Under the pieces are notes generated by a model. It did no database searches. It worked only from the letters and a program-made list of their open reading frames with translations, and was not told the origin of the DNA. Position numbers and translations under genes: made by a program. Shown here in pieces: positions 1-64,000 of a stretch of 64,000 bases of DNA. This DNA is from an uncultured Paracoccaceae bacterium. Lineage in GTDB: Bacteria > Pseudomonadota > Alphaproteobacteria > Rhodobacterales > Rhodobacteraceae. Each line of letters begins with the position of its first letter. The first letter of the stretch is position 1. The stretch covers positions 1-64,000 of the forward strand of contig CAKZXZ010000236.1 in NCBI GenBank assembly GCA_937883775.1, read 5' to 3'.

Positions 1-96
1 GATACCCATTTCGGCACGGCCGGTCAGGGCGACGTCTGCAACAGCCATGCCGGCGAAGGCAACGATGGCTGTCGAGAGGAGAAGAGTCTTTTTCAT
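1..96 (-). CDS. Porin, N-terminal fragment (cut by window edge)
   Basis: Only the first 32 or so residues lie in the window. They read as a signal peptide (MKKTLLLSTAIVAFAGMAVA) followed by DVALTGRAEMG, which matches the start of the first beta strand in Rhodobacteraceae trimeric porins. A GAGGG ribosome site stands just before the ATG. The mature protein would be an outer-membrane general diffusion channel. The body of the gene lies outside the window, so the family call rests on the leader and first strand alone. Confidence 0.7.
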   Translation of the reverse strand, partial: MKKTLLLSTAIVAFAGMAVADVALTGRAEMGI

Positions 97-349
97 GTTT
101 TCCCTCGTTTGTCTAAAAAATCACTCAAAACGGGGAACTCCGCATTGAGAATGAAGTCTATCTCTCTTGTTCGGGCTTTGAATGCAAGAAAGCCATGGGT
201 CGGCGGATTCAACAAACCACGCTCTGGTGCATCTTTGCCACAAGTCTGTTTGCCCCCCTTTATATAAAGCCATCAACTAAACCTTGTCGCGCAAGGCAGG
301 CTTGGGTAGGTAATGCCAAAGACAACAACTGGGGTCGGGTGGTATCACC

Positions 350-841
350 GTGCATATCAAACAGATTTTCGCAGGCATTCTAATAACTTCCATGGTTGCA
401 GGCTGTGGTGGCGGCATCGGAAGCGGCGGCTTTGGTCGCGCTTTAGAACGCAGTGACGCATCAGAGATTGACGTTAATCCAGATGGGCGCACACGTACTT
501 CTACGATTTGGGATCTTTTCGGTAACAACGATGACCCCAACGTAACGGTCAAGGTGAACAAGTATATCTGGAACGCCTCGTTGGACGTTCTCAACTTTAT
601 GCCCGTTCAGGCGGCAGATCCCTTCACTGGCGTGCTGGTGATGGGCTTTGGCACACCCCCCGGTGGCGGGCGCGCTTATCGTGCGACGGTCTATGTGCAG
701 GACCCCGCTTTGGACGCACGCTCTTTGGTGTTGTCGTTGCAGACCCGCTCTGGCGCTGCAGACCCTGACACCGTGCGCGCAATCGAAGACGCGATTCTCA
801 CACGGGCCCGTCAGCTTCGCCTACGTGACGACGCCCTCTAG
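350..841 (+). CDS. DUF3576 domain lipoprotein
   Basis: This 163-residue protein begins at a GTG. The N terminus is a lipoprotein signal with lipobox VAGC (residues 16-19), followed by a Gly-rich linker, so it should be lipidated and exported. The rest matches the DUF3576 family, which is conserved next to leuS in Rhodobacterales and has no established function. A hairpin with a short T run follows the stop, so it appears to be transcribed apart from leuS. The GTG start is preferred because no ATG lies in front of the lipobox. Confidence 0.85.
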   Translation: MHIKQIFAGILITSMVAGCGGGIGSGGFGRALERSDASEIDVNPDGRTRTSTIWDLFGNNDDPNVTVKVNKYIWNASLDVLNFMPVQAADPFTGVLVMGFGTPPGGGRAYRATVYVQDPALDARSLVLSLQTRSGAADPDTVRAIEDAILTRARQLRLRDDAL

Positions 842-869
842 ACCGTTTCGCCCACTCGAACTATCACAG

Positions 870-895
870 CGCCGGGCCATGATGCCCGGCGTTTT
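870..895 (+). terminator. Hairpin terminator after the DUF3576 gene
   Basis: A GC-rich stem (CGCCGGGC / GCCCGGCG) with a CATGAT loop is followed by TTTT. It sits between the lipoprotein stop and the leuS ribosome site. The T run is short, so termination may be partial. Confidence 0.6.
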
Positions 896-914
896 CATAT
901 GAAGGACCCCGCGG

Positions 915-3488
915 ATGTCGCGTTACACCCCCGCTGAGATCGAAGCCAAATGGCAACAGGCCTGGGACAAGGCTGAGACGTTCAAAGCCACGCGCAGCGA
1001 CAACAAGCCGAAATACTACGTGCTTGAGATGTTCCCCTATCCATCTGGCCGCATCCATATTGGCCATGTGCGCAACTACACGATGGGCGATGTGATCGCG
1101 CGCTATAAGATGTCTACCGGACATAATGTGCTGCACCCGATGGGGTTCGATGCATTCGGTCTGGCCGCCGAAAACGCGGCGATTGAACGGGGCATTCATC
1201 CGGCGGAATGGACTTATTCCAACATTGCCGACATGCGCAAACAAATGCAGCCGCTGGGCTTTTCCATTGATTGGAGTCGTGAGCTGGCGACATGCGACCC
1301 CGAGTATTACGGCCAGCAGCAATCGCTGTTCATCGACATGATGGATGCCGGGCTGATCTACCGCAAAAACGCCGTGGTCAATTGGGACCCGGTCGACATG
1401 ACAGTGCTGGCCAATGAGCAGGTGATCGACGGGAAAGGCTGGCGCTCGGATGCAGAGGTCGAGCGCCGCGAACTGACGCAATGGTTCTTCAAGATCAGCG
1501 ACTATTCCGAAGAACTGCTGGAGGCGTTGGACACGCTTGATAATTGGCCCGCCAAGGTCAAGCTGATGCAGGCCAACTGGATCGGCAAATCACGCGGTCT
1601 GCAATTTGCGTTCTCTGCCATTGAGGCCCCGGAAGGGTTTGACCGGATCGAGGTATACACGACACGACCAGACACGCTGCTGGGCGCGTCTTTTGTTGGT
1701 ATCTCTCCCGATCATCCGCTGGCCAAGCAGTTGGAGAAAGACAACCCTGACGTTGCTGCCTTCTGTGCGGAGTGTCGCAAGGGCGGCACGACCGAGGAAG
1801 AGCTGGAAACCGGCGAGAAGATGGGCTTCGACACTGGCATCAAAGTGCGTCATCCCTTTGATACCGCTTGGGAACTGCCCGTCTATATCGCCAACTTCAT
1901 CTTGATGGATTATGGCACCGGTGCGATTTTTGGCTGCCCGGCCCATGACCAGCGCGACTTGGATTTCGCACGGAAATACGACCTGCCGGTCGTCTCGACC
2001 TATGCGCCTGCCGAGGATGACGGATCAAGCATGCCCGAAGACGGCGGCGATGCTTTCGTCCCGGCAAAGACCGAAAAAGTGATCTATGTGCGCGGCTTTG
2101 CCGGTGAGACCGAGCAAACCGGTGAGGACGGAATCAGCGCGGCGATCACGTTTTGCGAGCAAAACGGCGTCGGCCAAGGCGTCACCAAGTTCCGCTTGCG
2201 CGATTGGGGCCTGAGCCGTCAACGCTATTGGGGCTGTCCGATTCCCGTTGTGCATTGCGATGACTGTGGTGTGGTGCCTGAGAAGAAAGAGAACCTGCCG
2301 ATTGAGCTGCCATCGGACGTCACCTTTGATGTTCCCGGCAACCCACTGGATCGTCACCCGACATGGCGCAATTGTATCTGCCCGTCCTGCGGCAAACCTG
2401 CCCGGCGCGAGACAGATACGATGGACACGTTCGTTGATAGCTCGTGGTATTTCGCACGCTTCACAGCGCCGCGGGCGGACACGCCGACAGTGGCCGAGGA
2501 CGCTGCCTATTGGATGAATGTCGATCAGTATATCGGCGGCATCGAGCATGCGATTCTGCACCTGCTTTATTCGCGCTTTTTCGCGCGCGCGATGCAGATC
2601 ACGGGGCATCTGCCTGCCAAGGCGATTGAGCCGTTTGATGCGCTGTTTACCCAAGGGATGGTGACGCACGCGATCTATCAAACCGAAGATGCGCAAACGG
2701 GTCGACCGGTTTATCACTATCCCGAAACGGTCGAACTGCGCGACGGCAAAGGGTTTTTAAAAGACGATGGGCGCGAGGTGAGAGTGATCCCTTCGGCCAA
2801 GATGTCGAAATCCAAAAACAATGTCGTCGACCCGGTGAACATCATCGAACAATATGGCGCAGACACAGCCCGCTGGTTCGTTCTGTCTGACAGCCCTCCG
2901 GAGCGCGATGTGGAATGGACCGCCTCTGGGGCAGAAGCTGCGTACAAACATCTGGGGCGCGTCTGGCGCATTGCCGACGAGATTGCCCAGATGGAAGATG
3001 GCGCAGGTCAAGGTGATGAAGACCTGCTGCGTGCGATGCACAAGGCGATCTTTGAGGTCACTCAAGGTGTTGAAAGCTTTGGCTTCAACGCCTCAATCGC
3101 CAAGCTCTATGCGTTCACGAACACCGTGCAGAAATCGAAGGCGGGTGGCACCGCCCGCAAGCAAGCCATGCGCTCCCTCGCTCAACTGATGTCGCCGATG
3201 ACGCCGCATCTGGCCGAAGACATCTGGGCAATGCTCGGTGGCGAAGGCCTGATCGCGAATGCGCCATGGCCCGTTGCAGACCAAGCGATGCTGGTCGAAG
3301 AGAATATCACGATGCCGATACAGATCAACGGCAAGCGCCGGTCAGAGCTTACCGTCGCCAAAGACCTGTCTAAAGAAGAGGTTGAAAAGCTTGCGCTTGC
3401 AGATGATGCTGTTGTTAAGGCTCTTGAGGGGGCCGCGCCAAAGAAACTGATCGTGGTGCCGGGTAGAATCGTAAATGTTGTCATTTGA
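915..3488 (+). CDS. leuS: Leucyl-tRNA synthetase
   Basis: The enzyme charges tRNA-Leu with leucine in the cytoplasm. It has 857 residues, close to the 860 of E. coli LeuS. The class I signature HIGH is at residues 48-51 within [10 protein letters not shown], and the KMSKS loop is near residue 630 (AKMSKSKNN). The connective-peptide editing region ([12 protein letters not shown]) and two zinc-type Cys pairs (CDDC, CPSC) lie between them. An AAGGA site precedes the ATG. The 3' end overlaps lptE by 14 bases, and lptE overlaps holA, which indicates a translationally coupled operon. Confidence 0.98.
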
Positions 3489-3960
3489 CCGTCGAAGCAT
3501 CCTTTTGGGCCTGATCGCCCTGCCTGCTTGCGGGTTCGAGCCTGTTCACGGCACGCGCGGCAGCGCGCAGGGTCTTTATGGTCAGATCACCTTTGAAGCA
3601 CCAAACGACGCCAACAGCTTTAATCTGCGCAAGCAGCTGGAAGATCGCTTGGGGCGCAACGATGCTGGCCTGTTTACGATGGCGGTTTCTTTAGATCTGA
3701 GAACCGAAAGTCTTTCGATCACGTCAGAGCAATCCATCAATCGACGCAATGTCATCGGATCGGCCCGCTACCAGATCAGACGCACGGATACAGGCGAGGT
3801 GTTGGACCAAGGGAAGGTCAGCAACTTTACGGGATACTCCTCAAGCGGTTCGACTGTCGCAACTGCAAGCGCGCGCGATGATGGGTTTGAGCGACTGACA
3901 ACAACCTTGGCCGATCAGCTTATTTCCAGATTGTACGCGACCGCAGGCAGCTGGCAATGA
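3475..3960 (+). CDS. lptE: LPS-assembly lipoprotein LptE
   Basis: LptE is the outer-membrane lipoprotein that plugs LptD and helps deliver lipopolysaccharide to the cell surface. The 161-residue product has a short signal peptide with lipobox LPAC and then GFEPVHG, the typical Rhodobacterales LptE start. The later part ([19 protein letters not shown]) fits the family beta fold. It overlaps leuS by 14 bases and holA by 4, the conserved leuS-lptE-holA order. Sequence identity in this family is low, so context adds much of the confidence. Confidence 0.88.
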
Positions 3961-4985
3961 AGCTTACCGCACGGGATGCGGGGCGGTATTTTTCAAAGCC
4001 TGAAACAAACCGCACCGGTCTGTTGATTTTTGGCGAAGACGCAATGCGCGTGGCGCTGAAACGGCAAGAGGTGATCGCGGCTCTGCTTGGACCCAACGCG
4101 GAAGAAGAAATGCGCCTGACGCGTATCCCCGCGAGTGACTTGCGCAAGGACGGTGCCTTACTGGGCGATGCAATCAAAGCGCAGGGGTTCTTTCCCGGCC
4201 CACGCGTGGCCTTTGTCGAAGACGCCAACGAAACCGTCACCAAGACAATCACCGCTGCATTACAGGACTGGGCACCCGGCGATGCACAGATCGTTGTGAC
4301 AGCAGGTGCGTTGAAAGCAAGTTCAGGTCTTCGCAAGCTGTTTGAGGGGCATCCAAATGCATATGCGGCCGGTATCTATGACAACCCGCCGACACGAGAC
4401 GAGATCGAGGCGGACCTGAAAGCCGCAGGGCTCACGCAGATCGAACAGGGCGCGATGACCGACCTCACCAATCTGGCCCGCGAATTGGGGCCGGGTGATT
4501 TTCGGCAGACGCTTGAGAAACTTGCGCTTTACAAGCTGGGCGACAGTACACCAGTGGGATCAGAAGATGTCCTTGCCTGCGCACCCTCTTCGACCGAGGC
4601 GGATCTGGATGACGTTCTGAATATCGTCGCCGAAGGGCGCACCAGCGAGATCGGGCCAGTGATGCAGAAACTCAAGGCGCAGGGCATGCAGCCAGTGGGG
4701 CTTTGTATTGGGGCAACCCGGCACTTCCGGCAACTTTATACAGCCGCCTCTGATCCGGGCGGCGCGCCGGCAGGTATCGGCAAACTGCGCCCCCCGGTTT
4801 ACGGCCCGCGTCGCGACCGGATGTTGCGCCAGGCGCAGGGCATCGGGCGTGACCGGTTGGAACGCGCTTTGGAGACGTTGCTGGACGCTGACCTGACCCT
4901 GCGCTCTACATCGAAATCGCCACAAATGGCTGTGATGGAGCGGGCATTGATCCGGCTTGCGATGCTGGCGCAAGCACGACGCTAG
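3957..4985 (+). CDS. holA: DNA polymerase III subunit delta
   Basis: Delta is the clamp-loader subunit that opens the beta sliding clamp. The 342-residue length is normal. The N-terminal region (LLIFGEDAMRVALKRQEVI) and the C-terminal part (RPPVYGPRRDRMLRQAQ) fit alphaproteobacterial HolA. It is coupled to lptE by a 4-base ATGA overlap and ends in a 4-base overlap with the convergent flavoprotein gene. Confidence 0.93.
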   Translation: MKLTARDAGRYFSKPETNRTGLLIFGEDAMRVALKRQEVIAALLGPNAEEEMRLTRIPASDLRKDGALLGDAIKAQGFFPGPRVAFVEDANETVTKTITAALQDWAPGDAQIVVTAGALKASSGLRKLFEGHPNAYAAGIYDNPPTRDEIEADLKAAGLTQIEQGAMTDLTNLARELGPGDFRQTLEKLALYKLGDSTPVGSEDVLACAPSSTEADLDDVLNIVAEGRTSEIGPVMQKLKAQGMQPVGLCIGATRHFRQLYTAASDPGGAPAGIGKLRPPVYGPRRDRMLRQAQGIGRDRLERALETLLDADLTLRSTSKSPQMAVMERALIRLAMLAQARR

Positions 4986-6148
4986 CCTTTCAGCCATCGC
5001 GCGGCAGATCGCCCGGCCCAGCGCCCGGTCGCAAGACAGCCGGTGATAAGGTAGCCCCCCGTCGGCGCCTCCCAATCGAGCATTTCACCGGCGCAAAAAA
5101 CGCCCGGAGCAGCGTTAAGCATCAAATCGCGGGTCAAGGCATCAAAGGGGACGCCCCCCGCCGTTGAAATCGCCTCATCCATCGGGCGCGACCCTGCATG
5201 ACGAATTGGCAGTGCCTTGAGACAGGGCGCAAGATCATCCGGCAAGGGGCGTGCAAACTCCATCAAAAGAGCTTGTTTCACAGGATCAAGCCGCAAAGCC
5301 TTGCGCAAATGATTGCTTAGGCTGGCTTTGCCCCGTGGTTTCGACAAACGAGTTCGGATCTGATCGACAGAAAGGTTAGGTTGTAGATCGATGTGCAACG
5401 CTGCCCCATCACGAACCTTGCGGGAAATGGCGTAGATACCGCCACCTTCCAGCCCGCGTTGAGATAGCACCGCCTCGGCTTTCACCCGCTGACCCCCAGC
5501 GATCAAGGCAATGCCCTTAAGCGGCTTTCCAAAGTGCTTTGCCATATGATCTGACCAGTCGACCTTAAGCCCCATATTGGCTGGTTTGAACGGCGCAAGC
5601 GGCAAGTCTTTGGAAGCAAAAAGCGCCGTCCAGGCACCATCTGAACCAAGACGGGCCCAGGATGCGCCACCCAGCGCGAGGACCGTCGCATCAGGCGTCT
5701 CGGTGCGTGAACCTGATGGTGTTTCGAAATGAAAGGCTGTGTCCCAACCTGTCCAGCGCCAACCGGTGCGGATATCGACACCAAGATCACCCAAATGGCG
5801 CAACCATGCGCGCAGAAGGGGTGAGGCTTTCATGACCTTAGGGAAAACGCGGCCGGACGAGCCGGTGAAGACCTCTTGCCCCAGGCTTTGTGCCCAATCC
5901 TGAACCGCGGCACTGTCGAATGCTTCGATCATATGACGCAGCGGTTCGGCCGCCTCATGATAATGCGTCAGGAATGCATCAAAGGGTTCGGCTTTTGTGA
6001 GGTTCAAGCCAGACTTTCCAGCCATCAGAAACTTGCGCCCAACGGATGGTTTCGCATCCGCCACAACAACATGTATCCCCGCGCGCGCAAGTTCATCAGC
6101 AGCCATCAAACCAGCAGGCCCAGCCCCGATCACAAGTGCGTTTTTCAC
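4982..6148 (-). CDS. HI0933/YhiN-like flavoprotein (TIGR03862 type)
   Basis: This is a 388-residue predicted FAD oxidoreductase. The dinucleotide fold GAGPAGLMAADELARAG is at the N terminus and is followed by GRKFLMAGKSGLNLTKAEP, a hallmark of the HI0933/TIGR03862 family. The C-terminal FAD contact (GVFCAGEMLDWEAPTGGYL) is intact. The substrate of the family is unknown. The gene overlaps the upstream MscS gene by 4 bases, so the two are probably translated together although no functional link is known. Confidence 0.88.
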   Translation of the reverse strand: MKNALVIGAGPAGLMAADELARAGIHVVVADAKPSVGRKFLMAGKSGLNLTKAEPFDAFLTHYHEAAEPLRHMIEAFDSAAVQDWAQSLGQEVFTGSSGRVFPKVMKASPLLRAWLRHLGDLGVDIRTGWRWTGWDTAFHFETPSGSRTETPDATVLALGGASWARLGSDGAWTALFASKDLPLAPFKPANMGLKVDWSDHMAKHFGKPLKGIALIAGGQRVKAEAVLSQRGLEGGGIYAISRKVRDGAALHIDLQPNLSVDQIRTRLSKPRGKASLSNHLRKALRLDPVKQALLMEFARPLPDDLAPCLKALPIRHAGSRPMDEAISTAGGVPFDALTRDLMLNAAPGVFCAGEMLDWEAPTGGYLITGCLATGRWAGRSAARWLKG

Positions 6149-7461
6149 TGGGGCAAAGAGCCTTTGATCTCCACCACACGCTGGGGATAGGGGATTTCGA
6201 TGTCATGCGCCTTGAGCGCATTCCAGATCAGGAACAGCACATCGGAGGTGTATTTGTTCTTGCCGTCGTCGATGCCGTTCACCCAGAACTCCACCGCGAA
6301 ATCAATGCCGCTGTCGCCGAAACCGCGCAGTTCGCAATCGGGCGGTTCGGGCGTTTGAAGCACGTCGGGGTGGGTAGAGACAGCCTTTTCGATGATGTCC
6401 GGTACAAGATTGATATCGGTGTCGTAGCTGACAGAGAACGCAGCCTCATAGCGGTTGGCAGAGCCTTGATCGGACAGGTTCACGACCCGCGTCGTGATGA
6501 AATCCTCGTTCGGAACAACAATCCAACGACCGTCGAACGTCTCAAGAATTGTGGCGCGGGCGGTCATTTTGACGATGGTGCCGGATTCGCCGCCATCCAG
6601 TTCGACATAATCCCCAACGGTTGCCTGCCCCTCAAGCAGCAGGATCACACCTGAAATAAAGTTGGCCGCAATCTTTTGTAGACCAAAACCCAGACCCACG
6701 CCGATGGCACCCCCCAGCACGGCAAGCGTGCTGAGGTTGATCCCCATAATGTTCATCAACAGCAGGAACGCGACGCCGAAAATAGCAATTTCAGCCGCCT
6801 TGATGGCCAGTTCGCGCGTGGATGGGCGCATGTCTTGCTTGCTGAGATAGGCGCTTGATTGGTCGTTGGACCACCGACCCAACCAGAACAGCAGGCTTCC
6901 CGCGATCGCACCGCGTACCAGCGACATGACCGAGAAAGAGATGTTGCCAAGCTGAATGACCGTTTCGGTCAAGGCGAGCGTCACATCATCCAGAAGGCCC
7001 ACAGCATAAAGCGCCATTGCCGGAATAAGAACGTATTTGCCCAGCAGTTTCAGGAATGGGTCTTTGATGATCTGACGCACCAGAATACGCGCCGCGATGA
7101 ACAGGAAGACGCGCTTGCCAAAGGCGATCACAGCGCCGGAATCAAAAAGTGAGCGGACAACCTGTTCGCCAATCGCAGTGAACACATATGCAAATAACGG
7201 CATCAGAAGCGGCAAGAACATCAGCACAAAACGACGGGCCTGCGCGATCACGTGTTCCTGCTCCGCCGGGGGTGTCAGCAGGCGCGACAGTGTCGGCGAC
7301 ATGCGCCGCGTCACGATCACTGCAAGAATGTAGGCCACGATGAGCAGCGCAAACTGAGACCAAGCCGCAGGGCTCAAAAGCCAGCTTTTCGCAAGCTCGA
7401 TCCCAGGCTCTAACATATCGAGCGTTTCAAGCACGATCGGGGGTAAATTCTCTAGATCCAT
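6145..7461 (-). CDS. MscS-family mechanosensitive ion channel
   Basis: The 438-residue inner-membrane protein has several N-terminal hydrophobic helices and then the MscS pore-lining helix and beta domain, with GVGLGFGLQKIAANF at about residues 254-268. It would open under membrane tension to release solutes on hypo-osmotic shock. It is larger than E. coli MscS (286 residues) because of extra N-terminal membrane helices. The downstream flavoprotein gene overlaps it by 4 bases. Confidence 0.93.
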   Translation of the reverse strand: MDLENLPPIVLETLDMLEPGIELAKSWLLSPAAWSQFALLIVAYILAVIVTRRMSPTLSRLLTPPAEQEHVIAQARRFVLMFLPLLMPLFAYVFTAIGEQVVRSLFDSGAVIAFGKRVFLFIAARILVRQIIKDPFLKLLGKYVLIPAMALYAVGLLDDVTLALTETVIQLGNISFSVMSLVRGAIAGSLLFWLGRWSNDQSSAYLSKQDMRPSTRELAIKAAEIAIFGVAFLLLMNIMGINLSTLAVLGGAIGVGLGFGLQKIAANFISGVILLLEGQATVGDYVELDGGESGTIVKMTARATILETFDGRWIVVPNEDFITTRVVNLSDQGSANRYEAAFSVSYDTDINLVPDIIEKAVSTHPDVLQTPEPPDCELRGFGDSGIDFAVEFWVNGIDDGKNKYTSDVLFLIWNALKAHDIEIPYPQRVVEIKGSLPQ

Positions 7462-7509
7462 ACGGGACGCCCTTGTCTTGTCGGGTTGTTATCCCATTGT
7501 CCCACGCAC

Positions 7510-7821
7510 ATGGGAAGCCGTTTTGACACCGACGAACCTGATCCAATTTGCCCTTTATGCGAGCGGCCGATCCCCGAAGGCGTGCCGCAAAGTCTGCATC
7601 ATCTGATCCCAAAACTGAAAGGCGGAAAAGGCGGGCCAACCGTATTGATCCACCACATCTGCCATAAGGAAATCCACGCAACGCTGAGCGAGGCGGAATT
7701 GGCGCGTGTTTACAACTCGGTCGAGGCGTTGCGACGGCACCCAAGGCTAGAGAAGTTCTTTCGCTGGGTGAACAAGCGGCCACCAGAATTCATGTCGAAG
7801 GTTCCAAAGCGGCGGCGTTAG
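7510..7821 (+). CDS. Small HNH endonuclease-like protein
   Basis: This 103-residue protein has a CxxC pair (CPLC) followed by an HNH-type core (SLHHLIPKLKGG, then HHICHKEIHATL), the layout of small zinc-ribbon HNH nucleases found widely in Proteobacteria. The ORF could begin at TTG 7486, but ATG 7510 is favoured because homologous proteins start close to the CxxC. It stands alone, and its stop overlaps that of the convergent enoyl-CoA hydratase. Its biological role is unknown. Confidence 0.85.
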   Translation: MGSRFDTDEPDPICPLCERPIPEGVPQSLHHLIPKLKGGKGGPTVLIHHICHKEIHATLSEAELARVYNSVEALRRHPRLEKFFRWVNKRPPEFMSKVPKRRR

Positions 7822-8426
7822 GTGATGAGATCCTTGATGCCTTTGATATGGGCTGTTTGTGCGCCAAGAACGTCTGCCGCAAACCCATGTGCCGTTTCGA
7901 TCAGCACATCGCTCTCGACGATCTGTTCGACCAGACCCATTGCAAGCGCGTCCTGTGCTGTCACCTTCTGACCACCCATCAGGATCAGTTTCGCACGCGC
8001 CGGCCCAACCAAGGCTGCCAGGCGCGCCGGATCGGAAGGTTGGGGTAAAAAGCCCAACTTCATGACCGGGTAGAAGAATTTGGCTGTAGGCACGCAGATG
8101 CGGATATCGCAAGCAAGCGCCATGCCCATCGCACCGCCTGCCAAAGTACCGTTCAGCGCGCAGATCGTCAGACCGGAATGGGCCGCAAGCGCGCTTGACA
8201 GGCGCTCCCAGACGGGGTCGGTTGCAAGACCGTCCTTTGCGGCTTCAAGGTCCATCCCTGCAGAGAAGACCTTACCCGTTCCTGTCAGGATCAGCGCCTT
8301 CGCTACATGCGCGCCTTCTGCGATGTCCGCCAAATCATTAAGCATCTGACGGGTCAGCGAATTGGCCTTATCCGGGCGGTCGATCGTCGCGGTCCACAGA
8401 TCGCCGTCTTTCTCAAGGCGGATCAT
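7818..8426 (-). CDS. Enoyl-CoA hydratase/isomerase family protein
   Basis: The 202-residue crotonase-fold protein has the oxyanion-hole segments KVFSAGMDLEA and LNGTLAGGAMGMALACDIRI. It is shorter than the usual 255-260 residues, lacking most of the C-terminal helical domain. It is coupled to the upstream SDR gene by a 4-base overlap, so the two may act on the same acyl-CoA or ketone intermediate. The substrate cannot be told from the sequence. Confidence 0.85.
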   Translation of the reverse strand: MIRLEKDGDLWTATIDRPDKANSLTRQMLNDLADIAEGAHVAKALILTGTGKVFSAGMDLEAAKDGLATDPVWERLSSALAAHSGLTICALNGTLAGGAMGMALACDIRICVPTAKFFYPVMKLGFLPQPSDPARLAALVGPARAKLILMGGQKVTAQDALAMGLVEQIVESDVLIETAHGFAADVLGAQTAHIKGIKDLIT

Positions 8427-9172
8427 GCGAGGCCGATCCGCGCACGGATGTCTTCATCGCGCAAAGAGATTTCCTGACCGCAGAACGCATCTGCATCAGG
8501 GGAGCACATCCATAGGAGTGCCTTGGCAGGCCAATCGGCGGGGATATGATCGCTCCAGTCAAGCTGGCTGACCGGGTTCACACCGGACGCTTTGATCTCG
8601 CGCTGCATCTGTGTCGCGACGGTGCCTGGCGATAGCCCCATAACACGCAAACCCTTGTCAGCCGCTTCTTTATCAGCGCAACGGGTCAACATCGCCGCCC
8701 CAGCCTTTGAGGCGCAGTAATGGCTCCACGCCTCTACGGGGCCATGAGCCGCCCCAGAGGAAATCGTCAGGATCGTGCCACCGCCCGCAGCTTCCATCAC
8801 CGGCATCGCTGCACGCATACCGTTGAACACCCCCTTCAGGTTGATGTCGATGACGTGGCTCCAGGTGTCGGGGTCAGCGGTGGACAAATGGCTGATCGGC
8901 TCGATCACGCCAGCGTTGTTAATCAGCACATCGAGCCCGCCAAATGTCTTGATCGTTGCATCGACAGCGGCCTGCATTTCCCAGTAGCGGCTCACATCGC
9001 AGGGAATCGCCAAGGCCTGAGATCCGATCTCACCGGCGAGGTCTGCAATCGCTTCTTCGGACCGCGCCAAAAGAGCGACATTCGCACCAGCAGCTGCAAA
9101 CACACGCGCTGCTTCTGCGCCGATTCCACGGCTTGCGCCCGTAATCAAAACAGTTTTTCCAGTCATATCCAT
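8423..9172 (-). CDS. Short-chain dehydrogenase/reductase
   Basis: The 249-residue classical SDR has the NAD(P) motif TGASRGIG at residues 11-18, the NNAG motif, the catalytic Ser, and Tyr-Lys in HYCASKAG. AGGAGGG lies 8 bases before the first ATG and fixes the start. The substrate is unknown. It overlaps the enoyl-CoA hydratase gene, which suggests a two-gene operon for an acyl-CoA or ketone conversion. Confidence 0.9.
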   Translation of the reverse strand: MDMTGKTVLITGASRGIGAEAARVFAAAGANVALLARSEEAIADLAGEIGSQALAIPCDVSRYWEMQAAVDATIKTFGGLDVLINNAGVIEPISHLSTADPDTWSHVIDINLKGVFNGMRAAMPVMEAAGGGTILTISSGAAHGPVEAWSHYCASKAGAAMLTRCADKEAADKGLRVMGLSPGTVATQMQREIKASGVNPVSQLDWSDHIPADWPAKALLWMCSPDADAFCGQEISLRDEDIRARIGLA

Positions 9173-9313
9173 CTGCAGGCCCTCCTGAATTCATCGAAGG
9201 TGTAGCGGCTTGGCACAGGCGTGAAAACCGCCACTCGCAAAATGAGGCCTCTTGCACTTTTCGCGGCCGAACCTGACATTAGGCTATAACAAGTCATACT
9301 CAAAGGACTCTTC

Positions 9314-10816
9314 ATGTTTCGTTTTGCTGCCGCTCTGCCGACCCTTGCGCTTCTTATGTCTACCACGGCGGCACATGCCGATGTTACACCTGAACAGGTT
9401 TGGCAAAACTGGCAGGAATGGATCGGGGCTTATGATGCCGACGTCACCGTTGGCTCTGAAACGCGCGACGGCGATACGCTGAGCGTCGAAAACATCGCGA
9501 TGCTGATGGAAATTCCAGACGGTAAAATGTCTGCGATTACCGAAAGCCTTACATTCACCGACAATGGGGATGGCACTGTCAGCGTGACTATGTCACCCGA
9601 TTATATCATAAAGATGAACGCCGATCCTGCCGACGCCGAGGCGTTTGATATGACAATGCGGCTGGTGCAAGAAAATATGCGCATGATTGTCAGCGGCACA
9701 CCCGAAAACATGATCTACGCCCTGACAGCCGACGCCTATGGTGTGATCGTCGATGAAGTATTGGCCGAAGGGATCAAGCAGCCCCTCACGGTCGAAGTCA
9801 TGGCAAACGATGTCAGCGGCACCTACAACACGGTCACCGGTGAGACGCTGGATGTCACCTATAATCTCGATGCCGTGTCCACGCTTATCAATATGGATTT
9901 TGAAGACGCTGAGACCAATGAAACGGCGGCCTTCTCAAGCACCATCGCGGGTCTGGCGATGACGGGGACATCTTCATTGCCCGATGGTGGCATCACGGAC
10001 AATCCGGCAATGATGATGTCAGCAGGTCTGATGGGGGATGGAGGCTATACCTTCGACGGCTCTGCTTCGACTTTCAGCTTTGAAGGCAACGGCAACACAT
10101 TGTCGGGCAATGGTACATCTGAGGGCGGCAATCTGGATGTGTCGATGGACACAGATGGCGTTGGCTATAAAGGCACAACGCGCGGTCTGAATATGAACAT
10201 TCAGACCAGTGACCTGCCCTTCCCCCTGAGCTTTGCAATGGCCGAGTATGGTTTTGATTTTCTGATGCCACTCAGCAAATCTGATGAACCGCAGGATTTC
10301 GGCCTTGCCTTGAACCTGAGCGATTTCACAATGGCCGATGCGCTTTGGAACATGTTTGATCCCGGCACCATCCTGCCACGCGAACCCGCGACAGTGGCGT
10401 TTGACATCGATGGCAAAGCCAATTGGTTCTTCGACCTGATGGACCCTGAGCAAGCCGCTGCCTTGGAAAGTGCGGAGACGCCCGGTGAAATTCATGCGCT
10501 TGAGCTGAACAATCTTCTGGTCGAACTGGCGGGCGCAAAGCTGACCGGCGAAGGTTCATTTGAGTTCGACAATGCCGACACCGCCACATTCGACGGCATG
10601 CCGCGCCCGGAAGGTGCTGTTGATCTGAAACTGGAAGGTGGCAACGGCTTGATCGACAAGCTGATCTCGATGGGGCTTTTGCCGCAAGAACAGGCCATGG
10701 GCGCACGCATGATGCTGGGCCTTTTCGCGACGCCGACAGGCGAAGATGAGTTGAGCTCGAAAATCGAAGTGAACCCGGACGGGCATGTTTTGGCCAATGG
10801 GCAACGCCTGCGCTGA
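9314..10816 (+). CDS. DUF2125 periplasmic protein
   Basis: This 500-residue protein has a Sec signal peptide (cleavage likely after STTAAHA, residue 22). The mature part is rich in beta-forming, acidic sequence and carries no enzymatic motif. It matches the DUF2125 family of alphaproteobacteria. An AAAGGA site precedes the ATG. A role in the periplasm or outer membrane is inferred from the signal peptide only. Confidence 0.8.
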   Translation: MFRFAAALPTLALLMSTTAAHADVTPEQVWQNWQEWIGAYDADVTVGSETRDGDTLSVENIAMLMEIPDGKMSAITESLTFTDNGDGTVSVTMSPDYIIKMNADPADAEAFDMTMRLVQENMRMIVSGTPENMIYALTADAYGVIVDEVLAEGIKQPLTVEVMANDVSGTYNTVTGETLDVTYNLDAVSTLINMDFEDAETNETAAFSSTIAGLAMTGTSSLPDGGITDNPAMMMSAGLMGDGGYTFDGSASTFSFEGNGNTLSGNGTSEGGNLDVSMDTDGVGYKGTTRGLNMNIQTSDLPFPLSFAMAEYGFDFLMPLSKSDEPQDFGLALNLSDFTMADALWNMFDPGTILPREPATVAFDIDGKANWFFDLMDPEQAAALESAETPGEIHALELNNLLVELAGAKLTGEGSFEFDNADTATFDGMPRPEGAVDLKLEGGNGLIDKLISMGLLPQEQAMGARMMLGLFATPTGEDELSSKIEVNPDGHVLANGQRLR

Positions 10817-10886
10817 AAACAGCGCGCCTTGCGAAGACACGCACATCGGACTACCTCATGCTGGCAGTTGATGAGGACATTGCCCG

Positions 10887-12233
10887 ATGGCTGATACGCT
10901 AGAGACCCTGACCCACGCGCTTTTGGACGCTGCAAAACGTGCGGGCGCAGACGCTGCGGATGCAATGGCCGTCGACGGCACATCGCTGTCTATTGATGTG
11001 CGACAGGGCGCCTTGGAACAGGCGGAACGCTCGGAAGGGATCGACATTGGGCTGCGTGTGCTGATCGGGCAAAAACAGGCCTGCGTCTCGTCTTCTGATG
11101 TAAAGCCCGACACGATTGCACAAATGGCAGAGCGCGCTGTTGCGATGGCACGTGAGGCACCCGAAGATCCGCATATCGGACTGGCTGACGTCGACCAATT
11201 GGCCCGCGATTGGGATGTAGCCGCACTGGAACTGGCTGATCCTGCAGATGAGCCGGACCCGTCAGCGCTGCAAGATGCGGCCCTGCGTGCCGAAGCTGCG
11301 GCGCTAAGCCACGAGGGGATCAGCCAGGTAGATGCCGCATCTGCAGGATACGGGCGTCGACGCATTCATCTCGCCGCGAGCAACGGGTTTTCAGGGGGGT
11401 ATACCCGCACCGATAACGGTATGTCCTGCGTCGCGATCACAGGGACAGGCACCCAGATGGAACGCGATTATGACGGTGATTTCCGTGTTTTCGCCTCTGA
11501 CATTCGAACGCCAGAAGAGATCGGCAACCAAGCCGCAAAGCGGACACTGCAACGCGCCGGAGCGCGCAAACCAAAGACCGGCAGCTACCCCGTTCTGTTT
11601 GATGAACGCATTTCAAGCTCGCTCATCGGGCATTTGCTTGCCGCCTCCAACGGTACGAATATTGCGCGCGGCGCATCATGGCTTCGCGATGCGATGGATC
11701 AGCCCGTTTTGCCGGACACGCTGTCGCTGACGGAAAATCCACATCGCAAACGGATGCCCTCGTCCAAGCCGTTTGACGCTGAAGGACTGCCCACTGCGAC
11801 ACGCAATATCGTTGAAAACGGCGTGTTGAAGCAATGGACCCTCGATCTGGCACATGCGCGAAAATTGGGGCTGCACAGCACTGGAAACGCCGCACGCGGA
11901 ACATCCGCGCCACCCTCCCCTTCGGTCGGAAATATTGAGCTGACCCAAGGGACACAGAGCCGTGAGGATTTGCTTAAAGAGATGGGCACAGGCCTGCTTG
12001 TGACGTCGATGATCGGCTCGACAATCAATCCGACGACTGGCGACTATTCGCGCGGAGCCGCTGGCTTTTGGGTCGAGAATGGTGAGCTGACCTACCCAGT
12101 CAACGAATGCACCATCGCGGGCAATCTACGCGATATGTTGCGCCGGATCATCCCGGCGAACGACGCTCGCACGTATCTGTCACGGGTGGTGCCGTCACTT
12201 CTGGTCGAAGGGATGACCCTTGCCGGAGACTGA
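10887..12233 (+). CDS. pmbA: TldD/PmbA-family protein (TldE/PmbA subunit)
   Basis: The 448-residue protein matches PmbA/TldE, the partner of TldD in the heterodimeric peptidase that trims modified peptides and helps degrade CcdA. Typical segments include DVRQGALEQAERSEGIDIGLR and the C-terminal GDYSRGAAGFWVENGE. It has no HExxxH zinc motif, as expected for TldE rather than TldD. The downstream cysQ-like gene starts inside its 3' end. Confidence 0.9.
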   Translation: MADTLETLTHALLDAAKRAGADAADAMAVDGTSLSIDVRQGALEQAERSEGIDIGLRVLIGQKQACVSSSDVKPDTIAQMAERAVAMAREAPEDPHIGLADVDQLARDWDVAALELADPADEPDPSALQDAALRAEAAALSHEGISQVDAASAGYGRRRIHLAASNGFSGGYTRTDNGMSCVAITGTGTQMERDYDGDFRVFASDIRTPEEIGNQAAKRTLQRAGARKPKTGSYPVLFDERISSSLIGHLLAASNGTNIARGASWLRDAMDQPVLPDTLSLTENPHRKRMPSSKPFDAEGLPTATRNIVENGVLKQWTLDLAHARKLGLHSTGNAARGTSAPPSPSVGNIELTQGTQSREDLLKEMGTGLLVTSMIGSTINPTTGDYSRGAAGFWVENGELTYPVNECTIAGNLRDMLRRIIPANDARTYLSRVVPSLLVEGMTLAGD

Positions 12234-12990
12234 CCTAGACCTGCTGATTTCAGCCGCCAAAGAAGCTGGCAAAATCGCATCAGGTTACTTCAAGGATGAC
12301 CCCCAGATATGGGAGAAAGAAGGCGGCGCTGGCCCTGTGACAGAGGCTGATCTGGCTGTCGATCGTATGTTGCGCACCGAACTGATGGCAAGCCGACCAG
12401 GATATGCCTGGCTGTCTGAAGAGACAGAGGATTCCCCAGAGCGGCTGGATGCGGAAACCGTTTTTATCGTGGATCCCATCGATGGCACCCGGGCCTTTAT
12501 CGAAGGCTCGCGCACGTGGTCCCATAGCTTGGCCATCGCACGCGATGGCGTTGTGACTGCCGCGGTCGTTTACCTGCCGATGCGCGACAAGCTTTACGCC
12601 GCAGACTTGGGTCAAGGCGCCACGCTGAACGGCGTATCCTTACAGGTCAGCGATACCACCCTGAATGGCGCGACGCTTTTGGCCAACAAATGGAATATGA
12701 ACGCTGAATACTGGCGCGGTGACGTGCCCCCGGTCGAGCGGCATTTCCGTTCGTCCATTGCGTACCGCATGGCACTGATCGCCGAAGGCAAGTTCGACGC
12801 GATGCTCACACTGCGCGATAGCTGGGAATGGGACATCGCCGCTGGAGACTTGCTGATCCGCGAAGCGATGGGGCGCGTTACTGATCGTCATAGCGCACCA
12901 CTGCTGTTCAACAATCGCCATCCGCAAACCAAAGGGGTGCTGGCCGCAGGTGCGCAGCTTCACACAGCGCTGGCCGACAGTCTGGCTTGA
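12220..12990 (+). CDS. cysQ: Inositol monophosphatase-family phosphatase, CysQ-like
   Basis: The 256-residue protein has the three metal-binding motifs of the family: GPVTEADLAVD, WLSEETED, and VDPIDGTRAF (Asp85 and Asp88), with WEWDIAAGDLL near the C terminus. The best fit is 3'(2'),5'-bisphosphate nucleotidase, which recycles PAP from sulfate assimilation, although inositol monophosphatase activity cannot be excluded. The start is TTG 12220, 14 bases inside pmbA, because no ATG exists before residue 50 and GAAGGG lies 7 bases upstream. Confidence 0.85.
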   Translation: MPETDLDLLISAAKEAGKIASGYFKDDPQIWEKEGGAGPVTEADLAVDRMLRTELMASRPGYAWLSEETEDSPERLDAETVFIVDPIDGTRAFIEGSRTWSHSLAIARDGVVTAAVVYLPMRDKLYAADLGQGATLNGVSLQVSDTTLNGATLLANKWNMNAEYWRGDVPPVERHFRSSIAYRMALIAEGKFDAMLTLRDSWEWDIAAGDLLIREAMGRVTDRHSAPLLFNNRHPQTKGVLAAGAQLHTALADSLA

Positions 12991-13053
12991 CCGGTGGACC
13001 CGATGGCGTAGGGTACACGTCGTTTTGATCCCACTGCTTGGAAAGCTTCGCCC

Positions 13054-13296
13054 ATGACCCAACGCTTGCATCTTGTCTTTGGTGGAGAGCTTGTTGATCC
13101 GACGAAAAAGACGTTCAAGGACGTCAACGACATCCATGTTGTCGGGATTTTCCCAGACTATGACAGCGCCTATGATGCGTGGAAATCCGAAGCCCAGAAA
13201 ACGGTTGATAACGCGCATATGCGCTACTTCATCGCCCATCTGCATCGGTTGCGAGATGAGGAAGCCGAGACCTCACCAACAGAAGAGTTGGAGTAA
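13054..13296 (+). CDS. DUF4170 domain protein
   Basis: This 80-residue cytosolic protein has the DUF4170 pattern (LVFGGELVDP, then IFPDYDSAYDAWKSEAQ). The family sits beside the WaaA-like and lpxK genes in Rhodobacterales and has no known function. It ends 6 bases before the WaaA-like gene and is presumably in the same transcript. Confidence 0.85.
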   Translation: MTQRLHLVFGGELVDPTKKTFKDVNDIHVVGIFPDYDSAYDAWKSEAQKTVDNAHMRYFIAHLHRLRDEEAETSPTEELE

Positions 13297-13302
13297 GCTG
13301 CA

Positions 13303-14514
13303 ATGGGCCAATCGCTTGGTTTGGCGCTATATCTTGCGCTTCGTGGTGGCGGCTCGAGCGCGCAAACGGATATGGTTCGCCCTGACCGGCCCAGCGGTCT
13401 GCTGGTCTGGCTGCATGCACCAAGTGCGACTGCTGTAAGGCGGCTGAATAGTCTGATCCACCGCATTCAGGAAGAACGGCCAGATGTGTCTTTCCTACTG
13501 ACTGTTCCCGCACCAGAGATGCTGCCAGAGCGGCATATCGAGGGGGTGTTTTATGATGTTACCCCCAACGAGACGCTGCCTGATATCGCGCGTTTTCTTG
13601 ACCATTGGCAGCCGGATCTGTGCCTGTGGAGCGAGGGGTATTTTCTGCCCGGTCTGATCTCAAGCGTCGACGAACAGCGCATCCCGCTTTTTCTGATAAA
13701 CGCCGAGGCCGAAGGATTTCAGGTCTCGCCCCTTGAACGCGGCATGTATCGATCGCTGTTTGATCGTATTCGGCGCGTTTTTGCGGTGAGCGAGGCGGAT
13801 GCCGATCACCTTCGCCGGCTGGGTGCTCCGCGATGGCGCATCGAAGTGAGCGGGGCCTTGCAAGAAAGCACCATCGCCTTGCCCTGCAATGAAAATGAGC
13901 GGGATACCCTGGCAGGGCTGCTGGCCGGGCGGCCCACATGGCTGGCCGCACAGACAGAGCCCGCCGAAGAAAACAGCGTCCTTGAGGCGCATCGGCTTGC
14001 CAGTCGCGCAGCCCACCGGCTGCTGCTGATCCTTGTGCCCGCCGATCCGTCGCGCGGGCCAGGACTTGCAAAAGCGATTGCTTCGCAGGGCTTCAAGGTC
14101 AATCTGCGCTCGCTGGATGAAGAGCCTGACGAGGATACGCAGATCTACATCGCTGATATCGGCGACGAGATGGGCCTTTGGTATCGGCTGTGCCCGACGA
14201 CGTATATGGGCCGCTCGATGTCGAATGGCGGCGGGTGCGATCCGCTGGAACCTGCAGCACTTGGATCGGCTATTCTGGCAGGGCCCAACACACGCAATTA
14301 CTTCGACAGCTATACCCGGCTGATCGAGGCAGGCGCTGTGCGCCGCGTGCGCGATACGGCCACCTTGGCCCGCGCGGTTGAAGCCCTGATGCTACCCGAA
14401 ACAACGGCCGTCATGGCGCATGCAGCTTGGGACGTCTGCACGCAAGGCGCCGAGGTTCTGGACCGTGTGATCGCATTGGTCACCGATACGCTTGATACAT
14501 TGGAAGCCGCTTGA
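13303..14514 (+). CDS. Kdo-transferase (WaaA)-like glycosyltransferase
   Basis: This 403-residue protein is related to 3-deoxy-D-manno-octulosonic acid transferase, which adds Kdo to lipid A. It keeps the nucleotide-sugar half ([16 protein letters not shown] and [16 protein letters not shown], against STHEGEE and GGHNPLE in E. coli WaaA). The N-terminal catalytic motif SxGE, which supplies the general base in WaaA, reads [10 protein letters not shown] here and has no Glu. The N-terminal membrane anchor is also weak. It stands directly before lpxK, so a role in core or lipid A synthesis is likely, but it may be a divergent paralogue. Confidence 0.8.
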
Positions 14515-15503
14515 TGCGGACACCGGCGTTCTGGTTCACGGCGCCAGACGCACCTGCGCTGCGGGCACGATTGCTTGCACCGCTCAGCGTTCTTTATGCC
14601 CAAGGCACGGCAAGGCGTCTGGCCAAAGGTCCACGCGAAGCGATTGGTATTCCGGTGATTTGCGTTGGCAACATCAACGCTGGCGGGACCGGCAAGACAC
14701 CTACCACAATCGCAATTGCCCAGCGCCTAATCGATCATGGAGAGCGCCCGCATATCGTATCGCGCGGATACGGTGGGACGTTGGAAGGTCCGATCCGCGT
14801 TGTCGAACGGGATCATAGCGCGGATCAGGTCGGGGATGAGCCATTGCTTCTGGCGGCTTTCGCGCCCACATGGGTTGCAAAAGACCGCGCTGCAGGTGCA
14901 CGTGCCGCAGTCGCGCAAGGCGCAAGCGTTATCCTTCTGGACGACGGCTTTCAAAACCCTGCATTGGCGTATGATATTTCGATCGTTGTCGTGGATGCCG
15001 CCAAAGGGTTTGGCAATGGCCGCGTTTTGCCTGCCGGGCCTTTGCGGGAACCTGTCACGGTTGGTTTGCAACGTGCGGATCTTCTGCTGTCAATCGGCCC
15101 AGAGCCTGCACAGAAAAGCTTTGCCACCGGCCTGCCGAGACTGCCTTGTCCGCACCTGACAGGGCAGTTGAAACCGTTAATGACGGGGATGGATTGGACC
15201 CGGACGCCCTTGCTTGCATTTGCAGGGATTGGCCACCCAGAAAAATTCTTTGCGACGCTCAAATCGCTGGGTGCCACGCTACATCGCGGCGAAGCGCTTG
15301 AAGATCACCAACCCCTGACCGATGCTCTGATGAGCCGGCTTGAGACCGAAGCCAAAGCCTTGGGCGCGCAATTGGTCACAACAGAAAAAGACGCTGTGCG
15401 CCTGCCGGACAGCTTTCGCAAGAAAGTCCTGACCTTGCCCGTACGGCTCGAACTGGCGGATTGGTCCGCGTTCGATACCGCCTGGACAAAAGCTAAGTCC
15501 TAG
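14514..15503 (+). CDS. lpxK: Tetraacyldisaccharide 4'-kinase
   Basis: LpxK phosphorylates the 4' position of the lipid A disaccharide at the inner membrane. The 329-residue product has the Walker A loop [12 protein letters not shown] (near residue 50), DDGFQNPAL and [11 protein letters not shown], all typical of LpxK. The ATG at 14514 overlaps the stop of the WaaA-like gene (TGATG). The ORF track's TTG three bases earlier is less likely. It ends in a 4-base overlap with dsbA on the other strand. Confidence 0.95.
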
Positions 15504-16171
15504 CTGCCGATTTCATCGTCAATCAAGGACGAGAAATCAGCATAGTTCATGTTCGAATAGGTCGTACCATTCACGACAAAAGACGGAGTGGAGTTGATGT
15601 TATGCTCCTCCGCATTTCCTTGATACCACGCAACAAGCGCCTGTGCTTTGTCACCATCGTTCAGGCAAGCATCAAGTTCGTCATCGTTCATACCAGCCGC
15701 ACGGCCAATTCGGCGCAGATTGTCGGCGATCTCGGCAGGTTCACCACGGGACCATTCGCTTTGCTGGTCGTAGATCATCTCGCTCACACCAAAAAAGCGG
15801 CTCTCACCGCCGCAACGCGCGACCATCGACGCCCATAGACCAAACCGGTCAAAATAGACCTCGCGGTAGATGAACTGGACCTTGCCGGTGTCGATATATT
15901 CTTCCTTGAGCTGCTTGAATGGCCCCTCGTGGAAGGTCGCGCAATGCGGGCAGGTATAGGATGCGTATTCGATCACTGTGACCGGCGCGTCCGCTTGGCC
16001 CAACGTCATCTCAACAATGGAAGACGTATCAATCGCAGACGCATCCTGCGCATTTGCAGCACCCAGCGCTGGTGCGGCTGGGGTCGATCCTGTGCCACCA
16101 GAGTTCAAAAAGTATCCGCCAACGGCCACGGCCCCGACGAAGAGTGCTGCATATCCCAGAATTGGTTTCAT
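15500..16171 (-). CDS. DsbA-family thiol:disulfide oxidoreductase
   Basis: The 223-residue protein has an N-terminal hydrophobic signal or anchor (residues 5-22), a low-complexity Ala/Gly linker, and a thioredoxin fold with active site CPHC at residues 74-77 ([12 protein letters not shown]). It should catalyse disulfide formation in periplasmic proteins. The cis-Pro region reads [10 protein letters not shown]. The DciA-like gene lies 9 bases upstream on the same strand. Confidence 0.92.
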
Positions 16172-16180
16172 GAGTGCCTC

Positions 16181-16699
16181 TTACTGTTTCGCTTTCGACA
16201 GGACATTGCCCGCCAGTGTTTCGATCGCCTGTTTCAGGCCGTCATCCTGGACAGAGCCAGCCATTTGTGCCGCCTGTGCCCTGGCTTGTGGCGTGATCCC
16301 CGTCTTGGCTTTGGGTGCGGGGGTGAACTGCACCTGCCCTTCGGAAAATCCCGTCGGTGCGGTTTGTGTTATCACGACCCGACTGATCGCCGTATAGCCG
16401 TAGCAGGTGTTCACACGCTCGCGGATCTGCTCTTTCTGCATTTCGATCATTGGGGCAACTGCGCCGGTCGTCAGGATGGTCAACGTCGCGCCCATCCCGC
16501 CACGTCCATAGCCCACCTTGACCGGATGTGCCTGCGCGGCAGTATCGGGTCCGACAATCTCGGCCCAATGGGTCAGAAGACGCGTTTCGGCAAAGCCACG
16601 GCTTTGACTTGCCGTCCGGATACGCGTCTGCAACAGCCCCGAGGCGCTTTTGAATCCACGGGTGGTGCCATTTTTGCGATATCCTGCGCGCTCGGCCAT
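16181..16699 (-). CDS. DUF721 (DciA-like) protein
   Basis: This 172-residue protein matches DUF721, the family of the replicative helicase loader DciA. The N-terminal KH-like part is seen (LLTHWAEIVGPDTAAQAHPVKV) and is followed by a variable C-terminal tail. In alphaproteobacteria this family often sits between mutY and a dsbA gene, as here. It is divergent from mutY across about 80 bases. The helicase-loading role is taken from studies of other DciA proteins. Confidence 0.83.
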   Translation of the reverse strand: MAERAGYRKNGTTRGFKSASGLLQTRIRTASQSRGFAETRLLTHWAEIVGPDTAAQAHPVKVGYGRGGMGATLTILTTGAVAPMIEMQKEQIRERVNTCYGYTAISRVVITQTAPTGFSEGQVQFTPAPKAKTGITPQARAQAAQMAGSVQDDGLKQAIETLAGNVLSKAKQ

Positions 16700-16778
16700 C
16701 TGTCATTCCCTTAGTCAGGCGCTATTCTATCTGTGATCTGGCATAGGGCCAGCCTAATCCGAACAAGGATCATAAAGA

Positions 16779-17837
16779 TTGCGTTACGACACGGCTGATT
16801 TAAGCAGCACATTGCTGGAATGGTATGATCGCCACGCCCGTGTGATGCCGTGGCGCGCCCCGCCTCATTCAGGGATTGAGGCAGACCCTTACCGCGTCTG
16901 GATGTCAGAGGTCATGCTGCAACAAACCACGGTTGCAGCCGTTAAGGATTACTTTGAACGCTTCACAAGGCGCTGGCCCACGGTGCGCGATCTTGCGGCC
17001 GCCAAGGATGCTGATGTGATGGCGGAATGGGCTGGGCTTGGTTACTACGCCCGTGCCCGTAATCTTTTGAAATGCGCCCGCGCAGTGGTCGCCGATCATG
17101 GTGGTCGCTTTCCAGCAGATCATGACACGCTGCTGACCTTACCCGGAATTGGGCCTTACACGGCAGCGGCGATATCGGCCATCGCGTTTGATCTGCCCGA
17201 GACGGTCCTCGACGGCAATGTCGAGCGCGTGATGGCGCGTTTGCACGATATCCACACACCCTTGCCAATGGCCAAGCCTGAGCTGATGCAAGAGGCCCGC
17301 AAGCTGACCCCATCAAAACGGCCCGGAGACTATGTGCAGGCCGTCATGGATCTTGGCGCTACAATTTGCACACCACGCAATCCGGCTTGTGGCATTTGTC
17401 CTTGGCGCGATCCCTGTGCTGCCCGATCCCAAGGGACCGCCTTTGAACTTCCCAAGAAGACGCCCAAAAAGCCCAAACCAACACGGCTGGGCATTGCGTA
17501 CATTGCGCGGCGAACAGATGGCGCGTGGCTGCTCGAGACCCGACCCGATAAAGGGCTTTTGGGAGGTATGCTTGGCTGGCCCACAACCGATTGGTCCGAG
17601 AACGCTCCGCAAGAAGGTCCACCCATCGCGACAGACTGGCACGACGTCCCTGCGGAAGCCCGTCACACGTTCACGCATTTTCACCTGCGCCTCGCGATCC
17701 GGACCGCGACCCTGCCCAATGATGCGTTGCCATCCCGTGGACAATTCATACCAAATACCGAGTTTCGTCCTTCAGACCTGCCTACGGTAATGCGCAAAGC
17801 TTTCGATTTGGCTCTTGCAACGCTACGGGACAGTTGA
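16779..17837 (+). CDS. mutY: A/G-specific adenine glycosylase
   Basis: MutY removes adenine mispaired with 8-oxoguanine. The 352-residue protein has catalytic Glu44 (SEVMLQQTT), the helix-hairpin-helix LPGIGPYTAAAI with catalytic Asp in VLDGNVERV, the 4Fe-4S cluster C-x6-C-x2-C-x5-C (CTPRNPACGICPWRDPC), and the C-terminal NUDIX-like domain that senses 8-oxoG. It starts at TTG 16779, because no ATG occurs close to the conserved N terminus. Confidence 0.95.
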   Translation: MRYDTADLSSTLLEWYDRHARVMPWRAPPHSGIEADPYRVWMSEVMLQQTTVAAVKDYFERFTRRWPTVRDLAAAKDADVMAEWAGLGYYARARNLLKCARAVVADHGGRFPADHDTLLTLPGIGPYTAAAISAIAFDLPETVLDGNVERVMARLHDIHTPLPMAKPELMQEARKLTPSKRPGDYVQAVMDLGATICTPRNPACGICPWRDPCAARSQGTAFELPKKTPKKPKPTRLGIAYIARRTDGAWLLETRPDKGLLGGMLGWPTTDWSENAPQEGPPIATDWHDVPAEARHTFTHFHLRLAIRTATLPNDALPSRGQFIPNTEFRPSDLPTVMRKAFDLALATLRDS

Positions 17838-17892
17838 AAATCGTCCCTATTTCACGGACAACCAAAAGGTATCGTTTCAGGTGGAGCTGAGT

Positions 17893-19026
17893 ATGATTTC
17901 GTCCCAAACCATCGCAAAATTCCACAGTGCGTTGCCGTTTGCGCTGTCTCTGGCGCTGATCCCTTTGGTTTTTACCGGCGCTGTTTATGGGGGCTGGACG
18001 GTTCTGCTCCCACCGATTGCGACATGGTATCTTTTCTCGATCATCGACGCCTTTGCCGGTCTGAACGAAGAAAACCCCGATCTTGAGACCACGGACGACC
18101 AGCTTTTCTGGTATCGCGCAATCACGATGATCTGGGCACCGTTGCAGTTCCTGACGATCTTCGGACTGATCTGGTATGTCGGCGCCACCGATCACCTGGG
18201 CCTGCTTGAGAAATTTGGCCTGTTCTTCGGGGTCGGCGTGCTGAGCGGCACCATCGGTATCACCTACAGCCATGAGTTAATGCATCAAAAGAACAAGCTT
18301 GAGCGGTGGCTAGGTGATCTGTTGCTCGCGATGGTGCTCTACAGTCATTTCCGTTCAGAACATCTGCTGGTGCATCACCGATATGTCGCAACCCCGAAAG
18401 ACCCTGTGACGGCGCGCTATAACGAAGGTTTCCACAAGTTCTTCCCCCGCGTGTTGCGCGACTCACTGACCTCATCTTTCAAAGCCGAGAAAGCGATGCT
18501 CGCCCGTAAAAAGCTACCCTGGACGCACTCCAGCAACCCGTTCTGGAAATACTGGGCGCTTCAAGGCGGGTTTGCGCTGCTGGCGCTGGCACTTGGAGGC
18601 TGGGTTGGGCTCTGGCTTTTCACAGTGCAAGCATTCACCGCGATCTGGCAGCTTGAGCTGGTGAACTACGTCGAACACTACGGTCTGACCCGCAAACATC
18701 TGGGCGATGGCAAATATGAACATGTCCTGCCCCGCCACAGCTGGAACGCGTCACAGAAAGCATCAAACTGGCTGCTGATTAATCTGCAGCGCCATTCGGA
18801 TCACCACTATAAACCCGACCGGCGCTTCCCGCTGCTACAGACCTATACCGAGGCTGATGCCCCGCAATTGCCGTACGGCTATCCGGTCATGACGATGCTG
18901 GCGATGATCCCACCCGTCTGGCGTAAGTCAATGAACCCCCGCGTCCGTCGCTGGCGCGAGATGTATTATCCCGAAATCACCGACTGGAAACCGTACAACA
19001 AAGCGCTGCACCCACTGCCGCGGTAG
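17893..19026 (+). CDS. alkB: Alkane 1-monooxygenase
   Basis: The 377-residue membrane di-iron enzyme would hydroxylate the terminal carbon of medium-chain n-alkanes. It shows the AlkB histidine boxes: SHELMH (His127), HLLVHHRY (His157), NYVEHYG (His262) and LQRHSDHH (His301 onward), with hydrophobic helices before and between them. The ORF track start (17815) lies inside mutY. ATG 17893 with GGAG upstream gives a normal N terminus. No rubredoxin or alkane regulator is adjacent, so electron-transfer partners must be elsewhere. Confidence 0.93.
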   Translation: MISSQTIAKFHSALPFALSLALIPLVFTGAVYGGWTVLLPPIATWYLFSIIDAFAGLNEENPDLETTDDQLFWYRAITMIWAPLQFLTIFGLIWYVGATDHLGLLEKFGLFFGVGVLSGTIGITYSHELMHQKNKLERWLGDLLLAMVLYSHFRSEHLLVHHRYVATPKDPVTARYNEGFHKFFPRVLRDSLTSSFKAEKAMLARKKLPWTHSSNPFWKYWALQGGFALLALALGGWVGLWLFTVQAFTAIWQLELVNYVEHYGLTRKHLGDGKYEHVLPRHSWNASQKASNWLLINLQRHSDHHYKPDRRFPLLQTYTEADAPQLPYGYPVMTMLAMIPPVWRKSMNPRVRRWREMYYPEITDWKPYNKALHPLPR

Positions 19027-19037
19027 GGTTTAGTTCT

Positions 19038-19076
19038 GGCAAAAAAAGCCCCGCCGGAGGCAAAAAAAGCCCCGCC
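19038..19076. repeat. Tandem 18-bp repeat in the alkB-ccrM gap
   Basis: GGCAAAAAAAGCCCCGCC occurs twice, separated only by GGA. The unit carries the A run (a U run on the minus strand) and one arm of the ccrM terminator, so the terminator tail has been duplicated, probably by replication slippage. Confidence 0.9.
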
Positions 19077-19089
19077 ATAAAGGCGGGGC
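19061..19089 (-). terminator. Intrinsic terminator of ccrM
   Basis: On the minus strand GCCCCGCC-TTTAT-GGCGGGGC forms an 8-bp GC stem followed by seven T residues. It stands about 50 bases past the ccrM stop. On the plus strand the same stem lies past alkB but has no T run, so it works best for ccrM. Confidence 0.9.
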
Positions 19090-19137
19090 ATAGTTAGTGC
19101 TTGTAGTCAGGCCACAGGCACCGGCGGTAAACTTTAG

Positions 19138-20333
<1,196 letters not shown>

Positions 20334-20335
<2 letters not shown>

Positions 20336-20963
20336 AGTCACTTACATATTTTTCTTGATACAAGATATTGTGCACCGGTTTGAACGAACGTCTATGGTGT
20401 GGGGTCACGCCAAGATTTCGGAGCGCTTCGACATGCGCCTTTGTCGGATAACCTGCGTTCGTCTCCCAGCCATATCCGGGATAGTGTTGCGCCAAATCCC
20501 ACATGACATAATCTCGCCTGATTTTGGCCACAATTGAGGCCGCCGCGATGCTCTGAGAACGGCTGTCTCCTTTGACAATCGCCTCTGACGAAAGCGTCAG
20601 CCCGCGCGGGATCAGGTTGCCATCGACCAACACATGATCGGGTGCCTGTTTCAGACCTGCCACCGCCCGCTCCATCGCCAGATGCGATGCGCGCAGGATA
20701 TTGATCTGGTCAATCTCGGCGACTGTCGCTTCCCCAAGCGATACATCCGCGACCTCCCACAGCAGATCATTCAAGGCCTGCCGCTTCTTGGCCGTCATCT
20801 TCTTGCTGTCGTTCAGACCGTCAGGGATTTGTGCCGGATCAAGGATCACAGCAGCCGCCACAACCGGCCCGGCCAAAGGCCCGCGCCCCACCTCATCGAC
20901 GCCAGCGACATGCAAAAAGCCGCGACCCTGCGCGGCGCTTTCAAATGAATAATCCGGTCCCAT
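20334..20963 (-). CDS. rnhB: Ribonuclease HII
   Basis: RNase HII cuts RNA in RNA-DNA hybrids and starts the removal of misincorporated ribonucleotides. The acidic catalytic motif VDEVGRGPLAGPV and later segments (GLNDSKKM, ASIVAKIRRD) are present. The ORF track's TTG start (21002) lies in the U run of the preceding gene's terminator, so a later start is needed. Met at 20963 (MGPDYSFES, 209 residues) suits homologues, and Met at 20981 is also possible. Confidence 0.9.
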
Positions 20964-20999
20964 GCCCCGGGCTTGCCGCATCGCGCGCGCCACCGCAAA

Positions 21000-21035
21000 C
21001 AAAAAGGAGGAGGGGCCATGACCACCCCCTCCTCC
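21000..21035 (-). terminator. Intrinsic terminator of the 21081-21533 gene
   Basis: A perfect 10-bp stem, GGAGGAGGGG / CCCCTCCTCC, with a 10-base loop is followed on the minus strand by TTTTT. It ends the gene for the basic secreted protein and lies immediately before rnhB. Confidence 0.9.
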
Positions 21036-21080
21036 AATCGAGCCCGCGGCCTCAATCCGCCGGTCTCTGCTCGAAAGCGT

Positions 21081-21533
21081 TTAGCGCCCAGCGATCACGT
21101 AGCCGCGCTTGCGCAGGCAGCCCGGCCCCCAGCCCCGACGCACCCCGTCATAGGTCTCCACCTGACGGCGGCATTTGCGCGGAAGGCTGTCGACATAATC
21201 GTAGTTGCGACGCAGGCAGCGCCCCGACAGGATCTTGCGCGGGCCGTCCCATGTCCGCACCCGTGTCAGGCAATAGCCCGGCAGGCGCGCAGCCCGATGC
21301 GGGCGGTGATGCACCTGCTTCTTCTTGGGCTTCGGCTTGTAGTGGTGGTGATGCACCTCTTTCTTGCGTTTTTTGCTTTTGTTCTCGCTCTCAATGGCTT
21401 TGCCGATGATGAACAAGACCGTTCCCGCAGCGAGGATCTTGGCCAGTTCGTCATCTGCCTGGGCTGGTGCTGCAGGTAGGCTGGTCAGCGCCAAAGCGCC
21501 TGCCAAGACCGATGCAATTAATCCTTTGGTCAT
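21081..21533 (-). CDS. Secreted basic protein with His/Lys tract, unknown function
   Basis: I do not recognise a named family. The 150-residue protein has a clear signal peptide (ending near PAAPAQA, residue 25), a short hydrophobic stretch (LAAGTVLFIIGKAI), a strongly basic His/Lys/Pro tract (KKRKKEVHHHHYKPKPKKKQ), and a C-terminal domain with four or more Cys (CLTRV, GRCLRRNY, KCRRQ, PGCLRKRGY). The Cys-rich part suggests periplasmic disulfides, and the His tract could bind metal or polyanions. It faces the palindrome cluster shared with the divergent operon. Confidence 0.75.
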   Translation of the reverse strand: MTKGLIASVLAGALALTSLPAAPAQADDELAKILAAGTVLFIIGKAIESENKSKKRKKEVHHHHYKPKPKKKQVHHRPHRAARLPGYCLTRVRTWDGPRKILSGRCLRRNYDYVDSLPRKCRRQVETYDGVRRGWGPGCLRKRGYVIAGR

Positions 21534-21620
21534 CTCGTGTCCTTTCGTGATGCGGTCGGTGGCATGAGCCAGTAACCTGAGATGACCAAAGACTGAGACC
21601 TCTTGCGTGCGCTAAACAAT

Positions 21621-21677
21621 AACACCGTGTTGTTATCCGATAACACGCCAGCCAAGTGTCGGTTGTTATTGAATAAC
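21621..21677. promoter_or_regulatory. Cluster of three palindromes in a divergent promoter
   Basis: AACACCGTGTT (21621-21631), TGTTATCCGATAACA (21631-21645) and GTTATTGAATAAC (21665-21677) are perfect inverted repeats. The last two share the half-site GTTAT(C/T), and their centres are 33 bp apart, about three helical turns. They lie between the secreted basic protein gene and the periplasmic/winged-helix operon and look like operators for a dimeric regulator. Confidence 0.7.
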
Positions 21678-21703
21678 TCAGGCCCGACGGTCATGTTTCC
21701 TGT

Positions 21704-21982
21704 ATGAAACGCCTTCTTGCCCTTACCGCGCTTACCCTGGCGCTGGCCGGTCCCGCCCATGCAGCCTGCTTTGCCGATTATAAGGCCAAGCAGGATAATC
21801 CATTGCGCTTGCACTATGGTGTGGCGCAAATCTCGGACTGCTCAGCGCAAGCGGCGCAGCGCGAACTGCGTCCCCGTCTGGCCAATGCAGGTTGGGAATT
21901 ATTGAACATTTTGTCGGTTTTCGACGATTCAGGACTGGAGGAGCGTAGAGACAATGCCGGACGACATTTCCTCCGCTACTGA
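21704..21982 (+). CDS. Small periplasmic protein, unknown function
   Basis: This 92-residue protein has a signal peptide with a cut after GPAHA (residue 20), leaving a mature part of about 72 residues with two Cys (ACFADYK, SDCSAQ) that could form a disulfide. No family name is recognised. Its 3' end overlaps the membrane winged-helix gene by 29 bases in another frame, so the two are tightly coupled. A sensing or partner role for that protein is only an inference. Confidence 0.7.
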   Translation: MKRLLALTALTLALAGPAHAACFADYKAKQDNPLRLHYGVAQISDCSAQAAQRELRPRLANAGWELLNILSVFDDSGLEERRDNAGRHFLRY

Positions 21983-22658
21983 GCCTTTGCGGAATGGAAA
22001 CCGCGTCGTCTCACTTGGTATTGCCGCGATTGTCCTGATCCTTTTGGTCACCGGCATCGCTCTTTTCTGGAGCCTTCCAGATGCCAACGCTTTTAATGAC
22101 CGGGTCGAGCGTATCTTTATCGAGAACGATGCGCTGACAAGTGGCGATCAGATCAAACTTCTTGAGATCCTCGCCCAATCTGGCACCGCATTCTCCGATA
22201 CGCTGGCCAGCTACCGCATGGTGATCTTTGTGCTGCTTGTCTTTGCTACTGCATTGCTGATCGCAGCGCTGGTTTTTCTTGTCATGCTGATCGGGCTGAA
22301 CCGCCGCATGGCGCAGGTGGAACAAGCGGGCATTCAGGTAAACTCCCTTCTTATCAGCCGCGATCAGAACCTCGTTTATCTGAACAATATGGAGTTCAAG
22401 CTGACCGAGGCCGCAATTGAAACGCTATCCGTCCTTGCCGAAGCACGCATGGATGATGACGTGCTTTCCGGCGCCGAAATCGAGGCGATGATCTCAGGGC
22501 GCAGTGCGTCAGACTGCGATGAGGCCGCGGGTGCGACGCGGATCAAACGCCTTCGCGATACGCTGGGCAATCAGATGGTCAGCGATCTGCTGGTCCGCAA
22601 CATCGCGCGCAAAGGCTACATGCTGTCGATCGACAAGGACGTTATCAGAATGGTTTGA
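21954..22658 (+). CDS. Membrane-tethered OmpR-type winged-helix protein
   Basis: This 234-residue protein has transmembrane helices at about residues 20-42 and 87-113 around a short periplasmic loop. A cytosolic linker and a C-terminal region resembling the OmpR/PhoB winged helix follow (FKLTEAAIETLSVLAEA, then IKRLRDTLGNQM and VRNIARKGYML, matching the usual IxxLRxKLG and GxGYxL). ToxR and CadC have the DNA-binding domain first, so the order here is reversed. It has no receiver domain. It is probably a membrane-bound regulator, but DNA binding is not shown. Confidence 0.7.
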   Translation: MPDDISSATEPLRNGNRVVSLGIAAIVLILLVTGIALFWSLPDANAFNDRVERIFIENDALTSGDQIKLLEILAQSGTAFSDTLASYRMVIFVLLVFATALLIAALVFLVMLIGLNRRMAQVEQAGIQVNSLLISRDQNLVYLNNMEFKLTEAAIETLSVLAEARMDDDVLSGAEIEAMISGRSASDCDEAAGATRIKRLRDTLGNQMVSDLLVRNIARKGYMLSIDKDVIRMV

Positions 22659-22660
22659 CG

Positions 22661-25600
22661 CTATGCGGGTACAGCCTTGATCGGTCCATCCCGCATGAAA
22701 AAGGCATAGTAAAAGACCGGTGCCGCAATCAGCGTCAGGATCGAGGCAAACGCCAGGCCGCCCATGATCGTAATCGCCATGGACTGGAAAAAGGCATCCC
22801 AGATCAATGGAACCATTCCCAGTATCGTTGTCGCAGCCGCCAGAATGACCGGACGCAAGCGCGAGGTTGACGCCGCCACAATGGCTTCTTGCAACGGCAT
22901 TCCGGCATTCTCTTCGCGGACGATGTCGATCTCTTCGACCAACACGATGCCGTTCTTGATAAGCATGCCTGACAACGCCAGAAGTCCCAGCAGCGCCGTG
23001 AACGTAAACGGCAGCCCTGTGCCAAGCAGGGCGAGGCTGACGCCGTTCACAGACATGGGCACAAGCAACCAGATGATAAGTGGCTGGCGCAATGCATTGA
23101 AAAGCAGGATCGAGATCAGGACCATGATAAGCGCACTGACCGGCAGTTGTGCTGCGAGGCCCGATTGCGCATCGGTAGAGCTTTCGTATTCGCCGCCCCA
23201 CTCCATCCTGTAGCCTGCCGGCAAAGGCATCGTGTCAATCGTCTCTTGCACCTGCGCCTGCACCTGCGCGGCCGTCAGCCCCTTGGTGATGTCAGCCCCC
23301 ACAGTGATCGTGGACACGCGGTCGCGACGCATCAAAAGAGTATTCTGCGGCTCAAACCGCAAACCGTCGGTGACCTGCTCAAACGGGACGAAATCCTGCG
23401 CGCTATCGGAATAGATCACATGATCTGTGAGCAACAGGTTTGCATCAGGATCAGCTCGAAGAATGATCGGGATCTGACGTTCCCCTTCACGGTAAACACC
23501 TGCGTTGATGCCGGTTGTCGCAAACCGCATCGCTTCGGTGATGTTGTCACGCGTGATACCTGCCTCTTGCGCACGATCACTTGCATAGTTGGGGCGCAAA
23601 ACTTGCTCCATCTCGCGCCAATCGATACGCGGAGCAATAATGTCGCTGGACGCCTCAACCAGCCGCGCCTCGGCTTCGGTTGCGAGAGCCCGCAAGACCA
23701 CTGGGTCAGAGCCTGAGAACCGCACTTCGATAGGGTCACCCCCGCCGGGCCCAAAGGCCAGCCGTTTGGCGCGGAACTCCCCTTGTGGCAAAGCCATCGC
23801 CGTAAAAGACTCCATGCGGGTGATAAGGGCGGCAATCGTCTCAATTGTCTCGGTACGCACAATCAAATGGCCATAGCTCGGATTAGGATCCTCGGCATCG
23901 TAGGTCAGCATGAAACGCGCGGCACCGTCTCCGACATAAGCGGTCGTGGAAACGACCTCGTCCTGCTCGGACAGCCAGTCCTCCAAAACAGCGATATCGC
24001 GCGATGTCTCATGGATGGACGCGCCCTGAGCCAGCTTGTAATGCACAAACAAAAGCGGCGTATTACTGTCTGGAAAAAACTGCTGCTTGATCTGACCGAA
24101 CAGCATCATACACACAACGGTGACTGCCAGCAGGCCCGGAATGACAACCCACCAAAGCCTGAGACAGGCACGCAGCAAGCCGCCATAAAGCCGGAACAAA
24201 ACTCCGCCATAAGCATCATCTTCGCCAGCTTCACCCTGCTTGAAAAAGTAGTGCCCCAAAAGCGGTGTCACGGTCAGCGCCAGCACCCAGGACAGCAAAA
24301 GCGAAATCGCAATCACTGCGAAAAGCGAAAAGAGAAACTCACCCGTTGAATCCGGGCTTAGCCCGATACCTGCAAAGGCCATGATCCCGATGACGGTTGC
24401 GCCAAGCAGGGGGATTTGCGTTTTCTTTGCCGCATCTTGCGCCGCATCACGCGAATTTTGACCCCGTCTCATGGAAATTTGCATGCCTTCAGCAACAACG
24501 ATCGCATTGTCCACAAGCATCCCCATCGCGATGATGAGCGCCCCCAGCGAGATACGCTCCATCTCGATCGAGAAAATCGACATGAAAAAGAGCGTGCCAA
24601 CAACCGTTAACAGAAGCGTTGTTCCGACGACAATTGCAGCGCGCCACCCCATGAACAACGCCAGCACAACGACGACGATACTGACCGACATGGCAAGATT
24701 AACGAGGAAATCGTTCGAGGCGTCCTCGACCACAATGTGTTGTTGATAGATCGGCTGCAGATCAACGCCCAATGGGATCTGGGGGGCAAGCTCGGCCAGC
24801 TTTGCATCTGCGCGATGCCCCACTTCGACGATGTTTTCAGACGCAAGCCCAGCGATACCGATTGTGAAAGCATCGACGCCATTATGGCGGATCATCAGAT
24901 CAGGGTTCTCTTCGCGTGCACGGTAAACCGAAGCAAAATCGAAAAGGTTCAAAACCTCACCACCAACGCCAACAGTCAGACCTGCAATCTCTTGAACGGT
25001 GTCGTCCCCTTCGGGCCCCTGAATAAGTGTGCGCCCGGCAATGCTTTGAATGGAGCCACCATCCACAACCGAATCCGCGGTGGCGATGGCATTTTGAACC
25101 GTGATCGGCGGTACGTTCTGATTGGTACTGACGACCAGATCAGGCTCAACATAAATGACTTCGTTGGGCACACCTGACAGGTCGACATCAGCAACCCCTG
25201 CAACCGTCAAAAGCTCACGCCTTAGGAATGTCGCAAGCTCATAGATCTCTGCGTCTGAGAACCCTGGCGCGGTTACGGCGTAATAGATCCCAAAGACATC
25301 ACCGAAACTGTCATTCACAAACGGCACACCCGCACCGCTTGGCAAACGCGCTGTGTTCACCCGGTTGCGTAATTTGGTCCAAATCTCAGGCAATTCAGTG
25401 CCGTCATATTGGTCCTTCATATCAACTGTCACACGCGACAAACCTGGCTGATTGACCGACCGAACCTCTTTGACCTCCGACATCTTCTGGATCTCGGACT
25501 CAAGCGGTTCTGACACCTCACGCGCGACCTGTTGGGCACTGGCACCGGGGTATTGTGTGATGACCACGGCTGTCTTGATGGTAAAGGCCGGATCCTCAAG

Positions 25601-25702
25601 ACGCCCAAGCGAGAAGAAACCCCAGATGCCTCCCAACAAACAGCCAAGGATCAAAAGCCATGTGAGCAGCGGGCGGTTGATAGACGTACGTGCGATTTCC
25701 AT
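22661..25702 (-). CDS. RND-family efflux permease (AcrB/HAE1 type)
   Basis: The 1013-residue inner-membrane pump has the RND start (ARTSINRPLLTWLLILG), two large periplasmic domains and twelve expected membrane helices, with the proton-relay stretch GALIIAMGMLVDNAIVVAEG in the first half and its counterpart SGMLIKNGIVLVEEID in the second. It would export drugs or other toxic compounds with the adaptor encoded 8 bases upstream. No outer-membrane channel gene is nearby. Confidence 0.94.
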   Translation of the reverse strand: MEIARTSINRPLLTWLLILGCLLGGIWGFFSLGRLEDPAFTIKTAVVITQYPGASAQQVAREVSEPLESEIQKMSEVKEVRSVNQPGLSRVTVDMKDQYDGTELPEIWTKLRNRVNTARLPSGAGVPFVNDSFGDVFGIYYAVTAPGFSDAEIYELATFLRRELLTVAGVADVDLSGVPNEVIYVEPDLVVSTNQNVPPITVQNAIATADSVVDGGSIQSIAGRTLIQGPEGDDTVQEIAGLTVGVGGEVLNLFDFASVYRAREENPDLMIRHNGVDAFTIGIAGLASENIVEVGHRADAKLAELAPQIPLGVDLQPIYQQHIVVEDASNDFLVNLAMSVSIVVVVLALFMGWRAAIVVGTTLLLTVVGTLFFMSIFSIEMERISLGALIIAMGMLVDNAIVVAEGMQISMRRGQNSRDAAQDAAKKTQIPLLGATVIGIMAFAGIGLSPDSTGEFLFSLFAVIAISLLLSWVLALTVTPLLGHYFFKQGEAGEDDAYGGVLFRLYGGLLRACLRLWWVVIPGLLAVTVVCMMLFGQIKQQFFPDSNTPLLFVHYKLAQGASIHETSRDIAVLEDWLSEQDEVVSTTAYVGDGAARFMLTYDAEDPNPSYGHLIVRTETIETIAALITRMESFTAMALPQGEFRAKRLAFGPGGGDPIEVRFSGSDPVVLRALATEAEARLVEASSDIIAPRIDWREMEQVLRPNYASDRAQEAGITRDNITEAMRFATTGINAGVYREGERQIPIILRADPDANLLLTDHVIYSDSAQDFVPFEQVTDGLRFEPQNTLLMRRDRVSTITVGADITKGLTAAQVQAQVQETIDTMPLPAGYRMEWGGEYESSTDAQSGLAAQLPVSALIMVLISILLFNALRQPLIIWLLVPMSVNGVSLALLGTGLPFTFTALLGLLALSGMLIKNGIVLVEEIDIVREENAGMPLQEAIVAASTSRLRPVILAAATTILGMVPLIWDAFFQSMAITIMGGLAFASILTLIAAPVFYYAFFMRDGPIKAVPA

Positions 25703-25710
25703 GGAGCCGC

Positions 25711-26748
25711 TCAGTTCGAAAAGCCGGTGAAGCGACGTACCCGGTCGCCATCGCGCAGCAGGTTAGAGCCGCTCGCGACAATCTCCTGACCAGCCTCAAG
25801 GCCTGACGTCACATTCACAGAGCCATCACCCCCCGGAACCATCTCAATCGGCACAGCGGCGACTGTGCCCTCGCTATCACCATCGGGCATAAAGACCATA
25901 ACCTGAGGGGTTCCATCATCCATGTTTGTCACCGCCGATGCAGGAATGCGCAGTGTTGCCGGCCCCCCGTTCAGCACCGCATAAACGGTCACAGACGAAC
26001 CCGGCAAAATGACCACATCTTCTGGCGGGGCCATGCCCAGCGTAATCTGAAAGGTCTGGCCGACCTGCGACGTCTCTGCATTAAATTCGCGCGGTTCCAC
26101 ATCATAACGCGCATCAATCGCGGGAAATTCGGCCCAAAGCTCGATATCGGCGTCATTGCCTGCGCGTTGAAACAACACCTCCGACACGTCAATATCGATG
26201 CGCAGCTCAGACATATCATGCAAACGCGCAATCGGCGATCCCGCAGCAATGGTTGAAAAGTTCGGAACATTGCGTGCCGCGACCAAAGCATCAAAAGGTG
26301 CGGTCAGCGTTGCATCCTCTAATGACCGCTCGGCATTGCGCACCGCAATATCCGCCAACTTTGCCTGCGTCTCTGCATCCTCAACCGATACTTGGCTCAC
26401 CGAACTGCCTTCCAGCTTTTCAAGCCGATCAAGTGTGCGGTCGGCCTGCTCTTTCTGCAGTCGTGCCTGCGCGAGTGCCAGCTCAAATGGTTCCAAATCA
26501 AGTTGCGCGATCATCGCGCCTTTCGGCACAGGTTCCCCTTCGATGATCGGAATGTCGACAACCTGTCCGCTGACTTGAAAGGCAAGATCAACGGTTTCCC
26601 TTGCGACGACATGGCCAAAGAATTGCCGTGTCACCTCTGAGGAGCTGGCAGCGACCCGCTCGAGCTTAACAAGCTTCGTGTCAGTCTGCGCATGCGCAGC
26701 AAACGCACCACATCCGAAGAGAAAAGTCAGCATAGCAGAGCGAAACAT
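25711..26748 (-). CDS. RND efflux periplasmic adaptor subunit
   Basis: The membrane-fusion protein links the RND pump to an outer-membrane channel. The 345-residue form starting at ATG 26748 (AGAGG 7 bases upstream) begins with a signal peptide, MFRSAMLTFLFGCGAFAAHA. The earlier ORF start adds 39 residues with no support. A lipoyl-like half (GQVVDIPIIEGEPVPKGAMIAQLD), a helical hairpin and the second lipoyl half (TLTAPFDALVAARNV) are visible. Confidence 0.92.
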   Translation of the reverse strand: MFRSAMLTFLFGCGAFAAHAQTDTKLVKLERVAASSSEVTRQFFGHVVARETVDLAFQVSGQVVDIPIIEGEPVPKGAMIAQLDLEPFELALAQARLQKEQADRTLDRLEKLEGSSVSQVSVEDAETQAKLADIAVRNAERSLEDATLTAPFDALVAARNVPNFSTIAAGSPIARLHDMSELRIDIDVSEVLFQRAGNDADIELWAEFPAIDARYDVEPREFNAETSQVGQTFQITLGMAPPEDVVILPGSSVTVYAVLNGGPATLRIPASAVTNMDDGTPQVMVFMPDGDSEGTVAAVPIEMVPGGDGSVNVTSGLEAGQEIVASGSNLLRDGDRVRRFTGFSN

Positions 26749-26788
26749 AAGCAGCCTCTTGATTGGATTTAGCGCCGACCATGTAGAG

Positions 26789-26820
26789 GGCGCTTGGATG
26801 CCTATACAACAACAAGCGCC
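26789..26820. promoter_or_regulatory. Inverted repeat upstream of the RND operon
   Basis: GGCGCTTG and CAAGCGCC form a perfect 8-bp inverted repeat with a 16-base spacer, 40-70 bases before the adaptor start. It could be an operator for an efflux repressor or an mRNA leader hairpin. No TetR or MarR gene is adjacent. Confidence 0.5.
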
Positions 26821-26894
26821 TATTTTGACGATTAAAATCAAAGCAGCGAATTTATGCCTGTCCAAATCAAGGGCGATACGCTTGAGAAACCTAC

Positions 26895-26971
26895 TGGCGA
26901 CCCCGGCAGGATTCGAACCTGCAACCTGCCCCTTAGGAGGGGGCTGCTCTATCCAGTTGAGCCACGGGGCC
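26895..26971 (-). tRNA. tRNA-Arg (anticodon CCT)
   Basis: The minus strand folds into a full cloverleaf. The acceptor stem is GGCCCCG / CGGGGTC. The anticodon stem GCCCC / GGGGC closes a 7-base loop CTCCTAA with anticodon CCT, and the T arm contains GGTTCGAATCC. A 3' CCA is encoded. The 77-nt length is normal. It reads the rare AGG codon. Confidence 0.96.
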
Positions 26972-27033
26972 GCGTCAGCAATATCTCGCTCTATTTGACG
27001 CAGCGCGCAAGACGCTTGGTGCTTGGACTTTTC

Positions 27034-27054
27034 AAATGTTAGCGGCTAACATTT
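27034..27054. promoter_or_regulatory. LacI-type operator, 21-bp perfect palindrome
   Basis: AAATGTTAGC-G-GCTAACATTT is a perfect palindrome ending 28 bases before the start of the LacI-family gene. The TGTTAGC half-site and single-base centre suit LacI/GntR-type sugar repressors, so the downstream regulator probably controls its own gene. Confidence 0.8.
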
Positions 27055-27082
27055 AACAGAGATCCGCAACAGAAAGACCGCA

Positions 27083-28117
27083 ATGGCCCCGAATGACATG
27101 AAACGCCCGCTGACCCTTCGCGACGTCTCGGAAGCGTCCGGGGTCAGTGAAATGACGGTCAGCCGGGTGCTGCGCAATCGCGGGGATGTCAGTGCGGCAA
27201 CACGCGAAAAGGTCTTGGAAGCAGCAAAGACATTAGGTTACGTGCCCAACAAAATTGCTGGTGCATTGGCCTCGCAACGCGTCAACCTTGTGGCCGTTAT
27301 CATTCCGTCGATGTCCAATATGGTCTTTCCGGAAGTGATGACTGGCATTTCTGAAATACTCGATGAAACGCCACTGCAACCAGTCGTTGGCGTAACGCAC
27401 TACTCTCAGGAAAAAGAAGAGTCCGTTCTCTACGAGATGCTGTCGTGGCGGCCTTCCGGCATCATTATCGCAGGGCTGGAGCATTCGGACGCAAGCCGCG
27501 CGATGCTGAAAGCCTCTGGCATTCCGGTGGTCGAGATCATGGATGTCGACGGCACACCGATTGACAGCGTTGTCGGCATTTCGCACAGGCGCGCCGGACG
27601 AAAAATGGCGCAGCAGATCGCAAAAGCGGGGTTTCAGAATATCGGGTTCATGGGCACCAAGATGCCGCTGGATCATCGGGCGCGAAAGCGATTTGAGGGG
27701 TTGATCGAAGGCCTCGCCAAGCACGGCCTCGAAGTGCAAGAGAAAGACTTCTACGAAGGGGGCTCTGCGCTCGCCAAGGGGCGCGAGATGACCCAAGCCA
27801 TGCTGGAGCGCAATGAAGAGCTCGATTTTCTTTATTATTCCAATGATATGATTGGTGCAGGCGGCCTCCTGTATCTGCTCGAGCAAGGGGTAAAGATCCC
27901 TCAGGAAATCGGGCTGGCCGGCTTTAATGATGTTGAGCTTTTGCAAGGATTGCCGCGCAAGCTGGCGACGATGGACAGCTGCCGCCTTGATATCGGTCGG
28001 GCCGCCGCGCGGATTATTGCAGAGCGATGCGAAGACCCCGCTTCCGAGCCCGGTCAGGTGATCGAGCTTTCGCCGAAGATCAGTTTTGGCGATACGCTGC
28101 GTCGCACCAAAGGATAG
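27083..28117 (+). CDS. LacI-family transcriptional regulator (gluconate-type)
   Basis: The 344-residue repressor has a LacI helix-turn-helix at the N terminus (TLRDVSEASGVSEMTVSRVLRN), the hinge helix (YVPNKIAGALASQR) and a periplasmic-binding-like effector domain. The sequence resembles the gluconate-operon repressor group of Proteobacteria. No gluconate kinase or transporter is adjacent, so its other targets are elsewhere in the genome. The palindrome just upstream suggests autoregulation. Confidence 0.9.
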   Translation: MAPNDMKRPLTLRDVSEASGVSEMTVSRVLRNRGDVSAATREKVLEAAKTLGYVPNKIAGALASQRVNLVAVIIPSMSNMVFPEVMTGISEILDETPLQPVVGVTHYSQEKEESVLYEMLSWRPSGIIIAGLEHSDASRAMLKASGIPVVEIMDVDGTPIDSVVGISHRRAGRKMAQQIAKAGFQNIGFMGTKMPLDHRARKRFEGLIEGLAKHGLEVQEKDFYEGGSALAKGREMTQAMLERNEELDFLYYSNDMIGAGGLLYLLEQGVKIPQEIGLAGFNDVELLQGLPRKLATMDSCRLDIGRAAARIIAERCEDPASEPGQVIELSPKISFGDTLRRTKG

Positions 28118-28177
28118 GGCCGTGGACAGCACGCGCGCTTTGGTATTTAAGCCCGCCGAACAAAGAGACTGTAGACT

Positions 28178-28894
28178 ATGACCGCTGTTTCCATCGTCAT
28201 CCCCATGAAAAACGAAGCTGGCAACGTCACCCCTGTCGTGACCGAAATTGCAGCTGCCTGCGCCGATATCCCATACGAGATCATCATTGTCGATGATGGC
28301 TCTACCGATGGCACGGGCGATGTGGCGCGCGGGCTTGATTATCCGATCCGAGTGCTGCGAAATGAGCGTTCGGGGGGACAAAGCGCTGCGGTGCATAGTG
28401 GCGTTCTGGTCGCCAAGGCAGATGTGATCTGCACGCTGGACGGAGATGGGCAAAACCCACCCGCCGAATTGCCCAAGCTTTTTAGGCCACTTCTGGCTGA
28501 TACCGAAAATCGCGTTGGTCTGGTGGCAGGGCAACGGGTGGACCGACAAGACACAGCGGCCAAGAAGTGGGCCTCGAAAGCCGCGAACAGACTACGGTCC
28601 GCGATTTTGAACGACGGCACACGTGATACCGGTTGTGGGCTGAAGGGTTTTCGCCGGGACGCCTTTTTGCGTTTGCCGTTCTTTAACCATATGCACCGCT
28701 ACTTGCCTGCGCTGTTCAAACGCGACGGGTGGGATGTTGTCCTTGTTGATGTCAGCCATCGCGAACGCGGTGCAGGCGCGTCAAACTACACCAACCTGCA
28801 GCGCGCATTCGTCGGCGTCTGGGATCTGATGGGCGTCGCGTGGCTGATCCGTCGCCGCAAGACCGCGACCCCGACGGAGATATCGGATGGATAG
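28178..28894 (+). CDS. Family 2 glycosyltransferase (polyprenyl-phosphate sugar type)
   Basis: The 238-residue GT-A enzyme has VSIVIPMKNEAGNV and VDDGSTDGT at the N terminus and the metal-binding DGDGQNPP (DxD), typical of dolichol-phosphate mannose synthase-like enzymes. It lacks the C-terminal membrane helices of GtrB/ArnC, so it is probably a peripheral membrane protein. Two membrane protein genes overlap it downstream in order, suggesting that it loads a sugar on undecaprenyl phosphate for transfer to an envelope glycan. Confidence 0.88.
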   Translation: MTAVSIVIPMKNEAGNVTPVVTEIAAACADIPYEIIIVDDGSTDGTGDVARGLDYPIRVLRNERSGGQSAAVHSGVLVAKADVICTLDGDGQNPPAELPKLFRPLLADTENRVGLVAGQRVDRQDTAAKKWASKAANRLRSAILNDGTRDTGCGLKGFRRDAFLRLPFFNHMHRYLPALFKRDGWDVVLVDVSHRERGAGASNYTNLQRAFVGVWDLMGVAWLIRRRKTATPTEISDG

Positions 28895-29192
28895 CGTTTT
28901 CAGCTGGCTCAAGGTCGACAGTTGGTTTGAGTTCTGGTGGGTAATGTTTGGCCTTTCAGGGCAAATTCTGTTCACAGCACGCTTTCTTGTGCAATGGATC
29001 GCCTCCGAACGTGCAAAGCGGTCCGTTGTGCCAATCGCGTTTTGGTACTTTTCGATCAGTGGCGGTCTGATTTTGCTCGCGTATGCGATTTATCGTCAGG
29101 ATCCCGTGTTCATTCTAGGCCAATCAATGGGCTTGTTCATCTACGTCAGAAACCTGTGGTTGATCCGTGTCGAACGCCGTCTCGACACCTGA
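28887..29192 (+). CDS. LpxB N-terminal-domain (LAB_N) membrane protein
   Basis: The 101-residue protein matches the lipid-A-disaccharide synthase N-terminal domain family (FGLSGQILFTARFLVQWIASE, and PVFILGQSMGLFIYVRNL). It has about three hydrophobic helices and no LpxB catalytic domain. Related proteins resemble small flippase-like subunits. It overlaps the GT2 gene by 8 bases and the GT39 gene by 26, so the three act together. A flipping role for the lipid-linked sugar is inferred. Confidence 0.88.
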   Translation: MDSVFSWLKVDSWFEFWWVMFGLSGQILFTARFLVQWIASERAKRSVVPIAFWYFSISGGLILLAYAIYRQDPVFILGQSMGLFIYVRNLWLIRVERRLDT

Positions 29193-30621
29193 CCGCACGT
29201 GGTTGAAGCCCGCGCTTTTGGGTGTTGGGCTGCTCACCCTCTACCGAGTGCTTGCGCTTCACTGGGGTCAACTCGACCTGTTTGTGGATGAGACGCAGTA
29301 CTGGTTCTGGGGGCAGGAACTGGCGTTTGGATATTACTCCAAACCCCCCATGATTGGCTGGGTGATCCGTGCATTCGTTGAAGTCGGAGGAAGTGATGCG
29401 GCCTTTTGGGTCCGCCTGCCCGCACCGCTCTTTCACGCTGCGACAGCTGTCATCCTTGGCGCCATTGCACGTGAACATATCGGTCACCGCGCAGCCATAG
29501 CGACGGCCTTGGGATATGTGACTATGCCGGTCATCACCGTCGGCTCAACGCTTGTTTCGACAGATACGATCATGTTCCCGTTCCTCGCGTTGGCATTGGG
29601 CGGCTACTTGCGGCTTGCCATCACACCATCGCGTAACCTTGCCCTTTTTACCGGGGCGATGCTGGGCCTTGCGTTCATGTCAAAATATGCAGCGATTTAT
29701 TATGTGCTTTGCGCTGGGCTGGTGGCCTTGGCCCTCCCGCTGGAACGGCTTCGCTCACGCGACTACGGGCTGATCTTGCTGGCCTTCCTGATCGCGATCT
29801 CGCCAAATGTCCTTTGGAATGTTGCAAACGGGTTTTCCACGCTGCAACACACGATGGACAACGCAGACTGGGTGCGCGACCCGAGCAAGCGTGCTGGGCT
29901 GAACATCACGGGCCTGACCGAATTTTTCGCACTTCAGTTCGTAGTCATGGGGCCAGTTCTGTTTTCAGCGCTGCTTCTGATGGGGTGGCAAGCTATTCGT
30001 GGTCAACTCACTCTGATTCAAGTGACGCTTCTGCTGTTCGCGCTACCGATCATCGGGATCGTATGTCTGCAAGCGCTCTTATCGGAAGCCTACGCAAATT
30101 GGGCCGCAGCAGGCACAATCGCAGGCGTCGTGGCCGTGATGTCATGGCTGATCGAGCGTCCAAAATGGATGCGGATATCTTTCTGGATCAACGGCACGAT
30201 CAGCGTGCTTTTGCCCTTGCTGACCCTTTTTGCCGGATCCCTATCGTTTGGTGGCGATCGGCTATTGTTTGAGCGATATGTCGGCCTTGATGAAATGTCG
30301 GAAGAAATCTTTACCATCGCCCGGGACACCGGCCAGAAAGACATCGTCGCCTTTAACCGCGATCTTCTGGCCAACCTGTTTTACACAGCGAAAGGGCGCG
30401 ATTTCACGATCTATGCAGGACCGTTTGAAGGACGGGCGCCCCACCATTACGCCCTGAAGCATGCGTTCGATGGCATGGCAGAAACGGTGCTATTCATCGA
30501 AAAGGAAGGGCGAAGCCCCCCTTGCCCCAGCGATACAGCCATCGAGATCGAAAGCCCTAACGGCAGTTATCAAGATCGAGTGTATATCGCTTACGTCCTT
30601 GACGGGGCGTGTTTGAAGTAA
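29167..30621 (+). CDS. ArnT-like family 39 glycosyltransferase
   Basis: The 484-residue integral membrane protein has the PMT/ArnT fold: an early periplasmic Asp-Glu (LFVDETQYWFWGQEL) after the first helix, SKPPMIGWVIRAF, and many hydrophobic segments. It would take a sugar from undecaprenyl phosphate and add it to lipid A or another periplasmic acceptor. It starts at GTG 29167 inside the LAB_N gene. The acceptor and sugar cannot be read from the sequence. Confidence 0.87.
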   Translation: MSNAVSTPDRTWLKPALLGVGLLTLYRVLALHWGQLDLFVDETQYWFWGQELAFGYYSKPPMIGWVIRAFVEVGGSDAAFWVRLPAPLFHAATAVILGAIAREHIGHRAAIATALGYVTMPVITVGSTLVSTDTIMFPFLALALGGYLRLAITPSRNLALFTGAMLGLAFMSKYAAIYYVLCAGLVALALPLERLRSRDYGLILLAFLIAISPNVLWNVANGFSTLQHTMDNADWVRDPSKRAGLNITGLTEFFALQFVVMGPVLFSALLLMGWQAIRGQLTLIQVTLLLFALPIIGIVCLQALLSEAYANWAAAGTIAGVVAVMSWLIERPKWMRISFWINGTISVLLPLLTLFAGSLSFGGDRLLFERYVGLDEMSEEIFTIARDTGQKDIVAFNRDLLANLFYTAKGRDFTIYAGPFEGRAPHHYALKHAFDGMAETVLFIEKEGRSPPCPSDTAIEIESPNGSYQDRVYIAYVLDGACLK

Positions 30622-30624
30622 AAG

Positions 30625-31821
30625 CTAGATCACCCGATCCGCGCGCAAACGGGCCAGATCATCGGCGGTGAGGCCAAGTGTTTTCAAAACAGTGTCGGTG
30701 TCCGCTCCAAGGACAGGCGGCGGCGTCTTTACCGTAAGGGGCGCGCCGTCGATACGTGCACCCGCCCGCACAACAGTTGCGCCATCCGGAACACCAGGAA
30801 CATCATCAAAACGCGCCAGAAACTGACGCTCGGCAATTTGGGGATGCGCAAGGATATCTGGAACGCTCATAACCTCACCCGTTGGCACGCCAAGTGCATT
30901 CAACGCGGCGACCCAATGCGCGGTGGATTGCATGACCAGCACAGTCTCAAGCTCGACCGTCAGTCGCAAACGATGGGTTTTGCGATCTTCCCGCGTCGCA
31001 AAATCAGGATCGATAAGTAGATCCTCACGTCCCAGATGGCGGACAAGGCTCTCCCACTGGGTATCGCGATTGGCGGCGATGTTGATATATCCATCGGCCA
31101 CTCGAAACGTACCAGACGGGGCCGATGTTGGGTTGTCGTTGCCATTTTGCCGTGGCGCAACGCCCGCAATCAGATGATTCGAAATGGCCCATCCCATGGT
31201 CGCGAGGGTCGCCTCCAACATGGAAACGTCGATCACACACCCCCGCGGAGTTGCATTCAAAGCGGCACAGATTGCCATGGCGGCGGTCAAACCGCCTACC
31301 GTGTCGGCCACAGGATACCCTGCGCGCAAGGGTCCCTCACCATCGCGCCCGGTCACTGACATGACACCAGAAACACCCTGCACGATCTGGTCATAGGCCG
31401 GGCGATCTTTCCACGGACCGTCCTGCCCAAAGCCAGAAATCGCCGCGTAGATCAAAGACGGGTTTTCAGCACGCAGATCATCGGGCCCAACGCCCAGCCG
31501 TTCCATGACACCGGGTCGGAAATTTTCAACGACAACATGAGCGGTACGCACAAGTTTTCTGAGTAAATCCTTACCACGTTGATCTTTTAGGTTGAGCGTC
31601 ACGGACGCCTTCCCGGCATTTTGCGCTAGAAAGGATACCCCCATATCGGCGGCATTCAAAGCCGGATCAGCGCCCAGCTGGCGTGCAAGATCACCGCCGC
31701 CCGGCCGCTCGATCTTGATGACCTCAGCACCCAGATGGGCCAACTGATGACAACAAAATGGCCCTGCCAGCACATTTGTCAGATCAAGAACGCGGACGCC
31801 GGACAGCACAGATTTGGTCAT
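30625..31821 (-). CDS. CaiB/BaiF family CoA-transferase
   Basis: This class III CoA-transferase moves CoA between carboxylic acids. The 398-residue protein has the family start (LSGVRVLDLTNVLAGPFCCHQLAHLGAEVIKIE), the catalytic Asp region (NLKDQRGKDLLRKL), and the C-terminal RFDDVPGV block. No other acyl-CoA genes are adjacent, so the substrate is unknown. It is convergent with the GT39 gene and divergent from the hemP locus. Confidence 0.92.
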   Translation of the reverse strand: MTKSVLSGVRVLDLTNVLAGPFCCHQLAHLGAEVIKIERPGGGDLARQLGADPALNAADMGVSFLAQNAGKASVTLNLKDQRGKDLLRKLVRTAHVVVENFRPGVMERLGVGPDDLRAENPSLIYAAISGFGQDGPWKDRPAYDQIVQGVSGVMSVTGRDGEGPLRAGYPVADTVGGLTAAMAICAALNATPRGCVIDVSMLEATLATMGWAISNHLIAGVAPRQNGNDNPTSAPSGTFRVADGYINIAANRDTQWESLVRHLGREDLLIDPDFATREDRKTHRLRLTVELETVLVMQSTAHWVAALNALGVPTGEVMSVPDILAHPQIAERQFLARFDDVPGVPDGATVVRAGARIDGAPLTVKTPPPVLGADTDTVLKTLGLTADDLARLRADRVI

Positions 31822-31881
31822 TAAAACGCCTCTCTCGGTTTCCCGCGCAAGCTAGGTCAGGTCGAGCATGGCGTCCATCAG

Positions 31882-31938
31882 CTGATTTGTCCGACTATTT
31901 TTATCAGGATTGACGGATGGCTTGGATATGCCTATCTT
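31882..31938 (+). promoter_or_regulatory. hemP promoter with candidate iron-responsive operator
   Basis: A good sigma-70-type promoter, TTGACG (31910-31915), 17 bases, TATCTT (31933-31938), faces the hemP operon. Just upstream and touching the -35 box is CTGATTTGTCCGA then TATTTTTATCAG (31882-31907). The same sequence recurs before the imelysin operon at 35147. It is probably the site of an iron regulator. Confidence 0.65.
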
Positions 31939-32013
31939 GGACCCCGTTAGAGATTCCATCCAAGCCACCCTGTTTTCAGGTCAGCCCGGAGCCGTCGCGC
32001 AACAGGAGAGACC

Positions 32014-32133
32014 ATGACAACGCCGATGACCCGCCGCCTTTGGCGCGCCCTGATCGAGGCCACACAGACTGGCCTCTGCCCTACTGAACGCCGTTTGGCC
32101 CTTACTTTGGATCGGATAGAGACATGGGTTTGA
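32014..32133 (+). CDS. Small 39-residue protein upstream of hemP
   Basis: This ORF is too short for the ORF track. It starts at ATG 32014 behind a strong AGGAGAG site and encodes a basic, soluble peptide (MTTPMTRRLWRALIEATQTG, ending TLDRIETWV). Its stop lies 10 bases inside hemP, in another frame, so translation of hemP is probably coupled to it. No family is recognised. The strong ribosome site and the position between the iron promoter and hemP support it as a real gene. Confidence 0.65.
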   Translation: MTTPMTRRLWRALIEATQTGLCPTERRLALTLDRIETWV

Positions 32134-32297
32134 TGATGAATGCGAGCCCCGCCCCGACACCACAGTTGGTTGACGATACACCCAGCTACGATGCACAAGA
32201 TCTTACTGGGCAAGATGGACTTGCACGGATCGTCTTGAATGACCAAGTATATACCCTGCGGATCACCCGCGCTGGAAAGCTGATCTTAACCAAATAA
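32124..32297 (+). CDS. hemP: Hemin uptake protein HemP
   Basis: This 57-residue protein is too short for the ORF track. It ends in VYTLRITRAGKLILTK, the defining C-terminal signature of the HemP/HmuP family. HmuP members are needed for full expression of haem-uptake receptors, and the molecular mechanism is not settled. ATG 32124 is in the normal position, though Met4 or Met5 could also be used. Haem transport genes are not in the window. Confidence 0.93.
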   Translation: MGLMMNASPAPTPQLVDDTPSYDAQDLTGQDGLARIVLNDQVYTLRITRAGKLILTK

Positions 32298-32339
32298 CCC
32301 CGCCACACGCGGCCTATGCCGCGCTTAGCCAAGGTTCAC

Positions 32340-32582
32340 ATGCCCAAAGTTCCAAGTCCCTGTATTGATGTCTGTAAATACAAACGGCAGGGGCACTGCA
32401 TCGGTTGCTCGATGACGAAAGCGCAGAAGTCGCTTTATAAGCAGTTGAAAAAAGAGAAACACCAGCAGGCGTTCGTGCACATGCTGGTGTCTCAACAAGA
32501 AAACATGGGCAAATTTTCGCATTGGGCTGATGCCTACGCGAAGCGGTGCCGCAAGAAAGGGGTCAAGAACCCCATTTCATGA
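32340..32582 (+). CDS. DUF1289 domain protein
   Basis: This 80-residue protein has the DUF1289 cysteine pattern CIDVCKYKRQGHCIGC near the N terminus, which suggests metal or iron-sulfur binding. A basic helical C-terminal tail follows (WADAYAKRCRKKG). The start at ATG 32340 (AAGG six bases upstream) is preferred to ATG 32316. Its function is unknown. It lies 42 bases after hemP and may share its transcript. Confidence 0.88.
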   Translation: MPKVPSPCIDVCKYKRQGHCIGCSMTKAQKSLYKQLKKEKHQQAFVHMLVSQQENMGKFSHWADAYAKRCRKKGVKNPIS

Positions 32583-33053
32583 TTAGCGCAGATGTGCCCG
32601 CAGGAACCACGCAAACTTTTCGTGGGTCTGACCACGCGAAATGCACAAATCTTCCGTCAGCGTATCGCCGTGCTCTGCAGCCAATTCACCGGCGCCAGCC
32701 AGCGTGGCGGCCAGCGTAACCTGAGCATCCATCATCTCTTTAATCATGGTTTTGTCATCGGCATGACCGTCATGCTCGCTGATTTTCGAACGCTTCAGCA
32801 TACCTGCAAGTGTGCCTTCAGCGTGTGCGTCGAGTGCTTTAACACGCTCGGCCAAATCATCTTGGGCGGTGAAGTGGTCTTCGTAGATCTCTTGGAACAA
32901 CGCATGCAGCGGACCAAAGGCCATGCCGGTGACATTCCAGTGGAAATTCTGCGCCAGCATCGTTGTGACAGCTGTCTCGGCGACAGACTGATTCAAAGCA
33001 TCTGCGATCGCGCTTGATGCATCTGGTGTCAAATTCGCGGCAGTTTGTGTCAT
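32583..33053 (-). CDS. dps: Dps family DNA-protecting ferritin
   Basis: Dps forms a 12-subunit shell that oxidises Fe2+ with peroxide, stores iron and shields DNA. The 156-residue protein has the ferroxidase ligands in NFHWNVTGMAFGPLHALFQEIYEDH (split across the intersubunit site) and ends in a short helix (THEKFAWFLRAHLR). ATG 33053 fits the GGAGACGAGG site better than the TTG at 33074. An ICE/Irr-like palindrome lies about 100 bases upstream of the start. Confidence 0.94.
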   Translation of the reverse strand: MTQTAANLTPDASSAIADALNQSVAETAVTTMLAQNFHWNVTGMAFGPLHALFQEIYEDHFTAQDDLAERVKALDAHAEGTLAGMLKRSKISEHDGHADDKTMIKEMMDAQVTLAATLAGAGELAAEHGDTLTEDLCISRGQTHEKFAWFLRAHLR

Positions 33054-33124
33054 CGGTCTTATCCTCGTCTCCAAATAATCGCTGGCTGGCGGAAGCTGGC
33101 TTGCGTACCGTCCAAAGATATACC

Positions 33125-33144
33125 TCTTGGCAGAAAAGCCAAGA
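33125..33144. repeat. 7-bp inverted repeat in the dps upstream region
   Basis: TCTTGGC-AGAAAA-GCCAAGA is a perfect 7-bp inverted repeat beside the ICE-like palindrome and upstream of dps. It has no T run on either strand, so it is more likely an operator or mRNA hairpin than a terminator. Confidence 0.55.
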
Positions 33145-33148
33145 ACTT

Positions 33149-33165
33149 TTTAGAATTATTCTAAA
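33149..33165. promoter_or_regulatory. ICE/Irr-box-like palindrome
   Basis: TTTAGAA-TTA-TTCTAAA is a perfect 17-bp palindrome that matches the iron control element bound by Irr in alphaproteobacteria. It lies 96-112 bases upstream of the dps start and overlaps the stop codon of the unknown gene 33161-33583, also on the minus strand. Confidence 0.8.
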
Positions 33166-33583
33166 GCGCCAGCTGCGCGATGAGGGAAAGAACCATCCTA
33201 TGACTGTGTCGCGGGATCCGCGACGTGAGCAAAAAGGCAACGCTATCTGCGTTTCCAGCATTCTGTGCATCTACCACAGACAGCAACCAAACTTCATCGA
33301 AAGACGCCGTCTTTGCGCTGGGTTCATAAACGACAGGGGCCTGGCCCCACGCATCACCCAGCACCTGCACCAGCGTCGTTGATAAGGTTTCGCGCTGCTG
33401 TGCGATTCCGCATCCAACCGCCGCGCAAATACGATGACCATCGACCCGGCTGGCCGACCGTGCCTTGCGCATCAACTGACGTAGTGGAACCAACCGGCGC
33501 TGTGTTTCAGCATCCAAAGGGAGACTGCGAGGCGACCGCTCTGCAGGGATCGTTTCAACTTGGGTCAGCGCGTGAAGAGCCAT
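33161..33583 (-). CDS. Conserved-looking protein of unknown function in the iron region
   Basis: I do not recognise a family. The 140-residue soluble protein from ATG 33583 contains PLRQLMRKARSASRVDGHRICAAVGCGIA and a C-terminal part with an acidic/hydrophobic pattern (FDEVWLLSVVDA, VAFLLTSRIPRHS). Its stop codon overlaps the ICE palindrome of dps. A relative of the hemP operator motif (33604-33622) lies directly before its start. It may be iron controlled. Confidence 0.65.
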   Translation of the reverse strand: MALHALTQVETIPAERSPRSLPLDAETQRRLVPLRQLMRKARSASRVDGHRICAAVGCGIAQQRETLSTTLVQVLGDAWGQAPVVYEPSAKTASFDEVWLLSVVDAQNAGNADSVAFLLTSRIPRHSHRMVLSLIAQLAL

Positions 33584-33603
33584 TATGAGAATCAACTTCT
33601 ATC

Positions 33604-33622
33604 TTTATTCCTGATTAAAATA
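33604..33622 (-). promoter_or_regulatory. Relative of the iron operator motif (minus strand)
   Basis: On the minus strand TATTTTAATCAGGAATAAA matches the right half of the hemP and imelysin motif (TATTTTnnTCAG followed by GAAT or a similar sequence). It ends about 20 bases before the ATG of the unknown gene. The left half (TGATTTnTCCGA) is not preserved, so this is a partial match. Confidence 0.45.
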
Positions 33623-33694
33623 ATAAGCTTTTTACGCTCTGCCTAGGGCTCACATGTCGCAGCCAGGTCTAAATCGATAAAAAGACCATAAAAT

Positions 33695-33720
33695 TTGAGA
33701 TTGCATAGGTATTCAATCAG
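33695..33720 (+). promoter_or_regulatory. Weak relative of the iron operator motif before the cupin gene
   Basis: TTGA ... TATTCAATCAG has the same 26-bp end-to-end spacing as the hemP and imelysin copies and keeps TTGA, TATT and TCAG, but little between. It lies 37 bases before the bicupin ATG. This could be coincidence. Confidence 0.3.
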
Positions 33721-33756
33721 AGTACTCTTAGCGTCAGGATCACATGGAGACACAAA

Positions 33757-34722
33757 ATGACCCCGGCAGAAATGGAGGCACGGATCGTGCGCTACGGCGA
33801 CCTTGTCCCTTGCAAGACCGCTTTTATCGACGCGCACACACCTGGTAGCGACCAAAAGGAAAATTTCACGATCATCGGGGGCGGTGTTTCAGAAAGCGCC
33901 GATCAGCACGTTCATATCCGCGACACGCCGGGATTTAACATCGGCGCCGCCGGACAACCTCCGAAATGTCGCAACTCGCTCCACACTCACTCCACCGCCG
34001 AGGTTTTTTTCGTGCTCAAAGGCCGTTGGCGCTTTTTCTGGGGGCGTTGGGGCACCTCAGGTGAGGTTGTTCTCGAGGAAGGCGACATCTTCAATATCCC
34101 GACTGGTATCTTCCGCGGCTTTGAAAATATCGGCACGGACTACGGAATGATTATGGCGATCCTTGGCGGCGATGACGCTGGCGGTGGCGTGCTGTGGGCA
34201 CCGCAAGTGATTGAAGATGCTGCAAATCACGGGCTTGTCCTGGGGGAAAATGGCAAGCTCTATGACACCAAAAAAGGCGAGAGCTTGCCAGACGGCATAA
34301 AGCCAATGCCACTTTTGGATCAGGCCGTGCTGGACCGCATGCCAGAGCCGACAACAGCCGATGTGGTTCCAACATATGTCGCACGTTACTGGGACATGAT
34401 GGCGTTGGCTGACCGGCAACCCGCCAACGTCATCTCCGAGAACGGAATACTACGCGATAAACCTGGCTTCACCGTCGAAATGTTGAGCCGCGGCTCGATC
34501 TCTGATGAGGTATATACCACTGACAAGCATGAAGTTCTGATGCCCGTTCGCGGCTATTGGAAGTTGACATATGATGGCGGCCAAACCGTTCTAAACCCCG
34601 GAGATACCTGCGCCATCCCACCTGATTTACCGCATGGCCTCCGTCCCGCAATGACGGGCGAAACAAGCCTTTATCGCATCCGCAGCACCGACGACTCAGC
34701 CGGGCCGACGCTGACGCATTGA
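33757..34722 (+). CDS. Bicupin protein
   Basis: The 321-residue protein has two cupin domains. The first carries a full metal-binding motif (HTHSTAEVFFVLKG, HxH-x3-E-x6-G, with the second motif in EGDIFNIPTGIFRGF). The second (HEVLMPVRGYWKLTY and PGDTCAIPPDLPHG) keeps the fold, with a single late His. Enzymes of this type include dioxygenases and isomerases, and the substrate is not clear. It sits in the iron region with a possible weak regulator site upstream. Confidence 0.85.
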   Translation: MTPAEMEARIVRYGDLVPCKTAFIDAHTPGSDQKENFTIIGGGVSESADQHVHIRDTPGFNIGAAGQPPKCRNSLHTHSTAEVFFVLKGRWRFFWGRWGTSGEVVLEEGDIFNIPTGIFRGFENIGTDYGMIMAILGGDDAGGGVLWAPQVIEDAANHGLVLGENGKLYDTKKGESLPDGIKPMPLLDQAVLDRMPEPTTADVVPTYVARYWDMMALADRQPANVISENGILRDKPGFTVEMLSRGSISDEVYTTDKHEVLMPVRGYWKLTYDGGQTVLNPGDTCAIPPDLPHGLRPAMTGETSLYRIRSTDDSAGPTLTH

Positions 34723-34932
34723 TGTTTCGATAAATCCGAGCCGGCCCAGCGCATCGCGGGCCTGCTCGCTTTCCTTGGGGGTTCCATCAAGGACGGACGC
34801 GTTCAACCGTTGCACAATAAAACTCAGTTTTTGGTCCGGATGCCGCCCGCGCAGCAGTGACATCACCTGATCGTCCCGCATCTGTAAGATGCTATACGCA
34901 ACGTCCTGCTCAACACTCTGAAGGTTTGACAT
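34696..34932 (-). CDS. Small protein of unknown function
   Basis: This 78-residue soluble protein is called from ATG 34932, where GTGGGGA lies upstream. Earlier Met codons are possible. It is predicted to be helical (LQSVEQDVAYSILQMRDDQV) with a conserved-looking middle (QRLNASVLDGTPKESEQARD). It overlaps the 3' end of the convergent bicupin gene by 27 bases. No family is recognised. Confidence 0.5.
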   Translation of the reverse strand: MSNLQSVEQDVAYSILQMRDDQVMSLLRGRHPDQKLSFIVQRLNASVLDGTPKESEQARDALGRLGFIETSMRQRRPG

Positions 34933-35146
34933 CACAATCCCCACTTGCATCGTATTTCTGTTACCTTTCTTGGCAGCGCAAATGATTCTGGGCAAACGAT
35001 TTATCGGCAGAATTTCAAAGCTGCGCTCAAATGGAATCTTGAAAAATGGCGCTTATCACAGCCCATGAACGCCTTGATATCATGTGCTGACAAAGGCTCT
35101 GCGGTGAATTCTCTGCGGATCTCAACAGCCTGCGGCGTTTCTACTA

Positions 35147-35178
35147 TTGATTTATCCGATTATTTTACTCAGAAATGA
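35147..35178 (+). promoter_or_regulatory. Candidate iron-responsive operator before the imelysin operon
   Basis: TTGATTTATCCGA then TATTTTACTCAG (35147-35172) matches the hemP copy at 21 of 26 positions and extends into AAATGA. It begins about 100 bases before the first ORF of the operon. The rest of the 313-base gap between the genes at 34932 and 35246 shows no other gene or clear repeat. Confidence 0.65.
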
Positions 35179-35245
35179 ACGGCAAAGATTTTTAAGTCTT
35201 TCACACGTTATAAACGTCTGCCGTATCGCCCTGAAAAGGTTTCAA

Positions 35246-35410
35246 ATGCGCTTGAATCCGCCCGATTCTTCTTTGCGAAACGCGCCTGAACCTGCGCGGC
35301 AAAGCCTCAAGCCTGAGGTTGATGCATTAAACTTGTCTGACTACGCACCGGATGATCTGCAGGTAGAGCGGCATTTTGAGCAGGTCCTTCGCCAAGAGAC
35401 CCGTAAATGA
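35246..35410 (+). CDS. Small 54-residue protein leading the imelysin operon
   Basis: This hydrophilic 54-residue protein starts at ATG 35246 with AAAAGG upstream. The ORF track starts earlier (35147) inside the operator, which is unlikely. It is acidic and probably disordered in the first half (LKPEVDALNLSDYAPDDLQ) with a helical end. It overlaps the next gene by 4 bases (ATGA). I do not recognise it. Confidence 0.6.
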   Translation: MRLNPPDSSLRNAPEPARQSLKPEVDALNLSDYAPDDLQVERHFEQVLRQETRK

Positions 35411-35883
35411 GTGCGCAATACGCAAAACGTGGCGGAGCCCCGGTAGGCCTTGTCGCAAACCTGCCCAAAGTAGAAGCAGCCTGCGTGCGTTATTTGCGCC
35501 TGTGGAGCATGGGCGTTGATGGTCAGTCCGAGGTCTGGAACGCCTTCGCTGCAGGACTGGGCGGTGTGCAGGGTAAACAGGCGATGCGCACCTTCGAAGA
35601 ACTGCACACCATATGTTGCCGCCATGGCCGACGTCCGCTGATGCGGCACGCCATCAACTGCAAATGTCTTGGCGCCGACGAATCCTGCTTTGCCAATTTC
35701 ATCGCAACAGCCGCCGAGGGCGAGATGGAAGACGCAATGCTGATCGCAACTCTGATCGTGAGGGCCGATATGGCCCCCGTGATCCCCGCGCTGGCCAGCG
35801 ATCTTGGCTTGGCGCTGAAACGCATGCCGCCCGATCTGTCATCGGTGGCAATGCACACTCACCAAACACATACGGTTCACTAG
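35407..35883 (+). CDS. Cys-rich protein of unknown function in the imelysin operon
   Basis: The 158-residue soluble protein has a Cys cluster (HTICCRHGRRPLMRHAINCKCLGADESC) that could bind metal or an iron-sulfur cluster. It has no signal peptide, so it acts in the cytoplasm, whereas the rest of the operon is exported. It overlaps the upstream small gene by 4 bases and ends 11 bases before the imelysin start. No family is recognised. An accessory or regulatory role in the iron operon is an inference. Confidence 0.75.
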   Translation: MSAQYAKRGGAPVGLVANLPKVEAACVRYLRLWSMGVDGQSEVWNAFAAGLGGVQGKQAMRTFEELHTICCRHGRRPLMRHAINCKCLGADESCFANFIATAAEGEMEDAMLIATLIVRADMAPVIPALASDLGLALKRMPPDLSSVAMHTHQTHTVH

Positions 35884-35894
35884 AGGAGATACCG

Positions 35895-37157
35895 ATGAAG
35901 ACCACCCCCATGTTCCTGGCACCGCTCGCGCTTGCGCTTGCTACCCCGGCTTTTGCCGTGGAAAAGGCCGACGTGCTGACAAACTATGCAAACATCGCTG
36001 CCGCGAAATATGCGGATAGTGTGACAACGGCTCAGCGTCTGCAAACAGCCGTAGACGCATTGATCGCAAACCCTTCGGCCGAGGCGCTTGAAGATGCCAA
36101 AGCTGCATGGCTTGCATCGCGCGTGCCTTACCAGCAGACCGAAGTTTATCGCTTTGGCAACGCCATCGTTGACGATTGGGAAGGCAAAGTGAACGCCTGG
36201 CCACTTGATGAAGGCCTGATTGACTATGTCGACGGCTCCTATGGCGGCCCTTCCGATGAAAATGCATTTGCGGTTCTGAACGTCGTTGCCAATCCGAACT
36301 TTACGCTGTCGGGTTCCGAAGTGGATGCAGCCGAAATCACGCCTGCCTTGCTTGAAGAAACGCTTCATGAAGCAGACGGGATCGAGGCAAACGTAGCCAC
36401 AGGCTACCACGCCATCGAGTTTTTGCTGTGGGGTCAGGACCTGAACGGTCACGGCCCAGGCGCAGGCAACCGTCCGTGGACAGACTATGCAGCTGGTGAC
36501 GCCTGCACCGGTGGCAATTGTGATCGCCGCGCGGATTACCTGAAAGCCTCCACAGATCTGCTGGTTTCCGATCTGGAATGGATGGCAGCACAATGGATCG
36601 ACGGTGGCGCAGCACGTGCCACTCTGATGGAAAACGAAGATGCTGGCATTTCGGCAATTCTTACGGGCATGGGCTCGCTGTCTTATGGCGAGCAAGCTGG
36701 TGAGCGGATGCGTCTTGGCCTCATGCTGAACGATCCCGAAGAAGAGCATGATTGCTTTGCCGACAATACACATAACAGCCACTACTATGACGGTCTGGGC
36801 ATCCAGAACGTCTATCTGGGCGAGTACATCCGCATCGATGGCACATCCGTCAGCGGCGCTTCGCTGGCTGACATGGTCGCTGCAACCGACGCCGCGCTAG
36901 ACGCCGAAATGCAAGGCAAGCTGTCAACCACGATGATGGCTCTTGGCCGGATTAAATCAGCAGCCGAAGCTGGCTTTGCCTATGACCAGATGCTGGAGCA
37001 GGGCAACGCCGGTGGCGAAGCGCTTATCATGGGTGGCGTGAACGGCCTTGTCGACCAGACGCGCTCGATCGAGCGTGTTGTGGCCGCGCTGGGCGTTGAT
37101 GCGATCGAGTTCGAAGGCTCTGACAGCCTCGACAATCCTGAGGCCGTCTTTGAGTAA
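35895..37157 (+). CDS. Imelysin-family (IrpA-like) periplasmic protein
   Basis: The 420-residue form from ATG 35895 (AGGAGAT upstream) has a signal peptide ending at TPAFA and an imelysin/peptidase M75 fold with the GYHAIEFLLWG (GxHxxE) motif that can bind metal. The family is iron-regulated in many bacteria and is thought to help iron uptake. The earlier ORF start (35613) lies inside the upstream gene. A dihaem oxidoreductase, a second imelysin and a DUF1513 gene follow. Confidence 0.92.
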   Translation: MKTTPMFLAPLALALATPAFAVEKADVLTNYANIAAAKYADSVTTAQRLQTAVDALIANPSAEALEDAKAAWLASRVPYQQTEVYRFGNAIVDDWEGKVNAWPLDEGLIDYVDGSYGGPSDENAFAVLNVVANPNFTLSGSEVDAAEITPALLEETLHEADGIEANVATGYHAIEFLLWGQDLNGHGPGAGNRPWTDYAAGDACTGGNCDRRADYLKASTDLLVSDLEWMAAQWIDGGAARATLMENEDAGISAILTGMGSLSYGEQAGERMRLGLMLNDPEEEHDCFADNTHNSHYYDGLGIQNVYLGEYIRIDGTSVSGASLADMVAATDAALDAEMQGKLSTTMMALGRIKSAAEAGFAYDQMLEQGNAGGEALIMGGVNGLVDQTRSIERVVAALGVDAIEFEGSDSLDNPEAVFE

Positions 37158-37179
37158 GACACTCCTTTAAAACTTCGTT

Positions 37180-37209
37180 GCCCGGGCGCTTGTCAAATCG
37201 CGTTCGGGC
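37180..37209 (+). other. Intercistronic stem-loop after the first imelysin gene
   Basis: GCCCGGGCGC and GCGTTCGGGC form a 10-bp stem (two G-U pairs) with a 10-base loop. No T run follows, so it more likely protects the upstream mRNA or slows transcription than ends it, which would raise imelysin expression above the downstream genes. Confidence 0.6.
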
Positions 37210-37281
37210 GACGCGCCGCCCGACGATGCCATGTCATTGCGTCGCAGGGTCACTCGGCCAGCAACAGCTATGTTCCACCAA

Positions 37282-38829
37282 ATGAAAAACGGTACGACCA
37301 TGCACGCCACCCGATCTATTGCGATCTTTCTGACCACATTCGTTGCCAGCACCAGCAGCGCAACCATGGCGGATGTGACGCTAGAGCCCCACCTCAACAT
37401 TGTTCCACGCACCGCCGAAGAAGCCGCACGGATCGCCAAAGTGCTGACACCGCCAACCGACTTCAGCAAAGCTGCTGCATATGAAGAAAAATCGGCTGGA
37501 GCGGCCACAGTTCGCGCACGCAAGAACAAAGACGCGTTCTCTCAACCCTCCGGGAATATCTCGTTCGAGGATGAGCTAGACTTCAAAGTCGGGAATGGTC
37601 TGTTCAAGAAACTTTGGGTGTCATCACCTTCCTCGACGCTCGCCTCCGATGGGCTAGGCCCGCTTTATAACGCACGCTCTTGTCAGCGCTGCCACATCAA
37701 AGATGGGCGCGGTCATCCGCCAGAACCCAATGATACCAATTCTATTTCGATGTTCCTGCGCATTTCGATCCCGGGCGGGCCCGAGCACGACATCGCTGAA
37801 ATTAAAGACTACATCGCGACAGCCCCTGATCCGAACTATGGCACACAAATGCAGGATTTCGGCATTGCCGGCTTGCCTGCCGAATACAGCCTAAAAATCG
37901 ACTACGAAGAGATCGAGGTCGCGCTGTCCGAAGGTGAAACTGCCAGCTTGCGCGCACCGACATATACCGCTGAAAACCTTGGCTATGGCCCGCTTCATCC
38001 CGACGCGATGCTCAGCCCACGGGTTGCCCCGCAGATGATCGGCCTTGGCCTTCTTGAGGCGATCCCGGCCGCAGATATTCTGGCTCTTGCCGATCCTGAT
38101 GATGCGGATGGCGATGGGATTTCGGGGCGCCCCAACATTGTTTGGTCAGCCGAATTCAATCAGCCGATGCTGGGCCGCTTTGGACTTAAGGCAGGCTCGC
38201 CCACGGTTAAGGAACAGTCTGCAGGCGCATTTGCCGGGGATATCGGGATTTCTTCCCCGATTAACCCTGATCCATGGGGTGAATGTATGCCCGCGCAGAC
38301 AGATTGTGTTGCAGCGCCTCATGGTGATGGCGACACGCGTGTGACCGAAGTGGATGCGGAAGGGCTCCAGCTTGTGACATTCTATAGCCAGAACCTTGGC
38401 GTTCCAGCACGACGAGATGTCAACGACCCGCAGGTTCTGCGCGGCAAGCAGGTGTTTTATGAAACCAACTGCGTGGCATGCCATCAACCCAACTTTGTGA
38501 CCCACCGACTGGTCGATCAACATGAACAAAGCTTTCAGTTGATCTGGCCCTACACCGATATGCTGCTCCACGACATGGGCGAAGGTCTTGCAGACAATCG
38601 TCCCGAGGCACGTGCAAATGGCCGCGAATGGCGGACACCACCGCTGTGGGGCGTCGGTATGACCGAACGGGTGAGCGGGCACACCTATTTCCTGCATGAT
38701 GGTCGGGCTCGCAATTTGCTTGAAGCCGTCTTGTGGCACGGTGGCGAAGCCGAAGCTCAAAAAGAGGCTGTTATCTCAATGCCTGCTGCAGACCGTGCCG
38801 CCCTTATCGCCTTTCTTGAAAGTCTCTGA
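37282..38829 (+). CDS. Periplasmic dihaem oxidoreductase (DHOR/thiol oxidoreductase family)
   Basis: The protein has about 515 residues from ATG 37282. The start is uncertain between 37231, 37270, 37282 and 37300, and the signal peptide (RSIAIFLTTFVASTSSATMA) is common to all. It carries two CxxCH haem sites, SCQRCH and NCVACH, and fits the di-haem family found with imelysins in iron-regulated loci. A ferric or thiol redox step in iron uptake is inferred, since no substrate is established. Confidence 0.9.
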   Translation: MKNGTTMHATRSIAIFLTTFVASTSSATMADVTLEPHLNIVPRTAEEAARIAKVLTPPTDFSKAAAYEEKSAGAATVRARKNKDAFSQPSGNISFEDELDFKVGNGLFKKLWVSSPSSTLASDGLGPLYNARSCQRCHIKDGRGHPPEPNDTNSISMFLRISIPGGPEHDIAEIKDYIATAPDPNYGTQMQDFGIAGLPAEYSLKIDYEEIEVALSEGETASLRAPTYTAENLGYGPLHPDAMLSPRVAPQMIGLGLLEAIPAADILALADPDDADGDGISGRPNIVWSAEFNQPMLGRFGLKAGSPTVKEQSAGAFAGDIGISSPINPDPWGECMPAQTDCVAAPHGDGDTRVTEVDAEGLQLVTFYSQNLGVPARRDVNDPQVLRGKQVFYETNCVACHQPNFVTHRLVDQHEQSFQLIWPYTDMLLHDMGEGLADNRPEARANGREWRTPPLWGVGMTERVSGHTYFLHDGRARNLLEAVLWHGGEAEAQKEAVISMPAADRAALIAFLESL

Positions 38830-38832
38830 TCT

Positions 38833-39828
38833 ATGCGTTTGATCCTTGCCCTCGTGGCCCTGCTCCCGCTGCCCGCACTTGCTGACAGCACCCGTTCGAT
38901 TGTCGACGAACATATCCTTCCAGGGTTCGCCGCATTGGCGGAAACCACACAGACGCTGCAAAATACTGCGGCTGAAACCTGCACCCGGGGCGATCCACTG
39001 AACACGGCCTATAACGCCGCTTTTGATGCCTGGATCACCGTCAGCCATCTGCGGTTTGGTCCGACCGAGCAGGAAGACCGGGCTTTCGCATTGGCTTTTT
39101 GGCCAGACAGTCGCGGCGCGACGCCCAAAGCGCTGTCACGGCTTATCGCAAACGCTGATCCGGTTGCTGAAACCGCAGACACTTACGCCGAGGTGTCTAT
39201 CGCCGCTCGGGGCTTCTTTGCGCTGGAATTCCTGCTTTATGATGCAGCCTTTGCCGATCAGGGGGATGCAGACTATCGCTGCCAGCTGATCCAGACGATC
39301 ACCGCAGATATTGCAGCGGTTTCCGACGCAATGCAGCAGGATTGGCAAAATGACTATGCCGCCAAACTGATTGAGCCATCAGCCGACAGCCCTTACCGAA
39401 CCCCGGCCGAAGCCACGCAAGAGCTGTTCAAAGCGCTCAACACTGGTTTGCAATTTACATCTGAAAACCGTCTTGGCCGCCCGCTGGGCACCTTTGACAA
39501 GCCGCGCCCAAACCGGGCTGAAGCACGGCGCTCTGCGCGCTCGTTGCGTCATGTTGAGTTGTCACTGACGTCTTTGAAATCGCTGGCTCTGGCCCTTGCC
39601 GCAGACGCCCCCGACATTCAGGAAAAGCTGGATCAACGCTTTACAAAAGCGATTGATGTCGCCGCGCGCGTCGATGATCCCAGTTTTGCTGGCGTTGCCG
39701 ACCCCGGCACGCGCATCAAGGTCGAGGCGTTGCAAAGCGCTGTTGAATCGATCCGCCAGGCGGTAGCTCTTGATCTGGGGCCGCGTCTGGGCGTCTCGGT
39801 CGGCTTCAACGCACTTGACGGCGATTGA
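38833..39828 (+). CDS. Second imelysin-family periplasmic protein
   Basis: The 331-residue protein has a signal peptide ending at LPLPALA and the imelysin-like core (AETTQTLQNTAAETC, RGFFALEFLLYDA). The HxxE position of the first imelysin is replaced here by FFALEF, so the metal site is altered. It starts 3 bases after the dihaem gene and ends one base before the DUF1513 gene. The pairing of two different imelysins on either side of a dihaem protein is a known arrangement. Confidence 0.88.
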   Translation: MRLILALVALLPLPALADSTRSIVDEHILPGFAALAETTQTLQNTAAETCTRGDPLNTAYNAAFDAWITVSHLRFGPTEQEDRAFALAFWPDSRGATPKALSRLIANADPVAETADTYAEVSIAARGFFALEFLLYDAAFADQGDADYRCQLIQTITADIAAVSDAMQQDWQNDYAAKLIEPSADSPYRTPAEATQELFKALNTGLQFTSENRLGRPLGTFDKPRPNRAEARRSARSLRHVELSLTSLKSLALALAADAPDIQEKLDQRFTKAIDVAARVDDPSFAGVADPGTRIKVEALQSAVESIRQAVALDLGPRLGVSVGFNALDGD

Positions 39829-39829
39829 G

Positions 39830-40891
39830 ATGGCGACCCGTCGGCAACTTCTGGCAGGCCTTCTGGCAACAAGTCTGGTGCCGCGACACTCATGGGCTGA
39901 TGCGGGCAATCCTGCTTTTCTGTCAGCGGCCGGTTTGCCCGGCGGGGGATACGCCCTTTGCGGGATCAGCGACGCGCTTGATGTTGTTTTCCGCATTCCG
40001 TTGCCCGCACGCGGCCACGCAGCCGCGGCACACCCCGCACGCGCCGAGGCCGTCGCCTTTGCACGGCGCCCGGGAACATTCGCACTTGTGATAGATTGCC
40101 GGTCAGGCAAAGTGCTTGCCAAGTTGCAAGCGCCCGCAGACCGACACTTTTACGGTCACGGCGCATTCTCGGCAGACGGTACCCGGCTTTACACGACCGA
40201 AAATGATTACGAGGCGGCCGAGGGCCGCATCGGCATCTGGGATGTCAATGCAGGCTACAGGCGCGTTGGCGACATCTCGAGCGGTGGCATCGGTCCGCAC
40301 GACATCAAGCGCCTGCCCGGCACTGAGACGCTTGTCATCGCAAACGGTGGTATTGAAACACACCCTGACAGCGGTCGAAGCAAGCTGAACTTGCCCACCA
40401 TGAGGCCCAATCTCAGCTACATTGAAGATCGGCAGATCACCGAACAGATCGAGCTTGATACAAAGCTACACCGGAATTCGATCCGTCACCTCGCAGTCTC
40501 AAAGACGAGCAGTGTCGCTTTTGCAATGCAATGGCAGGGCGACAAGATCGACGCACCGTTGCTTGGCGTTCACAAGCGAGGCCAGGCACCGCGCCTTGCA
40601 ACTGCACCTGCGGATGATTGGCGCGCCATGCAGGGCTATGCAGGCAGCGTTGCCTTCTCGGCAGATGGCGAACAGATTGCCCTGACCTCCCCTCGTGGAG
40701 GGATTGTGCAATTCTACGATCAACGCGACGCCACGCTGCAACAGACCCTTCAAATGGCCGATGCATGTGGCGTTGCTCCGACGCAAGACAAACTTGTCAT
40801 CACATCCGGCACCGGCACGATACAGACCCTTTCAGGACAGACCGTTCAAAATGACGATCTGTTGTGGGACAACCATCTGATCCCTGTTTAG
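39830..40891 (+). CDS. DUF1513 family protein, Tat-type signal
   Basis: The 353-residue form from ATG 39830 begins MATRRQLLAGLLATSLVPRHSWA, a probable Tat-type signal (TRRQLLAG), and continues as a beta-propeller-like protein (SADGTRLYTTENDYE, GPHDIKRLPG). DUF1513 genes end imelysin operons in many bacteria. No activity is known. A periplasmic site is inferred from the signal. The ORF start 60 bases earlier falls in the upstream gene. Confidence 0.88.
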   Translation: MATRRQLLAGLLATSLVPRHSWADAGNPAFLSAAGLPGGGYALCGISDALDVVFRIPLPARGHAAAAHPARAEAVAFARRPGTFALVIDCRSGKVLAKLQAPADRHFYGHGAFSADGTRLYTTENDYEAAEGRIGIWDVNAGYRRVGDISSGGIGPHDIKRLPGTETLVIANGGIETHPDSGRSKLNLPTMRPNLSYIEDRQITEQIELDTKLHRNSIRHLAVSKTSSVAFAMQWQGDKIDAPLLGVHKRGQAPRLATAPADDWRAMQGYAGSVAFSADGEQIALTSPRGGIVQFYDQRDATLQQTLQMADACGVAPTQDKLVITSGTGTIQTLSGQTVQNDDLLWDNHLIPV

Positions 40892-40956
40892 GCCACAGCC
40901 GAAACGCTCGACCAATCGACTGATATCGTTCGAGAATTCCAAAACCTGCTGTAAAG

Positions 40957-41015
40957 GCCCAAAAAGTGGCCGCTTTTGTGGCCTGTCGCAGCCACAGGTT
41001 ATATTTGGGCTTTTT
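40957..41015 (+). terminator. Terminator of the imelysin operon
   Basis: GCCCAAA (40957-40963) pairs with TTTGGGC (41004-41010), which is followed by TTTTT. An inner hairpin TGTGGC / GCCACA lies between them. It stands 65 bases after the DUF1513 stop. The ORF track start for the sugar phosphorylase (40966) would fall inside it. Confidence 0.65.
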
Positions 41016-41055
41016 GAAATTGTGCGTTGCGACGCTTCTATGCTTGTTTGTGCAA

Positions 41056-42816
41056 ATGACGTTACTGAACTCTCACAATAGGCCTTGGCCAGCGCTCAGC
41101 CGCACCCTCGCTGCCAGGGTCGCGCTCATCTATCCCGATCTTGATGCGGATATACTGGCCAGCAAAATCATCGATGCCTTCTGGCCCGATGGCACCCAAC
41201 GCCGCAAGCGCGCCCGCAGGCCCGGCAACGCGCTTTGGTCTCAGGACGACGCGTTGCTGATTACCTATGGGAACTCGCTGATCGACGGCAAACACAAGCC
41301 GCTTGATCTGCTGCATCATTTTTTGGGCAGCCAACTGTCAGGCGTGTTGGACGGCGTCCATATCCTACCCTTCTTTCCGTTCACCTCGGATGACGGCTTT
41401 GCCGTGTCGGATTATACCAGCGTGAACCCACAATTGGGCGATTGGGCCGATATTCAGCGTATCGCCGGTGATTTCAAATTGATGTCAGATCTGGTGCTGA
41501 ACCACGTGTCCAGCCAAGGCCAGTGGTTCAACGCCTACAGGCAGCGGCAGGCGCCCTATGACAGGTTCTTCTATGAAGGTGATCCGGAAGACGATCTCAG
41601 CACCGTCGTACGCCCGCGCACAACACCCTTGCTGCAAGAGGTCGAAACACTTGATGGGCCGCGCCATGTGTGGTGCACGTTCAGCCATGACCAGATTGAT
41701 CTGGATTTCCGCAATCCCGAAGTGTTGTTGGAATTTCTGCGGATCATTCGCCAGCATGTTGAAAATGGCGTGCAGATCGTACGTCTGGATGCCGTTGCGT
41801 TCTTGTGGAAAGAACCGGGCACCCCGTCGATCCATATGCCGCAGACACATGAGATCGTTAAACTCATCCGCATGCTTTGCGATTTTGCGATTGAGCCGAT
41901 TATTCTGCTGACAGAAACCAACGTCCCGAAGGCCGAAAACCTCAGCTATTTCGGCAATCAAGACGAAGCGCACGTCATCTACAACTTTCCGCTGCCGCCG
42001 CTGATCTTGCATGCCTTGCTGTCAGGAGACGCGCGCCATCTTGTGAAGTGGCAGCGCTCGATGCCGCCTGCTCCACTGGGTTGCGCTTATCTGAACTTCA
42101 CCGCCAGTCATGATGGCATCGGCATGCGGCCGGCCGAAGGGCTTTTATCACCCGAAGATCAAGCGGCGATGATCGACACTGTCGAAAAGAACGGTGGTCG
42201 TGTCTCGATGCGCGCTTTGCCGAATGGCGGCGTGGCACCCTATGAATTGAACACGACATTCTTCGATGCGCTGCGCGAGACGTTTGATGGTCCTGATGAC
42301 CACCACATCGAACGCTTTCTTTGCTCGCAGATGATCGTGATGTCGCTGGAAGGTGTCCCCGCTTTCTATATTCATGCCCTTCTGGCGACAGCGAATGACC
42401 ATGACAGCGTTGAAAAACGCGGCATGAACCGTGCGATCAACCGGCATCGCTGGAATTATGATGTATTGCAGGCAAAACTGGCTGACCCGACAAGCCGCCA
42501 TGCCATCGTTCTGGAGGCATTGCGGAAACGACTGAAACTTCGCCGCAAGCAGGTTGCGTTTCACCCCAACGCCACGCAATTCACCCTGCAAATGGCAGAT
42601 CCCAGGGTCTTTGGTCTTTGGCGACAAAGCCTTGACCGCAGACAATCGATCTTTGCCCTGCACAATGTCAGCGCAGAAACAGTCACTCTGCCTGCGGCGA
42701 CACTGAACCTGATTGAAGACGAAAGCTGGGGCGATCTAATGGCCCCAGACGATGTGATCGGGGAAGAGATCACGCTTGCCCCGTATCAATGCCGCTGGAT
42801 CACGAATATGGGCTAG
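41056..42816 (+). CDS. GH13_18 sugar phosphorylase (possible glucosylglycerate phosphorylase)
   Basis: The 586-residue (beta/alpha)8 enzyme has the GH13 nucleophile RLDAVAFLWKEPG, the acid/base LLTETNV and the stabiliser TASHDGIG, as in sucrose/glucosylglycerate phosphorylases. These split an alpha-glucoside with phosphate to give glucose-1-phosphate. It converges on GpgS- and phosphatase-like genes, which favours glucosylglycerate over sucrose. The start at ATG 41056 replaces the ORF track's GTG 40966, which lies in a terminator. Confidence 0.85.
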   Translation: MTLLNSHNRPWPALSRTLAARVALIYPDLDADILASKIIDAFWPDGTQRRKRARRPGNALWSQDDALLITYGNSLIDGKHKPLDLLHHFLGSQLSGVLDGVHILPFFPFTSDDGFAVSDYTSVNPQLGDWADIQRIAGDFKLMSDLVLNHVSSQGQWFNAYRQRQAPYDRFFYEGDPEDDLSTVVRPRTTPLLQEVETLDGPRHVWCTFSHDQIDLDFRNPEVLLEFLRIIRQHVENGVQIVRLDAVAFLWKEPGTPSIHMPQTHEIVKLIRMLCDFAIEPIILLTETNVPKAENLSYFGNQDEAHVIYNFPLPPLILHALLSGDARHLVKWQRSMPPAPLGCAYLNFTASHDGIGMRPAEGLLSPEDQAAMIDTVEKNGGRVSMRALPNGGVAPYELNTTFFDALRETFDGPDDHHIERFLCSQMIVMSLEGVPAFYIHALLATANDHDSVEKRGMNRAINRHRWNYDVLQAKLADPTSRHAIVLEALRKRLKLRRKQVAFHPNATQFTLQMADPRVFGLWRQSLDRRQSIFALHNVSAETVTLPAATLNLIEDESWGDLMAPDDVIGEEITLAPYQCRWITNMG

Positions 42817-44033
42817 GCGTATTCCTCGGCGTCGGCCATGGCTGCTGCCCGAAGATCCCGCACAAAATCAGGATCAGCCGCATGGACCCGGCTCCATGTC
42901 GGGATAAAAGGCGTCTCATGCGGGTTCTCAAGGAAGGTCTGCCCAGCACGCATGATTGCCTCGGCAAACAGCTCAATCGAAACCTCTTCACTGTGTCGAT
43001 CCAGCGCAAGACCATTCATTTGGGCGTCGCTGTGATAGGCCTCCAGCAGATCCAGCGCACTGCGGTAATAGGTGGCTTTCAGCGTGCGGAACGTGTTGTT
43101 GGTAAAGATCGTCCCATCGGCCGCCAGCTTACGAAAAATGGCCTTGCAGATATCTGTCGACATCCGGTTCAGACCGGCATTTGCATCCTCGGCGCTTAGG
43201 GTCTGATGCTTATGGTCATAAGAGTCCGCGATCTCTACCTGACAAACAGAACGCGGCGCCAGATTGCGCCAAGCCTCTGACAGCAAGCCGATCTCAAGGC
43301 CCCAATCAGAGGGAATGCGCAGATCTGGCAGGATATTCGTGCGCATCGCCATCTCGCCCGACAGCGGATACCGAAAGCTGCGCAGGTAATCGAGGTAATC
43401 GCGATCCCCGACGACCTTTTTGAGCGCGATCAGAAGTGGGCTGACCAAAAGCCGCGTCACACGGCCGTTCAGCTTCCCGCCGCCAACACGGGCATAATAC
43501 CCTTTCGCAAGTTGATAGGGGAATGTCGGGTTGGCCACCGGGTAAATCAGCTTGGCCAACATATCGTTGGTATAGGTCAGAATATCGCAATCATGGATCG
43601 CCATCACGGCGCTGTCTTCGCAGCCGATCAGATACCCCATCGATGACCAGACATTCTTTCCCTTGCCCTGCTCGGATGGAGCCAACCCCATCGCACCCAG
43701 ACGCTGACCAAGCGCAAGCATGCGCGGACTGTCGTTCCAGATGACGATATGGTTCTGGTTCAGCCCTTTGAAAAACTGACGCGCATGGCGGAACTCATCC
43801 TCATTGGCACGGTCCAGCCCGATAATGATCCGGTGCAGATAAGTGACTTTCGACAGCTCCGACAGAATGCGCGGCATCGCGTCCGTCTCAAGCTCGGAAT
43901 AGAGGCAGGGAAGGATAAGCGACATCTTTCGCGTCTGCGCGAAAGTCTCAAGCTCGTACGTCATCTCGTCCCGGGAACGGGTGCGTAAATCATGCAGTGT
44001 CGCGATGTTACCGCTTTGGTGAAAATCAACCAT
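42813..44033 (-). CDS. GpgS-like glycosyltransferase (glucosyl/mannosyl-3-phosphoglycerate synthase type)
   Basis: The 406-residue GT-A enzyme has the metal motif IHDCDILTY and SGEMAMRTNILPD, as in the GT81-like GpgS enzymes that join a nucleotide sugar to 3-phosphoglycerate. AGGA lies upstream of ATG 44033. The phosphatase gene is 12 bases upstream on the same strand, and the phosphorylase gene converges with a 4-base stop overlap. Together these suggest synthesis of glucosylglycerate, an osmolyte. Confidence 0.8.
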   Translation of the reverse strand: MVDFHQSGNIATLHDLRTRSRDEMTYELETFAQTRKMSLILPCLYSELETDAMPRILSELSKVTYLHRIIIGLDRANEDEFRHARQFFKGLNQNHIVIWNDSPRMLALGQRLGAMGLAPSEQGKGKNVWSSMGYLIGCEDSAVMAIHDCDILTYTNDMLAKLIYPVANPTFPYQLAKGYYARVGGGKLNGRVTRLLVSPLLIALKKVVGDRDYLDYLRSFRYPLSGEMAMRTNILPDLRIPSDWGLEIGLLSEAWRNLAPRSVCQVEIADSYDHKHQTLSAEDANAGLNRMSTDICKAIFRKLAADGTIFTNNTFRTLKATYYRSALDLLEAYHSDAQMNGLALDRHSEEVSIELFAEAIMRAGQTFLENPHETPFIPTWSRVHAADPDFVRDLRAAAMADAEEYA

Positions 44034-44045
44034 GAGGGTCTTGTC

Positions 44046-44828
44046 CTATCTGGGCGGCAGATGTGCAAGCCATTCAAGCACGGCATTGGACCATCCCGCA
44101 GGTCCGGGCAAGGTCGTGCGCTGAATTTGCTGCGATCCTTCCCCTTCAAGGCGCGGAATGTCCGGACCATCCGGGTTCGCGACGATCACGCCATGATCCG
44201 CGGCCTCAAGCATTTCGATGTCATTGGGCGCATCGCCAAGCGCAAGCGTATGTTTGGGGCGATAGAACGCCACCAGATCAGCCATTGCATCGGCTTTCGT
44301 GCGTCCTTTGGACAATGTCAGGAAACGGCCCCCCTGCCGCCCTATAAATCCCTTTGCGCCCAAAGCCTCTAGAAATGCCGTCCTTGTCGCAGCATCGCCA
44401 TGCCAGTGCCCCGGCTCGGAAAAGCGCCGCGCTTTGGCTTTGATCGCTGCATCAACTGACAAGCCAGTGCGCTGGGCCAGGGTCCTTGCAGATATGTCGC
44501 CAAAGCCTTCAAAAGGCGCGCGAAGCTGCGCTGGTAAAGCCTCTAATGCTGCGCGCAGTTCATCATAGACACCGTCGCTTTGAGGATGCGAAGGCAAACC
44601 GATCACACCTGCGCCATTCTCCACAATCGCTGGTGCACCAGTCAGGCCCATTGTATCTTGAAGCACCTCGATTTCCGCGGCCGTCTTACTGCTTGAAAGC
44701 ACAAGCAAGGCACCCCTGTCCGCCAATGCCGTCAAAGCCGGGGTTGCAGCGTCCCATCTATAGCTGTGGTGATCGAGTAGCGTGCCGTCGAGGTCTGAAA
44801 AAACGATAAGGTCGGCTCTTTCTTGCAT
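44046..44828 (-). CDS. HAD phosphatase, mannosyl/glucosyl-3-phosphoglycerate phosphatase type
   Basis: The protein has about 260 residues from ATG 44828 (a GTG 27 bases earlier is possible). It has the HAD-IIB motifs FSDLDGTLLDHH (nucleophile Asp), LSSSKTAAE, and GDAPNDIEMLEAAD. It resembles the mannosyl-3-phosphoglycerate phosphatase family and would remove phosphate from the GpgS product. It lies 45 bases after the class II aldolase, so it may sit at the end of the sugar-transport operon. Confidence 0.83.
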   Translation of the reverse strand: MQERADLIVFSDLDGTLLDHHSYRWDAATPALTALADRGALLVLSSSKTAAEIEVLQDTMGLTGAPAIVENGAGVIGLPSHPQSDGVYDELRAALEALPAQLRAPFEGFGDISARTLAQRTGLSVDAAIKAKARRFSEPGHWHGDAATRTAFLEALGAKGFIGRQGGRFLTLSKGRTKADAMADLVAFYRPKHTLALGDAPNDIEMLEAADHGVIVANPDGPDIPRLEGEGSQQIQRTTLPGPAGWSNAVLEWLAHLPPR

Positions 44829-44873
44829 AATGGCAGTATCAAGACGGATCTGCACCGCTGCAACCCGAAAGCT

Positions 44874-45539
44874 CTACCCCGCTTGCGCAGCCTGCGCATC
44901 CTTGGCAGTGCCATATGTTGGAAGATCAGCTGTTGTCTTGCCATGGGCCGCCAAGAGCGTGTCGCGCACATAGGCGATATGGGCCGTCTCTTCGATAATC
45001 TCGGCAAGGTACTGTGCCGCCATCAGGGTCTTGCCAACGCCGATTGTGCCGTGATTGGCCAGCACGGCAGCCCGAATAGAAGTGTCTTCAAAGACCGGAC
45101 TGATCTCAACCTCCGTCTGTGGCCCTCCATTGTCGGATAGGGGAATCAACGGCATCCGCCCTATCTTTTCAATGGTTTGTACAGTGAGGCACGGAATCTC
45201 AATGCCTGCGCTTGCAAAGCCCGTTGCCCACGGGCTGTGGCAATGCACGATGGCATTGATATCGGGGCGGATACGGTAAAGATCGATATGAAACTCCATA
45301 TCCTTCGAAGGCTTGAAGGGCGACGGCTCAATCGTGCCGTCCAGATGTACCACCTGTAGATTGTCCCGGCTGCACTCCGCGAAACCAACACCGGACGGCT
45401 TGATGACAATTGCATCGGCCGAAGAAAGACGCACCGACAAGTTACCACCGGCATTTGTCTGCAACCCTCGGTCAAAACAGCGTTTGGCCGACCAGATCAG
45501 GGCGTCTTTTTTGGCTTCGATATCAGAGGGATCAATCAT
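44874..45539 (-). CDS. Class II aldolase/adducin family protein (1)
   Basis: The 221-residue zinc aldolase has the N-terminal GLQTNAGGNLSVRL, the substrate-phosphate region IKPSGVGF, and zinc-binding VHCHSPWATGF and NHGTIGVG. Members cleave sugar or polyol phosphates such as fuculose-1-phosphate or ribulose-5-phosphate. Its substrate is unknown. It stands 3 bases downstream of the Tm-1-like gene, and a second, unlike aldolase occurs in the other arm of the locus. Confidence 0.88.
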   Translation of the reverse strand: MIDPSDIEAKKDALIWSAKRCFDRGLQTNAGGNLSVRLSSADAIVIKPSGVGFAECSRDNLQVVHLDGTIEPSPFKPSKDMEFHIDLYRIRPDINAIVHCHSPWATGFASAGIEIPCLTVQTIEKIGRMPLIPLSDNGGPQTEVEISPVFEDTSIRAAVLANHGTIGVGKTLMAAQYLAEIIEETAHIAYVRDTLLAAHGKTTADLPTYGTAKDAQAAQAG

Positions 45540-45542
45540 GGT

Positions 45543-46667
45543 TCATTCCTTTGTAAGAGCGTCAAGCGCGTCTGCGGCGGCATGGGCCGTGGCGCGGTCG
45601 TTGATATGGCCGTCAAGGCGGGTCAGCGGGATATGTGCTTCAAGCGTGTCTGCAAAGGCCACGCGCAAAGCGGGGTTTTCGATGGCACCACCAGGGCGAT
45701 CCTCGGACGAAAAACCACCCATCGGGATCAGCACGCGCACCGGAGCTGTTGCCTCTTTTAACGCGGCACCAAGAATGTTCGCGCAGATCACGACCTCTTC
45801 TTCGGTGCATTGCACATGGGTAAAAAGGGGCGAATGCGAATAATGCGGGCGCGAAGCATAGGGCTCTGGCACCAAGGCCGGTGCACCAAGTCCGATAAAG
45901 TTCACACCACCCGACAGGACCACACGTGGCAGATGCCCCATCGCAGTAAAGCGACCCGGCATATCCGCGTTAAGGCCTGCAATATAGCAGCGGGTCAGCT
46001 CGTGCGGGGTATAGTCGATCACGGACTTGAACGCGCCGATTGCTGCCCATCGCGCAAAGGCCGCACCCCCAAATCCGTTCGCGTGAAAGACCGTCACTTC
46101 GTGATCGCGGTCTCGCAGCCGCTCACACACCGCATCTGTCCCCGGCCCGGTCACCCCCAAAGAGGTCACACCAACTGACGGTGTCAAAGCCGCAGGCCCT
46201 GTTGGCAGCGTTGAATGAAAAAGCCCACCCGTGATCGCGGCCGCCTGATCCAGCGCGGCCCGCGTCGTTGCGTTCAATCCACACAGATCCGCAATCGTCG
46301 GCACCAGAACAATGCGATTGTCTGCGATGATATATCGGGGATCAAACGGCAGGGTTGTGACCAAAACCTTGGGCATCGCGACAGGTAAGGATTGCAAGAC
46401 CTGCAATGCGATTTGCCCACCAGTGCCGCCGCCAATCGCAACGACCATACGGCGTCCCTGGCCCTCAAACGCAGAGATTTCAGCAATAGCGCGCTGGGTC
46501 GCATGGGCCATACCGGCCATCTTGTCCTCTGGCGACCATTGCGCGCCCCCTGCCTGCAGCGAGATATCGCAGGTCTCAACCGCGACACCTTGCGCGCTGA
46601 GAGCAGCGATCAGGTAGTCGGCCTCTTCCTGCTTGGTATCAAACGTCGCCAGAAGCAGGACCGACAT
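45543..46667 (-). CDS. Tm-1-like ATP-binding domain protein (UPF0261)
   Basis: The 374-residue protein matches UPF0261/Tm-1, with VLLLATFDTKQEEADYLI at the start, a glycine-rich VVAIGGGTGGQIALQ segment and LSGGVNFIGLGAP. Tomato Tm-1 binds viral replicase, but the bacterial role is unknown, and such genes are often found in sugar-acid operons. Its start codon overlaps the stop of the permease gene (TGATG), so it is part of the transport operon. Confidence 0.87.
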   Translation of the reverse strand: MSVLLLATFDTKQEEADYLIAALSAQGVAVETCDISLQAGGAQWSPEDKMAGMAHATQRAIAEISAFEGQGRRMVVAIGGGTGGQIALQVLQSLPVAMPKVLVTTLPFDPRYIIADNRIVLVPTIADLCGLNATTRAALDQAAAITGGLFHSTLPTGPAALTPSVGVTSLGVTGPGTDAVCERLRDRDHEVTVFHANGFGGAAFARWAAIGAFKSVIDYTPHELTRCYIAGLNADMPGRFTAMGHLPRVVLSGGVNFIGLGAPALVPEPYASRPHYSHSPLFTHVQCTEEEVVICANILGAALKEATAPVRVLIPMGGFSSEDRPGGAIENPALRVAFADTLEAHIPLTRLDGHINDRATAHAAADALDALTKE

Positions 46668-47539
46668 CAGCCTTTCACGGCTCCTGCGGTCATGCCGGTG
46701 ATGATCTGTCGACTGGCAACGAACGTGAAAATGATCGGTGGGATCGCCAAAAGCATCCCGGTTGCCATGATAACACCCCAGTCGATGTCAAACTCGGTCA
46801 GGCTGTTCACAATGGTCACGGGCACAGTACGGCTGTTGCGGTCTGCCAGCGCGTTGGCCAGCAAGAACTCATTCCACGCCACGCGGAAGGTGAAAATTGA
46901 GGCAGCTGCAATGCCTGGCTTGATGAGCGGAAGCACCACAAGGAAAAAGACCTGAAAGGGGCCAGCGCCGTCCATCCGCGCGGCCTCTTCCAGCTGGATG
47001 GGCACTTGGACAATAAAGCTTTGCAAGATCCAGATCACGAACGGCAGGTTCAACGCGACATAAACCAGAATGATCCCGCCTCGGGTGCCATCAATGCCAA
47101 ACTGAAACGTCCAGATGCCAAAGACAGGCACCAGCAGAACTGCCGGCGGGACCATCCGCATCATCAAAGTCCAGATCGACACAACGTCCCGGCCCATGAA
47201 CCGAAACCGCACCAGCGCATAGGCCGCCATCGTACCAATCACCAAAGTGATCGCCGTCGACACAAGCCCGATAATGAGCGAATTCGTGAGGGCGCGGCCA
47301 AAGGTTGGATCGCAACGGCGCAGATGCTCGGGCTCGTACCATAGAAAATCGCAAAGGGCGGTTTCATAATTCCTGAGCGTCGGCATAAACAACAGGCTTG
47401 AGCTGTCAGACATGATGTCCACGTTCAGCTTTAGCGATGTCACCAGCATCAGGTAGATCGGCCCAATAGCCATGACCACAAGCGCAATCAGCAGCGCATA
47501 AAAGGCCGGGTTTTGCCGGTCGTACGTCTGCGTGCTCAT
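46667..47539 (-). CDS. Sugar ABC transporter permease (MalG type)
   Basis: The 290-residue inner-membrane protein has about six hydrophobic helices and the ATPase-contact loop EEAARMDGAGPFQVFFLVVLPL (EAA motif). With its partner it would form the channel of a sugar importer. Its start overlaps the other permease gene by 4 bases. Confidence 0.93.
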   Translation of the reverse strand: MSTQTYDRQNPAFYALLIALVVMAIGPIYLMLVTSLKLNVDIMSDSSSLLFMPTLRNYETALCDFLWYEPEHLRRCDPTFGRALTNSLIIGLVSTAITLVIGTMAAYALVRFRFMGRDVVSIWTLMMRMVPPAVLLVPVFGIWTFQFGIDGTRGGIILVYVALNLPFVIWILQSFIVQVPIQLEEAARMDGAGPFQVFFLVVLPLIKPGIAAASIFTFRVAWNEFLLANALADRNSRTVPVTIVNSLTEFDIDWGVIMATGMLLAIPPIIFTFVASRQIITGMTAGAVKG

Positions 47540-48450
47540 GCCTCTTCCTCCGCCGCGCGCATCCGGGCGGCACGGACCTCTTGGGCTTTGTTGTAAATGA
47601 ACATTGTGAAGGTCAGGATCAGCAAGACGATCAACAAAAGGTTCGACATCGCCGCTGCTTCGCCCAATTCGCGGAATTCAGAAGCGGTTCGGTTGATCCT
47701 AAGAGACAGGATTTCCGTCGAAAGACCAGGCCCGCCATTGGTCATCACAAGGATAACCTCGAGCACCTTGAAGCTGTCGATCAGGCGTAAAAGTAAGGTC
47801 ACGATCAGCACCGGAAGCATCAGCGGCAACTTGATGTAGATGATTTGTTGCCACCCCGTCGCGCCATCGATCTTACTGGCCTCAAGCGCAGAAGAGGGCA
47901 ACGATTGAAGCGCGGCAAGCGATAGGATGAAGATAAACGGCGTCCATTGCCAGACATCGGCAATCACAACCGATGCAAAAGCCCAAGACCCGTCCGATAA
48001 CCACGGTATACCTTCATAGCCCCATGATTTCAGGGTCTTATTAAATATGCCGACGGTCGGATGGTACATATAGCGCCACATCAAACCAACAACGATTGGG
48101 GCAATCATCATCGGCAGAATAAAGAGCGTCCGCAGAACCGACATCCCGCGAATGTTGCGATCCAGCAGCAAAGCCAGACCAACGCCAAGGAACATCTCAA
48201 TCGTGACAACGACCGCAGCGAATTTCAGAGTGACGCCCATGCTTTCGCGGAAAGCGTCGTCACCGAACAATTTGAAGTAATTGCGCAACCCGACAAAATC
48301 CGCCTCGCCGATCCGCTGACTGGGGTTCCAGTCCAAGAAGCTGGCGTAGATCATGTAGCAAATCGGGTAAAACAGCGCGAAGGCAAGAACCAGACCCGCT
48401 GGTGCCAAAAACAGGTACGGTGTCAGGCGATTTGTGCTGGCAATACTCAT
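47536..48450 (-). CDS. Sugar ABC transporter permease (MalF type)
   Basis: The 304-residue inner-membrane protein has six hydrophobic helices and the EAA-like loop ALEASKIDGATGWQQIIYIKLPL. It lies 76 bases after the binding-protein gene, and that gap holds a stem-loop that may set their relative amounts. Confidence 0.92.
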   Translation of the reverse strand: MSIASTNRLTPYLFLAPAGLVLAFALFYPICYMIYASFLDWNPSQRIGEADFVGLRNYFKLFGDDAFRESMGVTLKFAAVVVTIEMFLGVGLALLLDRNIRGMSVLRTLFILPMMIAPIVVGLMWRYMYHPTVGIFNKTLKSWGYEGIPWLSDGSWAFASVVIADVWQWTPFIFILSLAALQSLPSSALEASKIDGATGWQQIIYIKLPLMLPVLIVTLLLRLIDSFKVLEVILVMTNGGPGLSTEILSLRINRTASEFRELGEAAAMSNLLLIVLLILTFTMFIYNKAQEVRAARMRAAEEEA

Positions 48451-48488
48451 GAGACCGAGGCCTTTGGTAGTGGGGGGCTGTCAAAGTG

Positions 48489-48517
48489 TCGGGCCAGCAC
48501 AACGCGCGCCAGCCCGA
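48489..48517 (-). other. Stem-loop between binding-protein and permease genes
   Basis: TCGGGC and GCCCGA with further inner pairing form a hairpin in the 76-base gap. There is no T run. Such structures commonly stabilise the binding-protein mRNA, giving more of it than of the permeases. Confidence 0.55.
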
Positions 48518-48526
48518 ACTGGGAGG

Positions 48527-49873
48527 TTACTGCCAGGTATAGTAGCCGGCTTCATCCATAATCGCGCGTGCGCGCTCGGCGACGCCGTCAAGCGCTTCCT
48601 GCGGATCCAGGCCTTCGGTCAGAACCTGGCTCATCGTGGTGCCGATATCGGCGTTGATGGCACCCCAGGTTGGGATGATCGGACGCCAGTCCGGATCGGC
48701 ATACTTCAACGCTTCGCCAAAGGTAGCCGAGTACGGATATTTCGCATTCAGTTCCGCGTTCTCATAAGTCGAGAAGCGCGAAGGGTTACCGCCGGCAAGT
48801 GCAATCGCAAGGTCCTGCTCTTTGCTGGTGAGCCACTGCATCAGCAAGAATGCAGCTTCCTTGTTTTGCGCATTGGAGGGGATACCAATACCAAAACCAC
48901 CTGTCTGGCTACCGCGGCGCACACCTTCAGGGTGCAAGGCATAACCGACATTGCCAACAACGGTCGATTTCGAAGGATCTTCAAAGCCAGCCGCAAACGC
49001 GATTGAATCCATGAACATCGCAGCTTGGCCTTGCTGGAAGGCAGCAGCCGCCTCAGCCGGACCGAACGTCGTGCCGCCCTCTGGGCCACAGTCGACGATT
49101 GTCTTCAGCGCATTCGCAGCAGCAACACCTTCGGCGCTGTTGATGATCGGATTCCACTCGGCGTCAAAGACGCGGCCGCCTAGCGGCGCAAGATGCAGCA
49201 GGAAAGCGTGGCTCGCCTGGTGACCGGACGCTGCGCGCGATGCCATTCCGCCTACACCCGGCTCAAGCTCGGGGATTTGGCACGCCACTTCGAGCAATTG
49301 GTCATAGTTCTGCGGCACGTCGATGCCGTGCTTTTCAAAGATATCCTTGCGATACGCCAGTACCGACGTCTCAGAACCGAACGGAATACCAAAAAGCGAT
49401 CCCGTCGGACCGGGCAGATAGCCCTTCTCACCGCCAGCAATACCAATATTGGCCACATAGCCATCAATCAGATCGCCTGCGTCATAGTTCGGATCCGCCA
49501 GCTTCGGGTTCATGAAGTACTTGGCCAGATTCTCAAGCTGATCGGCGAAAACGTAATCTGCTTTCGAGAAGAGCACATACGAGATAAGAGCGTGATCGCG
49601 GTAATCCTTGGTCAGCTCACGCGTCTGACGCTCGCGCATTTTCAAGTACTGCAGTTGGTCAACTTCGACTTCGATACCGGTTTGCTCTGTAAACTCGGGC
49701 AGCACATCCAACACCGCGTTGTAATGCGGGTGTGCGGGGAAATTCACGACCAGCGTCGTGCCCGCGTAAGGCGCGTAGACGTCGGCGGTATGGCCGTCAG
49801 CAAAGGCGGCCCCCGTGTAGCTAAGGCTCACCGCGATTGCAGCAGACCATACTTTCGTTTTGCTTGTTGTCAT
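48527..49873 (-). CDS. Extracellular sugar-binding protein (ABC family)
   Basis: The 448-residue periplasmic protein has a signal peptide (ending at AAFADG) and the solute-binding protein family 1 fold. The start is ATG 49873, because GGGAGG precedes it by the right spacing and the earlier ATG (49879) is too close to that site. The ligand is unknown, and a carbohydrate or polyol is expected from the partners. Confidence 0.92.
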   Translation of the reverse strand: MTTSKTKVWSAAIAVSLSYTGAAFADGHTADVYAPYAGTTLVVNFPAHPHYNAVLDVLPEFTEQTGIEVEVDQLQYLKMRERQTRELTKDYRDHALISYVLFSKADYVFADQLENLAKYFMNPKLADPNYDAGDLIDGYVANIGIAGGEKGYLPGPTGSLFGIPFGSETSVLAYRKDIFEKHGIDVPQNYDQLLEVACQIPELEPGVGGMASRAASGHQASHAFLLHLAPLGGRVFDAEWNPIINSAEGVAAANALKTIVDCGPEGGTTFGPAEAAAAFQQGQAAMFMDSIAFAAGFEDPSKSTVVGNVGYALHPEGVRRGSQTGGFGIGIPSNAQNKEAAFLLMQWLTSKEQDLAIALAGGNPSRFSTYENAELNAKYPYSATFGEALKYADPDWRPIIPTWGAINADIGTTMSQVLTEGLDPQEALDGVAERARAIMDEAGYYTWQ

Positions 49874-49927
49874 AATCATCCTCCCAGATGGTTGTTCCGT
49901 CGCAAAAGCGACTGTTTTCTGGCCACG

Positions 49928-51001
49928 CTAAAGCGCAGCTTCTGTTTTTGGATCAAAGAGATGGACTTCATCTCCCTGCACCATAAATTCACGCTCTTCC
50001 CCAGACCGGATCGGCGCAACCGTGCTGACTTCGATGGCAACGCGCTGGCCACCCATCTCTGAAATCAGAACCGACTGCGCGCCAATATATTCAGACAGAA
50101 TAATCGGCATTTTCAGCCCGCCTGCGCCTTCGACAAAGCTTGAGGGCCGAATCCCAAGGTGAACCTTGCGATCTTTATGCGCCTGCAAGGTACCCTTGCG
50201 CGCATCCGGCAGCGGGATCGAAAACCCCTCACCTTTGGCTTGCAACGCGCCACCCTCATCGACAAGTTCAGCGTTCAGGAAGTTCATGGTCGGCGACCCG
50301 ATAAATCCGGCAACGAATTTGTTTGCCGGATTGCGGTAAAGCTCTTCGGGCGACCCGGCCTGCATGATCTCGCCAAACTTCATCACCACGATCTTGTCGC
50401 CCAACGTCATTGCTTCGACCTGATCGTGGGTCACATAGATCATGTTCTTCTTGATCCGCTGGGACATCAGCGCAAGTTCAGCCCGCATCTGCCCGCGTAA
50501 TTTCGCATCAAGGTTTGAAAGCGGCTCGTCGAATAAGAACGTACCGGCGTCCCGAACCAGAGCCCGCCCCATCGCAACGCGCTGACGCTGGCCGCCCGAC
50601 AATTCCGCAGGCTTACGATCAAGATAAGCCGTCAGATCAAGCGTCGCAGCCACCTCTTTGACCCGCGTTTCGATGTCCGACTTGTTCATCCGCGCAAGAC
50701 GCAAGGCAAACGACATGTTCTTTGCAACGTTCATATGGGGGTAAAGGGCGTAGTCCTGGAACACCATCGCCAGATCCCGCTCTTTGGGCTCAAGATGGGA
50801 AACATCGCGGTCGCCAATCATAATCTGGCCGCCCGTAACACTTTCCAACCCCGCAATCATTCGCAGGGTGGTTGATTTACCGCATCCAGACGGGCCAACC
50901 AGCACGGTAAATTCGCCATCGGCCATCTCTAGGTTGAGATCTTCGATGACGGTCAATGCGCCATAATCCTTACGCAAATGCTGTAGTCGTATTTCGGGCA
51001 T
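49928..51001 (-). CDS. Sugar ABC transporter ATPase (MalK/UgpC type)
   Basis: The 357-residue ATPase has Walker A GPSGCGKST, signature LSGGQRQR and Walker B in FLFDEPLSNLDA, plus the C-terminal regulatory OB domain of the MalK/UgpC group. It is the first gene of the minus-strand operon, before the binding protein, and faces the GntR operator at 51043-51054. Confidence 0.95.
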   Translation of the reverse strand: MPEIRLQHLRKDYGALTVIEDLNLEMADGEFTVLVGPSGCGKSTTLRMIAGLESVTGGQIMIGDRDVSHLEPKERDLAMVFQDYALYPHMNVAKNMSFALRLARMNKSDIETRVKEVAATLDLTAYLDRKPAELSGGQRQRVAMGRALVRDAGTFLFDEPLSNLDAKLRGQMRAELALMSQRIKKNMIYVTHDQVEAMTLGDKIVVMKFGEIMQAGSPEELYRNPANKFVAGFIGSPTMNFLNAELVDEGGALQAKGEGFSIPLPDARKGTLQAHKDRKVHLGIRPSSFVEGAGGLKMPIILSEYIGAQSVLISEMGGQRVAIEVSTVAPIRSGEEREFMVQGDEVHLFDPKTEAAL

Positions 51002-51042
51002 GCGCCGCTGTCTCCCCCTCGTTACGCTCGAAGGAACAGCAG

Positions 51043-51054
51043 TTTGTATACAAA
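51043..51054. promoter_or_regulatory. Candidate GntR operator (copy 1)
   Basis: TTTGTATACAAA, a perfect 12-bp palindrome, lies about 40 bases upstream of the ATPase start in the divergent promoter shared with the GntR gene. The identical sequence recurs at 51860-51871. Confidence 0.8.
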
Positions 51055-51148
51055 ATCAACCAAAAATATCCATTTTTACGAGTTTCGGTAGTTTTGTGCG
51101 TGATACCGTGCTACGGACAAAGGCAGTAGCCAAGGTAGGACCCAAGAT

Positions 51149-51805
51149 ATGGACCGTCAAAGCGCCACGCAACGCGAATCGACCGGACAAAAAATCGAAA
51201 GCGTATTGCTCGATGATATCGCTGCCGGTGCATTGCAACCTGGCGAGCGATTGGACGAGACAAAGCTCGCCCAAAGGTTTGGCGTTTCCAGAACACCCAT
51301 CCGCGAAGCGCTGAGCAGACTGACTGCGCAGGGCGTGTTGGTCGTCGGCGAAAAGCGCGGCGTTCGTGTCGCGCAGTATTCGCGCGAAGAGCTTGCGCAA
51401 ATGTTTGAAGCGATGCAAGAGATCGAAAGCATCTGCGCACGCCTTGCAAATCAAAGGCTTACGCTTCTGGCACGCGCCGAGATAGAGACAGCGCAGGCCA
51501 ATTGCAAAGCCGCAGCCAAAGCGAATGATCGCGTCGCCTACATTCGCGCGAACGAGGCGCTTCACCTTTCAATCTATCGCGCCACAGAGAACCCGTACAT
51601 CTTCGAACTAGCCTCTGACTTTCGCCGCAAGACAGGCCCTTTCCGCGCAAAAAAGTTAGAAACGCGGGCCGATCTGATGGCCTCGGTTGAAAATCACGAA
51701 GTGCTTCTGGCCAAGATCTTTTCAGGCGACAGTCAGGTCGCTGTTGATGGTATGCGCGAGCACATGACCGAAAGCTTCATGCGGGTTCTGGCTGTAAATA
51801 GCTGA
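51149..51805 (+). CDS. GntR-family regulator (FadR/FCD type)
   Basis: The 218-residue regulator has an N-terminal winged helix (LDDIAAGALQPGERLDETKLAQRFGVSRTPIREALSRL) and a C-terminal helical FCD ligand-binding domain (RANEALHLSIYRATENPY, with His for metal binding). It sits between the two arms of the catabolic locus, and identical palindromes flank it. It probably represses both until the inducer sugar or an intermediate binds. Confidence 0.92.
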   Translation: MDRQSATQRESTGQKIESVLLDDIAAGALQPGERLDETKLAQRFGVSRTPIREALSRLTAQGVLVVGEKRGVRVAQYSREELAQMFEAMQEIESICARLANQRLTLLARAEIETAQANCKAAAKANDRVAYIRANEALHLSIYRATENPYIFELASDFRRKTGPFRAKKLETRADLMASVENHEVLLAKIFSGDSQVAVDGMREHMTESFMRVLAVNS

Positions 51806-51859
51806 TCCGATACTCGAAAAATCAGAAAATTCTATTGCCGCTGTGGACAGAAAGTAATT

Positions 51860-51871
51860 TTTGTATACAAA
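51860..51871. promoter_or_regulatory. Candidate GntR operator (copy 2)
   Basis: TTTGTATACAAA, identical to copy 1, lies 28 bases before the start of the lactonase-like gene and after the GntR stop. Confidence 0.8.
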
Positions 51872-51898
51872 CGTGATGACTCACATCTGGAGGACATC

Positions 51899-52828
51899 AT
51901 GGGCGTTGCAGAGACAAAAATTTATCCGATCAATACAGGCTGGCTTGAAGCTGATCTGGGCACTTACATCTTCTGGAAAGGCCCAGCCGGCCAAAAGATC
52001 TGGAACCCTGTCTATTGCCACTATATCGACACGGGTGAGCATAAAATCCTGATCGACACCGGTTTGTGCGATGAAGAGCGTGCGACCAAGTATCACCACA
52101 AATGCGACAAGCGCGGCTGCCTTCAGGTCCACGAGCATCTTGAACAAAAACTGGGCGTTCATCCCGACGAAATCGATGCAATTGTCTTTACGCACCTGCA
52201 CTGGGATCACGTGCAGAACATGAAGCAATTCAAGAATGCCCGCTATATCGCCCCCAAAGCCGAAATCGAAATGGCCTACAATCCGCTGCCCTTGTATTAT
52301 CGCACCTACGAATGCGGCATCCTTGATATTGAGCCAGCTTACGCTGGATGCGTCTTCGAAGCCGTGGATCAAGAGACAGAGATTTTTCCCGGCATCACAA
52401 TGTTCCACACACCCGGCCACTCTGTTGGGCATATGGCAGTGACGGTCGAAACCAGCGCAGGCGATATCGTCGTTGCCGGTGACGCGATCTTCCAGGAACG
52501 CAATATGGAACCGAACCCCTCCGAAATGTGGCGCTACTGGGTTCCGGCACGATTTGTGAATTCATACGAAGGATGGAAATCGGTCGAAGAGCTCGACAAA
52601 CGTGCGGACTATATTCTTGCATGCCACGACAAGGTCGCCAACGCACGCTCGGACGTCTTTCCTTACGAAGGGATGCCCCTGCGCAAGCGGCGTCAGGTGA
52701 TCCCAGGATATCAGTTCTATTTTGGCGATATGCCCACCGGTATGGCTGACAAATCTGCTCCGGCCCTGACCAAGGAAGAGGCCGAGGCCTACATCGCAGG
52801 TCTTGTTCCACCAACACCCGATCCCTGA
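51899..52828 (+). CDS. Metallo-beta-lactamase-fold hydrolase (lactonase-like)
   Basis: The 309-residue enzyme has the dinuclear zinc motif THLHWDH, later metal-binding FHTPGHSVGHM and GDAIF, as in N-acyl-homoserine lactonase-like proteins. GGAGG precedes the ATG. In this catabolic setting a sugar-lactone or other ester substrate is as likely as a quorum signal. It is the first gene behind operator copy 2. Confidence 0.88.
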   Translation: MGVAETKIYPINTGWLEADLGTYIFWKGPAGQKIWNPVYCHYIDTGEHKILIDTGLCDEERATKYHHKCDKRGCLQVHEHLEQKLGVHPDEIDAIVFTHLHWDHVQNMKQFKNARYIAPKAEIEMAYNPLPLYYRTYECGILDIEPAYAGCVFEAVDQETEIFPGITMFHTPGHSVGHMAVTVETSAGDIVVAGDAIFQERNMEPNPSEMWRYWVPARFVNSYEGWKSVEELDKRADYILACHDKVANARSDVFPYEGMPLRKRRQVIPGYQFYFGDMPTGMADKSAPALTKEEAEAYIAGLVPPTPDP

Positions 52829-52832
52829 TCGC

Positions 52833-53678
52833 ATGACACGGCTGATCGACAGCATTGGCGATATCGCCACCAAGTTTGATGCCATCGTTCTCGATCAATG
52901 GGGCGTGCTGCACGACGGCAGTGCGCCCTATCCCTCCGCTCTTACGGCCCTTGATGTCCTGCGTGACAGCGCTGCGAAGATCGGGGTCCTGTCCAATTCG
53001 GGCAAACGCGCCGGTTTGAATGTGGAACGCATTGCGGCGATGGGGTTTGACACCGACACGCTCGATTGCGTCATGACCTCGGGCGAGGCGCTTTGGTTGC
53101 AATTTGCCTCGGGGGCTGCTCAGCAAACGACGCTGTATCCGATAGAGGCACGCCCCGGCGACGCGGCGTTCTGGGCGCAGGGCTTGCCGATCACACTGGT
53201 CGATAGACCCCAAGACGCCGAAGCGATTTTGCTTATGGGTTTGCCCGATGGGAGCGAGCCGGATGCCTATGGCGCGCAACTGCAAACCGCATTTGATCGT
53301 GCTTTACCGCTTTATTGCTCTAATCCGGATTTCGTGTCGCCGCGTGGTGGGGGCACCTATGTCATGTCCCCGGGCGCGCTGGCCCAGCGCTATCGCGAAG
53401 TGGGTGGCGAAGTGCATCTTTTCGGTAAGCCCTACCCGTCGATCTTCAAGGCGATTGAAACCACGCTGAACTGCACCCCTGATCGCATTCTGATGATCGG
53501 AGACAGCCTACATCACGATATTCTGGGCGCTCAAACCGCTGGTTGGCACAGCTTGCTGATCCAGGCCGGCATCCACGCACCCGATATTCGCGCCGGTCAT
53601 CAGGCAGACGACATTGCCCAATTGGCCAATGCGACTGCGATGCCACCACCTGATTATTCCCTTCCCGATTTGAGGTAA
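52833..53678 (+). CDS. HAD-superfamily hydrolase (TIGR01459 type)
   Basis: The 281-residue form from ATG 52833 has the motif FDAIVLDQWGVLHDG, LSNSGKRAG, and the C-terminal GDSLHHDILGA of HAD-IIA enzymes. It would act on a sugar or glycerol phosphate. It starts 4 bases past the lactonase-like gene and ends 4 bases before the second aldolase gene. Confidence 0.88.
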   Translation: MTRLIDSIGDIATKFDAIVLDQWGVLHDGSAPYPSALTALDVLRDSAAKIGVLSNSGKRAGLNVERIAAMGFDTDTLDCVMTSGEALWLQFASGAAQQTTLYPIEARPGDAAFWAQGLPITLVDRPQDAEAILLMGLPDGSEPDAYGAQLQTAFDRALPLYCSNPDFVSPRGGGTYVMSPGALAQRYREVGGEVHLFGKPYPSIFKAIETTLNCTPDRILMIGDSLHHDILGAQTAGWHSLLIQAGIHAPDIRAGHQADDIAQLANATAMPPPDYSLPDLR

Positions 53679-53682
53679 GTCC

Positions 53683-54642
53683 ATGGACGCCCTGCTCACC
53701 CCCGCATTCCGCGCGCTTTCGGCACGCCTTGGTCAAGACCCTTTGCGCGTTCAGGGACCGGGCGGAAACACTTCAATCAAGTCTGGTGATGTCATGTGGA
53801 TCAAAGCCTCGGGCACCGAACTTGCCGATGCCGAGACGGACCCGATCTTTGTCGCTGTTGATCGTGCAGCCGCCAAAGCCGAAGCAGCTGGCAGCGGCGA
53901 TGGCAGCTGCAAGACAACGGTGTTGGATCCGTCCAATACGCTGCGCCCCTCTATCGAAACGACCTTTCACGCCGCCCTCGATTGGGCTGTCGTCGCACAC
54001 ACGCATTCGATCGCCACGCTTGTTCACGCAATCAGCCCGGAAGGGCGCAAGATCGCCGCGCAAAAGCTGGCCGGATTGCCGGTCGTCTTTGTTCCTTACG
54101 CCAAACCGGGGCTGCCGCTAACGCGCGAGATTTTGGCCAGAGCAACGGACAAGACACAGATCATCGTACTCGAAAACCACGGTCTGATCTGCTGCGGCGC
54201 CACCGTCGAAGAGGTCGCCGCGATTATGGACGATGTTGAAACCAGGCTTGCCATGCCAGAGCAAAGCGCGAAGTCCGCTCCTAACGGCCCCGATAAGCTT
54301 GGCTTTGAACGGCTTGCCGAAAGCTGGATCGCGTATGATACGCGCGCTTGTGAGCTGGCGGGCGCCGGATCCTATTACCCGGACCATGTCGTGTTTCTGG
54401 GCCCAGCGCTGCCCGCGTCCGATCATGACGGCAGCCCGCCTGCGATCCTGATGGCACATGAGGGGCTTTACCTGCGCAACGGGGCGACCTCGTCACAACG
54501 CGCCATGGTGCGCTGCCTTTCAGATTGTCTTGCAAGACTGCCCGCCGACTGGAGCGTTGCAGCAATTGGCAATGACGCCGAGGCAGAACTGCTAAACTGG
54601 GATGCCGAGAAATACCGCCAAGCGCTTGCTGCCCGGTCATGA
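53683..54642 (+). CDS. Class II aldolase/adducin family protein (2)
   Basis: The 319-residue protein has QGPGGNTSIKSGDVMWIKASG at the start, metal-binding AHTHSIATLVHA and ENHGLICCG. It is longer than aldolase 1 because of an extra C-terminal part (LARLPADWSVAAIGNDAEAE). It is 4 bases after the HAD gene and overlaps the kinase by 4. Aldol cleavage of a phosphorylated sugar is expected. Confidence 0.88.
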   Translation: MDALLTPAFRALSARLGQDPLRVQGPGGNTSIKSGDVMWIKASGTELADAETDPIFVAVDRAAAKAEAAGSGDGSCKTTVLDPSNTLRPSIETTFHAALDWAVVAHTHSIATLVHAISPEGRKIAAQKLAGLPVVFVPYAKPGLPLTREILARATDKTQIIVLENHGLICCGATVEEVAAIMDDVETRLAMPEQSAKSAPNGPDKLGFERLAESWIAYDTRACELAGAGSYYPDHVVFLGPALPASDHDGSPPAILMAHEGLYLRNGATSSQRAMVRCLSDCLARLPADWSVAAIGNDAEAELLNWDAEKYRQALAARS

Positions 54643-55913
54643 CGGGCCTGAGCCTTGGCATAGATATCGGCACCTCTGGCATCCGAACTGCGGTGCTGGA
54701 TGAAAGCGGTGCGCTTCTCAGCACTGCCCGCGCCCCGCATGAGCCACAAGATACCAAACATATTGATGCAATGGCGTGGTGGCGTGCTGTAGAAAGCTGC
54801 ATCGCCAGCCAGGGCATTGCACTCCAGAAGATCGGGCATAGCCTTGGCGACGTGGCGCATATCGGCGTTGATGGCACATCGGGGACGATGGTGCTGACGG
54901 ACGCCAACGTAAAACCCGTAACCCGCGCGCTAATGTATAACTCAACAGGCTTCGATGGCGAAGCCAAGCGCATCGCGCAGCACGCACCTGAGGTTCATAT
55001 CACCCAAGGGTCAAACTCTGCCCTTGCACGGGCTTTGAGGCTGCAATCCCAAGACACGGGAAAACGTGCCAGCCATCTGCTGCATCAAGCCGATTTCGTC
55101 ATTGCAAAGCTGCGCGGCACAGGCGGCGTCAGCGATCATAACAACACGCTCAAGCTGGGGTTTGATCCTGAAACCGGCACATGGCCGGATTGGTTTGCGC
55201 AGACGGGCTTCGATCTTTCGCTTTTGCCAAAGGTCGAACCAGCGGGCGCACCTATCGGCCCAATTGCGCCTGACATGGCAAAGCAATTGGGCTTTTCGCC
55301 CGCTGCAATTGTCCATACTGGCACCACCGACAGCATCGCTGCGTTTCTTGCCGCCGCTCCGCTTGTGTCCGGCGCTGCGGTGACCTCGCTTGGCACGACA
55401 CTGGCGATCAAGCTGCTCAGCGAAACGCGGATCGATGATCCATCTGTCGGGCTTTATGCACATAAGCTTGGGAGGTTTTGGCTGGTTGGCGGAGCTTCAA
55501 ACTCTGGCGGTGGCGTTCTGGCCCAGCTGTTCACACCACAAGATCTGGCAAAGCTGTCCGCACAGATCGATCCAACACAACCCAGCCCGCTGAATTACTA
55601 TCCGCTGACAAAACCCGGCGAACGGTTCCCGGTGAACGACCCGAACCATGCGCCAGTTCTAACACCGCGCCCCGACAGCGATGTCGCGTTTCTGCACGGC
55701 CTTCTGGAAAGCATCGCCCGGATCGAGGCGCAGTGTTATGAGGCCATACAAAATCGTGGCGGCAGCGCGCCATCGCAGTTGTTCACAGCAGGTGGCGGCG
55801 CCCAAAACCAGACCTGGACACAAATCCGGGCACGCGTTCTGGGTATTGAACCAAAAGAGGCCGACCAGTCAGAGGCCGCAATTGGAATCGCACGATTGAT
55901 CTTGGACCTCTAA
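54639..55913 (+). CDS. FGGY-family carbohydrate kinase
   Basis: The 424-residue kinase has LGIDIGTSGIRTAVLDE at the N terminus, GVDGTSGTMVLTD, and the C-terminal FTAGGGAQNQTW of FGGY enzymes such as xylulokinase. It is shorter than typical xylulokinase (480-500). It presumably phosphorylates the sugar that the aldolases then cleave. It overlaps the aldolase gene by 4 bases and is the last gene of the plus arm. Confidence 0.9.
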   Translation: MTGLSLGIDIGTSGIRTAVLDESGALLSTARAPHEPQDTKHIDAMAWWRAVESCIASQGIALQKIGHSLGDVAHIGVDGTSGTMVLTDANVKPVTRALMYNSTGFDGEAKRIAQHAPEVHITQGSNSALARALRLQSQDTGKRASHLLHQADFVIAKLRGTGGVSDHNNTLKLGFDPETGTWPDWFAQTGFDLSLLPKVEPAGAPIGPIAPDMAKQLGFSPAAIVHTGTTDSIAAFLAAAPLVSGAAVTSLGTTLAIKLLSETRIDDPSVGLYAHKLGRFWLVGGASNSGGGVLAQLFTPQDLAKLSAQIDPTQPSPLNYYPLTKPGERFPVNDPNHAPVLTPRPDSDVAFLHGLLESIARIEAQCYEAIQNRGGSAPSQLFTAGGGAQNQTWTQIRARVLGIEPKEADQSEAAIGIARLILDL

Positions 55914-55920
55914 CACGAAA

Positions 55921-55945
55921 GGGCCGCCCTTTATCAGAGCGGCCC
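55921..55945. terminator. Bidirectional hairpin terminator
   Basis: GGGCCGC / GCGGCCC with an 11-base loop lies between two convergent genes. It is followed by TTT on the minus strand and CATCTT on the plus strand, so it is a moderate two-way terminator. Confidence 0.6.
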
Positions 55946-55967
55946 CATCTTGTCATAGCTGACACGC

Positions 55968-57524
55968 CTAGTGCGAGAACTTCTTGATCTCACCTGATTT
56001 CAGACGCGCGCTGTAGGAGTTCAACTCTTTGCGCACCACTTTCATCAGGAAGTAGAGACAGAAGATATTGACGACCGCCATCGCAAAGATGGCCGCATCC
56101 GAAAAGTCGATCACGGGCCCAAGGCTTGCTGCCGCACCAATCACGATGAAGACGCAGAAGATGATCTTGAAAATCAGCTCTGTCGTCTTGCCTTCGCCAA
56201 ACAGATACGTCCACGCCTTGAGGCCGTAGTAAGACCACGAGATCATCGTCGAGAACGCGAACAGGACGACCGCAATAACCAGCACAAAGGGGAACCAGCT
56301 GATCGCTGAGCCAAACGCTGCAGACGTCAGCGCAACACCCCCCGTATCGCCAACCGTAGCAATCGCAGTACCAGCCTCGTTGAGCATGTAATTGCCGGTT
56401 GTCTCGTCGATAATCAGCTGCTGGGAGATGATGATGACCAAGGCAGTCATCGTGCAAATCACAACCGTGTCGATCAGCGGCTCAAGCAACGAAACAAAGC
56501 CTTCGGTGATCGGTTCCTTGGTCTTCACCGCCGAGTGTGCAATCGCAGCCGACCCCACGCCCGCTTCGTTTGAAAACGCAGCCCGCTTGAAGCCTTGGAT
56601 CAGCGCGCCGACAAAGCCCCCTGCAACCCCCAGCCCGGTAAAGGCGCCGGCAAAGATCTGTCCAAAGGCCCAACCGATCATGTCGTAGTTCACGATCAGA
56701 ACAATAAGCGCCGCGCCGACATACATAATGCCCATGAACGGCACAACTTTTTCAGTGACCTTGGCAATGGACTTGATCCCGCCGACGATCACAGCAAAGG
56801 CCACCGCCGCAAAGATGACGCCCGTGATCCACCCTGGATACTCACCCGTGATCTGCGTGATCTGCACATGGGCCTGATTGGCTTGGAACATATTCCCGCC
56901 ACCAAGCGCACCAAGGATACAAAAAACTGAAAAGAGAACCGCTAGGATCTTGCCGCCCGGCAAGCCCAGTTCGTCAAAACCCTTCGAGATGTAATACATC
57001 GGGCCACCAGAGACGGTCCCGTCAGGGTATTCGTTGCGGTATTTCACACCCAGCGTGCATTCGGTGAACTTCGAGGCCATGCCCAGAAGACCGGCAAGGA
57101 TCATCCAGAATGTGGCACCCGGCCCACCAATACCGACCGCAACCGCAACACCTGCGATGTTACCAAGACCGACAGTTCCCGACAGAGCCGTTGCAAGCGC
57201 TTGAAAGTGGCTTACCTCGCCTGCGTCATTAGGGTCGGAATAATCCCCTTTGACCAAACCAATCGCATGGCCAAAAAAGCGAAACTGCACAGCTGCAAAG
57301 TAGATTGTGAAAACAGTCGCACCGACAACCAGCCACATGACGATCCATGGAAAGTCGGTGCCGGGAATAGGCGCGAAGATAAAGCTGACGAAAGGACCTG
57401 TGAAATTGGCAAAAGCCTCGTTCACGCGGGCGTCCAAAGACTGTGCGGGGTCCTGAGCATGCGCAGGCAACGCAATAGCGACAAATGCAGCGAACGCGAG
57501 GAATATCGAATATGTCTTTTTCAT
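55968..57524 (-). CDS. Alanine/glycine:cation symporter (AGCS family)
   Basis: The 518-residue membrane protein imports alanine or glycine with Na+ or H+. It has the AGCS signatures ALSGTVGLGNIAGVAVAVGIGGPGA and FKRAAFSNEAGVGSAAIAHS. A signal-peptide-like leader (MKKTYSIFLAFAAFVAIALPAHAQ) comes before the first helices. The universal stress protein gene is 12 bases upstream and is probably in the same transcript. Confidence 0.93.
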   Translation of the reverse strand: MKKTYSIFLAFAAFVAIALPAHAQDPAQSLDARVNEAFANFTGPFVSFIFAPIPGTDFPWIVMWLVVGATVFTIYFAAVQFRFFGHAIGLVKGDYSDPNDAGEVSHFQALATALSGTVGLGNIAGVAVAVGIGGPGATFWMILAGLLGMASKFTECTLGVKYRNEYPDGTVSGGPMYYISKGFDELGLPGGKILAVLFSVFCILGALGGGNMFQANQAHVQITQITGEYPGWITGVIFAAVAFAVIVGGIKSIAKVTEKVVPFMGIMYVGAALIVLIVNYDMIGWAFGQIFAGAFTGLGVAGGFVGALIQGFKRAAFSNEAGVGSAAIAHSAVKTKEPITEGFVSLLEPLIDTVVICTMTALVIIISQQLIIDETTGNYMLNEAGTAIATVGDTGGVALTSAAFGSAISWFPFVLVIAVVLFAFSTMISWSYYGLKAWTYLFGEGKTTELIFKIIFCVFIVIGAAASLGPVIDFSDAAIFAMAVVNIFCLYFLMKVVRKELNSYSARLKSGEIKKFSH

Positions 57525-57536
57525 TTTTACCAGTCC

Positions 57537-57968
57537 TTATGCGACGACAGTGACGGGAACGCGTGCGTTCATCACAAGGTTTGCTGTTGAGCTGCCGAAC
57601 AGGCGCGAGGTCAAACCGCCTGCACTTGTGCGTGCAACGATGATCTGGCTTGCGCCTTCGCTGTGGGCAATATCATCAATCGTGTCGGCCACATCACCGT
57701 GGCGCACCATCGCCCGGGCTGACAATCCAGCCTCGGTCAGGGATGCCACCGCAGGATTAACCACGCGTTCCATCGCGATGGAGATTTCCTCCTCGCGCCG
57801 TTTGTGTCTCTGCGCGTTCTCTTCCGCGGTCTGGAAGGAAAATGGCGACCACTCAATCACGTAGATCACGATCAACTCGCAATCTTTCGTGCAGGCCGCC
57901 AGATTTTTGGCGAATGCGAGGGCTTTGTCCCCCGAGCTTTGGCCATCAAGGCCGATCACTAGTTTCAT
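57537..57968 (-). CDS. Universal stress protein
   Basis: The 143-residue UspA-fold protein has KLVIGLDGQSSGDKALAFA at the start and VARTSAGGLTSRLFGSSTANLVMNA at the end. The ATP-binding G-2x-G-9x-G(S/T) pattern fits loosely. It lies 12 bases before the AGCS gene. The 294-base gap upstream (57969-58262) holds no gene or clear structure that I can support. Confidence 0.9.
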   Translation of the reverse strand: MKLVIGLDGQSSGDKALAFAKNLAACTKDCELIVIYVIEWSPFSFQTAEENAQRHKRREEEISIAMERVVNPAVASLTEAGLSARAMVRHGDVADTIDDIAHSEGASQIIVARTSAGGLTSRLFGSSTANLVMNARVPVTVVA

Positions 57969-58262
57969 GGGTCTGTCCCTGTTTTATGTTTTTTTAAGAA
58001 AGGCACCTCAACAGTGGGGCACTCATGTGGGAACCTGCCCGAGACCGCCAATCTCCAGATACGCTAAGAGATTAAAGGGTTTCGGTCTACAATCTTGAAG
58101 AAGCCTCGCACGTCGCCCGTGATCCAACCTTCCGATTTGACAGAAAATCAGATGCGGCTGGTCCGTATCAGCTTGAACTTTCGAGGGCTGCGAAGACGGC
58201 CAAAAGATAAATCTATTCAGCCTGTCGTGGGTGCATAAGCACGCTGGCGCAGAGTACCCTGT

Positions 58263-59021
58263 CTAAAGAAAGACCCGATAGAAATAGACAGCTGACAGGA
58301 TCAGGCCAAAACCCGTTACTGCCCCGCGCAACAGCTTTTGGTTAACACGCTTTGCCAGCTTGCCGCCGAAATAGCCGCCAATCGCGCTCCCAAACATCAT
58401 CGTGATGGCCTCAGGCCACGCAATCAACCCACTGAGACCAAAAAGAATAATACTGATGAACGTAAAACTTGTCGCGGTGGCATTCTTGATTGCATTGGCC
58501 ACATGAAAATCGCGATAGCCAAGAAGCTGACCCAACGCCAACAGGATGACACCGACGCCCGCTCCGAAATAGCCACCATAGATTGAGACCGCAAAAAGCG
58601 CTGCATATACGATCCGGTCGCCCCCGGCTTCGCCCGCCATTGCCAACAACGCTGCACGCAAGCGGTCTCCCAGAACGAAAAGAGCGGTGGCCGCAAGCAG
58701 AAGAAATGGGATCAACACATCAAAAAACGCCGGATCCGAAAAGATCAGCAATAATGAGCCGATAACAGCTCCCGCCCCGGAATAAAGCAGGATGGGAATC
58801 AACCTGCGGCCGATCCTGCGCAACTCATCAAGGTAGGGCGGCAACGCAAACAGGTTGGCGGGTGCCAACGCAAGGAAGTTGGTGGCGTTTGCAACGACAG
58901 GCGGCAATCCGACCGCCATCAAGACCGGAAAAGAAAAAAGCGTGGCTCCGCCTGCAATGGCGTTCCAACCGCCTGCAATCACGCCGATGCCTACCAAAAG
59001 GGCGATTTCCAAAAAGTCCAT
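58263..59021 (-). CDS. TauE/SafE-family sulfite/sulfonate exporter
   Basis: The 252-residue membrane protein has about eight hydrophobic helices and the TauE/SafE start (LVGIGVIAGGWNAIAGGATLFSFPVLMAVG) with a GYFGAGVGVILLALG repeat. The family exports sulfite or sulfonates. It is divergent from the LysR gene, which may control it. Confidence 0.9.
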   Translation of the reverse strand: MDFLEIALLVGIGVIAGGWNAIAGGATLFSFPVLMAVGLPPVVANATNFLALAPANLFALPPYLDELRRIGRRLIPILLYSGAGAVIGSLLLIFSDPAFFDVLIPFLLLAATALFVLGDRLRAALLAMAGEAGGDRIVYAALFAVSIYGGYFGAGVGVILLALGQLLGYRDFHVANAIKNATATSFTFISIILFGLSGLIAWPEAITMMFGSAIGGYFGGKLAKRVNQKLLRGAVTGFGLILSAVYFYRVFL

Positions 59022-59121
59022 AAGGCGGTTCCAGTCGCGATTGCTGGGCTTGGATTAGCGCGATAATGTCATCGTGAAAAACGAAAGTAATTTATATCAA
59101 ACATCGAAATTTTCGAACGCT

Positions 59122-59967
59122 ATGGTAACGACAGATCAACTCCGCGCCTTCCTGACGATTGCTGATTTGGGCAATCTAACGGCCGCATCCGGACGTCTGC
59201 ATAAAACCCAGTCTGCCGTCAGCGCACAGCTCAAAAACCTCGAGGCGACAGTCGGCGTAGCGTTGTTTGAGCGCGCAGCGCGGGGCATGATCCTGACCGA
59301 ACAGGGGGAACGCTTCCTGCCGCAGGCACGTACAACACTGCGCGAACTGGGCGCGTTGACGTCAATGTTCAACGACGCCCTGTCTGGCACCATTCGCATC
59401 GGTGTGCCGGACGATTTCGAGGATGGCCGACTTGAGCATTTGCTGGGCACATTCGCGCAAACACATCCCGGCGTCGAAGTCCGCATCACCTCAGGCTGCA
59501 CGCATGATTTTGAAAAAGCTATTGCCCGCGACGATCTGGATATCGCTGTAAAATCAGGGCCAACCTATGGGGCGGGGGATCCGCTTTACGAAGAAAACAT
59601 CGTCTGGGTCACGGCCAGCACACGCAAGGGCGCTGCGTTCGAGTGTATTCCCCTTGCCCTTCTGGACCGTGATTGCTGGTGGCGCCAAATTCCCCAAACA
59701 GCCTTGGACGCGGCAGGAAAACCCTATCGCATCGCATTCTCAAGCAGCAGCTTTGCCAGTGTCTGTTCCGCAGTCCAAGCTGGCTTGGCCGTATCCATCG
59801 TCCCCGAGCGCGTCGTGACAGATCGCATGAGAATACTTGCTGAGAGAGACGGCTTTCCCAGACTGCCAACCATACGCCGAACCATCCTGTCGAACGCGCA
59901 TGCCTCACAAGACTTGGTAGATGCGGTGCGAACCGCGTTCCTCTCTCTGGCTGGCAAGGGCACCTAG
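59122..59967 (+). CDS. LysR-family transcriptional regulator
   Basis: The 281-residue form from ATG 59122 starts MVTTDQLRAFLTIADLGNLTAASGRLHKTQSAVSAQLKNLE, a typical LysR helix-turn-helix, and continues with the effector domain. The ORF start at 59074 gives an unlikely 16-residue lead. The divergent TauE/SafE gene is the natural target, by the usual LysR arrangement. Confidence 0.92.
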   Translation: MVTTDQLRAFLTIADLGNLTAASGRLHKTQSAVSAQLKNLEATVGVALFERAARGMILTEQGERFLPQARTTLRELGALTSMFNDALSGTIRIGVPDDFEDGRLEHLLGTFAQTHPGVEVRITSGCTHDFEKAIARDDLDIAVKSGPTYGAGDPLYEENIVWVTASTRKGAAFECIPLALLDRDCWWRQIPQTALDAAGKPYRIAFSSSSFASVCSAVQAGLAVSIVPERVVTDRMRILAERDGFPRLPTIRRTILSNAHASQDLVDAVRTAFLSLAGKGT

Positions 59968-60001
59968 TGGCAAAGGCGGCCAGCCTGGCACAGTATGGCG
60001 A

Positions 60002-61726
60002 TCACGCGGGAAGCTCCTTTTGACCGTCCGGGTCCTCTGCTGCGGTCTGTGGGGCAGTTTCAACGCCTGAAATCATGCGCGCCGCTGCAATGGCCGCATC
60101 GCGATATGGCAAAAGCACAAGATCCGCTTGTAAAGGCTTAAGCGTTTCAGCGGATGTTTCACTATGCGCCGCGACCGCAACCTTCCCAGGAAACCCAATA
60201 TCCCGCACTGCGCGCAAAAGCGCATGGCGGGGATCGTCATGGCTTAGCCCGGTATCATGTTCCGGAACCGCAAGAACCAACCATTCCGCTTGTTGCAGCG
60301 GCAGATGCGCCAGAAACTCTGGATCCGTCGCGTCGCCGAAAACGGTATCATAACCGCGCCGCCGCGCGTTGCGCACCGCGTCTGGGCTGAAATCGACGCC
60401 TAGGATGTTCTTTCCGCTTTTCTGAAGCACGGACGCAATCCCCAAACCGTATCGCCCAAGGCCGAACAGGATCACATCATGCGGCTGCGCCGCTTCGGGG
60501 CCGTTATTGGGCTCGGCGCCCGTTCTGCGCCGCTCAAAAATGCCCAGGACAGGCTCAAAGACGGTGTAGATCTGATGCGAAAACGTAATCATGTAGGTAG
60601 AGGCTGCAATCGTCACGAGCCCGACAAGTGTGACAAGGCCCAGCGCTTCGTCGGCGACATGGCCGATGGACACACCCATCGCCATGAAGATCAACGAAAA
60701 CTCGCTGATCTGAGCAACTGTCAACCCGGCCAAAAAACCGGTCCGCTTGCGAAATCCCATCGCTCCCATAATCACCAGAACGATCAGCGGATTGCCAATC
60801 AGCACGAACAAAGACAGCACAATGGCGGGCCCAACGCTTGCGCCCAGCACAGAAAGATCAAGCGAGGCGCCCAGCGCGATAAAGAAGAAAAGCAAAAGGA
60901 AATCCCGAAGCGAGGCCAACCGCGCGGCGATGGCTTCCCGGAACGGCGTGGATGCCAGCGAAACGCCTGCCAACAGCCCACCCAGTTCCTTGCCAAAACC
61001 AAGGTAATGGCCAACCGCTGCAAGAAGGGCGGCCCAGCCAATTGCAAAAGAGACCAGAAGCTCTGGCGCGCGCGACAGCCGTGTGACAAGCGGATTTGCG
61101 ACATACCGAATGAACACAACCACAAAAGTCAGCATGCCAAGCCCGTAGCCCAGCACGCGCAACACATCTGTAAGCGCACCATCGCCACCCGCTGCCGCGC
61201 CTACACCGATGGCCGAAAGCGAGATCATCGCGATGACAACGACGATGTCTTGCACGATCAGAAAGCCAAGCGCGATCCGACCATGCAGCGCGTCAATCTC
61301 GCGCTTATCAGACAGAAGTTTAACGATGATGATCGTAGACGAAAACGTCAGCGCAATCGCCACATAGATCGCCGTTCGCGGATCAAGGCCAAGACCAAGC
61401 GCGATCAAAAAGCCAAAGACCGTCGTGAAAAGAACCTGCCCAAGACCCGTGACCAAAGCCACCGGTCCCAACGTGCGCACAAGATTGAAATCAAGCTTCA
61501 AGCCCACAAGAAACAGCAAGACAGCGATCCCAAGCTCCGCCAAAAGATCAATCTGCTGGTCCGAGCGGGCAATGTTCAAGACAGAGGGGCCCGCCAGAAT
61601 ACCCACCGCGATAAAGCTGACGATAAGCGGTTGGCGCAGTATCAAGCCGACAAAGCCAACACCTGCCGCCAGCACCAGGAGCGCCGCAATCTCGTAGAAC
61701 AGGTAACCCTCGATCGCGGCGTTCAT
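60002..61726 (-). CDS. CPA2 monovalent cation:proton antiporter with TrkA-N domain
   Basis: The 574-residue protein has an N-terminal antiporter domain of about 12 helices (VGFVGLILRQPLIVSFIAVGILAGPS) and a C-terminal NAD-binding domain (VILFGLGRYGLGIASVLQ, with GxGxxG), the KefB/CPA2 layout. It would exchange K+ or Na+ for H+ under control of the nucleotide or glutathione state. GGAGAG precedes the ATG. Confidence 0.92.
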   Translation of the reverse strand: MNAAIEGYLFYEIAALLVLAAGVGFVGLILRQPLIVSFIAVGILAGPSVLNIARSDQQIDLLAELGIAVLLFLVGLKLDFNLVRTLGPVALVTGLGQVLFTTVFGFLIALGLGLDPRTAIYVAIALTFSSTIIIVKLLSDKREIDALHGRIALGFLIVQDIVVVIAMISLSAIGVGAAAGGDGALTDVLRVLGYGLGMLTFVVVFIRYVANPLVTRLSRAPELLVSFAIGWAALLAAVGHYLGFGKELGGLLAGVSLASTPFREAIAARLASLRDFLLLFFFIALGASLDLSVLGASVGPAIVLSLFVLIGNPLIVLVIMGAMGFRKRTGFLAGLTVAQISEFSLIFMAMGVSIGHVADEALGLVTLVGLVTIAASTYMITFSHQIYTVFEPVLGIFERRRTGAEPNNGPEAAQPHDVILFGLGRYGLGIASVLQKSGKNILGVDFSPDAVRNARRRGYDTVFGDATDPEFLAHLPLQQAEWLVLAVPEHDTGLSHDDPRHALLRAVRDIGFPGKVAVAAHSETSAETLKPLQADLVLLPYRDAAIAAARMISGVETAPQTAAEDPDGQKELPA

Positions 61727-61837
61727 GCAGTCTCTCCTTCATATGTCCTTAGAAGCCACCGGAATCATCAAATCCGGCGACCAAAAGCTCTGATGCAAGA
61801 GGGGGGCGTGTGCGCAAAAGCTGACAACAACGTCAGA

Positions 61838-61861
61838 GGTTGTCAATCCAGGCTGACAACC
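61838..61861. repeat. Inverted repeat between matB and the antiporter gene
   Basis: GGTTGTCA and TGACAACC form a perfect 8-bp inverted repeat with an 8-base spacer. A further GCTGACAAC lies 18 bases before it and forms its own short hairpin (CTGAC / GTCAG). No T run follows on either strand. It may be a weak terminator for matB or an operator. Confidence 0.5.
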
Positions 61862-61905
61862 CCTGTTCGAATGCCGGACAGATAGGTATCGCCATTGGGC
61901 CGCGT

Positions 61906-63420
61906 TTAATGAAAGGCACTGGCGAACTGCGCGCGGAGTGCATTCTTTTGAACTTTCCCCATCGTGTTGCGAGGCAGTTCAGGTAAGACAACAAGCTTTT
62001 GCGGCTGTTTGAAACGAGCAAGAGATCCGCTGATACGTGTTTTGATCGCCTCTAGGTCCAGCTTTTGATCTGACTTTGGAACAAGGACGCCGACAACACT
62101 TTCCCCAAAATCCGCATGCGGCACCCCAATGACCGCGCTTTCCAGCACGCCATCTTGTTCATCCAGCAGCAATTCGATCTCTTTGGGGTAGATATTGTAA
62201 CCACCTGAAATAATGAGATCTTTGTTCCGACCAACAATGCTCACATAGCCGTCCGCATCAATCTGGCCCAGATCACCGGTGATAAAAAAGCCATCCTCGC
62301 GCAGTTCTTCAGCGGTCTTCTCGGGCATCTGCCAATAGCCCTGAAATACATTTGGACCGCGCACCTCGATCTGGCCGATCTCACCTTGTGGGAGGGTCGC
62401 ACCGGTTTGGCTGTCTGTGATCTTCAGCTCGACATCCGGCAATGGAAACCCAACCGTGCCGGCCCGCCGCTCGCCATCATAAGGGTTCGAGGTATTCATG
62501 TTTGTTTCCGTCATGCCGTAGCGTTCAAGAATGCGGTGACCCGTGCGCTCTTCAAACCGAAGATGCGTTTCCGCCAAAAGCGGCGCACTGCCGGACACAA
62601 ACAAGCGCATATGCGCCGTTAGATCCTTGCTAAAGCGCGTGTCAGACAGCAGTCGGGTGTAAAAAGTCGGCACACCCATCATCGCCGTCGCACGAGGGAT
62701 ATCGCCGATCATCTGATCCAGATCGAACTTCGGCAAAAAGATCATTTGTCCACCAGCCAGAAGCGTGATGTTGGTCGCAACGAACAATCCATGCGTATGA
62801 AAAATCGGAAGGGCGTGCAGCAAAACGTCTTTCGACGTGAAACGCCACTCTCTTTGCAGGGTCGCCGCGTTGGACAACAGGTTGCCTTGGCTCAACATCG
62901 CACCTTTTGAGCGTCCTGTGGTCCCAGACGTGTAAAGCAACGCCGCAATATCAGTTTCAGCACGCGGCACAGTGTCGAACATCGTTGGAAAAGCGGCGGC
63001 CTGTTGCACGAAACTTCCCGTGCCATCGGCATTCAAAGTGTCCAGCCGCGCCCCACATCGCGCGGCAATTGGCGAAAGACTGCTTTTGGCGCGTTCATCG
63101 CACAGCATGATACCAGCGCCACTATTTTCAACAAAATAAGCGACTTCGTCGGCTGTGTACGCTGTATTGAGCGGAAGAAACACCAAACCGGCCTGAACGC
63201 AGGCCGCATAAAGGGCCAGGGCCTGCGGTGATTTCCCAACCTGCACGGCAACGCGGTCTCCGGGCGTGAGCCCAATATCCGACAAAAGCCCTGCATACTG
63301 CGCAGCCATCTCAAGAAAAGCCCCATAGGACAGCATATCGCCATCGGGCAGTTGCAAGAACACAGATGCACTTTGATGGTGCTGTCCAAACAGCGTGTCA
63401 TAAAGAGGATTTGCCATCAT
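61906..63420 (-). CDS. matB: Malonyl-CoA synthetase
   Basis: The 504-residue acyl-CoA synthetase has the AMP-binding motif LLYTSGTTGRSKGAML and catalytic KDLIISGGYNIYPKEIE, and the overall sequence fits MatB, which activates malonate to malonyl-CoA. The partner gene 8 bases upstream is malonyl-CoA decarboxylase, the usual matA-matB pair for malonate use. Either of the first two ATGs may be used. Confidence 0.93.
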   Translation of the reverse strand: MMANPLYDTLFGQHHQSASVFLQLPDGDMLSYGAFLEMAAQYAGLLSDIGLTPGDRVAVQVGKSPQALALYAACVQAGLVFLPLNTAYTADEVAYFVENSGAGIMLCDERAKSSLSPIAARCGARLDTLNADGTGSFVQQAAAFPTMFDTVPRAETDIAALLYTSGTTGRSKGAMLSQGNLLSNAATLQREWRFTSKDVLLHALPIFHTHGLFVATNITLLAGGQMIFLPKFDLDQMIGDIPRATAMMGVPTFYTRLLSDTRFSKDLTAHMRLFVSGSAPLLAETHLRFEERTGHRILERYGMTETNMNTSNPYDGERRAGTVGFPLPDVELKITDSQTGATLPQGEIGQIEVRGPNVFQGYWQMPEKTAEELREDGFFITGDLGQIDADGYVSIVGRNKDLIISGGYNIYPKEIELLLDEQDGVLESAVIGVPHADFGESVVGVLVPKSDQKLDLEAIKTRISGSLARFKQPQKLVVLPELPRNTMGKVQKNALRAQFASAFH

Positions 63421-63428
63421 AGTCGTCC

Positions 63429-64000
63429 TTAGGCGGCCGGTGTTACAGAAGCACTAAGCGCGCGCACCTCACGTGATGCTGCAACAGTTTTTTCGGTGAC
63501 AAACCGTTCATGGTTCGTCGTGATTTGCGCCAAATCGTAAAGATAATTGACCATCACGCCACCCGATTGCGTCATTCCATTCTCAGATGTGTCTGCGTTT
63601 GCATGAACCGCATAGACGGCCGCGCCATTTCCCAGATGAAAGCGCGCGACAGGGTCTTGCGGCTGTCGATCCTCCCGCTTTGCCTCCAGCAGGTAATGCG
63701 CGGCCCGGGCCTCGACAGAGGCGTTCGCAAGCGCGGGAGCGTCTGTCGCAGCCAACCACTTGGCCAGACCCGGGATCGGGGACAGAGTCACAAATGTCTT
63801 AAGCCCAGACAATTCCTGTGAAAGATCGGCAACAACCTGTTTGATAAGCGAGTTGCCGAAAGAAACGCCCGCCAACCCTGACTGGCAATTAGAGATCGAA
63901 TAGAAGACGGCGGTATCTGCATCTTCTGCATCAATTGGATCGCGCCCGTCTACCAGCAGGGTCTGGATCGAGTTTGGTATCCCTTGGATCAGCGCCACCT
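63429..64000 (-). CDS. Malonyl-CoA decarboxylase, C-terminal part (cut by window edge)
   Basis: The visible 190 residues match the C-terminal domain of malonyl-CoA decarboxylase (FYSISNCQSGLAGVSFGNSLIKQV and FVTLSPIPGLAKWL), which makes acetyl-CoA and CO2. The N-terminal part lies beyond the window. The matB gene follows by 8 bases. Confidence 0.93.
   Translation of the reverse strand, partial: VALIQGIPNSIQTLLVDGRDPIDAEDADTAVFYSISNCQSGLAGVSFGNSLIKQVVADLSQELSGLKTFVTLSPIPGLAKWLAATDAPALANASVEARAAHYLLEAKREDRQPQDPVARFHLGNGAAVYAVHANADTSENGMTQSGGVMVNYLYDLAQITTNHERFVTEKTVAASREVRALSASVTPAA

Follow-up and report, generated by a model that had tools for sequence, protein, structure and literature searches.

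Iron-dependent gene regulation in Rhodobacteraceae has been described in terms of the Iron-Rhodo-box, a palindromic site of ~19 bp lying before iron uptake and storage genes across the family, and the regulator IscR (PMC4618611). IscR of R. sphaeroides carries a single cysteine, C142, within the motif PCPAV, and electrophoretic mobility shift assays demonstrated that it binds in vitro to hemP and iscR promoter DNA containing the box (PMC4618611). When iron is sufficient, holo-IscR represses the box genes of R. sphaeroides, and expression of hemP, irpA and the imelysin-operon genes increases without IscR (PMC4618611). A second iron regulator, Irr, has been found in published work to repress its targets when iron is short. 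Its binding site in alphaproteobacteria, the Irr box or ICE, follows TTTAGAAnnnTTCTAAA and has in R. sphaeroides been predicted at mbfA and ccpA only (PMC3413700).

Here, the window, i.e., the whole 64-kb stretch analysed from an uncultured Paracoccaceae bacterium, shares with the described regulon a common palindrome, hemP, imelysin (irpA), the di-haem oxidoreductase operon and, in the same genome, a single-Cys IscR (PMC4618611). In contrast, the regulon table of R. sphaeroides includes bfd-bfr and exbBD-tonB and no dps pair (PMC4618611), whereas the window has dps paired with orf140, a gene for an uncharacterised protein of 140 amino acids. The same Irr box is present, here at dps and iscR, and the Irr gene of this genome lies beside fabA. 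Three palindromes in the window are read as IscR operators of the Iron-Rhodo-box type, at which holo-IscR would repress, and iron shortage release, hemP, the imelysin operon and orf140; we assign this reading a probability of roughly 0.88. On this reading, three promoters in a compact iron island would carry a known iron switch; the island is composed of the following elements:

31891-31907, candidate Iron-Rhodo-box 1 (CCGACTATTTTTATCAG) in the hemP promoter, directly 5' of the -35 element, 21.4 bits
31910-31938, plus strand, hemP promoter TTGACG-17-TATCTT, both hexamers kept in the same-genus genome
32014-32130, plus strand, small open reading frame of 38 codons just 5' of and overlapping hemP, C-terminal LTLDRIE
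32124-32297, plus strand, hemP, hemin uptake protein (PF10636, 57.9 bits)
32583-33050, minus strand, dps, ferritin-like DNA-starvation protein (PF00210)
33149-33165, Irr box/ICE (TTTAGAATTATTCTAAA) between orf140 and dps, matching 14/14 positions of TTTAGAAnnnTTCTAAA
33161-33583, minus strand, orf140, uncharacterised 140-aa protein, predicted all-helical
33611-33627, candidate Iron-Rhodo-box 3 (CTTATTATTTTAATCAG on the minus strand), 28 bp before the orf140 ATG, 20.7 bits
33699-33718, 20-bp dyad GATTGCATAGGTATTCAATC before a two-cupin gene (33757-34722), 8.0 bits as a box
35147-35152, plus strand, -35-like TTGATT 5' of box 2, in the same position as TTGAC in promoters of relatives
35156-35172, candidate Iron-Rhodo-box 2 (CCGATTATTTTACTCAG) of the imelysin operon, 21.8 bits
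35883-37157, plus strand, imelysin/IrpA-like iron protein (PF09375, 297 bits)
37231-38829, plus strand, di-haem oxidoreductase of the imelysin operon (PF06537)
38833-39828, plus strand, second imelysin (PF09375)
39770-40891, plus strand, DUF1513 protein of the imelysin operon (PF07433)

The first-pass annotation of this DNA had pointed out that two 26-mers, 31882-31907 (CTGATTTGTCCGACTATTTTTATCAG) and 35147-35172 (TTGATTTATCCGATTATTTTACTCAG), agree at 21 of 26 positions, and the agreement, with five differing positions, was recovered. Their shared pattern TGATTTNTCCGANTATTTTNNTCAG, allowing up to three mismatches, occurs at these two places alone in the window and in none of 100 shuffles, a similarity well above chance. 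While the similarity is real, the 26-mer did not hold as the motif: what is conserved is a palindrome of 17 bp at 31891-31907 and 35156-35172, of the form YYGAnTAnnnnAnTCRR, and the TGATTT common to the two 5' ends is a flank resembling a -35 element, which is altered in the same-genus genome. The 26-bp similarity thus arises from a box together with its -35-like flank. Two further copies had been proposed between these sites. The one described as partial (33604-33622, minus strand) instead turned out to be a complete third box at 33611-33627, while the one described as weak (33695-33720) contains a separate dyad, GATTGnATAnnTATnCAATC at 33699-33718, which is unchanged in the same-genus genome and has the appearance of an operator for a different regulator.

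As the 17-bp core CCGANTATTTTNNTCAG alone is not exceptional when three mismatches are allowed, a matrix was needed. A set of 80 loci surrounding imelysin homologues, almost all bearing the name Rhodobacteraceae or Alphaproteobacteria, was collected, and a symmetric 17-bp matrix was refined from a degenerate palindrome on their upstream 1.4 kb; training excluded the window, although the seed pattern was nonetheless suggested by the window sequence. The matrix found 154 sites above 11 bits in 79 of the 80 loci, and 74/80 upstream regions contained a box of at least 16 bits. Box density reached 1.2 sites/kb in the kilobase before imelysin compared with ~0.02/kb in most other bins. Using this matrix derived from other genomes, the window sites at 35156-35172, 31891-31907 and 33611-33627 scored 21.8, 21.4 and 20.7 bits, respectively, the next-best site in the 64 kb having 12.8 bits. 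Under a first-order null, 0.008 sites scoring 20 bits or more would be expected in 64 kb, against three observed. In addition, a matrix trained on half of the loci detected boxes upstream in 35/40 of the held-out loci, with 51 sites across 48 kb versus three sites in 169.5 kb of distal control DNA, and gave the window sites 20.7-22.3 bits. Among hemP loci, 16/101 were without a box of at least 13 bits within 420 bp. The suggestion, made from the letters of the window, that these sites correspond to the Iron-Rhodo-box is supported by this family-wide palindrome, which in Rhodobacteraceae precedes hemP and imelysin genes, and by the encoded single-Cys IscR. The assignment is based on the palindrome, its targets, its place in the promoter and the regulator rather than on the letters of the published logo, and the 17-bp palindromic core of the window boxes fits the ~19-bp site.

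As in the definition of the Iron-Rhodo-box, the boxes adjoin the predicted -35/-10 region at the hemP and imelysin promoters. The TTGACG-17-TATCTT promoter annotated earlier at hemP is present, starting 2 bp past the box, so that this box lies upstream of the -35 element TTGACG. The same-genus copy of this box scores 23.9 bits and is identical at 15/17 positions. The imelysin box instead lies downstream of the -35-like element, following TTGATT after 3 bp. Among relatives, tandem boxes 27 or 28 bp apart are found in 56/80 imelysin loci, and a TTGAC-like element lies between the boxes in 52/56 of these pairs; this constant spacing, with the -35 in between, suggests that two IscR dimers may sit adjacent on the DNA. 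A tandem arrangement was rejected for the window promoters, each of which has a single box with no second one 25-29 bp to either side.

Beside the observed motif, its conservation and promoter placement, the gene set and the presence of both IscR and Irr, binding of IscR to the three boxes and repression through that binding are proposed by analogy with R. sphaeroides. When iron is plentiful, cluster-bearing IscR would occupy the boxes and block RNA polymerase, as the placement of the boxes would allow: abutting the -35 at hemP, filling the spacer after the TTGATT -35 at imelysin, and 28 bp before the start codon at orf140. When iron is short, loss of the cluster would permit transcription of hemP, the imelysin operon and orf140, while dps, with its upstream Irr box, would respond in the opposite way and be repressed.

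The genome encodes two Rrf2 proteins. One, IscR, is 152 amino acids long, heads the isc-suf genes, adjoins iscS, and has C140, located in PCPAV, as its sole cysteine, an arrangement typical of Rhodobacteraceae; it scores best to IscR models, although its 142.8 bits fall under the equivalog cut-off of 207.55. While iscR is bound at its box in R. sphaeroides (PMC4618611), the iscR promoter here has no Iron-Rhodo-box, its best site (10.4 bits) being itself an Irr box, CTTAGAACTATTCTAAG, upstream of iscR (L001 1986-2002). The second Rrf2 protein leaves room for the palindromes to be read by another, RirA-like regulator rather than IscR, in particular as RirA boxes have been described as similar to Iron-Rhodo-boxes (PMC4618611) and RirA is present in some roseobacters (PMC8007024). 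However, RirA was not found in the genome by the curated model, to which both Rrf2 proteins score 35 bits against a cut-off of 193, and the second Rrf2 gene does not lie at an iron locus but beside a gene that, judging from its sequence, encodes a COG0523-type GTPase, making this alternative improbable. It is still less probable, to the point of being negligible, that Fur or Irr, and not an Rrf2 protein, reads the sites: Irr is encoded (203.7 bits to NF045678, above the curated cut-off; gene adjoining fabA) and the iron cluster also contains Irr boxes, yet these boxes are a distinct motif, found separately at 33149-33165 and before iscR.

Control by IscR was further compared with the distribution of the motif across the genome. 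The first two scan patterns recover 72/81 sites of at least 18 bits in a family test set, so that the totals are lower bounds. At least five sites of 20 bits or more were found genome-wide, three of them within this 3.3-kb iron cluster, and a weaker site (17.4 bits) precedes a heme-type TonB receptor gene (TIGR01785). The motif is thus not equally frequent at non-iron genes, although two strong sites have no evident iron link. These two, C168:3350 (L132:3350) and C173:8604 (L133:5105), score 22.9 and 22.8 bits and lie at genes for a HAD hydrolase/GGDEF regulator and at lineage-specific genes, respectively; the former site is not preserved in either of two same-genus genomes. Two other sites, C60:58271 and C178:87611, were disregarded as falling within apparently coding DNA, and a sequence-only covariance model, which returned one site in the genome, was too insensitive for 17 bp. 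Matches to the degenerate pattern were no commoner genome-wide than those of a reversed-pattern control (135 vs 214), and high-scoring sites alone were therefore interpreted. That result, like the -35-like TGATTT at the 5' end of the 26-mer, would suit a common promoter architecture, or AT-rich sequence alike by chance, with no operator, an explanation that can be set aside given the absence of shuffle matches, the strong palindromy, the recurrence of boxes before the same genes throughout the family, and an orf140 box conserved at 17/17 positions amid surroundings ~60% identical.

While the iron switch is ordinary in kind and well supported, orf140 is a useful by-product, as a nameless gene becomes a testable member of the iron regulon. 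Searches of Pfam and NCBIfam gave no convincing match for any member of its family, no PDB entry matched orf140 by sequence, and a fold search of the PDB returned none with E <= 0.001. An AlphaFold2 model built from 12 sequences is all-helical with a mean pLDDT of 79.3. In the same-genus genome, the box before orf140 is identical at 17/17 positions and the orf140 DNA is 59% identical. Homologues were detected by profile search in 42/249 genomes of the family, and a survey set of 33 loci (32 relatives and the window) showed dps directly downstream on the same strand in 30/33 and a box of at least 16 bits before orf140 in 27/33. Since imelysin led to a dozen of the 33 loci, linkage to imelysin is biased in this set; the linkage to dps is unbiased. 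The Dps protein of the window scores 63.5 bits to the NCBIfam Dps model PRK09448.1, under the cut-off of 114. An Irr box (at least 12/14 positions) is present in 24/30 orf140-dps loci, mostly ~115 bp before dps. On plasmids of Phaeobacter, Sulfitobacter, Tateyamaria and Roseivivax, orf140 homologues annotated as 'hypothetical protein' directly precede the Dps gene with a DUF1289 gene nearby; the Irr box is kept at 4/4 of these loci, while the box before orf140 is clear at one (19.5 bits), lies inside the annotated gene start at another (16.9 bits), scores 14.5 bits at a third and is absent from the fourth.

With an Irr box just before dps and an IscR box before orf140, opposite iron control of the two neighbours is predicted, and the pair would be a simple natural case of adjacent genes responding oppositely to iron. 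It resembles the pair bfd-bfr, for bacterioferritin-associated ferredoxin and bacterioferritin, in that a small gene under predicted iron-starvation control adjoins an iron-storage gene. By contrast, orf140 matches neither Bfd nor a ferredoxin, and just one of its cysteines is nearly invariant. Judging from gene order and regulatory sites, orf140 may be a partner of Dps. It could be speculated, with considerable doubt, that orf140 represents an iron-starvation-induced, IscR-controlled family acting on Dps, for example by protecting or liberating its iron in the way that Bfd serves bacterioferritin, while Irr shuts off dps. The pair may thus reveal iron recovery from Dps.

Finally, several features were observed in front of hemP. 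Rfam identified no RNA element in 30000-42000, including the hemP leader. The leader at 31926-32013 is strikingly conserved in the same-genus genome and holds a possible 29-codon open reading frame; an inverted repeat, GGCTTGGAT/ATCCAAGCC, is present in the window, its left arm not being conserved in the same-genus genome. The small open reading frame before hemP is 89% identical there, and the Roseivivax and Tateyamaria plasmids have hypothetical genes at its position. A related C-terminal motif (LExxxDRxE-like) is found at 27/90 hemP loci, including L034, L042, L263 and L264, compared with 0.1% of shuffled open reading frames.
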